Part shown: positions 1 through 64,000 of the stretch, one piece after another
Layout: every line of letters begins with the position of its first letter
How positions within the stretch are numbered: position 1 is the stretch's first letter
The notes under the pieces: model-generated
The model's input: only the letters and a program-made list of their open reading frames with translations
Databases searched by the model: none
Told to the model about the DNA's origin: nothing
Translations under genes and position numbers: made by a program
DNA from: Archangium gephyra
GTDB lineage: Bacteria > Myxococcota > Myxococcia > Myxococcales > Myxococcaceae
Length of the DNA: 64,000 bases
Direction: 5' to 3'
Assembly: GCF_001027285.1 (NCBI RefSeq)
Contig: NZ_CP011509.1
Span: 6,844,501 to 6,908,500, forward strand

Positions 1-278
1 CGGAGACGGACGCGGCGCGGCTGCTGGTGCACCGGGCGGCGTACCTGGCCGACATGGGCCAGCCGTACAGCGAGGAGGCCTCCATGGCCAAGCTGTTCGC
101 CTCCGAGGTAGCCACGCGGGCCTGCAACAAGGCGGTGCAGATCCACGGCGGCTACGGCTACACCCGCGAGTTCCCCGTCGAGCGCTACCTGCGCGACGCC
201 AAGCTGTGCGAGATCGGCGAGGGGACGAGTGAGATCCAGCGCTCCATCATCGCGCGCGAGGTCTTCAAGAAGGCGTAA
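1..278 (+). CDS. acyl-CoA dehydrogenase, C-terminal part (cut by window start)
   Basis: The frame is open from base 3, and only the last 91 or so residues are present. The visible part is the C-terminal helical domain of a flavin-dependent acyl-CoA dehydrogenase. It has the family signatures [21 protein letters not shown] and the catalytic-region motif [14 protein letters not shown]; medium- and short-chain enzymes place the catalytic Glu in the I.EGTSEIQ segment. The step catalysed is alpha,beta-dehydrogenation of acyl-CoA with transfer to electron-transfer flavoprotein. It closely resembles the two complete acyl-CoA dehydrogenases near 34 and 36 kb, so it is one of at least three paralogues here. 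Substrate chain length cannot be judged from this fragment. Confidence 0.93.
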
Positions 279-484
279 GGACACGGCTGGCCCGTGGCCT
301 GGACTGGGACGGAGGGAGGGCTGGAATCCCCCCTCGTCCCGTCCGTGCGCCGGGCAACCCCCTGGCAGGCGAGGGGAGGGAGGGCTCGTCCCCCGGTGGG
401 GTGGGCTGGAGCCGTGGGTGCTGCTCGAAGGGGAGGGGAGACCCTACCGTTTCGCAGCGGAAGGATTCGAACTGGGATGAGGCC

Positions 485-1309
485 GTGGCGACCCTGCAAC
501 CCGCTGAGCGAGTGAAGGCCCTGGAGGAGCGGCTGGGGACGACGTTTCCCCGTCCCGAGCTGGGGCTCACCGCGCTGACGCACAAGAGTTGGATCAACGA
601 GCACCGGGGCGAGGGCTTCCAGGACAACGAGCGGCTGGAGTTCCTCGGGGACGCGGTGCTCAACCTGGCGGTGGGCCACCGGCTGATGGAGCGCTTCCCC
701 CAGATGAAGGAGGGGGAGCTCACGCCGCTGCGGGCCCGCATCGTCAACGAGGAGGGGCTGTCGCGCATCGCCCGGCGGCTGGGGCTGGGCGAGCTGTTGC
801 AGCTGGGGCGGGGCGAGGAGCTGAGCGGCGGCCGGGAGAAGAGCTCGCTCCTGGCCAACGCGCTGGAGGCTGTCTTCGCCGCCGTGTACCTGGGCTCGGG
901 GCTGGAGCCGGTGATGGGGCTGGTGGACCGGCACTTCGCCGAGGCGCTGGAGGGCGTGGCGCAGGCGCTCAGCCGGCAGGACTACAAGACGAAGCTGCAG
1001 GAGGCGGCGCAGGACAGGCTCAAGCTGACGCCCCGCTACCAGATCGTCTCCGAGGTGGGCCCCGACCACGAGAAGATCTTCGAGGTGGAGGTGATGCTGG
1101 GCTCGGACGTGTACGCACGCGCCACGGGCCGCAGCAAGAAGGACGCCGAGCAGACGGCCGCCCACGGGGCCCTGGTGCTGCTGGACCGGGGCGAGAAGCC
1201 GGGGCAGGGGGCCGCGGCGCCTCCGGGGACGTCGAATCCTGGAGTTCCGGGGGCAGCCGAGCAGGCATCCGTGCCCGTTCCGGGTCCTAAGGACGACACC
1301 CCGGCCTGA
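485..1309 (+). CDS. rnc: ribonuclease III
   Basis: Double-strand-specific endoribonuclease that processes rRNA precursors and structured mRNAs. The RNase III signature NERLEFLGDAVL lies at residues 48-59, followed by the second helix with LANALEAVFAAVYL. A C-terminal double-stranded-RNA-binding domain begins around DYKTKLQEAAQ, then a Gly/Pro/Ala-rich tail of about 40 residues makes it longer (274 aa) than the E. coli enzyme (226 aa). At the place of the E. coli catalytic Asp114 this protein has Asn125, while the Glu117 equivalent (Glu128) is kept. I chose the GTG at 485; the open frame extends upstream to 401, but that part is low-complexity and lacks a family match. Three genes before era, the usual rnc-era neighbourhood. 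Confidence 0.93.
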   Translation: MATLQPAERVKALEERLGTTFPRPELGLTALTHKSWINEHRGEGFQDNERLEFLGDAVLNLAVGHRLMERFPQMKEGELTPLRARIVNEEGLSRIARRLGLGELLQLGRGEELSGGREKSSLLANALEAVFAAVYLGSGLEPVMGLVDRHFAEALEGVAQALSRQDYKTKLQEAAQDRLKLTPRYQIVSEVGPDHEKIFEVEVMLGSDVYARATGRSKKDAEQTAAHGALVLLDRGEKPGQGAAAPPGTSNPGVPGAAEQASVPVPGPKDDTPA

Positions 1310-1315
1310 AACTGC

Positions 1316-1344
1316 TTGGCCGCCTGGGGGGTGGAGCATAAGGT
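1316..1344 (+). promoter_or_regulatory. candidate sigma70-type promoter for the cyclophilin gene
   Basis: TTGGCC (1316-1321) and TAAGGT (1339-1344) are separated by 17 bases, ending about 40 bases before the ATG at 1387. The match is moderate, and promoter calls in high-GC genomes are error-prone. Confidence 0.35.
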
Positions 1345-1386
1345 CCCGCGCCCATCCGCTAGTGGGTTTCAATCCGGGAGGCAGCC

Positions 1387-1944
1387 ATGGGAATGATGGA
1401 CGAGGCGCGTGCGGGCAATGATCTCTACGCCACCTTCGACACCACCGAGGGGCAGATTGTCGTGAAGCTCTTCGCGAAGGACGCGCCGGAGACGGTGCAG
1501 AACTTCGTGGGGCTGGCGACGGGCGAGAAGGAGTGGGTGCACCCGGGGACGCGCGAGCGCATGACGGGCAAGCCGCTCTACGACGGGACGATCTTCCACC
1601 GCTGCATCGGCAACTTCATGGTTCAGGGCGGGGATCCGCTGGGCCAGGGCATCGGCGGTCCGGGGTACAAGTTCAAGGATGAGTTCCAGAGCGGCCGCCG
1701 GTTCGACAAGAAGGGCCTGCTGGCCATGGCGAACGCCGGTCCCAACACCAACGGCAGCCAGTTCTTCATCACCGTGGTGCCCACGCCGCACCTCAACAAC
1801 CGGCACACCATCTTCGGAGAGGTCGTGAAGGGCCAGGACGTGGCCGACCGCATCGCCAACGAGATTCCCAAGGGCGCGGGCGACCGGCCGAAGAAGGACG
1901 TGGTCATCACCAAGCTGACCATCTCCACCTCCGCGCCGGCCTAG
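1387..1944 (+). CDS. cyclophilin-type peptidyl-prolyl cis-trans isomerase
   Basis: Catalyses cis-trans isomerisation of Xaa-Pro bonds during protein folding. The 185-residue protein is a single cyclophilin domain. It has the active-site segments TIFHRCIGNFMVQGGDP (catalytic Arg), NGSQFFIT and HLNNRHTIFGEV, and the opening TTEGQIVVKLF. No signal peptide is visible, so a cytoplasmic (PpiB-like) location is likely. The ATG is preceded by a good ribosome binding site (GGGAGGCAGCC). The length is slightly above the usual 160-170 residues because of an insertion around WVHPGTRERMTGKPLYD, which occurs in a known bacterial subgroup. It lies between rnc and era and probably has its own promoter. Confidence 0.95.
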   Translation: MGMMDEARAGNDLYATFDTTEGQIVVKLFAKDAPETVQNFVGLATGEKEWVHPGTRERMTGKPLYDGTIFHRCIGNFMVQGGDPLGQGIGGPGYKFKDEFQSGRRFDKKGLLAMANAGPNTNGSQFFITVVPTPHLNNRHTIFGEVVKGQDVADRIANEIPKGAGDRPKKDVVITKLTISTSAPA

Positions 1945-2087
1945 GCGTCCCTGCCGCCCTGGAGGCGGTTGCCCGCCGGGTTGCCACATTTCACGGCGGG
2001 TCCGATGTTCCTTGTCGTTCCGAGCAGTTCTTGGGGAACCCCCTCCAGAGGGGGCGCCCTGATCACCTTCGACCTTCGAAGCTTTAG

Positions 2088-3035
2088 ATGGCTCCTCAGC
2101 AGACACACCGCAGCGGGTTCGCCGCGCTCATTGGCCGTCCGAACGTGGGCAAGAGCACGCTGCTCAATCAACTGACAGGCGAGAAGCTCGCCATCGTCTC
2201 CCCCAAGCCGCAGACCACCCGGAACCGGATTCTGGGCGTGGTGACGCGGCCGGAGGGGCAGGTGGCCTTCCTCGACACGCCCGGCATCCACCAGGCCAAG
2301 GGCGAGCTCAACCGTTTCATGGTGGACGTGGCCCTGCAGGCGGTGGACGACGTGGACCTGGTCCTCTTCGTCGTCGAGCCCGGCGGCCTCGCGGAGAAAC
2401 CCGAGGTGAGCCCGGGCAACCGGTTCATCCTCGAGCGGCTGCAGAAGGCGGGCAAGCCCACCTTCCTGGTCATCAACAAGATCGACACCGTGCTCAAGCC
2501 GGTGCTGCTGCCGCTCATCGAGCTGTACCGAAAGGAGTTCCCCTTCGCCGAGGTGGTCCCCATCTCCGCGAAGGATGACGACGGCGTGGAACAGCTCTTC
2601 CAGGCGGTGCTCCAGCACATGCCCGAGGGCGATCCACTCTTCCCCGAGGATGTGCTGACGGACCAGGCGGAGAAGACGCTGGTGGCCGAGTACATCCGCG
2701 AGCAGGTGCTGCGTCACTGCCGGCAGGAGATTCCGTACTCCACGGCGGTGCTGGTGGACTTCTTCGACGAGTCCGAGCGCGAGCCACCGCCTGGAACGCC
2801 CCCGGGCAAGCTCGCGGGCCTCATCCGGATTGCCGCCTCCATCTACGTGGAGCGTGACAGCCAGAAGGCCATCATCATCGGGAAGCAGGGGCAGATGCTG
2901 AAGACGATCGGGACGGACGCGCGCAAGGCCATCCAGCGGTTGCTGGGGGCGCACGTGTACCTCTCGCTACGGGTCCGGGTGGAGGCTCGCTGGAGCGAGC
3001 GTCCCGAGGGCCTCAAGAAGCTGGGTTACGAGTAG
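2088..3035 (+). CDS. era: GTPase Era
   Basis: Essential small GTPase that binds the 3' end of 16S rRNA and checks 30S subunit maturation. The G domain shows G1 GRPNVGKST (residues 16-24), G3 DTPG (63-66) and G4 NKID (130-133). The C-terminal half carries the KH RNA-binding domain, around IVERDSQKAIIIGKQGQMLK. The length of 315 aa is normal (E. coli 301). The ATG has no clear ribosome binding site; the sequence just before it is an A/T-richer CTTCGAAGCTTTAG. Its stop is 11 bases before der, so the two ribosome-assembly GTPases are almost certainly co-transcribed. Confidence 0.97.
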   Translation: MAPQQTHRSGFAALIGRPNVGKSTLLNQLTGEKLAIVSPKPQTTRNRILGVVTRPEGQVAFLDTPGIHQAKGELNRFMVDVALQAVDDVDLVLFVVEPGGLAEKPEVSPGNRFILERLQKAGKPTFLVINKIDTVLKPVLLPLIELYRKEFPFAEVVPISAKDDDGVEQLFQAVLQHMPEGDPLFPEDVLTDQAEKTLVAEYIREQVLRHCRQEIPYSTAVLVDFFDESEREPPPGTPPGKLAGLIRIAASIYVERDSQKAIIIGKQGQMLKTIGTDARKAIQRLLGAHVYLSLRVRVEARWSERPEGLKKLGYE

Positions 3036-3046
3036 GAAGTACGCGC

Positions 3047-4507
3047 ATGAAGCCTCTGGTCGCTATCGTGGGTCGCCCCAACGTGGGCAAGTCCACGCTC
3101 TTCAATCGCCTCGCCAGGCGCCGTATCGCCCTGGTGGAGGACCAACCCGGAGTCACCCGAGACCGGCATTACTGGGACGTGGACTATGACGGCCGGGACA
3201 TCACCATCATCGACACGGGCGGTTTCGTGCCCGGGGAGAAGGACTCCCTGCTGCAGCAGGTGCGCGAGCAGGCGCAGCTGGCGGTGGAGGAGTGTGATGC
3301 CATCATCTTCGTGACGGACGCCCGGGTCGGTCTGACCTCGGCGGACCAGGACGTGGCCCACTACCTGCGCCAGAGCGGCAAGCCGGTGGTGGTGGCCGCC
3401 AACAAGCTGGACAGCGAGTCGGGCACCCTGCAGGCCCTCGCCGGCGAGTTCTTCAGGCTCGGACTGGGCGAGGTGTTCCCCATCTCGGCCGAGCACGGCC
3501 TGGGGGTGGGAACGATGATGGAGACGGTGATGGGCAAGCTGCCCCCGCTGTCTCCGGAGGAGCTCGCGGCCCGCGAGCAGGCCGCCAAGGCGGAGGAAGC
3601 CGCGGAGGCCGGGGAGACGGGCGCCGAGGGCGAGGAGACCCCGCCCGCCGAGGAGGAGGATCGTCCCATCCGGGTGGCCATTATTGGCCGGCCGAACGTG
3701 GGCAAGAGCACCCTGGTCAACGCGCTGCTGAAGGAGAAGCGGGTGGTGGCCAGCGAGATTCCGGGCACCACGCGGGATCCGATCGACTCGGAGCTGACGT
3801 ACAAGGACCGCAAGGTCATCCTCACGGACACGGCCGGTATCCGGCGCAAGAAGACGATCGCGCACCGGGTGGAGAAGTTCTCGGTGGTGGCGGCGCTGAA
3901 GTCCATGGAGCGCAGCGACGTGGCGGTGCTGTTGATGGACGCCACGGAGCCCGCGGTGGATCAGGACGCGAAGCTGGCCGGCATCGCCGAGGAGAAGGGC
4001 CGCGCGCTGGTCATCGTGGTGAACAAGTGGGATCTGATCAGCACGGACAAGCGCAAGCAGGAGCTGTTCCGTGAGGATCTCAAGCACGCGCTGAAGTTCG
4101 TGCATTATGCGCCCATCGTGTTCACCTCGGCGCTGACGGGCTCCAAGGTGGAGAAGGTGCTGGAGCTGGCGGTGGAGCTGGCGGTCCAGTTCCGCTACCG
4201 GGCGCCCACGCCGCAGCTCAACCGGCTCCTGGAGCACATGTCGGACAACCACCCGGCACCCATCGTGGGCCGGGGTCCGTTGCGGTTGTACTACATGGCC
4301 CAGGTGGGGACGGCGCCTCCCACGTTCGCCATCACCTGCAACCGGCCGGACGGTGTACCGGACATGTACAAGCGGTACATCACCAACCAGCTGCGGGGGA
4401 CCTTTGACCTGCGGGTGCCCATCCGGCTGCTGTTCCGGGATCGCCCGGGCCAGGCCAAGCGCGCGGCGCGCAAGCGGCCCAAGCTGGCCGGGAAGTCCAA
4501 GCATTAA
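3047..4507 (+). CDS. der: GTPase Der (EngA), double-G-domain ribosome assembly factor
   Basis: Essential GTPase for 50S subunit biogenesis. Two G domains are visible: the first P-loop GRPNVGKST is at residues 9-17 and the second at about 214-222. Each has its own DT(G/A)G and NK.D motifs (NKLD and NKWD). An acidic Ala/Glu-rich linker of about 35 residues joins them, and a C-terminal KH-like domain ends in a basic tail (RAARKRPKLAGKSKH). The length of 486 aa fits the family. AGGAAG lies about 10 bases before the ATG. The downstream order der, yfgM-like, bamB is the mirror of the E. coli yfgM-bamB-der cluster. Confidence 0.97.
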   Translation: MKPLVAIVGRPNVGKSTLFNRLARRRIALVEDQPGVTRDRHYWDVDYDGRDITIIDTGGFVPGEKDSLLQQVREQAQLAVEECDAIIFVTDARVGLTSADQDVAHYLRQSGKPVVVAANKLDSESGTLQALAGEFFRLGLGEVFPISAEHGLGVGTMMETVMGKLPPLSPEELAAREQAAKAEEAAEAGETGAEGEETPPAEEEDRPIRVAIIGRPNVGKSTLVNALLKEKRVVASEIPGTTRDPIDSELTYKDRKVILTDTAGIRRKKTIAHRVEKFSVVAALKSMERSDVAVLLMDATEPAVDQDAKLAGIAEEKGRALVIVVNKWDLISTDKRKQELFREDLKHALKFVHYAPIVFTSALTGSKVEKVLELAVELAVQFRYRAPTPQLNRLLEHMSDNHPAPIVGRGPLRLYYMAQVGTAPPTFAITCNRPDGVPDMYKRYITNQLRGTFDLRVPIRLLFRDRPGQAKRAARKRPKLAGKSKH

Positions 4508-4519
4508 GGGATGTCCGCG

Positions 4520-4549
4520 TTGACACTGCGGGTGCGCGCTCCGTAGATT
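4520..4549 (+). promoter_or_regulatory. sigma70-type promoter for the yfgM-bamB-nudix-exonuclease operon
   Basis: TTGACA (4520-4525), an 18-base spacer and TAGATT (4544-4549) form one of the best consensus matches in the window. Transcription would begin near 4556. The upstream in-frame ATG at 4548 would then lie inside the -10 box, which supports the GTG at 4587 as the start of the next gene. Confidence 0.6.
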
Positions 4550-4586
4550 GCGCGCCCTTCGACCCTGTACAGAGGTGCGAACCACC

Positions 4587-5390
4587 GTGGCCGAGAAGTC
4601 CGAGAAGATGACGAAGCAGGAGCTCAGCGCTCCCGATGCCTTCCAGCTGTACGGCGCCGAGGCGAGTGACTGGCTGATGAAGCGCAGCCAGATCATCAGC
4701 ACCGTGGCGGTCGTACTCGTCGTGGGCGGGTTGATCGCCGCGCTGGTGCAGTACTTCAACAACCGGAGCGAGGAGGCGGCGGCCAAGCAGCTCGGCCAGA
4801 CGCTGGAGTCGCTGGAGCGTCCGGTGGTGGAGGGCGTGCCCCTGCAGCCGGCGGCGGGTGAGCTGCCCCCCTTCAAGTCCGAGAAGGAGCGGGACGAGAC
4901 GACCGTGACGGAGCTCACGAAGTTCCGGACGGACCACAAGGGCACGGACGCCGCGCTGACGGCGGCGCTGCCGCTGGGCAAGGCCCAGTACCGTCTGGGC
5001 AACTACGACGGGGCGGTGGCCACCTTCGGGGAGTACACGAAGGATGCCCCCAAGAGCTCGCCGCTGCTGACGGCGGCCTACGAGGGTCAGGGCTACGCCC
5101 AGGAGGCCAAGGGGCAGCTGGATCAGGCGCTCGAGTCCTTCAAGCAGATGTCGAAGGCGGAGGCCTCCGGCGAGTTCATGCAGGGCATGGGGCAGTACCA
5201 CCAGGCCCGCATCCTCGTGGCGCAGGGCAAGAAGGACGAGGCGGCGCAGCTGCTGGCGGACCTGAAGGCCTCGCAGGGCAACGCGGCCGCGGGGCGGCTG
5301 GCCACGGAGCGGCTGGCGGTGCTGGCGGCGCAGGGCGTGAAGGTGCCCGAGCCGACGCCCGCGGCCACCCAGAAGCCGGACGCGGGGTGA
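4587..5390 (+). CDS. YfgM-like membrane-anchored tetratricopeptide protein
   Basis: A single transmembrane segment (about residues 30-50, STVAVVLVVGGLIAALVQYF) follows a short cytoplasmic N-terminus. A large periplasmic part contains tetratricopeptide-like repeats (AQYRLGNYDGAVATFGEYTKDAP and GYAQEAKGQLDQALESFKQM). This architecture and the place between der and bamB match YfgM, an ancillary SecYEG-associated protein that hands exported proteins to periplasmic chaperones. Starts at 4548 and 4608 are also open. GTG 4587 is preferred because AGAGGTG lies upstream and the -10 box excludes 4548. Membership of the family rests on topology and synteny rather than strong motifs. Confidence 0.75.
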   Translation: MAEKSEKMTKQELSAPDAFQLYGAEASDWLMKRSQIISTVAVVLVVGGLIAALVQYFNNRSEEAAAKQLGQTLESLERPVVEGVPLQPAAGELPPFKSEKERDETTVTELTKFRTDHKGTDAALTAALPLGKAQYRLGNYDGAVATFGEYTKDAPKSSPLLTAAYEGQGYAQEAKGQLDQALESFKQMSKAEASGEFMQGMGQYHQARILVAQGKKDEAAQLLADLKASQGNAAAGRLATERLAVLAAQGVKVPEPTPAATQKPDAG

Positions 5391-5400
5391 GCGCCTGACC

Positions 5401-6564
5401 ATGCGCACCGCGAGCGGGTGGAAGCGTTGGGTGGGTGGGCTCGCGGCGGCGGGTCTGCTGGGGGCCTGCACCACGGTCCCGGTGTACGGCAACCCGGTCA
5501 CCGCCGGGCCGGTGCAGCCTCCCCACCACTTCTTCACGGTGGACTGGTGGAGGCACCTCGTCAGCCCCACGCTGCTCGAGTACGCCCCGCGCGAGCACGC
5601 GCAGCCGGCGTATGACGCGAAGAACGAGCGCGTCCTCACGCTCACCCGGGACGGCCTGGTCCGCAGCTTCGACGCGGAGGGCACGGAGCTGTGGCGGTAC
5701 ACGGTGGGCAACCGCTTCTACGCCGGTGCGACGGTGGAGGACGGCATCGCCTACGTGCCGGGCACCGACGGCGTGCTGCACGCGCTGGACGCGAAGACGG
5801 GCGCGCTCAAGTGGAAGTACGTGGCGGGCGAGGCGCTGGCGACGGCGCCGGTGCTCGCGGGCGACCTGGTGCTGGTGGCCTCGCAGAGCGACACCCTGTT
5901 CGCGGTGAAGCGGGCCACGGGCGAGCTGGCGTGGCTGTACCGGAGGGATCCTCCCGCGGGCTTCACCATCCACCGGGCGTCCTCGCCGGCGGTGCGCGGG
6001 CAGGCGGCCTGGGTGGGATTCTCCGACGGCACGCTGGTGTCGTTGGATCTGGATGACGGCGGTGTGCGCTGGGAGAAGGCCCTGGCGCCGCCGGGCGGTG
6101 TCACGCAGTTCGTGGACGTGGACACCTCGCCGGTGCTGGACGAGTCGGGCCATGTCTACGCGGCCTCGTACGCCGGTGGCCTCTACGCGCTCGACGCCGA
6201 GACGGGTGACGTGGTGTGGAACTCGGTGGCCCAGGGCATCACCTCGCTGCTGATGCACGGCAACGTGCTGGTGGCCACGGGGGATGACCGCCTGGATGCC
6301 TACCTGGGTGACAGCGGAAAGCTCCTCTGGTCGCAAACCCTGGAGGAAAGGGCCGGGATGGAGCCGGTGTTGGTCAAGGGGATGCTCCTGGTGCCCGCAC
6401 AGCGCTCGTTGCTCTTCGTGGATCCGCGCACGGGCCAGTCGCGCCTGGCGTGGAACCCGGGAGAGGGAATCTCGGCGCCACCCCGGGTGGTGGGCGGCAA
6501 GATGTACGTGCTGTCCAACAACGGCTACCTGTACTCCCTCCGGCTGGATGGGAGGAGCGGTTGA
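5401..6564 (+). CDS. bamB: BamB-like PQQ-repeat beta-propeller lipoprotein
   Basis: Outer-membrane lipoprotein predicted to be the BamB component of the beta-barrel assembly machinery. A signal peptide ends in the lipobox LLGAC (Cys near residue 23). The rest is repeated PQQ-type blades such as GTDGVLHALDAKTGALKWKY, GGLYALDAETGDVVWNS and NGYLYSLRLDG, giving a beta-propeller of 387 residues in total, the usual BamB size. The GTG-AG-rich sequence before the ATG serves as ribosome binding site. It follows the yfgM-like gene by 10 bases and overlaps the Nudix gene by four bases (TTGA). Other PQQ-propeller lipoproteins exist, so the BamB name leans on the der-yfgM synteny. Confidence 0.85.
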   Translation: MRTASGWKRWVGGLAAAGLLGACTTVPVYGNPVTAGPVQPPHHFFTVDWWRHLVSPTLLEYAPREHAQPAYDAKNERVLTLTRDGLVRSFDAEGTELWRYTVGNRFYAGATVEDGIAYVPGTDGVLHALDAKTGALKWKYVAGEALATAPVLAGDLVLVASQSDTLFAVKRATGELAWLYRRDPPAGFTIHRASSPAVRGQAAWVGFSDGTLVSLDLDDGGVRWEKALAPPGGVTQFVDVDTSPVLDESGHVYAASYAGGLYALDAETGDVVWNSVAQGITSLLMHGNVLVATGDDRLDAYLGDSGKLLWSQTLEERAGMEPVLVKGMLLVPAQRSLLFVDPRTGQSRLAWNPGEGISAPPRVVGGKMYVLSNNGYLYSLRLDGRSG

Positions 6565-6992
6565 CGCAGGGGGCCGCGAAGCGGACGGTCCGTGTGGTGG
6601 CCGCCCTGATTCCCCAGCCTGGGGATGACTCGCGGTTCCTGGTGCAGCAGCGGCTGCCGGGCGGGAGCCGGGGGCTCCTCTGGGAGTTTCCGGGCGGCAA
6701 GGTGGAGCCCGGGGAGTCCGAGCCGGAGGCACTGGCTCGGGAGTGCCGGGAGGAGCTGGATGTGCGGCTCCTCGTGGGGAGGCGGCTATGGGCGGGGAGA
6801 CACGAGTATTCGGACCTGACGGTGGAGCTGGTGCTGTACATAGCCCGGCTGGAGTCGGGGGAGCCGAAGACGCTGGGGGCCAACGCGCTGGCGTGGCTGA
6901 CGCCGGCGGAGATGCTGGCGCTACCGTTCTGCGAGGCGGACATCCCGCCCCTGGAGGACCTGGTGGCGGGCAGGCTGGGTCCGCTGGGCTGA
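6561..6992 (+). CDS. MutT-type Nudix hydrolase
   Basis: Predicted nucleoside-triphosphate pyrophosphohydrolase of the MutT class, which would clean 8-oxo-dGTP from the nucleotide pool. The Nudix box is clear: GGKVEPGE followed seven residues later by REC.EEL. LLWEFPGGK and the C-terminal LAWLTPAEM..LPFCEADIP are both typical of MutT. I set the start at TTG 6561 because GGAGGAGCGG lies directly before it and its first bases overlap the bamB stop. A longer open frame from 6450 would run inside bamB. The 143-residue length is close to MutT (about 130). It ends in an ATGA overlap with the next gene, so all three are translationally coupled. Confidence 0.9.
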   Translation: MTQGAAKRTVRVVAALIPQPGDDSRFLVQQRLPGGSRGLLWEFPGGKVEPGESEPEALARECREELDVRLLVGRRLWAGRHEYSDLTVELVLYIARLESGEPKTLGANALAWLTPAEMLALPFCEADIPPLEDLVAGRLGPLG

Positions 6993-7876
6993 TGCTGCGG
7001 CGCACCTTCCAGCTCATTCCGGGCGTGGGTCCCTGGAAGGAGAAGGACCTGTGGGCCCGGGGCATCCACACCTGGGATGACTTTCCGGACAACGGCTCGG
7101 TGCTCGGCCAGAAGCTGGACGAGGGCGCCCGCCGGCGGCTGGCGCTGGCGCGCGAGGCCCTCGAGCGGCGCGACCTGAAGGGGCTGGCCGCCATGGTGCC
7201 GCCGCGGGAGCACTGGCGGCTGTACCCCGAGTTCGCGCGCGACGCGGTCTACTTCGACATTGAAACGGACGGAAAGCAGGAGCAGGCGCCCACGGTGGTG
7301 GCCCTGTTCGATGACGCGGGCCTGCGCGTTTTCATCCAGGGCCGCAACATGGACGAGCTGCCGGAGGCCATGGCGGAGCGGCGGCTGTGGGTGACGTTCA
7401 ACGGCTCGTGCTTCGACGTGCCGGTGCTGCGCGAGTACTTCGGCAAGCGCTTCCCGACGCCGGACGCACACATTGATTTGCGCTTCGTGTGCCGGCGGCT
7501 GGGGATGGGCGGGGGGCTGAAGGAGATCGAGGACAAGCTGGGGCTGGGGCGGCCGCCGCACATGAAGGGCGTGAACGGGTGGGACGCGGTGCTGCTGTGG
7601 CGCGCGTACCTGGCGCGTGGGGACGTGGAGGCCCTGCGCTTCCTGGTGGAGTACAACCTCTATGACTCGTTCCAGCTCCGGTCCCTGATGGACAAGGCCT
7701 ACAACCGGGCCCTGGACGATCTGAACCTGGACGCCGAGCCGCGGGTGCCGGTGTTCGAGCGGGGCGAGGTCCTCTACGACGTGAGCCGGCTCATCATGGA
7801 GCTGGGGCCCACGCAGAGGGACTTGAGGGTGCTCGAGCGGGTGCGCGCCCAGGATCGGGATCTCCACCAGGACTGA
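6992..7876 (+). CDS. YprB-like RNase H-fold (DnaQ-type) exonuclease
   Basis: Putative 3'-5' exonuclease of the ribonuclease-H-like superfamily, related to B. subtilis YprB. The DEDD-type acidic residues are visible: YFDIETDG near residue 90, NGSCFDVPVL near 135, DLRF near 164, and YNLYDSFQL near 222. A helix-hairpin-helix-like segment (IPGVGPWKEKDLWARGI) opens the protein and may contact nucleic acid. The ATG overlaps the Nudix stop codon (ATGA). Substrate unknown; with rnc, era and der nearby, an RNA-linked role is possible but unproven. Confidence 0.8.
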   Translation: MLRRTFQLIPGVGPWKEKDLWARGIHTWDDFPDNGSVLGQKLDEGARRRLALAREALERRDLKGLAAMVPPREHWRLYPEFARDAVYFDIETDGKQEQAPTVVALFDDAGLRVFIQGRNMDELPEAMAERRLWVTFNGSCFDVPVLREYFGKRFPTPDAHIDLRFVCRRLGMGGGLKEIEDKLGLGRPPHMKGVNGWDAVLLWRAYLARGDVEALRFLVEYNLYDSFQLRSLMDKAYNRALDDLNLDAEPRVPVFERGEVLYDVSRLIMELGPTQRDLRVLERVRAQDRDLHQD

Positions 7877-8030
7877 CGTCCCTTTCAGACGCCCCTTTGG
7901 ACCCGAGGGGAGAGGTCGGGCAGCCGTGTCAGTCCGGTCTGGTAGGGTGGCTGACGCTGGAGGTTCGGCGTCTGGGCCCTACCTCCGGCATTTCACTGGC
8001 GCGGCGTTGGCGTCGCGAAGGAGAGCCCGA

Positions 8031-9149
8031 GTGTCCATCGACAGGCCCGAGTCCTCGAACCATCCCCGGTTGCTTTTTTCCGTGGATGGGACCCGTTACG
8101 AGCTCGTCCGCAAGTTGGGACGGCGCAGCAATGGGGAGCTGCTGCTCGCCCGGCGCCGGTACGCGAAGGGGCCCGCCGGCTCCGTGATCATCAAGCGGCT
8201 GTCGCGGCCGGTCAGTGAGACGCAGAAGCAACGGCTGAAGGAAGAGGTCCAGCTGGCGTACCGGCTGGACCATCCGGGCATCGCCAAGGTGTACCAGTTG
8301 GTGCTGCACGGGGGTCTGCCCTACGTGGTGATGGAGTACGTGGAGGGCCGCTCCCTGGAGACGGTGTTGAGCGTCACGGCCATGCGGCAGCGGCCCATGT
8401 CCGAGGCCTTCGTGTGCCACGTGGTCTCCGAGGTCGCGGATGCGCTCCACCATGCCCACACGCGGACGGACGAGCACGGACGGCCCCTGGGAATCGTCCA
8501 CCGGGACGTCAACCCGGAGAACATCCGGGTGGGCAGCAGCGGCGAGGTGAAGCTGGTGGACTTCGGCGTGGCGTACTCGTTGCTGCCCGGGCGCGAGGCC
8601 ACCACGGCCCATGTGCTGCGCGGGGACATCGCCTATGCGTCCCCCGAGCGCATGCGCCTGGAGAGGGTGGATCACCGCTCGGATCTGTTCTCGCTGGGGC
8701 TGGTGATGCTGGAGCTGCTCACGGGCAAGCACCTGTTCGATCTGGAAGACGTGGAGCAGGCGGTCCAGGCGTCCGGGCCGGTGTCCGCCACGGTGACCGA
8801 GGCGCACTGCGAGGAGCCCAGCTGGGTTCCCATCGCGCAGATGGCGGCACGCATCCAGCGTTTTGGACCGGAGGACGTGGAGCGGGCCACCCAGGGGATT
8901 TCAGTACCCTTGAGGGCCGTGGTGCACCGGGCGCTGCGGCGCGAGCCGGCCGAGCGCTACCAGTCCGGCCTGGAGCTGCGGGATGCGCTCCGGGAGTTCC
9001 TCGTGGTGCGGGGGCGCTCGTACGGGCGCCCGGAGGCGGCGCGGGAGGTGCTCGTGGCCGTGAAGGAAGCGGAGCTGCTGCGCGAGTCCGCGGACGTCCT
9101 GGAGCCGGATGTGTTCCCGGAGGCGGCGCCTCGGCGCGAGGAGCACTGA
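8031..9149 (+). CDS. eukaryote-like serine/threonine protein kinase (cytoplasmic)
   Basis: The Hanks-type kinase domain occupies most of the 372 residues. The Gly-rich loop is KLGRRSNGELLLA, the ATP-binding Lys is at about residue 55 (SVIIKRL), the catalytic loop HRDVNPEN is near 157-164, DFG near 176, and an APE-like ASPERM follows. The usual Lys two residues after the catalytic Asp (HRDLKPEN) is Asn here. This is seen in many myxobacterial kinases and may weaken activity. There is no transmembrane segment or extracellular sensor. The GTG at 8031 has GAAGGAGA seven bases upstream; a longer frame from 7926 lacks similarity. It converges with the lipoprotein gene one base away. Target unknown. 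Confidence 0.9.
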   Translation: MSIDRPESSNHPRLLFSVDGTRYELVRKLGRRSNGELLLARRRYAKGPAGSVIIKRLSRPVSETQKQRLKEEVQLAYRLDHPGIAKVYQLVLHGGLPYVVMEYVEGRSLETVLSVTAMRQRPMSEAFVCHVVSEVADALHHAHTRTDEHGRPLGIVHRDVNPENIRVGSSGEVKLVDFGVAYSLLPGREATTAHVLRGDIAYASPERMRLERVDHRSDLFSLGLVMLELLTGKHLFDLEDVEQAVQASGPVSATVTEAHCEEPSWVPIAQMAARIQRFGPEDVERATQGISVPLRAVVHRALRREPAERYQSGLELRDALREFLVVRGRSYGRPEAAREVLVAVKEAELLRESADVLEPDVFPEAAPRREEH

Positions 9150-9150
9150 G

Positions 9151-9702
9151 TCAGCGCCGGCGCTGTTTCTTCGTGGGCGGTGGCTGCGGCTTTTCCTTTT
9201 CGCCGGAGACCTGGAAGGGAATCCGCATGTCGGGGACCTCGCGGCCCTGGGAATCCGTCATCGACGTGCCGGTCTGCGCGTCGATGACCAGGGTGTATTT
9301 GTGGCCGCTCTTGAGGGGCGTGGGCAGGGAGATCCGGTACAGCAGCCCGTTGGGGGATTCCTCGGCGGAGTCGTCCGAGACCATGGCGCGCTCGGCCTCG
9401 TCGAACAGGCGGACGCGGTAGTTGCGGAGCGCCAGGGTGCTGCGCAGCTCGAGCGTCGACGTGGGATCGATGAGCGGACGGCCTTCTTCTTCGCCCACGA
9501 GGGGAATGGCCTCCAGGCCGGCATCCGGGAGCACGTACTGGAGCGAGAACGACGCGGGGCCTGGGCCCGCATCGGCTTCAGCGGCCGTTTCGGAGCCGGC
9601 GGCGGTGACGCCCGCGTCACCAGCAGGGGCGGAAGGCTTGGGACATCCGGCCACGGCGAGCGCGGCCGCGCAGACGGCGAAGCTCAAACGGAGGAGTCGC
9701 AT
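9151..9702 (-). CDS. hypothetical lipoprotein
   Basis: A 183-residue protein starting MRLLRLSF with a signal peptide and lipobox AVAGC (Cys about residue 19), followed by an Ala/Gly/Asp-rich linker. The C-terminal 130 residues look like a beta-rich (Big/fibronectin-like) domain: LELRSTLALRNYRVRLFDEA, LLYRISLPTPLKSGHKYTLVIDAQ. The end is Pro/Lys/Arg-rich. The phrase SGHKYTLVIDAQTG resembles Ig-like (SbsA/Big_5-type) domains, which suggests a surface protein. I recognise no specific function. The longer open frame to 9798 is rejected because it would bury the signal peptide. Confidence 0.75.
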   Translation of the reverse strand: MRLLRLSFAVCAAALAVAGCPKPSAPAGDAGVTAAGSETAAEADAGPGPASFSLQYVLPDAGLEAIPLVGEEEGRPLIDPTSTLELRSTLALRNYRVRLFDEAERAMVSDDSAEESPNGLLYRISLPTPLKSGHKYTLVIDAQTGTSMTDSQGREVPDMRIPFQVSGEKEKPQPPPTKKQRRR

Positions 9703-10097
9703 AAGGGGCGCAGACCCTATGTCCCAATGCCCGGACCGAGAAGCGCGAAAGCCAGGCCCAGGGGGCTGGGGAACAGGCCCATGGACGGCCGGCTCCACCC
9801 CGTTTCCCTCTGACGTTGAGTCTGATAAGATGCGTTATGTAAACTAAGCCCACGGGCGTCCAAGAGGCCTCCAGCCCAGCCCTGGTGGCCGTGCTGGCAT
9901 GTGTCTCCCCCGTCTCCCAGGTCCCGGTCCGATCGCGACGAGCCGCGTCAATCGCCACGCTCGCCTGCTCGTTGGAAATCAAAGTCCCGCTCATGAGTTC
10001 AGGGGCCGGGAATTTTCTCCCCGCTTGACCGGGACCGGCTCTTCCCAGGACAACCCCGCCGCATCTCTTCCGGTTCCCGGAAAGGAACTTCAACCCC
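9703..10097. other. 395-bp divergent intergenic region
   Basis: This stretch separates the reverse-strand lipoprotein from the forward S46 peptidase and should hold promoters for both. It includes an A/T-richer patch at 9816-9845 (TTGAGTCTGATAAGATGCG and onward). I see no hairpin, repeat or credible gene in it, and no pair of boxes with proper spacing. Confidence 0.5.
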
Positions 10098-12182
10098 ATG
10101 AAGCGTCTTCTCATCGTGGCCTCCCTGCTCGGCGCCGCCCCCGCGCTCGCCGATGAGGGCATGTGGACCTACAACAACTTCCCCGCCGCCAAGGTCAAGG
10201 AGAAGTACGGATTCGAGCCCTCCCAGGACTGGCTCGACAAGGTCCGTCTGGCCTCGGCCAAGTTCGGCGGCGGTTGCTCGTCCAGCTTCGTCTCCCCGGA
10301 CGGCCTGGTGATGACCAATCACCACTGCGCCCGTGGCTGCATCCAGCAGCTGTCCACCGCCAAGAAGGACTTCATCGCCAACGGCTTCTACGCCAAGACC
10401 CAGGCCGAGGAGCTCCAGTGCCCGGCCCTCGAGCTCAGCCAGCTCGTCGAGATCACCGACGTCACGGACCAGCTCAACACCGCCACCAAGGGCCTCACCG
10501 GCAAGTCCTACGCCGACACCCTCAAGGCCGAGATGGCCAAGCTCGAGCAGGCCTGCACCAAGGGCGCCCCGGACGTGCGCTGTGACGTGGTGACGCTCTA
10601 CCAGGGCGGCAAGTACAACCTCTACCGCTACCAGCGCTACCAGGACGTGCGGCTCGTGTTCGCCCCCGAGCACGCCATCGCCTTCTTCGGCGGTGACCCG
10701 GACAACTTCGAGTTCCCCCGGTACGACCTGGACGTCACCTTCGTGCGCGCCTACGCCAAGGACGGCAAGCCCGCCAAGAGCCCCAACTACTTCAAGTGGT
10801 CCGACAAGGGCGTCAAGGAAGGCGATCTCACCTTCGTCTCCGGCAACCCGGGACGCACCTCGCGCGGCCTGACGGTGGCGCAGCTCGAGTACCTGCGCGA
10901 CACCGGCCTGCCCAAGCAGCTCTTCAAGCTGTCGGAGATCCGCGGAATGGTCTCCGAGTTCCAGAACCGCGGCCCCGAGCAGAAGCGCATCTCCAGCAAC
11001 CTGCTCTTCGGCGTGGAGAACGGCCTCAAGTCCACCAAGGGCAAGCACGAGCAGCTGGTCGACAAGGCCTTCTTCGCCCAGAAGGTCGCCGCCGAGCAGG
11101 AGCTGCGCGCCAAGGTCAACGCGGACCCGAAGATGAAGGCGAAGTACGGCAACGCCTGGGATGAGATCGCCCGCGCCCAGGAGGCCTTCCGCAACATGCG
11201 CAAGGAGTACGAGAACGTCGAGAACGGCTTCAACTCGCAGCTCTTCTACGTGGCCCGCACCCTGGTGCGCGCCGCCGACGAGCGCGCCAAGCCGGACACC
11301 GAGCGCCTGCGCGGCTACAACGAGGCCAACCTGCGTTCGCTCGAGAACCAGCTGATGAGCAAGGCCCCCGTCTATCCCGAGCTGGAGATCGCCCAGCTGA
11401 CGTTCGCCCTCACGAAGATCCGCGAGGAGCTGGGTCCGGATCACGCCTTCGTGAAGAAGGTGCTCGGCAAGGAGTCCCCCGCGTCGCTGGCCACCCGCGT
11501 CATCAAGGGCTCGAAGCTGGCCGACCTCAAGCTGCGTGAGCAGCTCTACAAGGGCGGCAAGCAGGCCATCGAGGCCTCCAAGGATCCGATGATCCAGCTG
11601 GCGGCCCTGGTGGACCCGGACGGCCGCGCCATCCGCAAGACGTACGAGGAGCAGGTCGAGGCCGTCATCCGCAAGAACAGCGAGCTGGTGGCCCAGGCGA
11701 AGTTCGAGGTCTACGGCACCGGCATCTACCCGGACGCCACGGGCACGCTGCGCCTGTCCTTCGGCTCCGTGAAGGGCTACACCGAGGACGGCAAGACGGT
11801 GGCCCCCATCACCGCCATGGGCAACACCTTCGATCGCCACACCGGTGAGGAGCCGTTCGCCCTGCCCAAGAGCTGGCTCGCCGCGCAGAAGGATCTGACG
11901 GCCTCCACCCCGATGAACTTCGTCACCACCAACGACATCATCGGCGGCAACTCGGGCTCGCCCGTCATCAACAAGGACGCCGAGGTCGTCGGCCTGGTGT
12001 TCGACGGCAACATCCAGTCGCTCGGCGGTGACTACGGCTTCGACGAGAGCGTCAACCGCACCGTCGCCGTCCACAGCGAGGCCCTCATCGAGGCGCTCAA
12101 GAAGGTCTACAAGGCCGACCGCGTCCTCGAGGAGCTGCGCCCGGGCTCCACGCCCACCGTGAAGGCCAGCCCCAGCCTGTAG
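10098..12182 (+). CDS. S46-family dipeptidyl peptidase (DPP7/DPP11 type)
   Basis: Exported serine exopeptidase that releases dipeptides from the N-terminus of peptides, serving protein feeding typical of predatory myxobacteria. A signal peptide covers residues 1-18 (ends APALA). The catalytic triad can be read: His in TNHHC (residues 75-76), Asp in PRYDLDVTF (about 212), and Ser in GGNSGSPVIN near the C-terminus. In P. gingivalis DPP11 an Arg 18 residues after the Ser selects acidic P1 residues, whereas DPP7 has Gly. This protein has Gly (FDGN), which points to hydrophobic P1 preference. Length 694 aa fits the family (700-720). A strong hairpin follows its stop. Confidence 0.93.
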   Translation: MKRLLIVASLLGAAPALADEGMWTYNNFPAAKVKEKYGFEPSQDWLDKVRLASAKFGGGCSSSFVSPDGLVMTNHHCARGCIQQLSTAKKDFIANGFYAKTQAEELQCPALELSQLVEITDVTDQLNTATKGLTGKSYADTLKAEMAKLEQACTKGAPDVRCDVVTLYQGGKYNLYRYQRYQDVRLVFAPEHAIAFFGGDPDNFEFPRYDLDVTFVRAYAKDGKPAKSPNYFKWSDKGVKEGDLTFVSGNPGRTSRGLTVAQLEYLRDTGLPKQLFKLSEIRGMVSEFQNRGPEQKRISSNLLFGVENGLKSTKGKHEQLVDKAFFAQKVAAEQELRAKVNADPKMKAKYGNAWDEIARAQEAFRNMRKEYENVENGFNSQLFYVARTLVRAADERAKPDTERLRGYNEANLRSLENQLMSKAPVYPELEIAQLTFALTKIREELGPDHAFVKKVLGKESPASLATRVIKGSKLADLKLREQLYKGGKQAIEASKDPMIQLAALVDPDGRAIRKTYEEQVEAVIRKNSELVAQAKFEVYGTGIYPDATGTLRLSFGSVKGYTEDGKTVAPITAMGNTFDRHTGEEPFALPKSWLAAQKDLTASTPMNFVTTNDIIGGNSGSPVINKDAEVVGLVFDGNIQSLGGDYGFDESVNRTVAVHSEALIEALKKVYKADRVLEELRPGSTPTVKASPSL

Positions 12183-12206
12183 TCCCGTCTCTTTGAAGTC
12201 CCGCTG

Positions 12207-12255
12207 AAAACACGAAGGGGCTGCCCGAGTGGATCCGGGCAGCCCCTTCGTTCTT
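12207..12255. terminator. bidirectional Rho-independent terminator
   Basis: A perfect 15-bp stem (12213-12227 with 12236-12250) and an 8-base loop lie between the convergent S46 peptidase and guaA genes. TTCTT follows on the forward strand. On the reverse strand the hairpin is followed by GTGTTTT, so it can end transcription from both sides. Confidence 0.9.
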
Positions 12256-12275
12256 CCCTCACCCTGCCCCCGCGG

Positions 12276-13829
12276 CTACTCCCACTCGATGGTGGCGGGC
12301 GGCTTGGAGGAGACGTCGTAGACGACGCGGTTGATGCCACGCACCTCGTTGGTGATGCGCGTGGAGATGCGCTCGAGCACGTCGTACGGCAGCCGCGCCC
12401 AGTCCGCCGTCATGCCGTCCACACTCGTCACCGCGCGCAGCACGCAGGTGGACTCGTAGGTGCGCTCGTCGCCCATCACGCCCACGCTCTGCACCGGCAG
12501 CAGCACCGCGAACGCCTGCCACAGCTCCTTGTACAGCCCCGCGTCCCGGATCTCCTGCTGGACGATCGCGTCCGCGCGGCGCACCAGCTCCAGCCGCGCT
12601 TCGGTGATCTCTCCCAGCACCCGGATGGCCAGACCCGGACCCGGGAAGGGCTGCCTCGACACCATCTCGTCCGGCAACCCCAGCTCGCGGCCCAGCGCGC
12701 GGACCTCGTCCTTGAAGAGCTCGCGCAGCGGCTCCACCAGCTTGAGGTTCATCTTCTCCGGCAGTCCGCCCACGTTGTGGTGGCTCTTGATGGTGACGGA
12801 CGGGCCCTTGTACGACACGGACTCGATCACGTCCGGGTACAACGTGCCCTGCGCCAGGAACTCGGCGCCCTGCACGTCCCGCGCGGCCGCCTCGAACACG
12901 GTGATGAACTCGCGGCCGATGATCTTCCGCTTCTTCTCTGGATCCGTCACCCCGGCCAGCTCCGACAGGAAGCGCGCCCGCGCGTCCACCGTCTTGAGCG
13001 GCACGTGGAAGCGATCCACGAAGAGCGCCTCCACCTGCTCACGCTCGCCCTGCCGCAACAGACCGTTGTCCACGAAGATGCACTGCAGCCGCGCGCCCAG
13101 CGCCCGGTGCAGCAGCAGCGCCGCCACCGAGCTGTCCACGCCACCCGACAACCCGCAGATGACCCGGCCGTGCTCGCCCACCTGGCGGCGGATGGCGTCC
13201 TCCGCCTCCTGGATGAAGCCCTTCATCGTCCAGCTCCCGCTCACCTTGCAGTCGGTGAACAGGAAGGCGCGCAGCATCTCCTTGCCCATCGGCGTGTGCA
13301 CCACCTCGGGGTGGAACTGCAGGCCGTAGATGGGCTTGCTCTGGTGCGCCGCCGCCGCGTAGGGCGAGTTGCCGCTGCGCCCAATGGCCTCGAAGTCCGG
13401 GGGCAGCATGTCCACCCGATCTCCGTGGCTCATCAAGACCTTCACCCGGTCTCCCAGCTTGAAACCCGCCAGGGGCCCTCGCGCCGCCAGCACCTCCACC
13501 TCGGCCGAGCCGTATTCGCGGTGCGCGGAGCGATCCACCCGGCCACCCAGCAGCTTGGAGATCAGCTGCAGGCCATAGCAGATGCCCAGCACCGGCAACC
13601 CCGAGCTGAACACGAAGGGATCGCACCGCGGCGAGCCCTCCGTCTCCACCGAGGCCGGCCCTCCGGAGAGGATGATGCCGCGCGGAGCGAAGCGGCGGAT
13701 GTCCTCCGCGGGGAGATCCGGACGATGGATCTCACAGTACACGCCGAGCTCTCGCACCCGGCGGGCGATGAGCTGCGTGTACTGGCTCCCGAAATCGAGG
13801 ATCAGGATCTTCTCAGCGTGAATATCCAC
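12276..13829 (-). CDS. guaA: GMP synthase (glutamine-hydrolysing)
   Basis: Converts XMP to GMP using ATP and glutamine, the last step of de novo guanine nucleotide synthesis. The N-terminal class I glutamine amidotransferase has the nucleophile Cys84 in GICYGLQ and His173/Glu175 in FHPEV. The ATP-pyrophosphatase P-loop SGGVDSS is at residues 228-234, and the C-terminal dimerisation domain ends [24 protein letters not shown]-like, with the conserved final Trp-Glu. At 517 aa it is near the E. coli length (525). The start is a GTG with GGAG upstream. guaB lies 750 bases away on the same strand but is separated by a forward gene, so they are not one operon. Confidence 0.97.
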
Positions 13830-13852
13830 ACACTCTCCATGAGGGGCGCGCG

Positions 13853-13881
13853 TTGACGGATGCGGGCCTTATCGCTACAAA
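13853..13881 (+). promoter_or_regulatory. sigma70-type promoter for the following lipoprotein gene
   Basis: TTGACG (13853-13858), a 17-base spacer and TACAAA (13876-13881). Predicted transcription starts near 13888, about 44 bases before the ATG at 13932. It also places the start of the divergent guaA transcript close by. Confidence 0.5.
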
Positions 13882-13931
13882 CTTTCGGAAATCAACCATT
13901 AAGTCCCGCTCGAACTCGAAGAGGTCCTGAG

Positions 13932-14540
13932 ATGCGCCTGCCCGCCGTTGCAACCGTCCTGCTGCTGTCCGCCACCGGTTGCGTGAAGGAGATCTCCTCG
14001 GAAGAGCGTCTGGAGCGCGAGTCGCCGTCGCGTGCGTCGGCCGGGGACACCCCGGATGCCGCCGCGCTGGGCAAGGTGAACTGCGACGACACGGGTGATG
14101 CCCTCAACCAGGCCCGCAACGTCAACCGGCCGGAGTCCGACCGGGTGATGAGCTACATCGACCTCTACACCTCGTTGCAGAAGCGCAACGCGACCTTCGA
14201 GGAGGCGATGAACCGCAACCCGGACCTCCACTACACCGAGGGCAGCCAGAAGCTGGTGGCCGCCCGCGAGAACTGCATCCAGCAGACCGCGGACGTGAAG
14301 GTGGAGTTCGAGACCTACGTGCGCGAGCTGGTGGACGTGCCCACCGTGCAGGAGGTCAAGGGCGGCAACACCGTCACCGTGGCCCGGCTGGACTTCAACA
14401 CCCTGCGCCAGGCCATCGAGACGCTCAACCCGGACGACAAGGAGCAGCTGCTGGGCCGGGTGCTCAACGCGGAGAAGAAGGTGGCTCCGGCCGCGGCGGA
14501 AGAGCCCGCCGCCGCCCCCAGCCGCAAGCGCGGCAAGTAG
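13932..14540 (+). CDS. hypothetical lipoprotein
   Basis: A 202-residue protein beginning [17 protein letters not shown], a short signal peptide with a lipobox-like ATGC. A polar, largely helical domain follows (AASGKVNCDD-like Cys-containing start, then [21 protein letters not shown]). The C-terminus is Ala/Pro/Lys-rich. GAGG lies about nine bases before the chosen ATG; the longer frame to 13860 would start before the promoter's -10 box and is rejected. Two further Cys (about residues 38 and 93) could form a disulfide. It converges on guaB. I do not recognise the family. Confidence 0.75.
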
Positions 14541-14573
14541 CCGGCTCGCGGCCCTCCGGCCGTCCCGGGCGCC

Positions 14574-16121
<1,548 letters not shown>

Positions 16122-16204
16122 TCACCGCCCGTCTCCCTGGCATGCAGGCGATTGATGTTAGGATTCGCGCACACCCTCTGTCAGGTGTCGCAACAGGATC
16201 TCCA

Positions 16205-18796
16205 GTGACGCAGCCACACAGCACCACCAAGGGAGAAGCCATCGGGTTGGTCGTCAAGTTGCCCTTCGCGACCCCCGAGGAGTTCGTGGCGAAGTACGGA
16301 GCCAATGTCACCCGCGGCGGCATCTACCTGCGCGCCAAGACGGTGAAGCCTCCCGGTTCCACGGTCACCCTGGATCTCAAGCTGGCCGATGGCTCCCGCA
16401 TCATCCACGGCACGGCCGTCATCCACTTCGTCACCGGCCAGGGCGGGCAGGGAGCCTCCGGCATGGGGTTCCGCTTCCTCACCGTGGACCCCGCCACCCG
16501 GCAGTTCCTCGACTCGGCGATCGCTCCCCTTCCACACGCCCAGTCTTCCCTTCCCCCACTCCCGGCAGGGGTGGGGCCGGCGGATTACTCGGTCCCCGCT
16601 GGAGCCCCGCCACCTCCGCCCCTGACGGATTCGCCGGCGGTCGTCCCCGCGCCCGCTCCCAACCCCGCACAGGAGATGCTGATCCCCGCCCACACCCCGT
16701 GGCCCGGGAGCATCGCCGCGTTCACCCCGCCTCCCGCGCCCCAGCCCGAGCCCACCGCCGAGCCGCCCGCCCCTGCGCTCCAGCCCGATGCCGAGCCCAT
16801 CGAGGCCGAGCCCATCGAGGACGCCGAGCCCATCGAGGACGCCGAGCCCGCCGCTGAGCAGCCCGCGGCCATGGCCTCCCCGCCGCCTCCCCCTCCCGAG
16901 GAGAGCCCAGCCGTTCCGGTAGCAGCCCCCCGGGCTCCCGCGCCCACGGTGGCCTCGAGCCGTCCCGCACCTCCTCGCGACCCCACCCAAACGCTCTCCT
17001 CGTCGGTCACGCCCGTCGTCCCGAGCGCCCCCGCCTTCGAGGCCCCCACCGAGGAGCCCAAGCGCACCGGGCCCATCATCGGCATCGACCTGGGCACGAC
17101 CAACTCCTGCGCCGGCTTCGTGCGCCAGAGCAAGCCGGCCGTCCTCCACAGCCGCGAGGGGCACAACACCGTCCCCTCCATCCTCGCCCTCAACGCCCGC
17201 GGCAAGCTCGTGGTGGGCCACCCCGCCAAGGGGCAGATGCTCACCAACCCCCGGCAGACCGTCTACGGCGCCAAGCGGCTCGTCGGCCGTCCCTACGAGT
17301 CCCCCATCGTCCAGCAGATCAAGGACCGCTTCGCCTATGAGATCGCCCCCGGCGACAACGGGGAAGCGGCGGTGCGGCTCGGGGATCGCATCTACAGCCT
17401 CCAGCAGATCTCCGCCCTCATCCTGCGCGAGGTGAAGGAGGTCGCCCAGAACCAGCTCGGCCAGCCCGTCTCGCGCGCCGTCGTCACCGTCCCCGCCTAC
17501 TACAACGACAACCAGCGCCAGGCCGTGCGCGAGGCCGGACGGCTCGCCGGGCTCCACGTGGAGCGCATCCTCAACGAGCCCACCGCCGCCGCGCTCGCCT
17601 ACGGCTTCGGCCGCAAGCTCACCCAGCGCGTGCTCGTCTACGACCTGGGCGGCGGCACCTTCGACGCCTCCGTCCTCGAGCTCAAGGACACCCTCTACGA
17701 GGTCGTCTCCACCGGCGGCGATACCTTCCTCGGCGGCATCGACTTCGACACCGCCATCGTCGAGTACCTGCTCGAGCAGTTCCGCCAGCAGACCGGCCTC
17801 TCGCTCCAGCTGGACCGGGTGGCCATGCAGCGCATCCAGGACGCCGCCGAGCGCGCCAAGTGCTCCCTCTCCGAGCGCTCGCAGGTCCGCGTCCACGTCG
17901 CCTTCCTCACCATGGTCGACGGCAAGCCCGTGGACCTCGACGTCTCGCTCACCCGCGAGAAGCTCGTCGAGCTCACCGAGGAGCTCGTCAACCGCACCCT
18001 CCAGGTCTGCGCCGACGTGCTCGACGCCAAGGGGCTCACCCCCAAGGACATCGACGAGATCATCCTCGTGGGCGGCCAGAGCCGCTCGCCGCTCGTCCAC
18101 GAGAAGATCAACTGGTTCTTCGGCAAGGCGCCCACCAAGAACGTGCACCCGGACGAGGCCGTGGCGCTCGGCGCGGCCCTGCTCGCCCACAGCCTCGCCC
18201 AGAACGAGGGCGTGCAGCTCATCGACGTGCTGCCCATGGCCATCGGCGTGGGCCTGCCCGGCGGCCGCTTCAAGCCCGTGCTCGAGCGCAACGCTCCCCT
18301 GCCCGCCAACAAGGGCTACCAGATCTCCACCAGCCGCGATGATCAGCAGGAGCTCGATCTCATCATCCTGCAGGGGGACTCCGAGCGCGCCGTGGAGAAC
18401 GAGTACCTCGGCACGCTGAAGGTCTCCGGGTTGCCCGGCGGGCCTCGCGGCTCGGTGAAGGTCTCCGTCACCTTCGCCGTGGACAACGAGTGCATCCTCA
18501 CCGTGACCGCCCGCGAGCAGATCAGCGGCCTCGAGGTGATGAGCGTCTTCTCCACCCGCGACAACCCCGAGCAGGTGAAGGCGAAGCTCGGGCCCAATCA
18601 CCCGAATCAGCCCGAGCCGCCTCCCATGGCTCGCAGGCAGTCACTGCCCGGCATGCCCGCCGTCGCAGGGGGCCCGGTGCAGAAGCCCACCGCGGCGCAG
18701 CCCGTGGTCCTGCCCATCGCCATCGCCGCGACCGCTCGCGATGTGGCCCCGGGCGGACTCGTCGGGTGGTTGAAGCGGATCCTCGGACGCGCGTGA
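16205..18796 (+). CDS. PilZ-like domain / Pro-rich linker / Hsp70 (DnaK-type) fusion protein
   Basis: An 863-residue chimera. Residues about 10-105 form a PilZ-like domain of the TIGR02266 type (NVTRGGIYLRAKTVKPPGS ... GASGMGFRFL). About 180 residues of Pro/Ala/Glu-rich linker follow, with short EPIE(D)AEP repeats. An Hsp70 region starts at about residue 293: GIDLGTTNSC phosphate-binding loop, VPAYYNDNQRQAV, VYDLGGGTFDAS, ILVGGQSRSPLV, then the beta-sandwich substrate domain. The usual C-terminal helical lid is missing; the protein ends VGWLKRILGRA. The PilZ part lacks an obvious RxxxR c-di-GMP motif. I chose GTG 16205 (AGGA upstream) over ATG 16142, which has no ribosome binding site. It is a specialised Hsp70, not the housekeeping DnaK. 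Confidence 0.9.
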   Translation: MTQPHSTTKGEAIGLVVKLPFATPEEFVAKYGANVTRGGIYLRAKTVKPPGSTVTLDLKLADGSRIIHGTAVIHFVTGQGGQGASGMGFRFLTVDPATRQFLDSAIAPLPHAQSSLPPLPAGVGPADYSVPAGAPPPPPLTDSPAVVPAPAPNPAQEMLIPAHTPWPGSIAAFTPPPAPQPEPTAEPPAPALQPDAEPIEAEPIEDAEPIEDAEPAAEQPAAMASPPPPPPEESPAVPVAAPRAPAPTVASSRPAPPRDPTQTLSSSVTPVVPSAPAFEAPTEEPKRTGPIIGIDLGTTNSCAGFVRQSKPAVLHSREGHNTVPSILALNARGKLVVGHPAKGQMLTNPRQTVYGAKRLVGRPYESPIVQQIKDRFAYEIAPGDNGEAAVRLGDRIYSLQQISALILREVKEVAQNQLGQPVSRAVVTVPAYYNDNQRQAVREAGRLAGLHVERILNEPTAAALAYGFGRKLTQRVLVYDLGGGTFDASVLELKDTLYEVVSTGGDTFLGGIDFDTAIVEYLLEQFRQQTGLSLQLDRVAMQRIQDAAERAKCSLSERSQVRVHVAFLTMVDGKPVDLDVSLTREKLVELTEELVNRTLQVCADVLDAKGLTPKDIDEIILVGGQSRSPLVHEKINWFFGKAPTKNVHPDEAVALGAALLAHSLAQNEGVQLIDVLPMAIGVGLPGGRFKPVLERNAPLPANKGYQISTSRDDQQELDLIILQGDSERAVENEYLGTLKVSGLPGGPRGSVKVSVTFAVDNECILTVTAREQISGLEVMSVFSTRDNPEQVKAKLGPNHPNQPEPPPMARRQSLPGMPAVAGGPVQKPTAAQPVVLPIAIAATARDVAPGGLVGWLKRILGRA

Positions 18797-18867
18797 GCCG
18801 GACAGGGGGACCCGGCGATTCGCGGGCCCTTCCCTTCCGGCTCACAGGGGCAACAAGGGGGGCGGAT

Positions 18868-18904
18868 ACCCTCACCCCGTCCCTCTCCCGGGGGGAGAGG
18901 GGAT
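18868..18904. repeat. REP-like GC-rich inverted repeat, copy 1
   Basis: ACCCTCACCCCGTCCCTCTCCC, GGGGGGAGAGGGG-type hairpin between the convergent PilZ-Hsp70 and DedA genes. The same core (CCCTCACCCC..CCCTCTCCC-n-GGGAGAGGG) occurs at 21033, 30175 and twice at 37514-37633. Probably limits transcript ends. Confidence 0.8.
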
Positions 18905-18932
18905 ATTGGGGGACAGGGGTTTCAAGGGTGGA

Positions 18933-19703
18933 TCAGTCGCGGATCGGCAGACGATCCGTACCGGAGGACTTCTCCGCCATCTCGAACACGGGCGCCGGGG
19001 CCGGCTGCACGTCGGCGGCCGCCGCTCCCGTCAGCAGGTGCGCGGGCACCGGCGAGGCCTTCACCGCCGCATCGAGGGACGCACCCCGCAGGGCCGCCAG
19101 GCGCTTGCGCCACAGGAACACCCCAAGCCCCACCACCGCCAGGGTGCCGAACACCACCAGCTGCCCCTCCTTCATCCGGTCGATCGCGTAGTCCAGCTTG
19201 TCCCCGAAGTGGAAGCCGAGCCACACGAAGAACGGCGCGGACAGCAGCGCCGCCAGACCGTCCCAGAAGAGGAAGCGCCAGTACGACATGCCCGCGGAAC
19301 CGGCGCTGAAGTACGTCACCGCACGCACACCGGGCATGAAGCGCGCGATCATCACGATCTTCTGCCCGTGCAGCGCGAACAGCCCCTCCACCCGGGCCCG
19401 CTTCTCGGGGGTGATGAACTTGCCCAGGAAGCCGGTGGGGGTAGTAGAGCGGCCCACCTTCGAGCCAAACCGGCGGCCGGCGTAGAAGATGAGGCTGTCG
19501 CCCACGAGGATGCCCAGGAAGCCGACCAGCATCATCACCGACAGGCTGGCCGCGCCCTTGTGGGCCAGGAAGCCACCCAGGATGAGCGAGATGTCCTCGG
19601 GCAGAGGCACGCCCAGCCCACAGGCCACCAGGATGCCGAAGACAGTGGCATAGGCGAGGAAGCCGTGGGTACTGCCCAGCAGGTTGGTGAGGAATTCTTG
19701 CAC
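18933..19703 (-). CDS. DedA-family inner-membrane protein
   Basis: Member of the DedA/SNARE-associated family, implicated in flipping undecaprenyl phosphate or phospholipids across the inner membrane. The diagnostic segments are GVPLPEDISLILGGFLA, VGDSLIFYAGRRFG, the ITPEKRARVEGLFALHGQK region, and RFMPGVRAVTYFSAGSAGMS with its conserved Arg and Pro-Gly. Four to five membrane segments are visible, the last near GQLVVFGTLAVVGLGVFLW. A 50-residue soluble C-terminal tail, unusual in length, ends EKSSGTDRLPIRD. The gene stands alone, converging with the PilZ-Hsp70 gene. Confidence 0.92.
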   Translation of the reverse strand: MQEFLTNLLGSTHGFLAYATVFGILVACGLGVPLPEDISLILGGFLAHKGAASLSVMMLVGFLGILVGDSLIFYAGRRFGSKVGRSTTPTGFLGKFITPEKRARVEGLFALHGQKIVMIARFMPGVRAVTYFSAGSAGMSYWRFLFWDGLAALLSAPFFVWLGFHFGDKLDYAIDRMKEGQLVVFGTLAVVGLGVFLWRKRLAALRGASLDAAVKASPVPAHLLTGAAAADVQPAPAPVFEMAEKSSGTDRLPIRD

Positions 19704-19976
19704 GCTCGTCTCTCTGTCACGTCCGGGGAGACCAGGTAGGCATCGTCATCCGAGCCCAGGCCTCCAGCGCCCCCGCATCAACCGGGTACGCGTCGTCAAA
19801 ACTCCGAGCCCCCATACACCGACTCATAATCCCCAGGTGCGTCCGCTGCTCGATGTGCGAACGCCTGGGCCTGCGTCCGAGTGCCCGGCTGCTCCTGGTA
19901 TGGCCGTGTGGGTGTCTCGAAGGTCCCTCGCATCGTCCGCGAGGAAGGTAGCACGGTGCGCAAGGGGGGGTGTTTC

Positions 19977-20432
19977 TCAAGTCTTTCCCACGAGCGACTT
20001 CATGGCTTCCCGGTTGTCTCGGACCTTCTGGCCAAAGTGGCTCACGATTCCCATCAGCAGCTTCATGCAGGCCTGGGGCTTCTGGATGGTGAGCTTCTGG
20101 AAGTCCGCGTGACGGATCTCCACCGCCGTCACGTCCGTCATGGCCACGGCGGTGCACAGCCGCTCGCCCTTCTGGATGAGGGTCAGTTCACCCAGGGGCT
20201 CTCCGGCCACCACATCCCCGAGCGTCACTTCCTCGCCCGCGGTGTTCTTCGCACTCAGCCGGACCGTGCCGTCCCCGACGATGAAGAGGGACTCGCCAGG
20301 CCGGTTCTCCAGGAACAGGGCCGATCCCTTGGGAAACGCCCGGGCGACCCCGATGGCGGCGAAGATCTGGATGCCGACATCGGTGAAATCCTTGAAGAGC
20401 GGGGATGCTTTGAGTGCGGCTGCAACCTCCAT
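19977..20432 (-). CDS. cyclic-nucleotide-binding-domain protein (no output domain)
   Basis: A stand-alone Crp/cNMP-binding domain of 151 residues. It shows the beta-roll with FPKGSALFLENRPGESLFIVGDGTVRLS and the phosphate-binding-cassette area VAGEPLGELTLIQKGERLCTAVAMTDVTAVEI. There is no helix-turn-helix, kinase or GEF partner domain; the last 35 residues are helical (KPQACMKLLMGIVSHFGQKV). In canonical cAMP binders the cassette is GE(L/I)ALL....R.A; here GELTLIQKGERLCTA is degenerate and lacks the Arg, so ligand binding is uncertain. Start at MEVAAALK; the longer frame adds six residues. It may act through protein contacts. Confidence 0.85.
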   Translation of the reverse strand: MEVAAALKASPLFKDFTDVGIQIFAAIGVARAFPKGSALFLENRPGESLFIVGDGTVRLSAKNTAGEEVTLGDVVAGEPLGELTLIQKGERLCTAVAMTDVTAVEIRHADFQKLTIQKPQACMKLLMGIVSHFGQKVRDNREAMKSLVGKT

Positions 20433-20470
20433 GCGAGGTGGTCCTAACACGCACGCTGGCGGGCGTCACG

Positions 20471-20986
20471 TTAACGGCTGGCCCGGTGGTCGGCGGCCGT
20501 CTGGACGTAGTGCTTCGCGGACTCGAGCAGGAAGCTCCGCTCCTCCTCGGTGATGGGCCGCTTCACCTTCCCCGGCGAGCCCACCACCAGCGAGCCCGGT
20601 GGAATCTTCGTCCCCGGCGTGAGCAGCGTCCCGGCGCCGATGATGCACTCGTCGCCGATCTCCACGCCGTCCATCACGATGGCCCCCATCCCCACCAGCA
20701 CCCGGTTGCCCACCGTGCACCCGTGCAGCACCACGTGGTGCCCCACCGTCACGTCGTCCCCGATCGTCGTCGAGTACCGGTGGCTCGTGACGTGGATCAT
20801 CGTGAGATCCTGGATGTTGGTCCTCCGGCCAATGCGGATGGGGTTCACGTCCCCCCGCAGCACCGAGTTGAACCACACCGAGGAGTCCTCCCCCAGCTCC
20901 ACGTCCCCGATCACCTGCGCCGAGTCCTCCACGAAGCAGCTCGGGTGGACACGCGGGGTTTGATCACGGAAACGGCGCAGGGCCAT
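20471..20986 (-). CDS. gamma-carbonic-anhydrase-like (YrdA/PaaY-type) hexapeptide-repeat protein
   Basis: Left-handed beta-helix protein of 171 residues, related to gamma-class carbonic anhydrases and YrdA. Hexapeptide repeats run from SAQVIGDVELGEDSSVW to IGDECIIGAGTLL. Putative zinc ligands are His65 in MIHVTSH and His83/His88 in GHHVVLHGC, with the spacing of the family. The acidic loop with the proton-shuttle Glu of the archaeal Cam enzyme is absent, as in YrdA-type proteins, so carbonic anhydrase activity is not assured; thioesterase-like or unknown roles are described for relatives. It lies 38 bases upstream (on its strand) of the cNMP-binding gene and may share its transcript. Confidence 0.9.
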   Translation of the reverse strand: MALRRFRDQTPRVHPSCFVEDSAQVIGDVELGEDSSVWFNSVLRGDVNPIRIGRRTNIQDLTMIHVTSHRYSTTIGDDVTVGHHVVLHGCTVGNRVLVGMGAIVMDGVEIGDECIIGAGTLLTPGTKIPPGSLVVGSPGKVKRPITEEERSFLLESAKHYVQTAADHRASR

Positions 20987-21032
20987 GGGTTCTCCAGTAG
21001 GGGGACGCGAGGGGGGAACCCGCTCGGGACGG

Positions 21033-21069
21033 GCACCCTCACCCCGACCCTCTCCCGAGGGGAGAGGGA
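21033..21069. repeat. REP-like GC-rich inverted repeat, copy 2
   Basis: CACCCTCACCCCGACCCTC followed by TCCCGAGGGGAGAGGG, immediately downstream of the miaB stop codon on the reverse strand. Same element as at 18868, 30175 and 37514-37633. Confidence 0.8.
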
Positions 21070-21076
21070 TTGAGAC

Positions 21077-22456
21077 TCAGGCCACGACGCAGGTTTCGGG
21101 GCTCGGGAGATCGGCGGGCGGTACCACCACCGGCTGGCTGAGCACCACCGTCTGCTTGCCGGACAGCTGGTTCGGCGTCGCGCTCTCCACCAGCACCTTC
21201 ACGAACGCCCCCGCCTGCGCGTCACCGTCGAAGTTCACCGTGCGGTTCTCCGGCGTCCGCCCGAAACGCTTCAGCGGGTTGTAGCGCGAGTGGCCCTCCA
21301 CCATCACCTCCACCTCCTGCCCCACCTGCGCCGCCGTGATCTCCCCGCTGATGCGCCGCTGGATCTTCTGCAGCCGCTCCAGCCGCTCGATCTTCACCTC
21401 GTGCGGCACCGGGCCCCACTCGTCCTCCTTCAGCGCCGCGCCCGTCTTCGGACGAGGGCTGTAGATGAACGAGAACTGGTTGTCGTAGCGGACCTTCTCC
21501 GTCAGCTCCAGCGTGAGCGCGAAGTCCTCCTCCGTCTCACCCGGGAAGCCCACGATGATGTCCGTCGTCACCGCGATGCCCGGACGCGCCGCCCGCAGCT
21601 TCTCCAGCCGCTCCAGGTACTGCACCACCGTGTAGTCGCGCCGCATCCGCTTGAGCACCGGATTCGACCCGCTCTGCACCGGCAGGTGGAAGTGCGGCAT
21701 GATCTTCGGCTGCGTCCGGAACGCCTCGATCAGCTCGTCCGACAAGTCATGCGGGTGGCTCGTCGTGAAGCGCACGCGCTCGATGCCCGGCACCTCCGCC
21801 GTCCGCAGCAGCAGCTGCGCGAAGCTCACGCCGCCCTGGTACGAGTTCACGTTCTGCCCGATGAGCGTCACCTCGCGCACGCCCACCTTCGCCAGGTCCG
21901 CCACCTCGGCGAGCACCTCCGGGAAGGCCCGGCTCACCTCGCGGCCACGGGTGTGCGGCACCACGCAGAAGGAGCAGACGTTGTCGCAGCCCTTCATCAC
22001 CGTGACGAACTCGGTCACCTTGCCGCGGCTCGTCTCGGGATCGGCGCGCGGGAAGACGTACTCCTCCGAGTCCACCCAGGCCGTCTCCACCACGCGCTCG
22101 CGCTCGCCCTGCACGCGGCCGATGATGTCCGGCAGCTTGGCGATGGAGTCCGGGCCGAAGACGAAGTCCAGGTAGGGCACCTTCTTGAGGAGCTTGTCCT
22201 TCTCCTGCTGGGCCACGCACCCGCCCACGCCCAGCAGCGTGCCGCGGGCCAGCTTCACCGTGCGGTAGCGGCCCAGGGCCGACAACATCTTGTCCTCGGC
22301 CTTCTCCCGGATGGAGCAGGTGTTGAGGATGATGAGGTCCGCCTCCTCCGGCACCGGCGTGGGCCGGTATTCCAGCTTGCCGAGTACCTCGCTCATGCGG
22401 AGCGAGTCGTTGACGTTCATCTGGCAGCCGAAGGTATGGATGAAGTAGCGCTTCAT
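21077..22456 (-). CDS. miaB: tRNA-2-methylthio-N6-dimethylallyladenosine synthase
   Basis: Radical-SAM methylthiotransferase that converts i6A37 to ms2i6A37 in tRNAs reading UNN codons. The N-terminal UPF0004 domain has the auxiliary-cluster cysteines Cys11, Cys47 and Cys80. The radical-SAM cluster Cys157, Cys161 and Cys164 lies in MKGCDNVCSFCVVPHTRGRE. The C-terminal TRAM domain is around GQEVEVMVEGHSR. Length 459 aa is typical. The sequence MKRYFIHTFGCQMN at the start is characteristic of MiaB rather than MtaB or RimO. The REP-like repeat follows its stop. Confidence 0.97.
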   Translation of the reverse strand: MKRYFIHTFGCQMNVNDSLRMSEVLGKLEYRPTPVPEEADLIILNTCSIREKAEDKMLSALGRYRTVKLARGTLLGVGGCVAQQEKDKLLKKVPYLDFVFGPDSIAKLPDIIGRVQGERERVVETAWVDSEEYVFPRADPETSRGKVTEFVTVMKGCDNVCSFCVVPHTRGREVSRAFPEVLAEVADLAKVGVREVTLIGQNVNSYQGGVSFAQLLLRTAEVPGIERVRFTTSHPHDLSDELIEAFRTQPKIMPHFHLPVQSGSNPVLKRMRRDYTVVQYLERLEKLRAARPGIAVTTDIIVGFPGETEEDFALTLELTEKVRYDNQFSFIYSPRPKTGAALKEDEWGPVPHEVKIERLERLQKIQRRISGEITAAQVGQEVEVMVEGHSRYNPLKRFGRTPENRTVNFDGDAQAGAFVKVLVESATPNQLSGKQTVVLSQPVVVPPADLPSPETCVVA

Positions 22457-22549
22457 GGGTCTTTCCGTACGGAGAACGGGCTCTTATCCGATGAGCCCCG
22501 GCGGATTGCAACGGTTCCAGCGCCCTGGCGGCCAGGGAGGCGAGCCCCC

Positions 22550-23056
22550 CTACGCCCGGGTGAGGGCCTTCTGCATCCGGGTGTGGAGCTCCACCAGGCG
22601 GTCCTCCTGCTGATTGAGCAGGTCGATCGCCTCCTGCCCGTAGCGCCGGGCCAGGGGCTCCAGGTCCTCGATGCGGTGCAACTCGTCGCGGACCCTGCCG
22701 GCCTTCTCGGCCGCGGTGGCATCCGCCTGCTGCTCCAGCTCCGCCAGCCGGGTGCGCAGCCGGCGCGCCGTCCAGCGCTGGCCCCCGTAGGCGCGCAGCA
22801 TCGAGTTGCCCAGCTCCACCACCTTCACCGCCAGCCCGGACGCCTTCAGGCCCAGCTCGTGCGCGGTGGTGAGCGCGGCCGTCTCCCCCGGCTTCGCCTG
22901 CTCCACATGGGCCAGGAAGGCCTCCTGGTAGCGGATGAGGCCCTGAAGATCGGCCTCGGTGAGGGCGTGGGCGGCGAAGCGCAGTGTGCGGGAGTCGGCG
23001 GCCCCCATGGCGCTGGCCTGCGACACATCGAGATCATCGAACATGGAACGGGACAT
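22550..23056 (-). CDS. hypothetical helical protein, partner of VWA gene
   Basis: A 168-residue, charged, predominantly alpha-helical protein starting MSRSMFDDLDVS. Coiled-coil-like stretches include RWTARRLRTRLAELEQQADATA and DELHRIEDLEPLARRYGQ. There is no signal peptide or membrane segment. It begins 11 bases after the stop of the VWA gene, so the two are surely co-transcribed. The longer frame to 23224 would overlap that gene and is rejected. No family recognised; a complex with the VWA protein is a reasonable inference. Confidence 0.75.
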   Translation of the reverse strand: MSRSMFDDLDVSQASAMGAADSRTLRFAAHALTEADLQGLIRYQEAFLAHVEQAKPGETAALTTAHELGLKASGLAVKVVELGNSMLRAYGGQRWTARRLRTRLAELEQQADATAAEKAGRVRDELHRIEDLEPLARRYGQEAIDLLNQQEDRLVELHTRMQKALTRA

Positions 23057-23067
23057 GGGTGTCTCTC

Positions 23068-24465
23068 TCAGGCGGGGACGAGCTGCTCCGCGATGCGGGA
23101 CAGATCGGCCACGGAGTTCACCACCACCGTCTGGTGGCACTCCTTCGAATAGGTGAGCATCTCGCTGTCCCCGAAGCCCCAGTTGGGACGGTCCTCGGGG
23201 CAGATCCACAGGAGCCGTTTGCACTTCTGCTTCAGGTCCTTGAGGGCCCAGGCGTTGTTGGCGTTGTAGTTGTTGCGGCCGTCCCCGATGATCATCACCG
23301 TGGTGCGCCGCGTGATGCTGCCGAGCTGATCCCTCGTGAACATGGCCAGCGCCCGGCCGTAGTTGGAGTTGGCGGTGAGCGACACGGCCTGCCCCATGGT
23401 GGCCAGGTCGATCGCCTTGTCCACCTCCTGCTCCTTGAAGTACTGCGTCACGTCGCCCACGTCCGACACGAAGACGAACGAGCGCACGCGCACGAAGAGC
23501 GACTGCAGCGTGTACGTGAAGAGCAGCATCATCCGCGACGCGTTGCGCACCGAGTCCGAGACGTCACAGAGGACGACGACCTCGGGGCGCTCGGGGCGGC
23601 GGGCGCGGAACTGGGGCACCATGGGAATACCCCCCCACGGCAGGTTGCGGCGCAGCGTGCGGCGCACGTTCAGCGTCCCCTTCCGCTTGGAGCGCGCCTT
23701 GCGGATCAGCCGGGCCTTGAGCTTCTCGGCCAGCGTCTTCACCGCGGACTCCATCTGGTTCACCTCGGCCTGGCTGAGCTGGTGCAGGGGCTTGTCCACC
23801 ACCCCACCCGTGGGCTTGCGGATGCGCGCCTCGGCCTGACGCTTCACCTCGCGCCGCGCCGCGTCCTCCACCTTGCGCATGGCCTCGGCCACGTGCCGCG
23901 AGACGATCTCCACCCCCTCCGCCGGCAGGCCCCGCTTGCGCAGCTCGTCCTCGAGCGTCTTCAGCTCCGAGCGCGCCCGATCCATCCCCGCCGCCACCAT
24001 CAGCCGCCGCGAGAAGAAGCCCGTCTGCATCGAGCTCTGCATCTGCGACAAGTCGAGCTGCAGCGTGGCCGAGCGGAAGATCTGCGCCAGCCTCGCCCGG
24101 TCCCCCATGAGGGCCGCCTGGGCCAGCGGGGACAGCTCGGGGAAGAGCTGGTTCATCTGGAACAGGAGCATCGTCAGGTTGTCGCCCTCGATGAGCCCCT
24201 GCTCCTGGATCTGCTGGGCCAGGGACTTGTCGAGCGCCTCGAACGTCTTGGCCGCCCCCGAGAAGAAGAAGTCGAAGGCCCGGTTGAAGACGTCCACGTC
24301 CTGGTGGCGCTTCACCATCGTGGTCCGCAGCACCGAGCGGAAGATGGTCTTGTCCTCGAGGCCCACCTCGGCGGTGGCCCGCGCCGCGTCCGACACCTCG
24401 GACGTGCTCACACGCACCCCGTTCTGGCGGAGGACCTCGGCGAACTCGACGATGCGTGCGTCCAT
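23068..24465 (-). CDS. CoxE-like von Willebrand factor A domain protein
   Basis: A 465-residue cytoplasmic protein of the VWA/CoxE class, relatives of which work with MoxR AAA+ ATPases to insert cofactors or remodel enzymes. The N-terminal 280 residues are helical and basic (REVKRQAEARIRKP). The VWA domain follows with a complete MIDAS start, LCDVSDSV (DxSxS), and further metal-site residues in TANSNYGRAL and IIGDGRNNYN. The start at MDARIVEF fits homologous N-termini; the frame is open to 24525. No MoxR gene is in the window, which is unusual because the two are commonly adjacent. It is followed by the 168-residue helical gene. Confidence 0.85.
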   Translation of the reverse strand: MDARIVEFAEVLRQNGVRVSTSEVSDAARATAEVGLEDKTIFRSVLRTTMVKRHQDVDVFNRAFDFFFSGAAKTFEALDKSLAQQIQEQGLIEGDNLTMLLFQMNQLFPELSPLAQAALMGDRARLAQIFRSATLQLDLSQMQSSMQTGFFSRRLMVAAGMDRARSELKTLEDELRKRGLPAEGVEIVSRHVAEAMRKVEDAARREVKRQAEARIRKPTGGVVDKPLHQLSQAEVNQMESAVKTLAEKLKARLIRKARSKRKGTLNVRRTLRRNLPWGGIPMVPQFRARRPERPEVVVLCDVSDSVRNASRMMLLFTYTLQSLFVRVRSFVFVSDVGDVTQYFKEQEVDKAIDLATMGQAVSLTANSNYGRALAMFTRDQLGSITRRTTVMIIGDGRNNYNANNAWALKDLKQKCKRLLWICPEDRPNWGFGDSEMLTYSKECHQTVVVNSVADLSRIAEQLVPA

Positions 24466-24658
24466 GTGGTCGTCAACCCTTCCACCCAGCGTTCTACCAG
24501 CCTCCGCCCTGCCCCGATTCCCCATCCTCCCAACCTGTCACGGGGCCCTCAATCCTCTTGTCGCACCCGTGCGGGCCACACCCTCGTTCTCCCTACGACC
24601 GGCCCGGTGCGTCCTGTATACCCGCCCGGCACGCGGAAAACCCGAGGGGAGACATTCC

Positions 24659-25384
24659 ATGCCAACAGCCGTCATCACCGGAGCGGGCATCCGGCTCGGC
24701 AAGGCCATCGCCCTGGCGCTGGCCGAGGCCGGGTACGACCTGGCCCTGCACGTCCACCGCTCGACCGAGGGAGCGGAGGAGGTCGCCACCCGGGCCCGTG
24801 CCCTGGGACGCACCGCCACGGTGCACCGCGCCAACCTGGGAGACCCGAAGGAGCTGGAGTCGCTGGCGGCCTCCCTGCGCGCGGCCCACCCCGCCATCGA
24901 CGTCCTCGTGAACAACGCGGGCATCTTCGAGCGGGTGGCCTTCGAGGACATCACCCGGGAGCAGTACCACCGGATGATGGGAATCAACCTGGAGGCGCCC
25001 TTCTTCCTCACCCAGGCGCTGCTCCCGGCGCTGCGAGCCGCTCCCCAGCCGCTCGTCGTGAACCTCACCGACATTGGCGCGGAGCGGGTGGTGAGCCACT
25101 ACGCCCACTACACGGCCAGCAAGGCCGGGCTGATCGCGCTCACCCGGGCACTGGCGGTGGAGCTCGCGCCCCGGGTGCGGGTGAACGCCATCTCTCCAGG
25201 GACGGTCATCTTCCCGGAGGACTACGACGAAGCCGCCCGGCGGGAAACGCTCGCCCGCATCCCCCTCGGACGGGAGGGCTCGGCCGAGGACATCGCCCGG
25301 ACCGTGGTCTTCCTGGCACGCGAGGCGCCCTATATCTCCGGACAGGTGATCGCCGTGGATGGAGCCAGGAGCGCCCAGCTATGA
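24659..25384 (+). CDS. pteridine-reductase-like short-chain dehydrogenase (FolM/PTR1 type)
   Basis: NADPH-dependent SDR of 241 residues. The cofactor motif is TGAGIRLG, with Arg where classical SDRs have Gly. This TGxxxRxG form is the mark of pteridine reductases such as PTR1 and FolM. Other SDR elements are VNNAG, the active-site YTASKAG (Tyr-x-x-x-Lys) and the C-terminal SGQVIAVDGA. FolM-like enzymes reduce dihydromonapterin or dihydrofolate. This fits the next gene (FolB domain), with which it overlaps by ATGA. GAGGGGAGA lies nine bases before the ATG. Exact substrate not determinable from sequence. Confidence 0.85.
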   Translation: MPTAVITGAGIRLGKAIALALAEAGYDLALHVHRSTEGAEEVATRARALGRTATVHRANLGDPKELESLAASLRAAHPAIDVLVNNAGIFERVAFEDITREQYHRMMGINLEAPFFLTQALLPALRAAPQPLVVNLTDIGAERVVSHYAHYTASKAGLIALTRALAVELAPRVRVNAISPGTVIFPEDYDEAARRETLARIPLGREGSAEDIARTVVFLAREAPYISGQVIAVDGARSAQL

Positions 25385-26217
25385 ACCGCCTTTCCTCCGA
25401 TGCCTTCGCGGCCGCCCCCCGCGACGCGCAGGGCCGCCCCCTGGATGTCATCGAGCTGCGCCAGCTCCCGGTGAATTGCATCGTCGGGGTGTACCCGGCC
25501 GAGCGCGGTACGCCGCAGCCGCTGGAGCTCGACGTGGCCCTCTATCTGGACACCCGGAAGGCCGCCGCCGAGGGGAGTCTCCGTGACACGGTGGACTACG
25601 CGCGGCTGTCCGGCGAGCTGCGCTTCCTGCTGGAGTCGGCCGACTTCCGCATGCTGGAGACGGCCGCCGAGGCCCTCTGCCGCTACATCCTCGCCCCGCC
25701 CACGGACGACTCGGCGCGAGCCCCGGTACGGGCCGTCACCCTGCGGCTGTCCAAACCGGAAGCCCTGGGCCGGGCGGGCCTCGCCTCGCTGCAGGTGCAC
25801 CGCACGGCGGAGGAGTACCGCTTCGAGGTGGAGGAGAAGCCCTTCGGACGGGTGGACATCGTCTTCCAGGACGAGCACGTGGGCATCTACCGGCTGCGCA
25901 TCGCCCCGGGCCGCACCATCCCCACGCATGAGCACCGGGTGATGAGCGAGTCCGAGCTGGTGCTGGGCCACGGGCTGCTGCTCCAGGGCCGGCCAGTGCT
26001 GGCGGGCACGGGCTTCCGGTGGCCGAAGCACCTTCCGCACCGCTACGACAATCCGCGGGCGATCGAGCAGACGGTGCTGTGTGTGGACCGTCCGGCCTTC
26101 ATCCCCCATGACGAAGTAGAGGTGCCCGAGCCCGCCGGTGGACTGGTGCCCGTGGAAGGCCGGGCGTACTACCCGGCGGCGGCGAGCACGCCGGAAGCGG
26201 AGGGCGAGCGGTGGTGA
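25381..26217 (+). CDS. dihydroneopterin aldolase (FolB) domain fused to a cupin domain
   Basis: A 278-residue two-domain protein. Residues about 18-135 form a FolB/dihydroneopterin aldolase fold: IELRQLPVNCIVGVYPAERGTPQPLELDVAL, then DFRMLETAAEAL and LRLSKPEAL with the conserved Lys-Pro. Residues about 140-250 look like a cupin: VGIYRLRIAPGRTIPTHEHRVMSESELVLGHGLLLQGRP, where His-x-His, Glu and a later His could bind a metal. FolB proteins normally end after about 120 residues, so the cupin is an addition. Both ends overlap neighbouring SDR genes (ATGA and GTGA), implying translational coupling. The cupin may act on, or sense, a pterin; this is inference. Confidence 0.85.
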   Translation: MNRLSSDAFAAAPRDAQGRPLDVIELRQLPVNCIVGVYPAERGTPQPLELDVALYLDTRKAAAEGSLRDTVDYARLSGELRFLLESADFRMLETAAEALCRYILAPPTDDSARAPVRAVTLRLSKPEALGRAGLASLQVHRTAEEYRFEVEEKPFGRVDIVFQDEHVGIYRLRIAPGRTIPTHEHRVMSESELVLGHGLLLQGRPVLAGTGFRWPKHLPHRYDNPRAIEQTVLCVDRPAFIPHDEVEVPEPAGGLVPVEGRAYYPAAASTPEAEGERW

Positions 26218-26999
26218 GCACCCGGCCAGTGGGGACACGGAAGGTGCTGGTGACGGGCGGGGGCAGCGGCATGGGCCTCGCGGTGGCCGAAGCACTGCTG
26301 CGAACCGGAGGCCGGGTGGCGGTGACGGGGCGCCGGGTGGAGCGGCTGGAGGCGGTGGTCCGCGCCTGGCCCGGTCAGGCCGTGGCCCTGCCCTGCGATC
26401 TCGCCTCCCCTTCCGAACGCACGGGCCTGTTGGCGCGGGCCCGTGACGCGCTGGGCGGGCTGGATGGCCTGGTGCACTCGGCGGGGGTGGTGGAGCACCA
26501 GCTCCCCGGTCACATCTCCGAGGAAGCGCTGCGGGCCCAACTGGAGCTCAACCTGGTGGCCCCGCTGCGCCTGGGCGAAGAGGCGCTGTCGCTCCTGGAG
26601 GACGGAGGGGGCATGGTGTTCATCGCCTCGACGCTCGCCCTGCGGCCACTGCCCACCAGCGCCGTCTACAGCGCGGCCAAGGCCGGATTGCTGGCGGCGA
26701 TGCGCTCACTGGCCCTGGCGGGCGCCCTACGGCGCATCCGGGCCAACGCCGTCTGCCCGGGAGTGGTGGACACCGAGATGGTCCGGGCCCCGCGCCTGAG
26801 CCCCGGCGAGCCGCCTCCCGAGGGCGAGGAGCTCGAGCGGAGGATCTCCGCCCAGTTGTCCACGCTGGGGGCGTTGCATCCCCTGGGGCGGCTGGGGAAG
26901 GCCGAGGAGGTGGCCGAGGCGGTGGTGCACCTGCTGTCGGCCCCGTGGACCACCGGCAGCGAGCTGGTGATCGACGGAGGGATACTGCTGCGCGAGTGA
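26214..26999 (+). CDS. short-chain dehydrogenase/reductase
   Basis: Classical SDR of about 261 residues with the NAD(P) motif TGGGSGMG, Arg after the second strand (TGRR, suggesting NADPH), CDLAS, a VHSAGV variant of NNAG, and the active-site YSAAKAG. The C-terminal TTGSELVIDGG is typical of the FabG-like group. The start is GTG at 26211 or 26214; the latter gives a four-base overlap with the FolB-cupin gene. Its place as third gene of the coupled pterin cluster suggests a pterin- or sugar-linked substrate, but the sequence itself is generic. It ends two bases from the stop of the convergent queD. Confidence 0.85.
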   Translation: MSTRPVGTRKVLVTGGGSGMGLAVAEALLRTGGRVAVTGRRVERLEAVVRAWPGQAVALPCDLASPSERTGLLARARDALGGLDGLVHSAGVVEHQLPGHISEEALRAQLELNLVAPLRLGEEALSLLEDGGGMVFIASTLALRPLPTSAVYSAAKAGLLAAMRSLALAGALRRIRANAVCPGVVDTEMVRAPRLSPGEPPPEGEELERRISAQLSTLGALHPLGRLGKAEEVAEAVVHLLSAPWTTGSELVIDGGILLRE

Positions 27000-27001
27000 G
27001 C

Positions 27002-27364
27002 TCAGTCGTTCTCGCCGCGGTAGATGCAACCCGAGGTGCAGGTCTCGCGCACCATCACCTGGGAGAGCAGCGGGAGCCGGGGCCGCACGCGCTGCCAGAT
27101 CCACCGCGCCAGGTTCTCGCTGGTGGGGTTGGAGAGCCCCTCGAGCTCATTGAGGTAGTAGTGATCGAGCTGGGCGTGCACCGGTTTGAAGGCCTCGGTG
27201 AGATCGGCGAAGTCCATCACCCAACCCGAGTCCGCCCCCACCGGACCCTGCACATGCAAGGTCACGCGGTAGGAGTGGCCATGCAACCGGGCGCACTTGT
27301 GCCCCGCGGGCACGTTGGGGAGGCGATGGGCCGCCTCGAAGGTGAACTCCTTGAAGATCTCCAA
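27002..27364 (-). CDS. queD: 6-carboxy-5,6,7,8-tetrahydropterin synthase (QueD/PTPS family)
   Basis: Converts dihydroneopterin triphosphate to 6-carboxytetrahydropterin in queuosine synthesis. The 120-residue protein has zinc ligands His13, His28 and His30. The catalytic Cys24 is in the CxxxHGH motif (C-A-R-L-H-G-H) that separates QueD from mammalian-type 6-pyruvoyl-tetrahydropterin synthases. [10 protein letters not shown] and the C-terminal Glu in [11 protein letters not shown] complete the site. No other queuosine gene is nearby. It converges with the pterin cluster of two SDRs and FolB-cupin, sharing the pterin theme. Confidence 0.93.
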
Positions 27365-27391
27365 AACCCACTCCTGTGTGCCGCCGGATCG

Positions 27392-28684
27392 CTACGCGGG
27401 CAGCTCGAAAGACATCACCGACTCCACGTGGTGCGTCTGAGGGAACATGTCCACCACCTGCAGCGCCAGCGGCTTGTAACCCGCCTCCACCAGTCCCGCC
27501 GCGTCCCGGGCCAGTGAGCCAGGGTCACACGCCACGTACACCACCCGCCTCACCCCCAGGGCCTTGAGCCACCGGGCGAGCCCTGGCGCCCCCGTCCGGG
27601 GAGGATCCGCCAGCGCGAGGTCGAACCGCTTCCCCTCGCGGATGAGGCCCTCGCACACCTTCCGGGCATCCCCCTGGTGGAACCGGACATTGGCCACCCC
27701 ACCCTCCCGCGCGCTGCGCTGCGCCAACTCCACCGAGGCCGGAGAGGACTCCACCCCCAACACCGATGCCGCGCTCGCCGCCAGCGGGAACGTGAAGTTG
27801 CCGTTGCCCGAGTACAACTCCAATACCGCATCCGCCTCGCGCGGGGCCAGCTCGTACACCGCCGAGGTCACCAGGCCCACGTTGGCCTCCGCGTGCGCCT
27901 GGGAGAAGGCGTCCGGGCGGAGGTACAGCGGCACCTCGGGCCGCAGCGGCGACACCGAGCGCAGCACCGGCTTGCCGATGATGCGCGGCGAGCCCTCCTG
28001 GGGCACCAGCACCGCCCCCTCCAGCCGCAGCGCGCGCACCGCCTTGTCGCACGCCTCCACGTGCCGGGGCGTCGCCTGGCCCTTGAGCATCACCGCGAAG
28101 GCCGCCTTGTCGCCCTCGGCCAGCAGGTGCACCTCCTCCGCGTCCCGGGACAGCGGCTTGAGCAGCGGCCCCAGCTTCCCCGGCAGCCCGGCGAGCGCCG
28201 GCACCAACGCGCCGCACTCGTCCACCGGCACCCGGTCATGGCTCCGCCGCCCGAAGTAGGCCAGGTCCTCCTTGAGGAAGTGCAGCACGGCGCGCCGCCG
28301 GTAGCCGAACTCCGTGGGCGCGATCAGCAGGGGCCGCACCGCGAAGCTGTCCCGCTTCAGCCGGCCCAGGTGCTCCAGGGCGGAGAGGACGATCTCCTGC
28401 TTCGCGGCACGCTGGGCCGATTCGGACAACTCCAGCCAGTCGCACCCGCCACACCGCGCGCTCAGGCCACAGGGCGAGCGCCTCCGGTCCAGACTGGGGG
28501 CCAGCACGTCGCCGATCAGGTACCCGCGCACCACCTTGCCCTCGCGCTCCAGGCGTACGCGCACGCGCTCGCCGGGGAAGGTGCCGGGCACGAAGACGGT
28601 GCGGCCCTCGTACGAGCCCACGCCCTCTCCGAGCTGACCGAGCCGCTCGATCGTCAATTCAATGGGGATATCCGGCAGCAGCAT
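27392..28684 (-). CDS. 23S rRNA (uracil-5-)-methyltransferase RumA/RlmD-like
   Basis: SAM-dependent m5U methyltransferase of the TrmA/RumA family (430 aa). A TRAM domain opens the protein (IERLGQLGEGVGSYEGRTVFVPGTFPGERV). Iron-sulfur cluster cysteines Cys72, Cys78 and Cys81 follow in PCGLSARCGGCDW, then the SAM fold with VLELYSGNGNFTFPLA and DPPRTGAPG. The catalytic Cys is in VYVACDPGSLARD, and a late Glu in ETHHVESV-like TQTHHVESV completes the signature. Whether it modifies U1939 or U747 in 23S rRNA, or tRNA, is not decided by these motifs. It stands alone on the reverse strand. Confidence 0.92.
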   Translation of the reverse strand: MLLPDIPIELTIERLGQLGEGVGSYEGRTVFVPGTFPGERVRVRLEREGKVVRGYLIGDVLAPSLDRRRSPCGLSARCGGCDWLELSESAQRAAKQEIVLSALEHLGRLKRDSFAVRPLLIAPTEFGYRRRAVLHFLKEDLAYFGRRSHDRVPVDECGALVPALAGLPGKLGPLLKPLSRDAEEVHLLAEGDKAAFAVMLKGQATPRHVEACDKAVRALRLEGAVLVPQEGSPRIIGKPVLRSVSPLRPEVPLYLRPDAFSQAHAEANVGLVTSAVYELAPREADAVLELYSGNGNFTFPLAASAASVLGVESSPASVELAQRSAREGGVANVRFHQGDARKVCEGLIREGKRFDLALADPPRTGAPGLARWLKALGVRRVVYVACDPGSLARDAAGLVEAGYKPLALQVVDMFPQTHHVESVMSFELPA

Positions 28685-28775
28685 GGACCTTATTCGACCT
28701 CCATAGCGGCCGGGGTATTCCGCCGCGGCCCCGGGGGGCGGGACCGCGGCGGGAACGACAGGAGACCCGAGGGCC

Positions 28776-29432
28776 TCAGATCTTCATCTCACGCACGTCC
28801 GGGGCGATCTTGAGCTTGGGCTCGGTGATGGCCTGGACCTGCTCCACCGTCACGCCGGGGGCGAGCTCGCGCAGCACGAGGCCCTGGGGCGTCACGTCGA
28901 TGAGGGCGTACTCGGTGACGATGTGGTTGATGCACTTGAGGCCGGTGATGGGGAGGGAGCACTTCTTGAGGATCTTCGGCTTCCCCTCCTTGTTGACGTG
29001 CTCCATGGTCACGAAGACGCGCTTGGCGCCCACCGCGAGGTCCATGGCGCCGCCCGGTCCCTTCACCATCTTGCCGGGGATCATCCAGTTGGCGAGGTCT
29101 CCCTCCTCACTCACCTCCATGGCACCGAGCACGGCCAGGTCCACATGGCCGCCGCGGATCATCCCGAAGGACAGCGCCGAGTCGAAGAAGGCGGCGCCCT
29201 TCACCACCGTCACCGTCTCCTTGCCGGCGTTGATGAGGTCCGGATCCTCCTCGCCCTCCATGGGCCACGGTCCCATGCCGAGAATGCCGTTCTCGGACTG
29301 GAACATGATGTCGATGCCCTTCGGAATGTAGTTGGCAACCAGCGTGGGGATGCCGATTCCGAGGTTCACGTAGTAGCCGTCGCGCAGCTCCTGGGCGATG
29401 CGCTGGGCAATCTGCTCACGGGTCAGGGGCAT
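28776..29432 (-). CDS. scoB: 3-oxoacid CoA-transferase, subunit B
   Basis: Beta subunit of a succinyl-CoA/acetoacetyl-CoA:3-oxoacid transferase (218 aa). It carries the catalytic Glu in QSENGILG, the [14 protein letters not shown] opening, and [16 protein letters not shown] with GGAMDL. It moves CoA between acyl groups, opening the way for acetoacetate or similar acids. Nine bases after subunit A on the reverse strand with a GAGAGGA ribosome binding site. Together with the thiolase just upstream it forms a ketone-body or short-chain acid module. Confidence 0.95.
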
Positions 29433-29441
29433 GGCGTCCTC

Positions 29442-30140
29442 TCAGGCCTTCTTCTGAACGGTGCGGCGCTCGATCCACTTCTCGAGATTCTTCGACTGGA
29501 TGATCCGGTGCACGAAGATGCCGGGCAGGTGCACCTGATCCGGATCGAGCTCACCGGCGGCCACGATGTGCTCGGCCTCGACGATGGTGACCTTTCCCGC
29601 CATGCACATCATCGGCGAGAAGTTGCGGGCCGTCTTGCGGAACACCAGGTTGCCCCAGGTGTCCGCCTTCCAGGCGCGCACGATGGTGAAGTCCGCCTTG
29701 AGCGGCGTCTCCAGCACGTGCAGCCGCCCGTCGATCATCCGCGTCTCCTTGCCCTTGGCGAGCTCGGTGCCCGCGCCCGAGGGCGTGAAGAAGCCGCCGA
29801 TGCCGCAGCCACCGGCGCGGATGCGCTCGGCCAGCGTGCCCTGCGGGTTGAGCTCCACCTCGAGCTTCCCGGAGAGCATCTGCTGCTCGAAGACCTTGTT
29901 CTCGCCCACGTAGCTGGCGACGATCTTCTTCACCTGGTTGGCCTTGAGGAGAATGCCCAGGCCCAGCTCGGTGGTGCCGCAGTTGTTGGAGATGATGGTG
30001 AGTCCCTGGGTCCCCTTGCGGTGCAGCGCCGCGATGAGGTTCTCGGGATTGCCGCACAGCCCGAAGCCGCCGCTCATCAGCGTGGCGCCATCCGGGATGT
30101 CACGGACGGCCTCGTCCGCGCTCGCGATGATCTTGTTCAT
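29442..30140 (-). CDS. scoA: 3-oxoacid CoA-transferase, subunit A
   Basis: Alpha subunit of the same CoA-transferase (232 aa). Diagnostic segments are the start MNKIIASADEAVRDIPDGATLMSGGFGLCGNPE, with the Gly-rich CoA-binding loop, GAGTELAKGKE and TRMIDGR. AGGAGG precedes the ATG. The gene lies between the thiolase (upstream on this strand) and scoB, giving the order thiolase, scoA, scoB. A REP-like hairpin sits between it and the thiolase. Confidence 0.95.
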   Translation of the reverse strand: MNKIIASADEAVRDIPDGATLMSGGFGLCGNPENLIAALHRKGTQGLTIISNNCGTTELGLGILLKANQVKKIVASYVGENKVFEQQMLSGKLEVELNPQGTLAERIRAGGCGIGGFFTPSGAGTELAKGKETRMIDGRLHVLETPLKADFTIVRAWKADTWGNLVFRKTARNFSPMMCMAGKVTIVEAEHIVAAGELDPDQVHLPGIFVHRIIQSKNLEKWIERRTVQKKA

Positions 30141-30174
30141 GAACCCCTCCTACGAGAACGGGGCGAGGGCCCAT

Positions 30175-30211
30175 GGACCCTCACCCCGCCCCTCTCCCAG
30201 GGGGAGAGGGA
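30175..30211. repeat. REP-like GC-rich inverted repeat, copy 3
   Basis: GACCCTCACCCCGCCCCTC followed by TCCCAGGGGGAGAGGG lies in the gap between the thiolase stop and scoA. The same family as the other copies. Lying inside a same-strand gene series, it may lower expression of the downstream genes or stabilise the upstream mRNA. Confidence 0.8.
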
Positions 30212-30230
30212 GTGTTCGTCCCGTGTTGGA

Positions 30231-31409
30231 CTAGCGCTCCACCATCAGCGCGATGCCCTCGCCGCCGCCGATGCAGAGCGACGCCACGCCGCGCTTCTTG
30301 TTCGTGTCCTGCAGCGTGTGCACCAGCGTCACCAGCAGGCGCGCGCCCGAGGCGCCGATCGGGTGGCCGAGCACCACCGCGCCGCCGCGCACGTTCACCT
30401 TCGAGGCCTCCAGGCCGAGCAGCTTGTTGTTGGCCAGGGCCACCACCGCGAACGCCTCGTTGATCTCCCACAGGTCCACGTCGGTGGTCTTGTGGCCGGT
30501 CTTCTTGAGCAGGTTGTTGATGGAGTCCGCCGGAGCGATGGTGAACTCCACCGGCTTGCGGGCGGCCCCGGCGTAGCCGGCGATCCGGCCCAGGACGGTG
30601 CGGCCCTCGGCCTTGGCGCGCTCGGCGCTCATTAGCACCAGCGCCGCGGCGCCGTCGTTGATGGAGGAGGCGTTGGCCGCCGTCACCGTGCCGTCCTTCT
30701 TGAAGACGGGCTTGAGCGTGGGGATCTTGTCCGGCTTGGCGTTCTTCGGGCCCTCGTCCTCGCTCACCACCACGTCACCGCCCTTGCCACCGGGCACGGT
30801 GACGGGGACGATCTCGCGGGTGAACAGGCCGGCCTTCTGGGCCTCGATGGCGCGCTTGGTGGACTCCAGCGCGTACTCGTCCTGGTTGGCGCGGCTGATG
30901 CCCTGGGTGACGGAGCACTCCTCGGCGCAGCTGCCCATGTGGACGTTGCCGTAGGGATCCCACAGGCCGTCGAGGATCATCGCGTCCTTGAACTCCACGT
31001 TGCCCATGCGGGCGCCGCCACGCATCGAGTGGCTCACGTAGGGCGCGTTGCTCATGGACTCCATGCCGCCGACCACCACCACCTCGGCGTCACCCAGCGC
31101 GATCGCCTGGGCGCCGGCGATGACCGCCTTGAGGCCCGAGCCACACACCTTGTTGATGGTGACGGCGGGAACGGTCTCGGGGATGCCGGCGTAGATGGCC
31201 GCCTGACGCGCCGGGGCCTGGCCCACGCCCGCCTGCAGCACGCAGCCCATGATCGTCTCGTTGACCTGAGCGGGAGAGACACCCGAGCGCTCCAGCGCCG
31301 CCTTGATGGCGATGGCGCCGAGCTGGGGCGCCGTCAGCTTGGACAGGGCGCCCTGGAAGGCCCCGATGGGGGTACGCGCCGCGCCGACGATGACCACTTC
31401 ACGAGCCAT
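30231..31409 (-). CDS. acetyl-CoA C-acetyltransferase (thiolase)
   Basis: Thiolase of 392 residues that condenses two acetyl-CoA or cleaves 3-oxoacyl-CoA. The nucleophilic Cys89 is in NKVCGSGLKAV. His of GHPIGASGAR (about 349) and the second Cys in SLCIGGGEG (about 379) complete the active site. The start MAREVVIVGAARTPIG is the classic thiolase II opening, with AAGGAGG before it; the longer frame to 31607 crosses the promoter and terminator area. First gene of the thiolase-scoA-scoB set. Confidence 0.96.
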   Translation of the reverse strand: MAREVVIVGAARTPIGAFQGALSKLTAPQLGAIAIKAALERSGVSPAQVNETIMGCVLQAGVGQAPARQAAIYAGIPETVPAVTINKVCGSGLKAVIAGAQAIALGDAEVVVVGGMESMSNAPYVSHSMRGGARMGNVEFKDAMILDGLWDPYGNVHMGSCAEECSVTQGISRANQDEYALESTKRAIEAQKAGLFTREIVPVTVPGGKGGDVVVSEDEGPKNAKPDKIPTLKPVFKKDGTVTAANASSINDGAAALVLMSAERAKAEGRTVLGRIAGYAGAARKPVEFTIAPADSINNLLKKTGHKTTDVDLWEINEAFAVVALANNKLLGLEASKVNVRGGAVVLGHPIGASGARLLVTLVHTLQDTNKKRGVASLCIGGGEGIALMVER

Positions 31410-31463
31410 GAACTGCCTCCTTGGGATGCTTGGAGATGACTTCGAATAACCCTCGGGAAGGCC

Positions 31464-31492
31464 CTTATCACCACGGCTTGTGGGAGGGTCAA
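31464..31492 (-). promoter_or_regulatory. candidate sigma70-type promoter for the thiolase-CoA-transferase genes
   Basis: On the reverse strand TTGACC (31492-31487) and GATAAG (31469-31464) are 17 bases apart, with a predicted start about 48 bases before the thiolase ATG. Confidence 0.45.
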
Positions 31493-31596
31493 GCCTCCTT
31501 GCCTGCCCCGGAGACGGACCGTCCACTGTCCCGAGAGATGGGCTTCTGGCTCCGAGGACTCCTCGGAATCGACTCATGACACGGCGCGTCGGACCG

Positions 31597-31638
31597 TGGA
31601 AAAACAAACGGCCGAGCCCCCCGAAGGGAGCCCGGCCG
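31597..31638 (-). terminator. Rho-independent terminator of rpsA
   Basis: Reading the reverse strand: a 13-bp GC-rich stem (31638-31626 with 31621-31609, two G-U pairs when transcribed), a TTCG tetraloop, and then TTTGTTTTTCC. It lies 37 bases after the rpsA stop. The G-U pairs make it good only on the reverse strand. Confidence 0.9.
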
Positions 31639-31674
31639 CTGTGTGTGTCCCTCGCGTGAGGGGCGGAGCGCTGA

Positions 31675-33384
<1,710 letters not shown>

Positions 33385-33436
33385 GAGATTGGGAGTCCTT
33401 CGAAACTGGTACAGCTGCCCCCGGTGGTTGACGGCA

Positions 33437-33469
33437 GTCACTCGCGGGGAGCTACGAGTGACCCGCGAG
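33437..33469 (-). promoter_or_regulatory. rpsA: rpsA leader with two mutually exclusive hairpins
   Basis: Two perfect 8-bp inverted repeats overlap in the untranslated leader: 33441-33448 with 33462-33469 (CTCGCGGG/CCCGCGAG), and 33437-33444 with 33455-33462 (GTCACTCG/CGAGTGAC). They share bases, so only one can form at a time. They lie 53-85 bases before the rpsA start codon. S1 represses its own translation through leader structures in enterobacteria, and a similar control is possible here. Confidence 0.5.
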
Positions 33470-33503
33470 CCAACTCCACAACGGAATTGACTCGAAGGCG
33501 CGC

Positions 33504-33533
33504 ACCCTAGACACCGGTTACACCGGCAGTCAA
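33504..33533 (-). promoter_or_regulatory. rpsA: sigma70-type promoter for rpsA
   Basis: On the reverse strand TTGACT (33533-33528), an 18-base spacer and TAGGGT (33509-33504), giving a leader of about 110 bases. The remaining intergenic bases 33534-33748 hold only a weak inverted repeat (33692-33698 with 33712-33718) after the acyl-CoA dehydrogenase stop, a possible terminator without a T-run. Confidence 0.5.
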
Positions 33534-33748
33534 GCGAGCACGCGGTACTTGTTCACAGTCCTGATAATGCGGCCCTGGGTGGACGGGCACCCCCATTCAT
33601 CCAGAGCCCTCGTCCGGCAGGCAGGCTCGCCGGGATTCCGGGGGGTCTGCCGAGGATGGAAAGGTGATACCGCCACCTTCACCGCGCCATCACCCTGGAG
33701 CACGAGGTGCGCCAGGGTCCGTGGGACCTCGGCCAGGAAGGCGGGCGT

Positions 33749-34894
33749 TCAGTCGAGCAGCTTGAACGTCTCGCGGGCGATCACCAGGCGCTGCACCTCG
33801 CTGGTGCCCTCGTAGATGGTCTGCACGCGGGCGTCGCGGAAGTAGCGCTCCACGGGGAACTCGTCGATGTAGCCGTAGCCGCCGTGGATCTGCACCGCCT
33901 TGTCCACCGCGCGGTTGGACATCTCGCTGGCGTACAGCTTCGCCATGGAGGCCTCGCGGGTGAAGGGCCTGCCCTCGTCCTTGAGGAAGGCGGCCCGGTA
34001 CGTCAGCAGCTCGGCCGCCTGGAGCTCCGTGGCCATGTTGGCCAGCATGAAGCGCAGGCCCTGGAACTCGCCAATGGGCTGACCGAAGGCCTTGCGGTCC
34101 TTCGCGTAGCGGATGGAGGCCTCGAGCGCCGCCCGCGCCACGCCGCACGCCTGCGAGGCGATGCCGATGCGCCCACCATCCAGCGCGATCATCGCCAGCT
34201 TGAAACCATCCCCCTCCTTGCCCAGGAGGTTCTCCGCGGGGAGCTCCATGTCCTCGAAGGTGAGGCTCACGGTGTTGGACGCACGCAGGCCCATCTTGTC
34301 CTCGTGCTTGCCGATGATGAGGCCCTTGGTGCCGCCCTCCACGATGAACGCGGAGATGCCCTTGTTCCCCTGCCCTCCCGTGAGGGCCCACACCACCATC
34401 ACCCCTGCGTAGGCGCCGGAGGTGATCCACTGCTTGCTGCCGTTGATGACCCACTTGTCCCCGCGCCGCACCGCCGTGGTGCGCATGGCGCGCGGATCCG
34501 AGCCGGCATGGGACTCGGAGAGCGCGAACGAGCCCACCACCGCCTCGCCCGAGGTGATCCGCGTGACGTACTTCTCGCGCTGGGCCTCGGTACCGAACTT
34601 GTGGATGAGCTCGCCGCACATGTTGGTGACGGCCATGGCCACCGAGGTGGAGGCGCACGCGGCCGCCATCTCCATCATCGCCAGGGCGTAGGAGGCCGTC
34701 CCCGCCTCGGCGCCGCCGTACTGGCCGGGAATGTTCACCCCCATGAGCCCCAGGGAGGCCAGCTCCTTGAAGAGCTCGACGGAGAAGAACTCCTCCTTGT
34801 CGAACTTGCGTGCCTGGGGAGCCACACGCTCGCGGGCGAACTTGCGGGCGGTGTCGCGGATGAGCGTCTGCGTCTCGGTGAGCTCGAGGTTCAC
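33749..34894 (-). CDS. acyl-CoA dehydrogenase
   Basis: Complete flavin-dependent acyl-CoA dehydrogenase of 381 residues. It shows the N-terminal helical domain (LTETQTLIRDTARKFARE), FAD-contact motifs ALSESHAGSDP and WITSGAYAG, and the C-terminal [16 protein letters not shown] followed by the catalytic IYEGTSEVQR. It would dehydrogenate a short- or branched-chain acyl-CoA and pass electrons to ETF. The start is GTG 34894 with AGGA ten bases ahead; the longer open frame to 35152 overlaps another gene. It follows the AgmX/PglI-domain gene by 11 bases and is last in the reverse-strand group. Confidence 0.95.
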   Translation of the reverse strand: MNLELTETQTLIRDTARKFARERVAPQARKFDKEEFFSVELFKELASLGLMGVNIPGQYGGAEAGTASYALAMMEMAAACASTSVAMAVTNMCGELIHKFGTEAQREKYVTRITSGEAVVGSFALSESHAGSDPRAMRTTAVRRGDKWVINGSKQWITSGAYAGVMVVWALTGGQGNKGISAFIVEGGTKGLIIGKHEDKMGLRASNTVSLTFEDMELPAENLLGKEGDGFKLAMIALDGGRIGIASQACGVARAALEASIRYAKDRKAFGQPIGEFQGLRFMLANMATELQAAELLTYRAAFLKDEGRPFTREASMAKLYASEMSNRAVDKAVQIHGGYGYIDEFPVERYFRDARVQTIYEGTSEVQRLVIARETFKLLD

Positions 34895-34905
34895 GGGAGC
34901 GAGTC

Positions 34906-35391
34906 CTACTTGATGGCCTTGAGGTTGAACGGGTACTCGATGGGGTACTCGCGCCCATCCGGAGGCGACGGGAAGTTGATGCCGGAGAGCACGTTCACCA
35001 CGCACTCGTGCAGCCGCGCGTCCTTGATGGTCGTGCCATTCTTGACCACCTTCGCGTTGCGCACGAAGCCGTCGGGCGAGATGGTGAAGGTCGTCATGAT
35101 GCGGCCCTCCTCCACCTTGTTGCCCTTGGCCGCGAGCAGCTCCTCGTAGCACTCCTGCACGTCACGCGAGTGGTACTGCATCACCTCGCGGATGGAGTCC
35201 GGGGTGAAGGGCAGCCGGGTGACGTCCGGAGGCGGAGGCCGCACCGGCTCCGCCTTCTTCTTCTCCTGCGCGGGGGCAGCCGCCTCGGGAGCGGTGTCCT
35301 TGGCGGACGCGCCCTTCTTCGCGGGCGTGCCCTGCGCGAACGCCAGGCCCGACCCGAGCACCACCACCATCAACAGGGAACGGTTCATCAT
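34906..35391 (-). CDS. exported AgmX/PglI C-terminal-domain protein (TonB-like)
   Basis: A 161-residue secreted protein: signal peptide (MNRSLLMVVVLGSGLAFAQ), a Lys/Ala/Pro-rich linker, and a domain with the AgmX/PglI C-terminal pattern. That pattern is visible as IREVMQYHSRDVQECYEELL, GRIMTTFTISPDGFVRNAKVV, LHECVVNVLSGINFPSPPDG and IEYPFNL, with two Cys (about residues 81 and 129) likely to form a disulfide. The domain is TonB-like in layout and occurs repeatedly in myxobacterial envelope and motility proteins. There is no membrane anchor, so it is probably periplasmic. Oddly placed between two acyl-CoA dehydrogenase genes, with only 11- and 14-base gaps. Confidence 0.8.
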   Translation of the reverse strand: MMNRSLLMVVVLGSGLAFAQGTPAKKGASAKDTAPEAAAPAQEKKKAEPVRPPPPDVTRLPFTPDSIREVMQYHSRDVQECYEELLAAKGNKVEEGRIMTTFTISPDGFVRNAKVVKNGTTIKDARLHECVVNVLSGINFPSPPDGREYPIEYPFNLKAIK

Positions 35392-35405
35392 GGACGGCTC
35401 GACTC

Positions 35406-36548
<1,143 letters not shown>

Positions 36549-36664
36549 GGCACTCCTGGTCGGGGAAAGAAGGGCGCGGGGTACATATACGGGGCCACGC
36601 GCCCGGGAACAGCGATTGCAAGAGGGGCAGGCAAGCACGAGTTGCCGCGCCCATTAGTCTGCCC

Positions 36665-36696
36665 GACGGCTCCCCAGAGCAGCCCGGGGAGCCGTC
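36665..36696 (-). terminator. hairpin after the enoyl-CoA hydratase gene
   Basis: A perfect 11-bp stem (GACGGCTCCCC at 36665-36675 with GGGGAGCCGTC at 36686-36696) with a 10-base loop starts 11 bases after the crotonase stop. No T-run follows, so it may be a weak terminator or a 3'-end stabiliser. Confidence 0.6.
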
Positions 36697-36706
36697 CGCT
36701 ACCGGA

Positions 36707-37483
36707 CTACTTGCCGGTGAAGCCGGCCGGACGCTTCTCCAGGAAGGCCTTCATGCCCTCCTTCTGGTCCTCGGAGCCGAAGAGCACCGCGAAGCCCTGG
36801 CGCTCCAGCTCGTTGGCCGCCCGGAGATCCTGATCCGCGCCGAACTCGATGACGCGCTTGGCCTGGGAGATGGCCAGCGGGCCGTTCTTGAGGATCTTCC
36901 CCGCCACCGCCTTGCAGTGGGCCAGGAGCTGATCCGCCGGGAGGACGTCGAGCACCAGGCCGATCTCCCTGGCCTTGGCCGCGTCCAGGCGCTCCCCGGT
37001 GAAGACGAGCTCCTTCGCGCGCATCTTGCCCACCGCGCGGGTGAGCCGCTGCGTGCCGCCGAAGCCCGGGATGACACCGAGGCTCACCTCGGGCAGGCCC
37101 AGCTTCGCCTTCTCCGAGGCGTAGATGAGATCGCACGCGAGGGCCAGCTCGCACCCGCCGCCGAGCGCGAAACCGTTCACCGCGGCGATGGTGGGGATGG
37201 GCAGCTGCTCGAGCGTCTGGAAGGCACGGTGGCCCAGGGCGGCGAACTCCCGCGCTTGCGCCGCGCTGATGGACGCCATCTCGGAGATGTCCGCACCGGC
37301 CACGAAGGCCTTGTCGCCGCCGCCCGTGATGATGAGCGCGCGGGCCGTGGCGGGCAGGGAGTGGAGCGCGGACTCGAGCTCCTGCAGCGTCTTGCTGTTG
37401 AGGGCGTTGAGCGCCTTGGGACGATCGATGGTGAGGATCGCGATCGCGTCCTCGGTCTCCAGGCGGATGTTCTCGTAGGCCAT
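36707..37483 (-). CDS. enoyl-CoA hydratase/crotonase
   Basis: Hydrates trans-2-enoyl-CoA to 3-hydroxyacyl-CoA. The 258-residue crotonase fold shows the oxyanion-hole segments DKAFVAGADISEM and AAVNGFALGGGCELALACDL. Next come the two glutamates expected around LPEVSLGVIPGFGGTQRL (first Glu in the preceding GGCELA, second in PEVSLG). The C-terminus KEGMKAFLEKRPAGFTGK is typical of short-chain enoyl-CoA hydratases. GAGGAG precedes MAYENIRLET. The longer open frame to 37741 crosses a REP-like repeat and is rejected. It lies downstream of the 3-hydroxyacyl-CoA dehydrogenase gene. Confidence 0.95.
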   Translation of the reverse strand: MAYENIRLETEDAIAILTIDRPKALNALNSKTLQELESALHSLPATARALIITGGGDKAFVAGADISEMASISAAQAREFAALGHRAFQTLEQLPIPTIAAVNGFALGGGCELALACDLIYASEKAKLGLPEVSLGVIPGFGGTQRLTRAVGKMRAKELVFTGERLDAAKAREIGLVLDVLPADQLLAHCKAVAGKILKNGPLAISQAKRVIEFGADQDLRAANELERQGFAVLFGSEDQKEGMKAFLEKRPAGFTGK

Positions 37484-37513
37484 GTGGGGCTCCTCAGATG
37501 GGAAGACGGTGAC

Positions 37514-37633
37514 AGGCACCCTCACCCCGACCCTCTCCCGGAGGGAGAGGGGTGTGTGACGAGGGTATTGGGGAGGTTTGACGCGGTGTGCACCCTTCCC
37601 TCTCCCCTCGGGAGAGGGTCGGGGTGAGGGTGC
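37514..37633. repeat. REP-like repeats, copies 4 and 5, in inverted orientation
   Basis: Copy 4 (37514-37552) reads GGCACCCTCACCCCGACCC then TCTCCCGGAGGGAGAGGGG. Copy 5 (37593-37633) is the same element in reverse, ending GGGTCGGGGTGAGGGTGCC. Each forms a hairpin on its own, and together they can pair into one long stem across about 40 bases of loop. They fill the gap between the 3-hydroxyacyl-CoA dehydrogenase stop and the crotonase start. Confidence 0.85.
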
Positions 37634-37646
37634 CTGGATCAGGGGT

Positions 37647-38495
<849 letters not shown>

Positions 38496-38562
38496 GGCGT
38501 TCGAGACCCCTTGCTCGGTAAACGAGGAACCGGGCGCGCTATAGCCCTGGCACCCCCACCGG

Positions 38563-38976
38563 TCAACGGCTCACGGGCACCCGCAGTCCCCGCTCGACGC
38601 GCTCGTCCTCGTCTCCGAGTGTCAGGCGCTCCACAAGCGGAGGCCGGGATGGTCCGCTCTCACCCCGGGCGAACACCCACACCTCGTAGGTCCCCGAGGT
38701 CAGTTCCGTCTCCAGGGTCACCATGCCCGGTGGGCCGGACGGGAAGGAGCGCGTCTCACGCTTCACCAGCTCACCGTCCGCGTTCTTCACCTGGAAGTCG
38801 AGCGCCCGGATGTCGCTCCAGCCCTTGCCCTCCAGCCACCACACCAGCTCGCGCTTGGAGGCGTTCTTGCCCAGCGTCAGCCACAAGACCCACCCGAGCA
38901 GTGCCAGGAGCACCAGCCGCTTCAGCAGCGGGTGTTGCTTCCAGTTCCGCCGCTCGCCGCCCTCCACGCCCCTCAC
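38563..38976 (-). CDS. hypothetical membrane-anchored protein
   Basis: A 137-residue protein with one hydrophobic segment near the N-terminus (LKRLVLLALLGWVLWLTLG), flanked by basic residues, so most of it should be periplasmic. The rest looks beta-rich (DFQVKNADGELVKRETRSF, TLETELTSGTYEVWVFARG), reminiscent of a small Ig-like or C2-like domain. It starts at GTG and overlaps the stop of the preceding gene (GTGA), so the two are translationally coupled. No family recognised. Confidence 0.75.
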   Translation of the reverse strand: MRGVEGGERRNWKQHPLLKRLVLLALLGWVLWLTLGKNASKRELVWWLEGKGWSDIRALDFQVKNADGELVKRETRSFPSGPPGMVTLETELTSGTYEVWVFARGESGPSRPPLVERLTLGDEDERVERGLRVPVSR

Positions 38977-39446
38977 TCCTTCTTCGCGGTCTTCTTGCCG
39001 CCGCGGCGCGTGTGCAGCTCGCTGACGGTCACCTTGGTGCGGCCCGGCGTGCCCGTCTCGCCCTGCTCCTGCTCCTCGTGAGGCACCAGGCGGATCTGCG
39101 CCTTCACCTCGATGGTCATCCCCGAGACCACCTTGAGCAGCTCGTCGCGCAGCTTCTCCGACTGGAGGAAACGCCGCAGCTCCTCGGAGACGACCCGGCC
39201 CACCTCGTCCTTCGTCTTCTCCGCCTGCCCGAGGATGTAGCCGAGCACCTCCTTGGGCAGCTTCAGCTGGCCGGCCAGCGAGCGGATGCCCTCCTCCGTC
39301 ATGAAGAGGGCCCCCAGTCCCGCCACCGCCACCTTGCGCACGAACTCGGGCACGAAGCCCGCGCGAGAACCCTCCCGCTCCGGCTCGTCTCCGAGCAACG
39401 GGTCGAAGTCGTCGGTCTCGTCTTCGGGGGCCTTGCCGGGCGCCAT
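38973..39446 (-). CDS. hypothetical protein
   Basis: A 157-residue protein with an acidic N-terminus (EDETDDFDPLLGDEPE), a helical middle (FVRKVAVAGLGALFMTEEGIRSLAGQLKLP, LGQAEKTKDEVGRVVSEELRRFL) and a Lys-rich C-terminus (GGKKTAKKE). The middle part loosely recalls polyhydroxyalkanoate-granule-associated (phasin-like) proteins, but I would not name it so. It lies 28 bases after mrp and overlaps the next small gene. No signal peptide. Confidence 0.7.
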   Translation of the reverse strand: MAPGKAPEDETDDFDPLLGDEPEREGSRAGFVPEFVRKVAVAGLGALFMTEEGIRSLAGQLKLPKEVLGYILGQAEKTKDEVGRVVSEELRRFLQSEKLRDELLKVVSGMTIEVKAQIRLVPHEEQEQGETGTPGRTKVTVSELHTRRGGKKTAKKE

Positions 39447-39474
39447 AGGGGTCCTCGGGGTTCGCGGGGAGTGA

Positions 39475-40551
39475 CTAGCGTATCACCGGCAGCTTCACCG
39501 CCACCCGCATGTTCTCGGTGGACACGCGGCCCGCGATGTTTCGTGCCATCGCCACGAAGGCCTGGGCCTCGGCACTCTCCGGGTGGCTGATCACCACCGG
39601 CACGCCCGCGTCACCCGCCTCGCGGATCTTCAGCTCCAGGGGAATCTCCCCCAGGAACGGGATGCTGAACATCTGGGCCGCCTTGTGTCCGCCACCCCGG
39701 TTGAAGATGGGCGTGGCCTTCGAGCAGTGCGGGCACACGAACTGGCTCATGTTCTCCACGATGCCCAGCACCGGGATGTGCACCTTGTCGAACATCTGCT
39801 TGGCGCGCACCACGTCCGCCAGCGCCACGTCCTGCGGCGTCGTCACCAGCACCGCGCCCGACGCCTTCACCGACTGCGACAGCGACAGCGCCACGTCACC
39901 CGTGCCCGGCGGCAGATCCAACACGAGGTAGTCCAGCTCGCCCCAGCGCACGTCACGCACCAGCTGCATCAGCGCCCCGTGCAGCATGGGCCCGCGCCAG
40001 ATGAGCGCCTGATCCGCCTCCACCAGGAAGCCGATCGACATGACCTTCAGGCCGTGCTTCTCCAGCGGCAGCAGCGTCTTGCCATCCGGGCTCACCGGCT
40101 TCTCGGTGATGCCCGTCATCAAGGGCACCGAGGGGCCGTAGAAGTCCGCGTCCAGCAGGCCCACCTTCGCGCCCTCGCGCGCCAGCGCCGCCGCCAGGTT
40201 CACCGACACCGTGCTCTTGCCCACGCCGCCCTTGCCGGCGCCCACGAGGATCACGTTCTTCACCTGCGGGAGGATCGCCTGTCCCCCGGCGTTCGGCGCC
40301 GAGCGCACCTGCGCGCCCCACTCGATGTCGAACGTCTTCAGCCCCGGCACCTGCTTGAGCGCCGCCTCGGCGTCCGCCTGGATCTTCCCCTTCATCGGGC
40401 AGGCCGGCGTGGTCAGCTCGATCTTCAGCTTCGCCTTGTCTCCGTCCACGCGGACGTCCTTCACCATCCCGGCCTTCACGAGGTCGATGTGCAGCTCGGG
40501 ATCCATCACCTTCGACATCGCCGCGAGGATGTCGCGCTCGGAAACGCTCAT
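39475..40551 (-). CDS. mrp: Mrp/ApbC-type iron-sulfur cluster carrier ATPase
   Basis: P-loop ATPase that carries and inserts Fe-S clusters. An N-terminal MIP18/DUF59 domain (residues 1-80, with TPACPMKGKI) is joined to the ATPase: GKGGVGKST deviant Walker A at 106-114, DADFYGPSVP, and the cluster-binding CPHC at 273-276. Length 358 aa is typical of bacterial Mrp. I start at MSVSERDILAAMSKV; the open frame to 40641 is unlikely to be translated. Several Fe-S enzymes in the window (miaB, RumA-like, IorA-like) are the kind of clients it serves. Confidence 0.95.
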   Translation of the reverse strand: MSVSERDILAAMSKVMDPELHIDLVKAGMVKDVRVDGDKAKLKIELTTPACPMKGKIQADAEAALKQVPGLKTFDIEWGAQVRSAPNAGGQAILPQVKNVILVGAGKGGVGKSTVSVNLAAALAREGAKVGLLDADFYGPSVPLMTGITEKPVSPDGKTLLPLEKHGLKVMSIGFLVEADQALIWRGPMLHGALMQLVRDVRWGELDYLVLDLPPGTGDVALSLSQSVKASGAVLVTTPQDVALADVVRAKQMFDKVHIPVLGIVENMSQFVCPHCSKATPIFNRGGGHKAAQMFSIPFLGEIPLELKIREAGDAGVPVVISHPESAEAQAFVAMARNIAGRVSTENMRVAVKLPVIR

Positions 40552-40679
40552 CTGGAGTACCTGAATCCTTTGGAATCCGGGGGGTTGGGGGGACCCCCCA
40601 CGGAAGGGCGCGGAAATAGCCAGCGGCCCCCCCGGTGTCAACCTCGTCTAATCTTCCGCCCCCCTGGCCGCATCTCTTC

Positions 40680-41882
40680 TCATTCGATCGCGGCCACCCG
40701 GTACTCGCCTGCCTCCCGCACCAGCCGTACGGCTCGATCCGTCCCCAGGGGGAACTCCGCTCCCGACGCCGTCACCCGCACGTCCCCCTCCAGGGCGAGC
40801 CGCGCCCGGCGCACCCGCTCGGCCGACAGGGGCTCTCGCTTGAAGTCCTCGCGCAGGCGCTCGGGGGTGTAGCGGGCACGCAGGGGATCGCTCAGCAGCG
40901 ACCAGGCCTTGTTCCAGTTGCTCGCCCCCACCGCGTCCAGGAAGCCCTTGAGGGCCGTCCGGGGGGCATCCTCCGGTTTCTCCTCGACGACCCGCCAGCC
41001 CTCCTGGGCCTGCACGAGCGTGAGGGCCGGGGCTCGTGCCTGGAGCCCCGGAAGGGCCTCGCGCACCTCCTTCGCCCGGGCCTGACGGACCGAGGCGTCC
41101 GCGTAGTGCTCCAGGAACACGGGCCGGGCCTCCGCGGGGGCGCTCGTCAGTGCGTAGGCGTCCGCCAGCCGGTTCTCCTCCAGCGCCTGGGCGTAGGACG
41201 CCGCCACCTCCGAGGGACCCGGCGTGTGGGCACAGCCCGTGACCACCCCGGAGACAGCCAGGGACAGCGTGGTCAGCGCTCCCAGGACCCTGCGCAGCGG
41301 GCCTCCCGGCGTGCCCTTCTTCATCGCCGCCCCCGAGACGGAGCCCGGTGGCCGGCACGCACCGCAATACACGTCCCCATCGTACGCATAGGCCTCCGAG
41401 ACCTGGAGCCCCACCCCGCAGCGGGAGCACTCCATGGCCGCCGCAGCCGTAGCAGAGGACCGCGCCGGGGGCATCACCGAAGGCGTGGGCGGAGGCCGGG
41501 TGTCCGTCACGCCCGCCAGCGCCTCGAAGGCGCCCGCGTCCAGCCAGACCCCCTCGCACGAGGCGCACACGTCCACGGGGCTGGCGCTCGTCACCACCCG
41601 CCGCAGGCGCTCGGCGCAGGCCGGGCACCGCACGGGCTCGCTCCGGCACGTGGGGCAGACCGCCTCCGCCCGACCCACCGGATGCCCCGACTTCCGGCAC
41701 CTCGAGAAGGTCTGCCCCTTCATGGCCAGGAAGCTCCGCGCCGAGGGCCGATCCGGAAAACGCTCCAGCTCGCCCCGATCGAACCACAGCCCGTGACAGC
41801 GCGGGCAGGTGTCGATTTCCACGTGGGAGACGCGCAGGGGCCGCAGCGGCTGGTTCTCACAGAGGGGACAGGGGCGCGCCAT
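40680..41882 (-). CDS. zinc-ribbon protein with internal lipoprotein-like segment
   Basis: A 400-residue composite. The N-terminal 170 residues hold zinc-ribbon units with paired CxxC motifs: CPLC..CPRCHGLWFDRGELE (zf-TFIIB type), CPTC/CPAC, CASCEGVWLDAGAFE, and CSRCGVGL..CGAC. At about residue 187 the sequence becomes MKKGTPGGPLRRVLGALTTLSLAVSGVVTGC, which reads exactly like a new signal peptide with lipobox VTGC. After it comes a helical domain of about 190 residues with two similar halves (SYAQALEENRLADAYALTS and GFLDAVGASNWNKAWSLLS), like DUF4878/NTF2-like stress domains. Either a membrane-anchored fusion, or two products with an internal start at 41324. It begins 13 bases after sppA. Confidence 0.75.
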   Translation of the reverse strand: MARPCPLCENQPLRPLRVSHVEIDTCPRCHGLWFDRGELERFPDRPSARSFLAMKGQTFSRCRKSGHPVGRAEAVCPTCRSEPVRCPACAERLRRVVTSASPVDVCASCEGVWLDAGAFEALAGVTDTRPPPTPSVMPPARSSATAAAAMECSRCGVGLQVSEAYAYDGDVYCGACRPPGSVSGAAMKKGTPGGPLRRVLGALTTLSLAVSGVVTGCAHTPGPSEVAASYAQALEENRLADAYALTSAPAEARPVFLEHYADASVRQARAKEVREALPGLQARAPALTLVQAQEGWRVVEEKPEDAPRTALKGFLDAVGASNWNKAWSLLSDPLRARYTPERLREDFKREPLSAERVRRARLALEGDVRVTASGAEFPLGTDRAVRLVREAGEYRVAAIE

Positions 41883-41895
41883 GCGGGCCGGGAGG

Positions 41896-43599
41896 TTACT
41901 CGAAACGCTCCCCTCCCTTGAACCCCAGCAGGCTCCAGGCCGTTGGGCAGAAGGCATAAACCCCCGCCCGCGCGCTCCCCAGCAACAGCTTCAGCAGCGA
42001 GAAGCCCCGCTCCCCTCCCCCATACGTCTGGAGCTCGAAGCGCTCCGCCGGCACCTTCGCCAGCACCATCGCGTGACGGCAGGCCTCCTCGAAGCCCCCC
42101 AGCTTGTCCACCAGCCCCACCCCCAGCGCGCGCGAGCCGCTGTACACCCGCCCCTCGCCCAGCGCGTGGATCTCCTCCTTCGTCCGGCCCCGCGCCTTCG
42201 CCACGTGCTCGAGGAAGGCCTGGTACGTCTCCTCCGTCTCGAGCTCCATCAAGGCCCGCTCGTGCTCGGTGAAGCCCCGCGAGCTCGAGTAGATGCCCGC
42301 CGTCTCGCCCCGCGTCACCAGCGTGCGGTGCACCCCCAGCTTCTCCATCAGCTCCGAGGTGTCGAACTTCCCCACGAACACGCCGATGGAGCCCACCACC
42401 GCGTGCGGCGTGGCCCAGATCTCCCGGGCTCCCAGCGCGGCCATGTAGCCGCCGCTCGCCGCCACCTGATCCACGAAGGCGATGACCGGCTTCTTCTTCG
42501 CCACCCGCTGCACCGCCTCCAGCATGATCTCCGAGGCCACCGCCGAGCCTCCCGGGCTCGCCACGTACAGCACCACCGCCTTCACCCTCCGGTTGCGCCC
42601 CGCCGCGCGCAGCGCCTTCACCACCGTGTCCGAGCCCGCCGCCCGCCCCGGCGTTCCCTTGCCCGAGACGATCATCCCCGACACGGGCACCACCCCCAGC
42701 CGCGGCTTCGGACGCAGCGGACGCCACCGCACCGGCGGCCACGGCAGCCGCGCCCGGTACATCGGCATCGGCTCCAGGCCCTCGTCGTCCTCGTCCTCGT
42801 CCTCCTTCTTGCCCCCGAGCCGCGCGGGCAGATCCGCCTCGTCACACATCCCGTCGATGAGGCCCGCCGCCGCCGCGCGCTTCGCGCTGTAGGGGCCCCC
42901 GTCGATCCACGCCCTCACCTCCTCCGGCGTGCGCCGCCGCCCCCGGGCCACGCTGTCCACCAGGTCCACGTACCGCTCGTCCAGGAAGGACTCGAGCGTC
43001 TGCCGCTGGATGTCCGACACGTGCGCGTGCGTGTAGAGCTCGGGCGCCGTCTTGTACGCGCCCCGCCGGAAGAAGTGCGCCTTGATGCCGAGCCGGCCCA
43101 GGCCCTCACCCAGCGCGAGCGCCTCCGCGGCGAAGCCCACCAGATCCAACCGGCCCGCCGGGGACAGCAACACCTCGTCCGCCGCGCACATCACCTGGTA
43201 GCCCAGGCTGTCCACCATCACCGCCCACGCCACCACCCGCTTGCCCGCCGCCCGGAAGTCCTCGAGCAGCTTCACCAGCACCTCCCGCTTGGCCGGCGGC
43301 ACCGCCAGATCCTCCATCACCAGGAGGATGCCTTTCACCTTCGCGTCCTTCGCCAGCAGCTCCAGCGCCTCGCGGAAGCCCTCCAGCGAGGTCACCGTGG
43401 CGGGCTCGGGACGGCCCTGCCCTCCCAGGCCCAGGGGCAGGCGGGCTCGGCGGGGCCGCTCCCGGTAGGGGGGATCCCCCGCCAGCCGGAAACGCACATA
43501 GGCCGGCCGGCTCCGAGCCCCCAGCAGGCGGAACGGGAGGCCCAGCAGGACCCTCAACAGCACCAGCAGGTTGATCAGGGGGATGACGAGGAAGCGCAC
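41896..43599 (-). CDS. sppA: signal peptide peptidase SppA (67K type)
   Basis: Membrane-bound Ser/Lys protease that degrades cleaved signal peptides. A hydrophobic N-terminus (IPLINLLVLLRVLLGLPF) anchors it. Two tandem S49 domains are visible. The general-base Lys183 is in FFRRGAYKTAPELYT in the first half, and the nucleophile Ser382 in VDQVAASGGYMAAL in the second, as in E. coli SppA. Length 567 aa. The linker between halves has a Lys/Asp/Glu-rich stretch (residues 264-274) not typical of the family. Divergent from the small membrane-protein gene; followed 13 bases later by the zinc-ribbon gene. Confidence 0.93.
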   Translation of the reverse strand: MRFLVIPLINLLVLLRVLLGLPFRLLGARSRPAYVRFRLAGDPPYRERPRRARLPLGLGGQGRPEPATVTSLEGFREALELLAKDAKVKGILLVMEDLAVPPAKREVLVKLLEDFRAAGKRVVAWAVMVDSLGYQVMCAADEVLLSPAGRLDLVGFAAEALALGEGLGRLGIKAHFFRRGAYKTAPELYTHAHVSDIQRQTLESFLDERYVDLVDSVARGRRRTPEEVRAWIDGGPYSAKRAAAAGLIDGMCDEADLPARLGGKKEDEDEDDEGLEPMPMYRARLPWPPVRWRPLRPKPRLGVVPVSGMIVSGKGTPGRAAGSDTVVKALRAAGRNRRVKAVVLYVASPGGSAVASEIMLEAVQRVAKKKPVIAFVDQVAASGGYMAALGAREIWATPHAVVGSIGVFVGKFDTSELMEKLGVHRTLVTRGETAGIYSSSRGFTEHERALMELETEETYQAFLEHVAKARGRTKEEIHALGEGRVYSGSRALGVGLVDKLGGFEEACRHAMVLAKVPAERFELQTYGGGERGFSLLKLLLGSARAGVYAFCPTAWSLLGFKGGERFE

Positions 43600-43680
43600 G
43601 GGTCTGGCGCCTAATGGACCGCCGGGGGGGAAGCAAGCCCTGTTCTACGCACCTGTAAGGTCGTGGTAGGCTGCGCCGCC

Positions 43681-44037
43681 ATGCGCCTTCCCCTCTTCTC
43701 GCGTCTGCTGGTCGTCCTCGTGCTCGTCACTGGCGGCGCCGCCCTCGCCCAGCGGCGGCAGCTGCAGAGCTTCCAGGGCGAGGAAATGACCCAGGAGGAG
43801 CGTGATGCCGCCCGCTCCCGCCCCAAGTACAACATCAACTCCTACGGCCGGGACATCCAGATCAAGGAAGAGCCCATCCCCTGGAAGGCCATCGGCCTGG
43901 GTGTCATCGCCATGCTGGTGACCGCGCCCTTCGCCTGGCGCGCGTACCGGAGCACCACCAAGGAGATCGCCGAGGCCAACACGTTCGGCGTCGCCAGCTC
44001 CCGCGTCGGCGAGGCCTCCGAGGACGAGCAGGCGTAA
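43681..44037 (+). CDS. hypothetical small membrane protein
   Basis: A 118-residue protein with an N-terminal signal-like segment (FSRLLVVLVLVTGGAALAQ), a charged stretch of about 45 residues, and a second hydrophobic helix (WKAIGLGVIAMLVTAPFAW). The tail is short and polar. The topology suggests a cleaved signal peptide and one membrane anchor. It sits 18 bases before the c-type cytochrome gene, likely co-transcribed. An alternative start lies 18 bases upstream. No family recognised. Confidence 0.7.
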   Translation: MRLPLFSRLLVVLVLVTGGAALAQRRQLQSFQGEEMTQEERDAARSRPKYNINSYGRDIQIKEEPIPWKAIGLGVIAMLVTAPFAWRAYRSTTKEIAEANTFGVASSRVGEASEDEQA

Positions 44038-44055
44038 CACCCAGCGAGGGTCCCC

Positions 44056-44574
44056 ATGAAGCGTGCCCTGTCCCACCTCTCCCTGGTGCTCGTGGGCTGC
44101 CTGTCCCTGGGAGCCCTCCTGAGCGCCTCCGCCGCCGAGCCCGAGAAGCCCAAGGCCGGTGCGTCCAAGCCGAAGGCCAAGGCCGCCGAGGCCAAGGCAG
44201 GCCCTGGCCTGCCCGCGCCGGACTACCTGCCCGAGAGCGCTCGCGCCCTGCTGCGCAAGAAGATGGCCCGCCACGGGCAGGACGCGAGGGATCTGATGTT
44301 CGGCGTGACGCTGCTCCGCTACGACGTGGCGCGCGCCACCGCCGAGCGCATCGCCGCCGAGCCCCGGATCGATCGTCCCGAGGCGGGCTCGGAGAACGAG
44401 CCGGCCGGCTTCCTGCCCGAGCGCTTCTTCGTCCTCCAGGACGAGGTGCGCAGGCGGGCCCAGGCCGTCGCGGCCGCCGCCGGGAAGAAGGACGACGCGA
44501 CGCTCTCCGAGAGCTACGGCCTCCTCGTGCAGACGTGTGTCTCCTGCCACTCGGCGTACCTGAAGCGCGAGTAG
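44056..44574 (+). CDS. exported c-type cytochrome-like protein (C-terminal CxxCH)
   Basis: A 172-residue protein with a signal peptide (ends SASAAEP), a Lys/Ala-rich linker and a helical domain. The only haem motif is CVSCH at residues 161-165, ten residues from the end. A single C-terminal CxxCH after a helical bundle is the layout of class II (cytochrome c'-like) cytochromes. The helices GQDARDLMFGVTLLRYDVARATAERIA and DEVRRRAQAVAAAA fit a four-helix bundle. Likely periplasmic electron carrier or ligand binder; partners unknown. Confidence 0.8.
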   Translation: MKRALSHLSLVLVGCLSLGALLSASAAEPEKPKAGASKPKAKAAEAKAGPGLPAPDYLPESARALLRKKMARHGQDARDLMFGVTLLRYDVARATAERIAAEPRIDRPEAGSENEPAGFLPERFFVLQDEVRRRAQAVAAAAGKKDDATLSESYGLLVQTCVSCHSAYLKRE

Positions 44575-44765
44575 CGGCGTTCCGGCCCACTCCCTGGGCG
44601 CGGGGCTTGTCACCCTGAAGACGGGCCTCGCTGTCGGGTGCGCGACGCGGCTGGGCCGCAGTGTGCTCTGGATCGCACGCGCCAGCCCTCGGGGGTGGGT
44701 GTCCTCCCTGGCATGAGCTGCTGATCGTGCCGAGCCTTGGTTGGCTGCTCTCTCGTGGAGGCACC

Positions 44766-45599
44766 ATGGGCACCCGGTCCGCTCTTCTGGCTTCATCCAC
44801 TCCTGGCGCTCTGGCTCCAGGCACGACGCCCGAGGTCACCGGGAGATGGACTCCTCCCCTGCTGCTCGCCGGTCTCGTGAGCGCGGGCCTCGGGGTGCTG
44901 CGGAACCTGTGGTGGGCCGTGAAGTGCTTCGCGCGGGGGCTTGGCCGGCTCCTCACGGGGAAGTTCTCCACGGGCGGCCAGGAGCTGCGCCGCGGGGTGT
45001 TGAAGCTCGTCCAGCTTCCCCTGGACGTCCTGCTGAGCCTCGGGGGCCGGGTGCTGAGCGGCATCCAGACGCTCGTCGGCATCGAGCCCGTGGGCAGCCG
45101 GCTCGCTCCGAGGCAGATCGCCGAGCTGCGCAAGGTGTTCGGGGACAGCCTCGACTACGAGCGGGTCCGCCTCAAGGTCGGCAGGCTCGGGCTGCTCTCG
45201 CTGGCGGGCCGCCCCTTCGTGCTCGGCCATACCCTCTACGTGCCTCGGGACATTCCGCGGACGGACGCCGCCGCGCTCCAGCTCCCCATGCACCTGCTCA
45301 TCCAGGAGATGGGCCACATCTGGCAGTACCAGGCGGGGGGCACCGACTACGTGTGCGAGACGCTCTGGAGCCCATGGTTCGGCGAGGGCTCGGACTGGCG
45401 CACGGCCCTGGACGCGGGCCGGAGCTGGGGCGAGCTGGATCCCGAGCAGCAGGTGCGGCTCCTCAAGGTGGCCTATGCCCGCTCCGGCTACTTCGAGGCA
45501 CCCGGCCAGCGGTTCGTCGACGAGGACACGGGCGTGGACTACACCGGACAGCTCGCGCGGGCCCTCGAGCAGCTCCGGACGAGGAAGGGAGCACCCTGA
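44766..45599 (+). CDS. DUF4157-like protein with altered metallopeptidase motif
   Basis: A 277-residue protein with a hydrophobic segment near residues 30-45 (PPLLLAGLVSAGLGVLRNLWW), then a helical region. A conserved-looking block reads FVLGHTLYVPRDIPRTDAA ... MHLLIQEMGHIWQYQAGG. In DUF4157-type putative metallopeptidases this place reads HExxHxxQ. Here it is Gln-Glu-Met-Gly-His (residues 180-184), so the first zinc-binding His is replaced. The protein may be inactive, or use the Glu and His otherwise. GGAGG five bases ahead fixes the ATG. It precedes the desaturase gene by 115 bases on the same strand. Confidence 0.7.
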   Translation: MGTRSALLASSTPGALAPGTTPEVTGRWTPPLLLAGLVSAGLGVLRNLWWAVKCFARGLGRLLTGKFSTGGQELRRGVLKLVQLPLDVLLSLGGRVLSGIQTLVGIEPVGSRLAPRQIAELRKVFGDSLDYERVRLKVGRLGLLSLAGRPFVLGHTLYVPRDIPRTDAAALQLPMHLLIQEMGHIWQYQAGGTDYVCETLWSPWFGEGSDWRTALDAGRSWGELDPEQQVRLLKVAYARSGYFEAPGQRFVDEDTGVDYTGQLARALEQLRTRKGAP

Positions 45600-45714
45600 C
45601 GGCTCGCCTCCCCGCCCGGATGCCGGGCGAACCCGTGAGGTTGTTGCTTCAGCTCCGTACCCTGCGATGCTAGGCGTTGCACCGGGCACGTCTTTCCAGG
45701 AGCCAGCAGACCTC

Positions 45715-46890
45715 ATGAATACGGCAGTCGCCATGCGCGTGGAGGAACCTCCGCGCTCCGCCTTCCCGGGCCTCGACATCGACGAAGAGGCCTTCGCGCG
45801 TGACCTGCAGGCCCTGCGCACGGAGATGGAATCCTCCCTCGGGCCCGAGGACCTCGCGCACTTCCGGAAGATCGAGCGCTGGGGCCGGGTGTGCTCGGCG
45901 CTCGGCTACGCGACGGCGTGGCTGGCGCCCAATCCCCTCTCGGCGCTGCTCATCGCGCAGGGCAACACGGCGCGCTGGACGATGATGGCGCACCACGTGA
46001 CGCACCGGGGATACGATCGGGTGCCCGGCATGCCCGAGCACCGCACCGGGCGCGCGTTCGCCTCGGGGTGGCGCCGCTTCCTGGACTGGCCGGATTGGAT
46101 CCACCCCGACGCGTGGCGGCACGAGCACAACGCGCTGCACCACGGGCGCACGGGCGAGACGGCGGATCCGGACCTGGTGGAGGAGAACACCGGGTTTCTG
46201 CGGCAGTCCACCATGCCCCTGCTGGCGAAGTACGCGGTCGTGGCCTTCTTCGCCTGCACCTGGAAGCTGACGTACTACGCGCCCAACACCTTCCTGGAGT
46301 GGCGGCGGGCCGAGCGGCGGCGCGCGGGCGAGAAGGATGACGGGAGCAACCTGCGCCTGGTGACGGCCTTCAACCCGTTCACCGCGGATGGCCGGGCGTT
46401 CTGGTGGACGTGCATCCTGCCCTACGTGGGCCTGCGCTTCGCGCTGCTGCCCGCCCTGTTCGCGCCGCTCGGGACGTGGGCGGTGCTCAGCGTGCTGGCC
46501 AACAGCGTGCTCGCCGAGTTGCTCACCAACCTCCAGAGCTTCGTGCTGATCGCGCCCAACCACGCGGGCGATGACCTCTACCGGTTCCATGACCGGGCCA
46601 AGAACAACGCGGAGTTCTGCGTGCGGCAGGTGATCGGCTCGGTGAACTACGCCACCGGGAGCGACGGGGTCGACTTCCTCCACGGCTGGCTCAACTACCA
46701 GATCGAGCACCACATCTGGCCCAGCCTGCCCATGAGCAAGTACCAGCAGGTGCAGCCCCGCGTGAAGGCGCTCTGCGAGAAGCATGGCGTGCCCTATGTG
46801 CAGGAGGGCGTCTTCCGCCGCGTGAAGAAGCTCGTGGACATCATGGTGGGACGCAATTCGATGCGCACGGTTGCGCGCGACGGCACCTAG
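45715..46890 (+). CDS. membrane fatty acid desaturase
   Basis: Integral-membrane di-iron desaturase of 391 residues that introduces double bonds into acyl chains. All three His boxes are present: HHVTH (93-97), HEHNALHH (136-143) and NYQIEHHIWP near residue 326. The Gln-x-x-His-His form of the third box is the one seen in front-end desaturases and related acyl-lipid enzymes, but no fused cytochrome b5 domain is present. Hydrophobic segments flank the boxes (ALLIAQGN, YAVVAFFACTWKL, VLSVLANSVLAELL). The start could also be 45667 (MLGVAPG); ATG 45715 is preferred. Confidence 0.93.
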   Translation: MNTAVAMRVEEPPRSAFPGLDIDEEAFARDLQALRTEMESSLGPEDLAHFRKIERWGRVCSALGYATAWLAPNPLSALLIAQGNTARWTMMAHHVTHRGYDRVPGMPEHRTGRAFASGWRRFLDWPDWIHPDAWRHEHNALHHGRTGETADPDLVEENTGFLRQSTMPLLAKYAVVAFFACTWKLTYYAPNTFLEWRRAERRRAGEKDDGSNLRLVTAFNPFTADGRAFWWTCILPYVGLRFALLPALFAPLGTWAVLSVLANSVLAELLTNLQSFVLIAPNHAGDDLYRFHDRAKNNAEFCVRQVIGSVNYATGSDGVDFLHGWLNYQIEHHIWPSLPMSKYQQVQPRVKALCEKHGVPYVQEGVFRRVKKLVDIMVGRNSMRTVARDGT

Positions 46891-46904
46891 TCCCTCCGTG
46901 TCGA

Positions 46905-46932
46905 AGCTGGAGGCCCGGCCGGACTTCCAGCT
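46905..46932 (+). terminator. weak hairpin after the desaturase gene
   Basis: AGCTGGA (46905-46911) pairs with TCCAGCT (46926-46932) across a GC-rich 14-base loop, just after the desaturase stop and ending before the next ATG. No T-run; a terminator role is uncertain. Confidence 0.3.
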
Positions 46933-46943
46933 AGTGTCCCCGC

Positions 46944-47243
46944 ATGTCCGGCCCTCGACCGAAGACGTGCGCCGCATGCGGCCGTGGTATCGCCGCCAAC
47001 GAGGTGTACTACCGCTTCTCGCTCGTCCTGCAGGGTGAGCAGGACGTGCTTGGCCCGTCCGGTGGCGGTAGCTCCGAGGATGAGCTCGCCGCGCTCGTGA
47101 AGCAGCTCGAGGAGGGACAGGAGTCCGCCCAGGAGCTGGAGGAACAGGTCCACTGGGAGCGCAGCGGCGTCGTGTGCTCGGCGTGCCGCTCGGTGGTGGT
47201 GCGCACCCTGTCCGCTCCCCCCGAGGCCGCCGGGCCGCATTGA
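46944..47243 (+). CDS. hypothetical small zinc-ribbon-like protein
   Basis: A 99-residue protein with CAAC near the N-terminus and CSAC near the C-terminus, separated by about 66 residues including a Ser/Gly loop and an acidic helix (EDELAALVKQLEEGQESAQELEEQ). The two CxxC pairs could bind one zinc ion and hold the ends together. No signal peptide. Family and function not recognised. It converges with the ABM/VOC gene. Confidence 0.65.
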   Translation: MSGPRPKTCAACGRGIAANEVYYRFSLVLQGEQDVLGPSGGGSSEDELAALVKQLEEGQESAQELEEQVHWERSGVVCSACRSVVVRTLSAPPEAAGPH

Positions 47244-47272
47244 ACGGCGGCCCGTGAGCCCCGGCGATCAGC

Positions 47273-48493
47273 TCATTGGGGAGTGCCCTTGCGAGCCCTG
47301 GCCCTTCCCGTCTTCTGGGTCCCCTGCGGCCCCGTGCTGGAGTCGAAGGGCTCGATCAGCCCGACGATGTTGCCCTCCGGGTCCTTCATCATGGCGAAGC
47401 GGTAGCCGTCGACGGCGACGGGCTCCACGTAGGTGCTGCCGCCGAGCTTCCGGGCCTGCTCGAGCGTGGTCTTCAGGTTCTCCACGAGCAGGTAGAAGTT
47501 GCGGCCCGGCTCGAAACCCGGCTCCGACGGATTCGCCTGACCGATGCCTCCGAGCAGCGGCTGGGGCTGACCGGGGAAGCGGATGTAGGCGAAGTTGCCG
47601 GAGCCGAACTGGTAGTTCCACCCGAAGAGCGAGTGGTAGAATTTGAGCAGCGGCCCCTGCTTGTTGGCGATGATCTCGAACATCACCGAGGGGTGGCGGT
47701 TGGTGGGCGCCTGGGCAGTGGGCTGCGTGGACCCGGCGGGCGGCACCTGATTCCAGTAGCTCACCGTGAGCTCATCCGAGTCCTTCCGGCGCAGGCCCAG
47801 GCCCTCGTACGCCTCGGGGCTGTCCGGCCGGGTCCAGGTGAGCGCGTAGCTCTCCATCCGAGGATCCGTCCCGTCCGGCAGGGCCTTGATGGTGAGCGTG
47901 CCCGTGAAGAAGGGCGCTTGCGAGATGGGCGTGCCCGGATTCCAGATGCGCACGTCGTACTGGCCGGGCAGGCCGCTCCGGTTCCTCCCCTTCTTCTCGG
48001 CGAGCTCAATGCCCGTCTTGCCGTTGATGCCGTGCCCGGACACGCTCCAGCTGCCCTCGAGCCGGCCGGGCCCGATGCGATAGAGGGCCACCCCGTTCAC
48101 CCGGGGCGGCTCGCGGGTGAAGCCCGTCTGGAGCTCCAGGAACTGGACCTGGATGAAGGGCTTGCCCGGGGTGTCCGACGGCCCGAGGAACAGCGCGCCG
48201 TGCTCCTTCACGAAGCGGGTGAAGCGAGGGCCATTCACGTGATCCAGGAAGGCCTGTGTGTTCGCATAGGTTTCGATGAACACCACCTCCTGGGGAACGG
48301 AGGCCGGCAGCGAGGGGGGCAGCCCGCGGTCCTCCACGACGGGAGTGTGGACGCGGTACATGAGCGTCCCGGGCTCGTTCGCAAGCACCTCCGCGGCCAG
48401 CTTCTTGAGGGCTTCGAGGCCCTCCTTCTCGCGGCCCTTCCGGAAGATCCACTTCGAGATCAGATGCACGGGAGCGTCTTTGGACGTCTTCAT
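47273..48493 (-). CDS. three-part protein: ABM monooxygenase-like, middle domain, VOC/glyoxalase domain
   Basis: A 406-residue protein. Residues about 8-100 resemble an antibiotic-biosynthesis monooxygenase (ABM) dimeric ferredoxin fold (LISKWIFRKGREKEGLEALKKL, VFIETYANTQAFLDHVNG). The middle part (about 120-250) is beta-rich (ALYRIGPGRLEGSWSVSGHG, YALTWTRPDSPEAYEGLGL) and resembles fibronectin-like lipocalin-type domains without a clear match. The C-terminal part (about 270-385) is a VOC/glyoxalase domain (MFEIIANKQGPLLKFYHSLFGWNY ... AMMKDPEGNIVGLIEP). Its ATG overlaps the stop of the ABC permease, so it is the third product of that operon. Substrate unknown; VOC/ABM proteins often act on, or bind, toxic small molecules. 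Confidence 0.8.
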   Translation of the reverse strand: MKTSKDAPVHLISKWIFRKGREKEGLEALKKLAAEVLANEPGTLMYRVHTPVVEDRGLPPSLPASVPQEVVFIETYANTQAFLDHVNGPRFTRFVKEHGALFLGPSDTPGKPFIQVQFLELQTGFTREPPRVNGVALYRIGPGRLEGSWSVSGHGINGKTGIELAEKKGRNRSGLPGQYDVRIWNPGTPISQAPFFTGTLTIKALPDGTDPRMESYALTWTRPDSPEAYEGLGLRRKDSDELTVSYWNQVPPAGSTQPTAQAPTNRHPSVMFEIIANKQGPLLKFYHSLFGWNYQFGSGNFAYIRFPGQPQPLLGGIGQANPSEPGFEPGRNFYLLVENLKTTLEQARKLGGSTYVEPVAVDGYRFAMMKDPEGNIVGLIEPFDSSTGPQGTQKTGRARARKGTPQ

Positions 48494-50210
48494 GAGTTCT
48501 TCCCCTCCGTTGACACATCGAGCCTATCGAAAGCGTGACCCAGGCCCACCACGCCGAGCGCCACCTCGGCCACGAGCACCGCCGCCGCGGCGGCGCCCGC
48601 GAAGGGCAGTGCCCACACGTCCAGGTCCAGGAACCGATCCAGGCCGAAGCCCACCAGGGCCGCCAGCAGCGCCGCGGGCAGCATCCCCACCAACAGTGCC
48701 ACCAGCGTACCCACCAGCGTCAGCAACCGCTGCCCGAGCGCCTCCAGGCCGCGCACCCGTTCGCCCTCGGGCGGCAGCCACGCCGGAAACAGCACCACCG
48801 CCGCGTTCTGCACGAACAGCCCCCCGAGCGACACCGCCGGCAACACCCAGAGCGCCCCCAGTCCCGCCGCCACCCACAGCCCGGTGTACGTGCCCCCCTG
48901 CCATACCGCCATCGCCATCGCCAACAGGACGAGCCCCACCTGCGCCACCCCGAGCAGCAGCGCCGGCGCGGCGAGCTCCGCCGCCACCACCTGCCTCCCC
49001 GTGAGCGGCAACGCCCGGAGCTGCTCCAGCCGCGGCAGATCCATCCGCAGATCGAACCGCAGGGCGGACGGCCCGAAGACGCACAGCACCCCCGCGAGCC
49101 CCGCGCACAGCGGCGCCATGAACAGGCGCACGTTGGTGAGCGCGTCGGACATGCCCCGGCCCGAGGCCACCGCCGCCACCAACCCCCCCACCAGCCCCGC
49201 GGCGAGCAGCCGCCCCGCCCCACCCAGCCGCCGCCCGGCGACGAGGTTCTTCCAGACGAGCGCCACCTCCGGCCGGCCCGTGGGCGCGAGCTGGAAGTAC
49301 GCGGGGCGCACCCGCAGGAACGTGGCATGGCCGCCCTCCCGCGAGAGCTGCTCCCGGAGCCGGGCCCGCTCCTCGGCCCGCACCACCGCCGCCTCCTCGA
49401 AGGGCACCGCCGCCCGCATCACCCACACGTAGTGCAGGGCGAACAATCCGAGCCCGAGCGGCAGCGTCTTCAGAAAGCTCGCCACGTCCGGCGCGAGCGG
49501 CAGGGCCACCAGCAACCGTCCTGGCCACAGGGCCGGCGAGTCCATCAACGAGGCCAGCCACGTCTGGAGCTGCCGGGGGTGGTTCAGCTCCGTGGGCAGG
49601 GGGTGCTCGCGCAGCGCGGAGAGCCCCGCGATGAGGATCAACGCGCTCACGGCGGTGAGGGCGGCCCAGCGCAGCGCCGTTCCCGCCCCTCCCCGTTGGG
49701 CGAGCCGCGTGCGGACGAAGGAGGCCGCCGTCACGTGCAGGTGCACCGTGGACAGCGTCAGGGTGGCGCCCAGGAAGAAGAGGACGGGCTTGCCGGACAG
49801 CATGCGGCTGCCGAAGACGGTGGCCACGAGGGCGCCCATGGCCGCGCCCACCAGGCCTCGCGCGAGCTTGTAGTGCAGCAGCCCCCGGCGCGACACGGGC
49901 GCGGGGAAGAACTGCTGCACCTCCGTCTCGTTGAAGGACAGCGAGGGCCTGTCCGGCCCCAGCGCCCAGGCGGAGAGCACCGTGAACAGCATTCCGCCCA
50001 CCAGGAAGAGCTGGCTCACCAGCTGCACCCCGGGAGGTGCCGTGCCCTCCTGTCCCGGGAGGCTCAACCGCCGCAGGAACACGGAGTACACGTACAACCC
50101 GCCCACCACCGCGCCCACCAGGTACTTGGGCTGGCGCAGGCGCTGCAACTGACGCAGCAGCCGGTTGCGCGCCGAGGCCAGCCACAGGAACGTCACCGCA
50201 CGGGGAAAGC

Positions 50211-50214
<4 letters not shown>
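48490..50214 (-). CDS. ABC transporter permease (ABC-2-like exporter)
   Basis: A 574-residue membrane protein with many hydrophobic segments (YLVGAVVGGLYVYSVFL, LVSQLFLVGGMLFTVLSAW, ALTAVSALILIAGL, LGLGLFALHYVWVM, LLGVAQVGLVLLAMAMAV, LTLVGTLVALLVGMLPAALLAALVG, and a last pair). The N-terminal part with FNETEVQQFFPAPVSRRGLLHYKLAR matches the putative ABC exporter permease group in which a long N-terminal half precedes the transmembrane core. It starts at GTG within the stop of the ATPase gene and ends overlapping the ABM/VOC start. Export of a lipid or small molecule is likely; cargo unknown. Confidence 0.85.
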
Positions 50215-52525
<2,311 letters not shown>

Positions 52526-52652
52526 GCGCCCCCGCCCTCCGCTAGCGCGAGGCTGCTCGCCGGGGTGGTGGCCTTCCAGCGCCCGAGCGTCCTGGCATAA
52601 GGTCCGCATCCGGAGCCCGGGGATGAGCCCACGGGCCCCATCTGGAGCTGGA

Positions 52653-53066
52653 ATGAACACGGAAACGAAGAAGCCGTCGCTGTACGAGCGGCTGGGGGGC
52701 GTTTACGCCATCGCCGCGGTGGTGGACACCTTCATCGACCGCATCATGGTCGCCCCCGAGCTGAACGCGAATCCGCTGGTGGACGAGGCGCACCACCGCG
52801 TGCCCAAGGCCGGATTCAAGTACCTGGTGACGGAGATGGTGTGCCAGGTGACGGGCGGTCCCCAGCGCTACACGGGGAAGACGATGGCCGAGTCGCACAA
52901 GCACCTGAACATCTCGGCTTCGGAGTGGGTGGTGTTCGCCGGCATCTTCAAGGCCGTGCTGGACGAGTACAAGGTGCCGGAGGCTGAACAGGCGGAGCTC
53001 TTCGCCATCGTGGGCAGCACGCGCTCGGATATCGTGGTGGAGCGCCCGGTGTCCAAGGCGGGCTGA
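52653..53066 (+). CDS. group I truncated haemoglobin
   Basis: A 137-residue 2-on-2 globin. Family marks are the start LYERLGG, GGPQRYTGKTM (group I motif GGP..YTG..M) and the proximal His82 in SHKHLNIS. Truncated haemoglobins bind oxygen or nitric oxide and may detoxify NO. Start at MNTETKKPSL with GGAGCTGG upstream; the frame is open to 52623. Candidate -10 box TAAGGT at 52598-52603. It follows guaB1 on the same strand by 127 bases, so co-transcription is uncertain. Confidence 0.92.
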   Translation: MNTETKKPSLYERLGGVYAIAAVVDTFIDRIMVAPELNANPLVDEAHHRVPKAGFKYLVTEMVCQVTGGPQRYTGKTMAESHKHLNISASEWVVFAGIFKAVLDEYKVPEAEQAELFAIVGSTRSDIVVERPVSKAG

Positions 53067-53086
53067 TCGTCGGGGCTGATCGTCGG
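53061..53086 (+). repeat. 13-bp perfect tandem duplication spanning the haemoglobin stop codon
   Basis: GGCTGATCGTCGG occurs twice with no gap (53061-53073 and 53074-53086). The first copy contains the last codons and TGA stop of the truncated haemoglobin gene. It probably arose by replication slippage. Confidence 0.9.
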
Positions 53087-53116
53087 CTCCCCAGCGGATC
53101 CGTCACATCGGAGCGT

Positions 53117-53145
53117 TTGATCCGTTGCCGAATTCTCGCTGAATA
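53117..53145 (+). promoter_or_regulatory. candidate sigma70-type promoter for the HU-like gene
   Basis: TTGATC (53117-53122), a 17-base spacer and TGAATA (53140-53145) in the A/T-richest patch of the area. An alternative is TTGCCG (53125) with TAAGGG (53148). Either leaves a leader of about 40 bases. Confidence 0.4.
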
Positions 53146-53191
53146 GATAAGGGCAGTTACAGCTTCCTTCCTTTCCACAAGGAGAAACACA

Positions 53192-53542
53192 ATGGCCGCG
53201 AAGACGAAGACCGCTACCGCGAAGAAGGCTGGCTCCTCCGACAGGGGCCCGACGAAGTCCGAGCTGCTGGTGTCGATCGCCGAGGAGACCGGGCTGAGCA
53301 AGAAGCAGGTGTCCTCCGTGTTCGAGGCGCTCAGCGGGCAGATCCAGAAGAGCATGGGCGGCCGCGGCCCCGGCAAGTTCGTGGTGCCGGGCCTGATGAA
53401 GATGAAGGTCGTGAAGAAGCCGGCCACCAAGGCGCGCAAGGGCATCAACCCCTTCACCGGCCAGGAGACGACGTTCAAGGCCAAGCCGGCCCGCAAGGTC
53501 GTGAAGATCCAGGCCCTCAAGGCCCTGAAGGACATGCTCTAA
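53192..53542 (+). CDS. HU-like DNA-binding protein
   Basis: Small basic protein of 116 residues. The N-terminal tail is Lys/Ala/Thr-rich (MAAKTKTATAKKAGSS). The HU/IHF-type core follows: KSELLVSIAEETGLSKKQVSSVFEALSGQI, a Gly-rich turn, GKFVVPGLMKMKVVKKPA, the DNA-arm-like RKGINPFTGQETTFKAKPARKV, and a closing helix. The INPFTGQ element corresponds to the NP motif at the tip of the HU arm. It likely bends or compacts DNA. AAGGAG lies seven bases before the ATG; a promoter and a strong terminator frame a monocistronic unit, consistent with high expression. Confidence 0.9.
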   Translation: MAAKTKTATAKKAGSSDRGPTKSELLVSIAEETGLSKKQVSSVFEALSGQIQKSMGGRGPGKFVVPGLMKMKVVKKPATKARKGINPFTGQETTFKAKPARKVVKIQALKALKDML

Positions 53543-53565
53543 GCCGCTGAACCGCTGAAGAGCCA

Positions 53566-53606
53566 GACGGGGGCCGGGCCTGATGGGCTCGGCCCCCGTC
53601 TCATTT
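53566..53606 (+). terminator. Rho-independent terminator of the HU-like gene
   Basis: A 15-bp GC-rich stem (53566-53580 with 53586-53600, one G-U pair), a 5-base loop TGATG, then TCATTT. It lies 23 bases after the stop. The reverse strand (toward the MopE-like gene's end) lacks a T-run. Confidence 0.88.
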
Positions 53607-53620
53607 GCGGGGGCGGCCCG

Positions 53621-56600
53621 TCAGGGGCTGCTGGGGCTGACCATCCAGTGAGGCACGTGGTTGGAGGCGTTGAGCTCCTGGAAGGGCAACGCGAAGGCCG
53701 GGAAGGACGGATCCAATCCCTGGGCCAGCTTGTCCGGATCCACCGCCGCCATCCACAGGAGGGCGGACCGGGGGTTCTCCGCGCTGCCCGCGCTCGCCGC
53801 CGGCGCGCGCAGGCCGTACATGCGGGTCGACGCGAACACCACCCACATCACCCGGGAGGTGCCCGCCGCGCCTCGGCCCACCTGGGGGTTCCACCTCGGG
53901 TAGCTGTTGGTCGGGTTGACCGGGGTGCCGATCAGGGGGCTGGGAGCATTGGCACGCGCCAGCTCCACCGGGGCCGCGCTGGCATGCAGCAGTGCGGCCC
54001 ACAGCCTCGCGGAAGGATCGCTGTCCGAGTTGCAGTCGGTGTGCACCTCGGCCGTGCCGGGGCAGGTGGACTCGCTGTAGACGAGGAAGGACGAGTCGGG
54101 CGCGATGGCCGGGGCATAGCGGTTCTTGCCGCCCTGCGACGGCACCACCGTCACCGGCTCGCTCCAGGAGCCGCCCGGCTGCGCCATCACCGCCTTGATG
54201 GCGCCCTTGTAGCTGCGCTGGTTGGTCCCGGCGATCCCCATGGACATGTAGGCGATCGTCTGGCCATCCGCGCTCCAATCCGGGTGGTTGGCGGGGTTGG
54301 TCCGGGTGCCGGTGTTGGGGATGTCACCCAGCAAGGCGGCGGTGCTGCCGTCGAAGAGCCGCAGGTTGTAGCTGGTGGCGCTGTTATCGGCGTAGACGCC
54401 GACGAACCGGGTGCTGTCCGGGCTCCACGACTGGAACATGCTCAGCTTCGTGCCGCCCTGCGCGAGCGGAACCCGGGTGGTGGACGTGAAGGAGCTCATA
54501 TCCACCAGGGCGATCCGGCCATCGTTCTGCCCGTTGACCTCGACCACCATCTTCTTTCCGTCGCGGCTCACCGCATGGCAGCCCACGCAGGCCACGGAGG
54601 TGTTGATGTTGCTGGCCCTGAACAGGGGGACGAGGCTGCGCGGGGGCGGGCTGGAGAAGTCATAGCGCACGAGGCCGGTGCCGCCCGAGGTGGAGAAGTA
54701 GGACAGCGTGCCCTCCAGCGCGGACTGGGAGATGAGGAGGGTGATGGGCTCGGAGACACCCACCGTGGCGCTGCCCGACTCTTCCGTGGCCCGCAGGACG
54801 ACCCGCACGGGCTGGCCTCCCCGGTTGGTCTCGGCCACGAAGTCCCAGATGGCCTGAGGGGGCGTGTAGATGCAGCCACGGCTCACGCCCGAGGGCAGCA
54901 CGAAGCCACTCGGCAGGGTGCAGCGCAGGTAGACGCGCAGGTCGGTGATGTCGTTGCCGAAGGACAGCTCGAACAGGTTGTTGGCGGCGGGCCCGGGGTC
55001 GAAGTGGAGCTCCCCCTTCTCCAGGTTGGGAGGCAGCAGGGTGCCGTTGCTGGGATAGAGGATCCGCGGCGTGCGCGAGGCGTCCACGGCTCCGTCGAAC
55101 CGCGTCTCTGGCACTGTCGGCAGGGGGCCGGTGGTGGAGTCCGGGATCCGGTGCGCGAGCTTCACCGTGAGGGAGGTGGAGGCGGCCAGGGAGTCTATCT
55201 GGGCGCGCACGGTGCTGATGCCGCCCACCGAGGTGCCCGAGGTGAAGGTGGCCCCGAGGAAGGAGCCCAGCCGGGTATCGTCGATGCTCAGGTCCGCCAG
55301 GGCCGTCACGTCGGCGGTGCGCCCATCCGGCCAGGTCGCGGTGACGGTGAACGCCTGGGTGGCGCCCGAGTGGCCCTGGACGACGAGCAGGACGTTGCTG
55401 GGAGTGATCGTGAGCGAGGGCGGGCCCTCGCACGCCGGACCGTCGCAGTCCGGGTCATCGCAGTCCGCCCTCATGTCGCCATCGTTGTCCAAGCCATCGC
55501 CGCACACGGACTCGGTCCTGACGCCCTCCTGGCAGAGGCAGCCCGTGCCGCACGCCTGGCCGTCGCAATCCAGATCCGCGCAGTCGAGCGACAGATCGCC
55601 ATCGTCATCGAGGCCATTCCCGCAGCTCAGCTCCGAGGACGGCAGGCAGGCCCCGCTGGAGCACCACTCCGTCGCGGTGCAGGCCTTGTCACACCTGCCA
55701 CAGTGGGCCGGGTCCTTCGTCAGATCGAAGTCCTCGTCCACCTGGCCATCGCAGTCGTCATCCGCGCCATTGCAGCGCTCCAGGGTGTTGCTGGTGACAT
55801 CGCTGCACACCGCCGTGCCCGAGGCGTTGCAGATGAACTCACCCTCGGCGCACAGGTCCGAGTCCTTGCCATCGCAGGACTCGCCGGTGTGGAAGCCCTC
55901 ATCCACCTCGCCGTCACAGTCGTCATCGCTCAGGTTGCAGACTTCCACCGAGTCCGGGGAGGTATCGCCGCAGGTCGTGCTTCCATCGGCGGCGCAGACC
56001 ACCTTCCCTTCCTGGCACTGGTCGCTGTCCGGCCCATCGCAGGCCACGCCGAGCACGAAGTCCTCGTCCACCTGGCCGTCACAGTCGTCATCGCTCAGGT
56101 TGCAGACTTCCACCGAGTCCGAGGAGGTATCGCCGCAGGTCGTGCTTCCATCGGCGGCGCAGACCACCTTCCCTTCCTGGCACTGGTCGCTGTCCGGCCC
56201 ATCGCAGGCCACGCCGAGCACGAAGCCCTCGTCCACCTCGCCGTCACAGTCGTCATCGCTCAGGTTGCAGACTTCCACCGAGTCCGGGGAGGTATCGCCG
56301 CAGGTCGTGCTTCCATCGGCGGCGCAGACCACCTTCCCTTCCTGGCATTGGTCGCTGTCCGGCCCGTCACAGGCCACGCCGAGCACGAAGTCCTCGTCCA
56401 CCTGGCCATCGCAGTCGTCGTCCACGCCATTGCAGCGCTCCAGGGTGTTGCTGGTGACATCGCTGCACACCGCCGCGCCGGAGGCGTTGCAGATGAACTC
56501 ACCCTCGGCGCACAGGTCCGAGTCCTTGCCATCGCAGGACTCGCCGGTGTGGAAGCCCTCGTCCACCTCGCCGTCACAGTCGTCGTCGCTCAGGTTGCAG

Positions 56601-57055
56601 ACTTCCACCGAGTCCGGGGAGGTATCGCCGCAGGTCGTGCTTCCATCGGCGGCGCAGACCACCTTCCCTTCCTGGCACTGGTCGCTGTCCGGCCCGTCAC
56701 AGGCCACGCCGAGCACGAAGTCCTCGTCCACCTGGCCGTCACAGTCGTCATCCGCGCCATTGCACAGCTCGGAGGCGGGTTCGCAGCCCCCACCATCCGA
56801 GAGCCCTCCATCCAGGCCGCCCGTGCCGGCATCCCCCGCATCCGGAGAGTCCGGCTCCGTGACTCCTCCGTCGGTCGCGCCCCCATCGCCAGGCCCTCCG
56901 TCGCTCCCGTCGGGCGGGCCCGCGTCATCGTGGGTCGTGGGAATCCCTGAGTCCGGAGTGCCAGGCACCGAGGGGTCGCAGGCGGTGAGACCAGGCACCG
57001 CGAGTGCCATCATCAGGACGAGGAGGAGGGAGCGCAGCGCTGCGGAGATACTCAT
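53621..57055 (-). CDS. MopE-like Cys/Asp-rich repeat lipoprotein with haem motif and TolB-like propeller
   Basis: A giant exported lipoprotein (1144 aa). Signal peptide with lipobox GLTAC (Cys about residue 26) and an Asp/Gly/Pro-rich linker come first. Residues about 95-445 hold Ca-binding-like CN(G/L).DDDCDG.VDE repeats with regular Cys, as in MopE-type surface proteins. Then two C.(N/D)G.D(D/N)DGD....DC.D.DCDG units (about 475-545) and a bacterial Ig-like domain (about 545-640) follow. The C-terminal half has PD40/TolB-like propeller blades (SWSPDSTRFVGVYAD, DWSADGQTIAYMS). Within the latter is CVGCH (823-827), a possible c-haem site. The surface location and a binding or redox role are inferred. 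Divergent from the dihaem lipoprotein gene. Confidence 0.85.
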   Translation of the reverse strand: MSISAALRSLLLVLMMALAVPGLTACDPSVPGTPDSGIPTTHDDAGPPDGSDGGPGDGGATDGGVTEPDSPDAGDAGTGGLDGGLSDGGGCEPASELCNGADDDCDGQVDEDFVLGVACDGPDSDQCQEGKVVCAADGSTTCGDTSPDSVEVCNLSDDDCDGEVDEGFHTGESCDGKDSDLCAEGEFICNASGAAVCSDVTSNTLERCNGVDDDCDGQVDEDFVLGVACDGPDSDQCQEGKVVCAADGSTTCGDTSPDSVEVCNLSDDDCDGEVDEGFVLGVACDGPDSDQCQEGKVVCAADGSTTCGDTSSDSVEVCNLSDDDCDGQVDEDFVLGVACDGPDSDQCQEGKVVCAADGSTTCGDTSPDSVEVCNLSDDDCDGEVDEGFHTGESCDGKDSDLCAEGEFICNASGTAVCSDVTSNTLERCNGADDDCDGQVDEDFDLTKDPAHCGRCDKACTATEWCSSGACLPSSELSCGNGLDDDGDLSLDCADLDCDGQACGTGCLCQEGVRTESVCGDGLDNDGDMRADCDDPDCDGPACEGPPSLTITPSNVLLVVQGHSGATQAFTVTATWPDGRTADVTALADLSIDDTRLGSFLGATFTSGTSVGGISTVRAQIDSLAASTSLTVKLAHRIPDSTTGPLPTVPETRFDGAVDASRTPRILYPSNGTLLPPNLEKGELHFDPGPAANNLFELSFGNDITDLRVYLRCTLPSGFVLPSGVSRGCIYTPPQAIWDFVAETNRGGQPVRVVLRATEESGSATVGVSEPITLLISQSALEGTLSYFSTSGGTGLVRYDFSSPPPRSLVPLFRASNINTSVACVGCHAVSRDGKKMVVEVNGQNDGRIALVDMSSFTSTTRVPLAQGGTKLSMFQSWSPDSTRFVGVYADNSATSYNLRLFDGSTAALLGDIPNTGTRTNPANHPDWSADGQTIAYMSMGIAGTNQRSYKGAIKAVMAQPGGSWSEPVTVVPSQGGKNRYAPAIAPDSSFLVYSESTCPGTAEVHTDCNSDSDPSARLWAALLHASAAPVELARANAPSPLIGTPVNPTNSYPRWNPQVGRGAAGTSRVMWVVFASTRMYGLRAPAASAGSAENPRSALLWMAAVDPDKLAQGLDPSFPAFALPFQELNASNHVPHWMVSPSSP
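55727..56767 (-). repeat. 165-bp in-frame tandem repeats inside the MopE-like gene
   Basis: The sequence GAAG(T/C)CCTC(G/A)TCCACCT recurs at 55727, 55892, 56057, 56222, 56387, 56552 and 56717, exactly 165 bases apart each time (55 codons). Two unit types alternate imperfectly: one with FVLGVACDGPDSDQCQEGK and one with FHTGESCDGKDSDLCAEGE. Near-identity at DNA level implies recent duplication or gene conversion. Confidence 0.95.
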
Positions 57056-57167
57056 AATTCGCGTGTGACCATGCCTTCCGTGACAACGGGTGAAATGGGA
57101 GCGGATGACTCTTCTCACACCACAAGTGTTCCCTGGAAGCCCACTGTTTGGAGTACCTTGCAGGGGC

Positions 57168-57827
57168 TTGAGAACGACCACGAAGCCGTACGTCCGTCTC
57201 TGTGCGTCCGCCCTCGTCCTCCTGACGATGGGTTGTGGCCGGCGTCAGCCCTCACCGTCGCCGTCCGAGATGCTTCCCCAGGTTGGCCCCTCCGAGCTGC
57301 GCGCCCCCGAGGCGTTCGGCGTCATCACGGACAAGGCCGATCGCTCTCGCGCGCTGTTCCTGGAGGCCAGCCGGGTGCTGTTGCACCCGCGGTGCGCGAA
57401 TTGCCATCCGGATGGGAGCTCGCCCTACCAGCGGACCGGGTTGCAGCTGCACGATCCGCCCGTCCAGCGAGGCCCCGAGGATCGCGGTATCCCCGGCATG
57501 GAGTGCACGAGCTGTCACCAGGACCGCAACGCCGAGCTTGCCCGGGTGCCCGGGGCGCCGAACTGGCACCTCGCGCCCCTGTCGATGGCCTGGGTGGGCC
57601 GGACGCCCCGCCAGGTGTGCGAGCAGCTGAAGGATCCGGCCCGTAATGGCGGCAAGTCGCTGGCGCAGATCGTCGAGCACAACGCGCACGATGAGCTGGT
57701 GGGCTGGGGCTGGAGGCCCGGGGCGGATCGCGAGCCGGCACCGGGAACGCAGGAGCGCTTTGGCGCCATCGTGGCGGCATGGGTGGACACGGGCGCGGAG
57801 TGCCCGAGCGAGGAGGCACGGCCATGA
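57168..57827 (+). CDS. dihaem c-type cytochrome lipoprotein
   Basis: Exported protein of about 219 residues with a signal peptide ending in LTMGC and two haem-binding motifs, CANCH (76-80) and CTSCH (113-117). The rest is helical and polar. Such c-type subunits carry electrons from molybdenum hydroxylases to the respiratory chain. The last codon overlaps the start of the 2Fe-2S subunit (ATGA), so it belongs to that operon. The start is uncertain: TTG 57168 gives a clean signal peptide; an ATG at 57105 would add 21 residues. Confidence 0.8.
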
Positions 57828-58285
57828 GCATTCGAGTCCGTATCAATGGCGTCGAGAAGGAGCTCGACGTCGATCCCGAGATGCCGCTGCTCTGGGCGCT
57901 GCGTGATGTGCTCGGTCTCACCGGCACGAAGTACGGCTGCGGCCAGGCGCTGTGCGGCGCGTGCACCGTGCACCTCGACGGCCAGACGGTGCGGGCCTGC
58001 GTGACGCCCATCCGCCGCGCGGACGGGCACTCGGTGACCACCATCGAGGGGCTCTCGCCGGACGGCAACCACCCGCTGCAGCGCGCCTGGGTGGACCTGG
58101 GCGTTCCCCAGTGCGGGTTCTGCCAGGCGGGGCAGATCATGTGCGCGGCGGCCCTGCTCGAGAAGAAGCCCAAGCCCACCGACACCGAGATCGATCAGTC
58201 GCTGGCGGGCAACCTGTGCCGGTGTGGCACGTACACGCGCATCCGCGCGGCCGTGAAGAAGGCCGCGGGAATGTCCGAGGAATAG
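57824..58285 (+). CDS. 2Fe-2S subunit of an isoquinoline-1-oxidoreductase-type molybdenum hydroxylase
   Basis: Small electron-transfer subunit (153 aa) of the xanthine-oxidase family. It carries two [2Fe-2S] clusters. The plant-type N-terminal one uses Cys39, Cys44, Cys47 and Cys59 ([12 protein letters not shown]), and the C-terminal helical one uses Cys97, Cys100, Cys132 and Cys134 (CGFCQAGQ and LCRCGTY). It passes electrons from the Mo site of the large subunit to the dihaem protein encoded just before. GAGGAGG precedes the ATG. No FAD subunit gene is present, as in IorAB-type enzymes. The substrate is unknown. Confidence 0.95.
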
Positions 58286-58295
58286 GGAGGACGCG

Positions 58296-60593
58296 ATGAG
58301 CAAGCACACGTTGATTGCCCGGCGGACCTTCCTGGCGGGGATGAACCTCGCCGTGGGTGGACTCGCCATCGGCTTCTTCTCCAGTGACAGCCTCGCGGAC
58401 GAGCCCACCGGGAAGCGCTCGGGCCCCAGGCCGCCGACGAGCTCCCAGGCCGAGGAGAACTCCGCCCCGGGACTGAACCCGAACGTCTTCGTGCACGTGG
58501 CACCCGATGGACTGGTGACGATCGTCTGCCACCGCTCCGAGATGGGCCAGGGCATCCGCAGCTCGCTGCCCGTGCTGATCGCCGACGAGCTGGGCGCGGA
58601 CATGGCGCGAGTGAAGATCGTCCAGGCGGACGGAGATCCGGCCTACGGCGATCAGAACACGGACGGCTCCAACAGCGTCCGCGGCATCTACGAGGACATG
58701 CGCCGTGCGGGAGCCACCGCGCGCACGATGCTGGTGGCGGCCGCGGCGAAGCGTTGGAAGGTGTCCCCGGACACCTGCGAGGCCAGCAACCACGTCGTGA
58801 CGCACCGTCCGAGCCAGCGCAAGCTGGGCTTCGGAGAGCTGGCGCTCGAGGCGGGCAAGCAGACCGTGCCCAAGCCGGCGGACGTCAAGCTGCGGCCGAA
58901 GGAGGAGCTGCGCAACGTGGGCAAGCCGCTGCCGCTCATCGACGGACCGGCCTACGTCAACGGGAGCGCGGTGTTCGGCGCCGACATCCGGCTGCCGGGC
59001 ATGCTCACGGCGGTGATCGCCCGGCCGTCGATCGTCGGGGCCAAGGTGGTGAAGTACGACGCCACCCGCGCGCTGGCAGTGCCCGGGGTCAAGCGCGTCA
59101 TCGAGCTGCCGGCGCCGAAGGCCCCGTACATGTTCCAGACCTGGGGCGGCATCGCCGTCCTCGCGGAGAACACCTGGGCGGCGATGAAGGGCCGCGCCGC
59201 GCTGGAGATCATCTGGGACGAGGGCGACAACGCGACGTACGACTCGGAGCAGTACCGCAAGACGCTGAGCGCGTCCGTGGCGGCGCCGGGCACGGTGGTG
59301 CGCAGCGTGGGAGACGCCGAGGCGGCCCTGGCCAAGGCGGCGAAGGTGATCGAGGCCGAGTACCACGTGCCGCACCTGTCGCACGCGCCGATGGAGCCGC
59401 CGGTCGCGGTGGCGCGGGTCGAGGGAGGCACGTGTGAGATCTGGGCCCCCACGCAGCACCCGCAGGCGGCGCGCGGGACGGCGGCCCAGGTGCTGGGACT
59501 GCCCCCCGAGAAGGTCACGGTGCACGTGACGTTCCTGGGCGGCGGCTTCGGGCGCAAGTCGAAGGCGGACTTCATCTCCGAGGTGGTGCTGCTCGCGAAG
59601 GAAGCGGGCGTGCCGGTGCGCGTGCAGTGGACGCGCGAGGACGACATCCGCAACGACTACTACCACTCCGTGAGCGCGCAGCGCCTGACGGCGGGCCTGG
59701 ACGAGAACGGCAAGGTGGTGGCCTGGAGACACCGCACCGCGTTCCCGCCCATTGGCTCCACCTTCGCGCCGGTCAACCGGCCCTCGGCGGGCGATCTGCA
59801 GCAGGGCGTGCTGGACCTGGGAATCGGGGTGCCCAACATCCGCGCGGAGGCATGCGAGGCCAATGCCCACGTGCGCATCGGCTGGCTGCGGTCCGTGTAC
59901 AACATCTTCCACGCGTTCTCGGTCAACTCGTTCATCGACGAGATCGCCCATGCCCGGGGCGAGGATCCGCGGGACGTGCTGCTGGAGGTGCTCGGACCGC
60001 CGCGGGTGGTGAAGACGGTGCAGGAGCTGGGCGTGGAGAAGCTCTCCAACTACGGCCAGCCGCTGGAGAAGCATCCCGTGAACGTGGAGCGCCTGCGGGG
60101 TGTCATCGAGCGGGTGACGGAGCTGTCGCGGTGGAGCGACCGGAAGAAGGAAGGCCGGGCGCTGGGCCTGGCGGCGCACCGGAGCTTCCTGTCCTACGTG
60201 GCGGTGGTCGCGTCGGTGGTGCGCAACCCGGACGGCAAGATCGCGGTCGACGAGGCATGGATCGTGGTGGATGCCGGCACGGTCATCAATCCGGATCGGG
60301 TGAAGTCGCAGATGGAGGGCTCGATCGTCTTCGGCACGAGCATCGCGCTCTACAGCGGCATCACGATGAAGGGAGGAGCGGTCGAGCAGTCGAACTTCCG
60401 CGACTACCGGCTCACGCGCATCGGCGAGGCACCGCGCAAGATCCACGTCGAGATCGTTCCCAGCGACGCGGCACCGGGAGGCATCGGCGAGCCGGGTGTA
60501 CCGCCGGTGGCACCGGCCATCGCGAACGCCGTCTTCGCGCTCACGGGAACGCGCGTGCGCGAGCTGCCGATCGCCAAGGCGCTCAAGGCCTGA
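58296..60593 (+). CDS. molybdopterin-binding large subunit (IorB-like), Tat-exported
   Basis: Catalytic subunit of 765 residues. A twin-arginine signal (ARRTFLAGMNLAVGG) directs the folded cofactor-bearing protein to the periplasm. The domain order fits IorB-type aldehyde/N-heterocycle oxidoreductases. Mo-cofactor motifs include GGGFGRKSKADF (about residue 414), HAPMEPPVAVAR, and the catalytic-Glu segment GGIGEPGVPPVAPAI near the C-terminus. It hydroxylates an N-heterocycle or aldehyde using water, but the exact substrate is not readable. Ten bases after the 2Fe-2S gene. A hairpin follows the stop. Confidence 0.93.
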   Translation: MSKHTLIARRTFLAGMNLAVGGLAIGFFSSDSLADEPTGKRSGPRPPTSSQAEENSAPGLNPNVFVHVAPDGLVTIVCHRSEMGQGIRSSLPVLIADELGADMARVKIVQADGDPAYGDQNTDGSNSVRGIYEDMRRAGATARTMLVAAAAKRWKVSPDTCEASNHVVTHRPSQRKLGFGELALEAGKQTVPKPADVKLRPKEELRNVGKPLPLIDGPAYVNGSAVFGADIRLPGMLTAVIARPSIVGAKVVKYDATRALAVPGVKRVIELPAPKAPYMFQTWGGIAVLAENTWAAMKGRAALEIIWDEGDNATYDSEQYRKTLSASVAAPGTVVRSVGDAEAALAKAAKVIEAEYHVPHLSHAPMEPPVAVARVEGGTCEIWAPTQHPQAARGTAAQVLGLPPEKVTVHVTFLGGGFGRKSKADFISEVVLLAKEAGVPVRVQWTREDDIRNDYYHSVSAQRLTAGLDENGKVVAWRHRTAFPPIGSTFAPVNRPSAGDLQQGVLDLGIGVPNIRAEACEANAHVRIGWLRSVYNIFHAFSVNSFIDEIAHARGEDPRDVLLEVLGPPRVVKTVQELGVEKLSNYGQPLEKHPVNVERLRGVIERVTELSRWSDRKKEGRALGLAAHRSFLSYVAVVASVVRNPDGKIAVDEAWIVVDAGTVINPDRVKSQMEGSIVFGTSIALYSGITMKGGAVEQSNFRDYRLTRIGEAPRKIHVEIVPSDAAPGGIGEPGVPPVAPAIANAVFALTGTRVRELPIAKALKA

Positions 60594-60617
60594 CACCGGG
60601 CCCCCTGCCCTCCTCAG

Positions 60618-60652
60618 CCCCGACGGGTTCGAATCCCGTCGGGGACACTCCA
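60618..60652 (+). other. tRNA T-arm-like hairpin after the IorB-like gene
   Basis: A perfect 10-bp inverted repeat (60618-60627 with 60635-60644) encloses the 7-base loop TTCGAAT. The 27 bases read like a tRNA T-arm (ACGGG-TTCGAAT-CCCGT) followed by CGGGGAC-A. The upstream half of a tRNA is missing because the coding gene ends at 60593. It is either the 3' remnant of a tRNA gene (an attachment-site scar) or simply a transcription-terminating hairpin without a T-run. Confidence 0.5.
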
Positions 60653-60684
60653 AGCGGGGCCGGAAGCTTCCGAGGGTCCGCGGC

Positions 60685-61566
60685 CTAGGCGCTCCCCTCG
60701 AGTGTGCGCTGATGGGGTTTGAAGGCGTCGTAGACGTGGTCCATGAAGGCACGAATCCGCCTGTTGTTGCGAAGCTCGGGCAACGTCAGCACCCAGAGAT
60801 CGCGCGCCTCTTCGGAGAGGCGCGCGCCCACGCGCACCAGCCCTGGATCGGCATCGCCGTCGAAGCACGCCAGGAAGGTGACGCCCATGCCGGCGGAGAG
60901 CGCGCGCCGGCGGACCGCGAAGTCGTCGGAACGCAGCGACACCTTGGCTCCCGGCGCGTTGCGGGCCAGCCAGCCATCGAGCCAACGCCCATCGGAGCGC
61001 TCGTCCGAATGCAGCCACGGAAAATCCGCGAGGGTGGCACCAGGGCCCAGCCGCTCGACGAGTGAACGCGCGGCGTAGGCCTCGAACTGCATGCGACCGA
61101 CGCGGCGGCCCACCAGGCCCTCCGCCGGATTGTTGCCCAGACGCAGCGCCACATCGGCCTCGCGGCGAAGGAGCGACACCTGCGCATTGGTCACGCCGAG
61201 GGTCACCTCCACCCCCGGATAGCGCTGGATGAAGCTGGAAAACACCTCGGGAAAACCCGCGAACAGGAAGTCCACCGTCGAGACCCGCAGCCGGCCGCGG
61301 AGCTCGGCGTCACGGCCCAGAAGCCGCCCCTCGGTCACGTGGATCTCGGCCTCCAGACGCGCCGCGGTCTCGGCCAGCTCGTCGCCGGCGGCCGTGGACG
61401 CGAAGCCTTCTTCGGTGCGGTCGAAGAGCCGGACGCCCAGCCGATCCTCGGCCTCCTTCAGGCGCCGCCCGACGGTGGTCCGGGAGACCCCGAGGGCAGC
61501 GGCGGCGCCGGACAACGTCTTCTCGCGGTGGATCGCCAGCACGTAGCGGAGGTCGTCCCAGTCCAT
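60685..61566 (-). CDS. LysR-family transcriptional regulator
   Basis: A 293-residue regulator. The N-terminal winged helix-turn-helix is clear (WDDLRYVLAIHREKTLSGAAAALGVSRTTVGRRLKEAEDRLG). The co-inducer-binding domain follows with GRLRVSTVDFLFAGFPEVFSSF and LGVTNAQVSLLRREADVALRLGN. The HTH is of the subgroup with a WDDLRYVL start. It is divergent from the MDR oxidoreductase gene (74 bases between), the standard arrangement for a LysR regulator and its target. The longer frame to 61590 is not needed. Confidence 0.93.
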   Translation of the reverse strand: MDWDDLRYVLAIHREKTLSGAAAALGVSRTTVGRRLKEAEDRLGVRLFDRTEEGFASTAAGDELAETAARLEAEIHVTEGRLLGRDAELRGRLRVSTVDFLFAGFPEVFSSFIQRYPGVEVTLGVTNAQVSLLRREADVALRLGNNPAEGLVGRRVGRMQFEAYAARSLVERLGPGATLADFPWLHSDERSDGRWLDGWLARNAPGAKVSLRSDDFAVRRRALSAGMGVTFLACFDGDADPGLVRVGARLSEEARDLWVLTLPELRNNRRIRAFMDHVYDAFKPHQRTLEGSA

Positions 61567-61640
61567 GCGCACATTTTTGCACGCCGACATCCCGAAATCA
61601 TGCGTGGGGCGCCCGTTTCCGCACGCGTAGGGTGGTCCTC
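61567..61640. promoter_or_regulatory. divergent LysR/oxidoreductase control region
   Basis: This 74-base gap must hold both promoters and the LysR operator. GCGTG at 61602-61606 and CACGC at 61622-61626 form an interrupted inverted repeat (15 bases apart) in the middle, a candidate regulator-binding site. No textbook T-N11-A box or -35/-10 pair stands out. Confidence 0.35.
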
Positions 61641-62630
61641 ATGCGAACCATCTTGCAGAGCGGTTACGGAGCGCCTGAACGCGTCCTGGTGCAGGGCGAG
61701 AGCGACATCCCCACGCCGGGCGAGGGCGAAGTCCTCGTCCGAGTGCACGCGACGTCGGTGAACACGCCGGACTGCATCGCCACCCTCGGAGTGCCCTACG
61801 CGCTGCGCCTGGTGTCCGGCCTGCGTGCGCCCCTGTCGCCGGTCCGCGGCTCGGACGTCGCCGGCGTCGTGGAAGCGGTGGGCGCCCACGTGACCGGCTT
61901 CGCACCCGGCGACGCCGTGTTCGGCTCGGTGTGGACGGGAGGTTACAAGCGCGGCGCTCCCGGGACCTTCTGCGAATACACCGTGGTCCCGGCGACCCAA
62001 CTGGCGCACAAGCCGGCGCGGCTCGGCTTCGAGGAAGCCGCCGGGGCGGTGATGTCGGGCGTGACGGCGCTGGTGGCCATGCGCGATGTCGCTCGCGTCC
62101 GCGCGGGCCAACAGGTGCTCGTCAACGGGGCCTCCGGTGGCCTGGGGACGTTCGCCGTGCAGATCGCCAGGGCCTTGGGTGCCACGGTCACGGGCGTGTG
62201 CAGCACGAGGAACGTCGAGCTGGTGCGTTCGCTCGGTGCCTCCCACGTCATCGACTACACGCGGACGAGCTACCCGGAGCAGGACACGCGCTACGACGTG
62301 GTGATGGACAACGTGATGAACCACCCTCCGGCGGTCTCGGCGCGCGTCCTCACCGAGAATGGGGTGTTGCTGCCCAACAGCATCGGCACCCACAAGTGGC
62401 TGGGAACGCTGCCGAGCATGGCGTTCGGAGCGCTCTTCAAGTCCAGGCAGTGGCGCACGATTCAATTCGTCCCGTCACGCAAGAACCTCGAGGACATCGG
62501 CGCGATGATTCAATCGGGCGCCGTGAAGGTCGTGATCGACAGGACCTATCCGCTCGCGCACGCCGGCCAGGCCGTGGCGCACATGGTGAGCAGGCGCGCG
62601 CGCGGACAGATCGTGATCCGCGCCGTGTAG
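61641..62630 (+). CDS. zinc-independent MDR oxidoreductase (quinone oxidoreductase-like)
   Basis: Medium-chain dehydrogenase/reductase of 329 residues. The GroES-like N-terminal domain (GEGEVLVRVHATSVNTPDC, GSDVAGVVEAVGAHVTGFAPGDAVFG) and the Rossmann motif NGASGGLGTFAVQIARALGA point to the NADPH-dependent quinone-oxidoreductase/zeta-crystallin group. The zinc ligands of classical alcohol dehydrogenases are absent. It is probably induced through the divergent LysR protein. Substrate unknown. Confidence 0.92.
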   Translation: MRTILQSGYGAPERVLVQGESDIPTPGEGEVLVRVHATSVNTPDCIATLGVPYALRLVSGLRAPLSPVRGSDVAGVVEAVGAHVTGFAPGDAVFGSVWTGGYKRGAPGTFCEYTVVPATQLAHKPARLGFEEAAGAVMSGVTALVAMRDVARVRAGQQVLVNGASGGLGTFAVQIARALGATVTGVCSTRNVELVRSLGASHVIDYTRTSYPEQDTRYDVVMDNVMNHPPAVSARVLTENGVLLPNSIGTHKWLGTLPSMAFGALFKSRQWRTIQFVPSRKNLEDIGAMIQSGAVKVVIDRTYPLAHAGQAVAHMVSRRARGQIVIRAV

Positions 62631-62898
62631 GCAACGACGAGCAGGCGTCCCCCCTTCTGTGCACTGGGATGAAGCTCCGGTACCACGGGCGAGGGCCGAG
62701 ATAGGTGGTCGTCCAGGAGGGCCGCGCGTAAGAACTCGCCGTGCCCCGTCGTGACGTGAGCCAGTCTGTCGTGAGGCCTCCTGGGGGACATACCCGGCAC
62801 CGTCACGCTCCCGAACAGCTCCGACTGACCCTTCCTGCTTCGCTGCCGGGTAAGGCTCCTCGCGCTCCGTCCAGACGGGGCGCGGCGAGCGATTACGT
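62631..62898. other. 268-bp gene-poor stretch
   Basis: Between the oxidoreductase and the convergent small gene there is no convincing coding sequence. A 136-codon reverse frame crosses it but overlaps the oxidoreductase 3' end and has no recognisable features. GC content stays high. It contains no obvious hairpin with T-run. Confidence 0.4.
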
Positions 62899-63195
62899 TC
62901 AGTCCGTCAGCGGATAGCGCCCGAATGTCGTGGGCTCGGGCACGCCCGAGGGCCACGTCTTGAAGGGCGCGATGCCGGGGAACCCGTTGACGAAGCGCTG
63001 ATAGCCGTCCGGCGTCAGGCGAAAGCAGAGCGCCCGGTTCGCGCCGCCGTCGCTGGCCTGCGGCGCCCCCTGGAAGACCGCCTGCTCGACGAGATCCGCC
63101 CGGCTTATCCGGCCCGAGAACTTCTCGCGCGCGGCGAGCAGCGCGAGCTCATCCCCTTCCTTGGTGACGGTAGTGACGTAAACGACGTTAGCCAT
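62899..63195 (-). CDS. hypothetical small protein
   Basis: A 98-residue soluble protein starting MANVVYVTTVTKEGDELALLAAREKF, with GGAGGG nine bases upstream. The opening VYVTTVTKEGDE suggests a compact beta-alpha fold. The C-terminal half is Pro/Gly-rich (GFPGIAPFKTWPSGVPEPTTFGRYPLTD). No signal peptide. No family recognised. The longer open frame to 63675 would overlap the dus gene and is rejected. The 265 bases between it and dus show no further gene. Confidence 0.65.
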   Translation of the reverse strand: MANVVYVTTVTKEGDELALLAAREKFSGRISRADLVEQAVFQGAPQASDGGANRALCFRLTPDGYQRFVNGFPGIAPFKTWPSGVPEPTTFGRYPLTD

Positions 63196-63460
63196 GGACA
63201 GCCCTCCGCTATGGTTGCTCGACCTTGGCCCGAAAACACGCATTCGTCGAGCGATGAATTCGAGGTTTGGCTCCGTCCGACAAAGAACGGGTGGATTCAC
63301 GTGGTCGGAGGCGGTCGAATGCTTGGCACTGCTGGCACGAACGCCAACGAAGCTTTCAAGCCGGATTAGAGGGAGGGCAGCCCCGTCGATGCTGGGCCGG
63401 TGCCCTCCGGCTGGTGCTGGAAACCCGCCCAGCCACCACTGGCGTAGACTGTCCGCTCGA

Positions 63461-64000
63461 ATGTCGTCCGACGCCTTCTCCGAGCTCTTCGCCTCGCGGC
63501 CCGTGCTGCTCGCCCCCATGGAGGACGTGAGCGATGCCATCTTCCGGCGCATCTGCCGCCGGTTGGGCGCGGACGTATGCTTCACCGAGTTCGTCAACGT
63601 GGACAACCTGCTGCAGGGGTGTTCCCGCGCCCGGCGCAAGCTCTGGCTGGCGGAGGACGACAGGCCCACCGCCATTCAAATCTACGGCGCGGACCCGGAG
63701 CGGCTGGTGGAGGTGGCGCGGCTGTCCGAGGCGGCGGGGCCGGCCTTCATCGACATCAACTGCGGGTGCTGGGTGCCGAGCATCGCCCGGCGGGGCGCGG
63801 GCGCGGGCTGGCTGCGCGAGCCGGAGGCCATGGTGGCCATGGCGGCGCGGGTGGTGCGCGCGGTATCGCTGCCGGTGACGGTGAAGACACGCATCGGCCT
63901 GGGGCCGGAGGACCGGATGCCGATCGTGGAGTTGGCCCGCCGGTTGGAGGACGTGGGGGTGCGTGCCCTCACCGTGCACTGCCGCACCGCGAAGATGGGC
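63461..64000 (+). CDS. tRNA-dihydrouridine synthase, N-terminal part (cut by window end)
   Basis: Flavoenzyme reducing uridine to dihydrouridine in tRNA. The first 180 residues are present. FMN-binding start VLLAPMEDVSDAIFRRI, IQIYGADPERL and the active-site segment DINCGCWVPSIARRGAGAGWL carry the catalytic Cys, with the unusual Cys-Trp where most Dus have Cys-Pro. VTVKTRIG and ALTVHCRT follow. The reading frame stays open to the last base. The subgroup (DusA, B or C) cannot be fixed from this part. Confidence 0.93.
   Translation, partial: MSSDAFSELFASRPVLLAPMEDVSDAIFRRICRRLGADVCFTEFVNVDNLLQGCSRARRKLWLAEDDRPTAIQIYGADPERLVEVARLSEAAGPAFIDINCGCWVPSIARRGAGAGWLREPEAMVAMAARVVRAVSLPVTVKTRIGLGPEDRMPIVELARRLEDVGVRALTVHCRTAKMG

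Follow-up and report, generated by a model that had tools for sequence, protein, structure and literature searches.

In the window (the whole stretch of 64,000 nucleotides that was analysed), a FolB (dihydroneopterin aldolase) domain is joined to a cupin domain within a single protein of 278 residues. This two-domain architecture, which a first-pass annotation had read from the letters at 25381-26217, was confirmed by Pfam, catalytic residues, a structural model and conservation. Tentatively, and at somewhat less than an even chance, we read the fusion as a bifunctional pterin enzyme, in which a FolB aldolase is combined with a cupin side-chain isomerase that feeds an SDR. Dihydroneopterin aldolase is a folate enzyme and a drug target, and normally comprises about 120 residues. 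The FolB-cupin protein is a new variant of this enzyme, not a new kind of system; a literature search of limited licence coverage found no paper on FolB-cupin. The features discussed are as follows.

24659..25384, + strand: SDR1, candidate pteridine reductase of the PTR1/FolM/PruA type (R12, D138, Y151, K155)
25381..26217, + strand: FolB-cupin fusion gene, 278 aa
25444..25806, + strand: FolB domain, residues 22-142 (E41, Y73, E93, K125)
25825..26130, + strand: cupin domain, residues 149-250 (candidate ligands H183, H185, E192, with E190 beside it, and H220)
26211..26999, + strand: SDR2, classical SDR (TGX3GXG, S-Y-K), overlapping the fusion gene
27002..27364, - strand: QueD, 6-carboxytetrahydropterin synthase with a Cys-type motif, a convergent neighbour outside the operon

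Gene organisation and reading frame

SDR1, the fusion and SDR2 overlap head to tail, with a divergent gene upstream and QueD facing them. The SDR1 stop codon and the fusion ATG share 4 nt (as ATGA), while SDR2 starts at a GTG at 26211 or 26214, ahead of the fusion TGA (26215-26217), giving an overlap of 4-7 nt. The fusion frame is already open upstream of its ATG, as part of a 1077-aa ORF in high-GC DNA. The open frame alone therefore proves nothing, and the evidence lies in conservation. All 106 of the 106 profile matches, a table in which the identical L004 and L149 represent a single genome, presented a single open frame. Furthermore, dN/dS (Nei-Gojobori) was below 1 in both the FolB half and the cupin half in 21 of 21 pairs. 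Conservation and dN/dS together ruled out chance read-through of a GC-rich frame. A split of FolB from cupin, raised by flags for one internal TGA/TAG stop, was rejected because the flagged copies that were checked end their ORF a few residues from the alignment end.

The FolB domain and its probable folate role

Residues 24-137 of the fusion matched PF02152 with 80.9 bits against a cut-off of 31.8 (E 1.2e-22). In an alignment with 2o90, E41, Y73, E93 and K125 of the fusion corresponded to E21, Y53, E73 and K98 of the E. coli enzyme, whose active site draws Glu21, Glu73 and Lys98 from one subunit and Tyr53' from the adjacent one, as described in an excerpt of PMC4176595. Among the NCBIfam models, the domain model TIGR00526 scored above its cut-off (55.4 vs 45.05 bits), whereas the folB equivalog TIGR00525 (49.2 vs 72.15) and the FolX model PRK11245 (15 vs 152) scored below theirs. 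The AlphaFold2 model, built with 26 sequences, contained both folds (pLDDT 91.0, pTM 0.90), and VIA-align of residues 18-145 returned DHNA matches at Z ~11.5 over 117-119 residues. The E/Y/E/K set was complete in 98 of the 106 copies; the remaining eight are paralogues from four genomes of one genus.

The genome of the window (12.49 Mb, single contig), whose nearest named relative among the matches is Archangium violaceum Cb vi76 (94%), holds single matches to FolB, HPPK, GTP cyclohydrolase I and DHFR. As its sole FolB match, the fusion is probably the housekeeping folate aldolase, which weakens the idea of a special-purpose FolB; most likely it serves folate as well. From the fold, the residues and the single-copy status, we conclude with high confidence that the FolB domain is an aldolase/epimerase acting on 7,8-dihydroneopterin. 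SDR1 was rejected as the sole dihydrofolate reductase, given the DHFR match (PF00186) in the genome. The same genome carries a diverged Biopterin_H protein, matched in two pieces within one open frame. No FolB match was found in 9 of 58 family genomes, including G051 of the same genus, in which the fusion, SDR1 and SDR2 were likewise not found at the thresholds used. G051 has HPPK and DHFR, so FolB would be replaced or dispensable there.

The cupin domain

In the window protein, PF07883 (Cupin_2) reached 14-17 bits, under its cut-off of 27.2, and an NCBIfam scan of the domain at E 0.1 gave no match. Among the family cupin domains scanned, 19 of 21 matched Cupin_2 at E <=0.1, with a best value of 5.8e-8. 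The residues follow the patterns G177-x5-H183-x-H185-x4-E190-x-E192 and P215-x4-H220-x3-N224. H183, H185, E190, E192 and H220 were jointly present in 63 of the 106 copies, with N224 in all 63 of these. A copy was taken as ligand-complete when H183, H185, E192 and H220 were all present, and W214, N224, Q202 and R173 were retained in 61-63 of the 63 ligand-complete copies.

The cupin region was modelled well, with block means of pLDDT of 93-98 over residues 151-250. VIA-align over residues ~149-250 placed a cupin phosphomannose isomerase first (7zvy; Z 13.0, 1.7 A, 99 residues), followed by DddK (Z 12.2, a tie by the rule of the tool), KdgF (Z 12.0), YxaG (Z 11.6) and a putative cysteine dioxygenase (Z 11.2). 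The best PDB sequence match was a sugar-phosphate isomerase, a weak one at E 0.02, and Pfam MannoseP_isomer was matched by 6 of 21 cupin domains (best E 1.9e-4). Since a DMSP lyase and dioxygenases lie within 1-2 Z of the top match, the isomerase reading is only a preference.

The C-terminal half of the fusion is thus a genuine cupin as modelled, with a putative H-x-H/E/H metal site. The His-x-His/Glu/His cupin proposed by the first-pass annotation was borne out by the residues, the fold model and the Cupin_2 matches in relatives; that annotation would have given up its claim had the region not been a cupin, and both the cupin fold and the ligands were found. It had likewise named homologues split between unrelated partners as counter-evidence, and none was seen in the loci examined. 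One candidate standalone cupin homologue (L011) was rejected as a chance local match; its ORF resembles what we take to be a HIT-family protein.

Distribution of the fusion

A profile of 26 copies found matches in 122 of 195 genomes of the phylum. The search for the two-domain architecture, as proposed at the outset, showed the fusion conserved in many relatives. The two-domain form occurred in 91 of the 195 genomes, a tally made by hand from rows of at least 198 bits (97 rows; six genomes with two; two cut by contig ends), and the other matches were FolB-only or short. The copies of G154 and G121, cut by contig ends, were left out of the copy tables. In Bacteroidota, 129 of 395 genomes matched the profile, 3 of them at two-domain scores. 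Further fusion matches came from more Flavobacteriales and from two MAGs labelled proteobacterium. A plasmid-borne fusion was discarded: none of the 14 matching plasmid records covers 80% of the query, and in the 10 that were listed the FolB half alone was covered.

SDR1, SDR2 and QueD in the neighbourhood

SDR1 of the window carries TGAGIRLG, a form of TGX3RXG, together with a YX3K motif. The Arg of TGX3RXG is described as pteridine-reductase-specific in an extract of PMC13259868. R, D, Y and K were present in 75 of the 76 SDR1 relatives of the loci studied, and the remaining alignment stops short of the Arg. The best match of SDR1 was the NCBIfam pteridine reductase NF006598, below its cut-off (230.3 vs 288 bits). 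A two-sequence comparison with E. coli FolM gave 31% over 134 aa (E 3e-18), which makes the two kin but not close. The pteridine-reductase-like character ascribed to SDR1 at first reading is therefore upheld by TGX3RXG and the Asp, Tyr and Lys residues. With moderate confidence, its motifs suggest that SDR1 would reduce dihydropterin to tetrahydropterin. SDR1 adjoins the fusion in 74 of the 106 copies, distant members of the phylum included. In 7 of 20 fusion-bearing genomes, a set chosen mostly for non-adjacent SDR1, no SDR1 match was found at E <=1e-45.

In SDR2, the G, S, Y and K residues were kept in 32 of 32 relatives; no sepiapterin reductase was found among its 29 PDB matches at E <=1e-22. 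SDR2 adjoins the fusion in 32 of the 106 copies, a count that includes one weaker match (L160, 39%), and both SDRs adjoin it in 28; a rule-based recount of adjacency returned identical sets. The three-gene order expected from the window is therefore real, but as an arrangement of a sub-lineage.

The QueD of the window is the only PTPS-family match in its genome. Its facing position, pointed out by the earlier annotation, holds at the window, whereas a QueD-like gene faces the fusion within 5 kb in 12 of the 106 copies. A PTPS/QueD paralogue lies on the same strand, 67-854 nt after the fusion, in the g5 and g16 loci, G013 and G018; these paralogues have the Cys motif and are 34-38% identical to the window QueD. 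In G070, a paralogue with 65% identity to the window QueD follows the fusion by 10 nt. QueD and the g5/g16 PTPS were rejected as a PTPS-III replacement of FolB, as they retain the Cys-type motif. The suggestion that the whole block forms one pterin-processing unit stood in part: a pterin-like neighbourhood occurs in two phyla, but the full gene order is confined to the sub-lineage.

Bacteroidota clusters

All 7 of the 7 Bacteroidota loci examined, from 6 genomes, share one order: a RibD_C reductase, a protein of 187-190 residues, then the fusion. The loci are L007-L010 and L212-L214, of which L008 and L214 belong to one genome and L007-L009 are near-identical. Three of the reductases were scanned, and they matched RibD_C with E values between 1.5e-19 and 4e-18. 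The 187-190-residue protein gave no family match above cut-off and no CYTH match in Pfam. Its E-x-E-x-K (E10, E12, K14) was invariant in 5 of 5, and its model (pLDDT 82.3) matched 2dc4 at Z 17.4 and 7ns9 at Z 15.5. By its model and its ExExK motif, this neighbour is a protein of the triphosphate-tunnel (TTM) fold.

In 6 of the 7 loci an SDR lies next to the cluster or close by; L008 is cut off by the contig end. The best PDB match of the L009 SDR was the sepiapterin reductase 2bd0 (E 1.7e-27, near full length; next match 1.9e-24), and its relatives adjoin the fusion in L006, L007, L010 and L214. A sepiapterin-reductase-like SDR is thus present in 4 of the 7 Bacteroidota loci. L212 and L213 have SDRs of a different type, which share 31-33% identity with that of L009. 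Within the 10.5 kb of L006, from a MAG labelled proteobacterium, no RibD_C or TTM relative was found.

Relation of the cupin site to FolB and SDR2

The metal-site set was incomplete in 43 of the 106 copies. This ligand-poor group includes losses of a single ligand (for example in G029, G045 and G052), as well as three copies (L174-L176, from G184-G186) in which FolB is followed by a region with gapped ligand columns. The FolB E/Y/E/K set was intact in 37 of these 43 copies and in 61 of the 63 ligand-complete ones. Across 13 ligand-poor pairs, dN/dS was 0-0.38 in the FolB half and 0.13-0.63 in the cupin half; the cupin half was the less constrained in 10 of the 13, the exceptions being two g11 pairs and one g15 pair. 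Parsimony placed 6 changes of ligand state on the tree. The cupin looks like a second function that is separable from FolB.

SDR2 was adjacent in 32 of 63 ligand-complete copies vs 0 of 43 ligand-poor copies (Fisher 8e-10, ignoring relatedness). On supported branches the link came down to 3 independent pairs (sign test p 0.5), and the tree-based test was set aside as having too few of them. Some of the 31 ligand-complete copies that lack an adjacent SDR2, L102 for example, lie at the end of a contig. SDR2 was also searched at E <=1e-55 in a chosen, non-random set of genomes, with at most 53 of the 32-190 candidates per genome scored. It was absent, at that threshold and among those candidates, from 30 of 31 tested genomes with ligand-poor copies only; the exception, G053, has an SDR2 orthologue together with a ligand-poor cupin. 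Of the 16 tested family genomes with a ligand-complete copy, 10 gave an SDR2 match among the <=53 candidates scored in each. No SDR2 match was present among the <=53 candidates scored in G130, G014, G011, G148, G016, G036 and G070, which have a ligand-complete cupin.

Genomes with more than one arrangement were also seen. G136 and G137 have two copies each, a ligand-complete one with SDR2 and a QueD-like gene and a ligand-poor one with SDR1. In G046 and G038, SDR1, SDR2 and a facing QueD are ordered as in the window, the two SDRs being direct neighbours without a fusion gene in between; the fusion copies, a ligand-complete one among them, lie elsewhere. Taken together, a tie between the cupin site and SDR2 is suggestive.

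A proposed mechanism and its alternatives

In the scheme that we favour, each catalytic activity is inferred, as are the substrate of the cupin and the step assigned to SDR2. The FolB domain would act as an active aldolase/epimerase. It would supply folate synthesis with 6-hydroxymethyl-dihydropterin, and its epimerase activity would yield dihydromonapterin for reduction by SDR1 to a tetrahydropterin. The cupin would be a metal-dependent isomerase comparable to phosphomannose isomerase and KdgF, acting on the polyol side chain of a dihydropterin bound or released by FolB and turning a hydroxyl into a ketone. A partner SDR (SDR2 here, the sepiapterin-reductase-like enzyme in 4 of the 7 Bacteroidota loci) would reduce that ketone. 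The product of the unit would be a fully reduced pterin cofactor, with 6-pyruvoyl-tetrahydropterin synthase unneeded. Three observations point this way: isomerase cupins rank first among the structural relatives and also among the weak sequence relatives, loss of the cupin site tends to coincide with absence of SDR2, and a sepiapterin-reductase relative stands beside the fusion in another phylum.

The fusion might instead be an ordinary folate aldolase with a non-catalytic cupin, whose role would be to stabilise the FolB octamer or to act as a ligand or metal sensor, while the SDRs merely share the operon. The persistence of dN/dS below 1 in the cupin half after ligand loss (13 pairs) is what a structural part would show, and most ligand-poor copies (37 of 43) keep a complete FolB set. 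Against this, the metal-site residues are conserved jointly in 63 of the 106 copies and in two phyla, and ligand loss accompanies the absence of SDR2, which a scaffold role would not predict. We regard the non-catalytic cupin as rather unlikely, although the best placed of the alternatives.

A wider version of the isomerase scheme would be a third bacterial route to tetrahydropterin, which we consider doubtful as a whole. In this route, a TTM-type triphosphatase would strip the triphosphate from dihydroneopterin triphosphate, FolB-cupin would epimerise and isomerise the free side chain at two sites on one protein, and an SDR would follow; the FolB of the g15 genomes would be an obligate heteromer, in which each of two paralogues supplies half of every functional active site.

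A cupin acting as an oxygenase or another lyase (of the quercetinase, DddK or cysteine-dioxygenase kind) could oxidise or cleave the pterin, or help SDR2 to dispose of glycolaldehyde. The Z scores of DddK, YxaG and the putative cysteine dioxygenase (12.2, 11.6 and 11.2) would fit such an enzyme, and glycolaldehyde is released by FolB as a by-product, according to a part of PMC7993393. The top structural and weak sequence matches are isomerases, however, and FolB persists in ligand-poor lineages that have lost the cupin site, which means that the cupin need not remove the by-product; we judge this reading improbable. Least of all do we expect a dedicated FolX/FolM-like tetrahydromonapterin unit without a folate role, tuned by the cupin: the FolM/PruA-like SDR1 beside 74 of the 106 copies, the diverged Biopterin_H protein and G051, where folate can be made or obtained without the fusion, would suit it, but it is opposed by the fusion being the sole FolB match in its genome, by the FolX score of 15 bits against 152, and by the missing SDR1 match (E <=1e-45) in 7 of the 20 fusion genomes drawn mostly from those with non-adjacent SDR1.

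Comparison with known systems

The FolB enzymes of E. coli (2o90) and M. tuberculosis (1nbu) have the same domain fold and E/Y/E/K residues, and probably the same reaction and two-subunit active site. The fusion differs in its additional C-terminal cupin of ~110 residues and in an operon shared with SDRs, not with folate genes. FolX-FolM and PruA likewise present a FolB-superfamily enzyme with a TGX3RXG SDR, whereas the fusion scores as FolB and not as FolX, is the sole FolB match, and has the extra cupin and SDR2. The proposed logic resembles that of 6-pyruvoyl-tetrahydropterin synthase with sepiapterin reductase, in which a metal-dependent side-chain rearrangement would precede reduction of a ketone by an SDR; the folds differ, PTPS there and FolB-cupin here, and the substrate proposed here is a dephosphorylated pterin. 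FolB is also fused to another enzyme in the FolK-FolB protein of Bifidobacterium longum, known from an excerpt of PMC1971073, and in the bifunctional aldolase of S. pneumoniae (2cg8). In those proteins the partner is the next folate enzyme, while in the window it is a cupin.

The dihydroneopterin triphosphate phosphohydrolase was called open for most bacteria in 2007, in the same excerpt (PMC1971073), and a Nudix enzyme of E. coli has since been named for dihydroneopterin triphosphate, as stated in a section of PMC5526541. The clusters described here give candidates for this phosphohydrolase in genomes without a recognisable FolQ, and for tetrahydropterin cofactor synthesis in bacteria without a dedicated PTPS. 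The fusion may therefore mark an uncharacterised way to reduced pterins.

Complementary FolB paralogues in one genus

Four genomes of one genus (g15: G046, G038, G015 and G030) have exactly two FolB matches apiece. Copy A (L129, L145, L167, L169) has lost Glu41 and Lys125 and retains Tyr73, while copy B (L164, L165, L166, L168) retains Glu41 and Lys125 and has Trp, Leu or Asp in place of Tyr73. The contacts described for E. coli DHNA (PMC4176595) were scored by face, and a residue was taken as retained when it occurred in at least 5% of 83 reference copies. Copy A retained 8 of 8 contacts of the donor face and 7-8 of 18 of the pocket face; copy B retained 15 of 18 of the pocket face and 4-6 of 8 of the donor face. 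Seven control copies kept 15-18 of 18 and 7-8 of 8, respectively.

With the face labels permuted, each A/B pair gave p 0.004-0.012; these four pairs are not independent of one another. Copy A alone was skewed (L129 p 0.007, L167 p 0.009), and copy B alone was not significant (L164 p 0.63, L166 p 0.15). Copy A is also more diverged elsewhere, with 69-71 of 92 other positions kept vs 81-88 in the controls. The FolB-half dN/dS of the g15 copies was 0.06-0.25.

Since each active site pairs a pocket face with the donor face of a neighbouring subunit, the complementary losses, as read from the alignment, predict an A/B heteromer in which only one kind of interface carries working sites. Alternatively, both copies may be decaying because the aldolase is dispensable, for which G051 is a possible parallel. 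The predicted heteromeric aldolase would be well suited to testing how complementary half-sites evolve.

Genes adjoining the FolB-cupin fusion

A triphosphate-tunnel-fold protein is encoded immediately 5′ of FolB-cupin in all seven Bacteroidota loci (L007–L010 and L212–L214). The family search returned no match exceeding the cut-off for this protein, which is a candidate dihydroneopterin triphosphate phosphohydrolase. The cluster also holds a RibD_C-family reductase, which is possibly a pterin reductase replacing SDR1, the pteridine-reductase-type candidate of Archangium gephyra.

L009:3646-4206, triphosphate-tunnel-fold protein gene
L010:1724-2293, triphosphate-tunnel-fold protein gene
L213:6810-7379, triphosphate-tunnel-fold protein gene
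L007, L008, L212, L214, triphosphate-tunnel-fold protein gene also present
L009:2960-3646, RibD_C-family reductase gene
L010:1032-1706, RibD_C-family reductase gene
L213:7538-8182, RibD_C-family reductase gene

FolB-cupin is followed, after a gap of 67-854 nt, by a co-directional PTPS/QueD-like gene of a different type at these loci:

L114, L117, L119, L120, L126-L128, L130, L133, L140, L141, L143, L144

Distribution of FolB-type genes

Four genomes (G046, G038, G015 and G030) each carry two FolB-cupin paralogues (L129, L145, L164-L169), whose half active sites are complementary; from these sequences, a heteromeric dihydroneopterin aldolase would be expected in each. FolB had no match in nine family genomes, including G051, and HPPK was matched in all nine except G002, a 78% complete genome.

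The A. gephyra genome (G000) encodes a diverged Biopterin_H protein, matched as two pieces inside one 530-aa frame, and many family genomes gave similar matches.

G000:C1:1090631-1091437, diverged Biopterin_H (phenylalanine hydroxylase-like) protein

In G001, a plain FolB (L177) lies ∼1 kb 3′ of a Biopterin_H match, and this genome carries FolB-cupin as well. G197 likewise encodes, besides FolB-cupin, a second FolB-like ORF of 242 residues that looks degenerate (L190).
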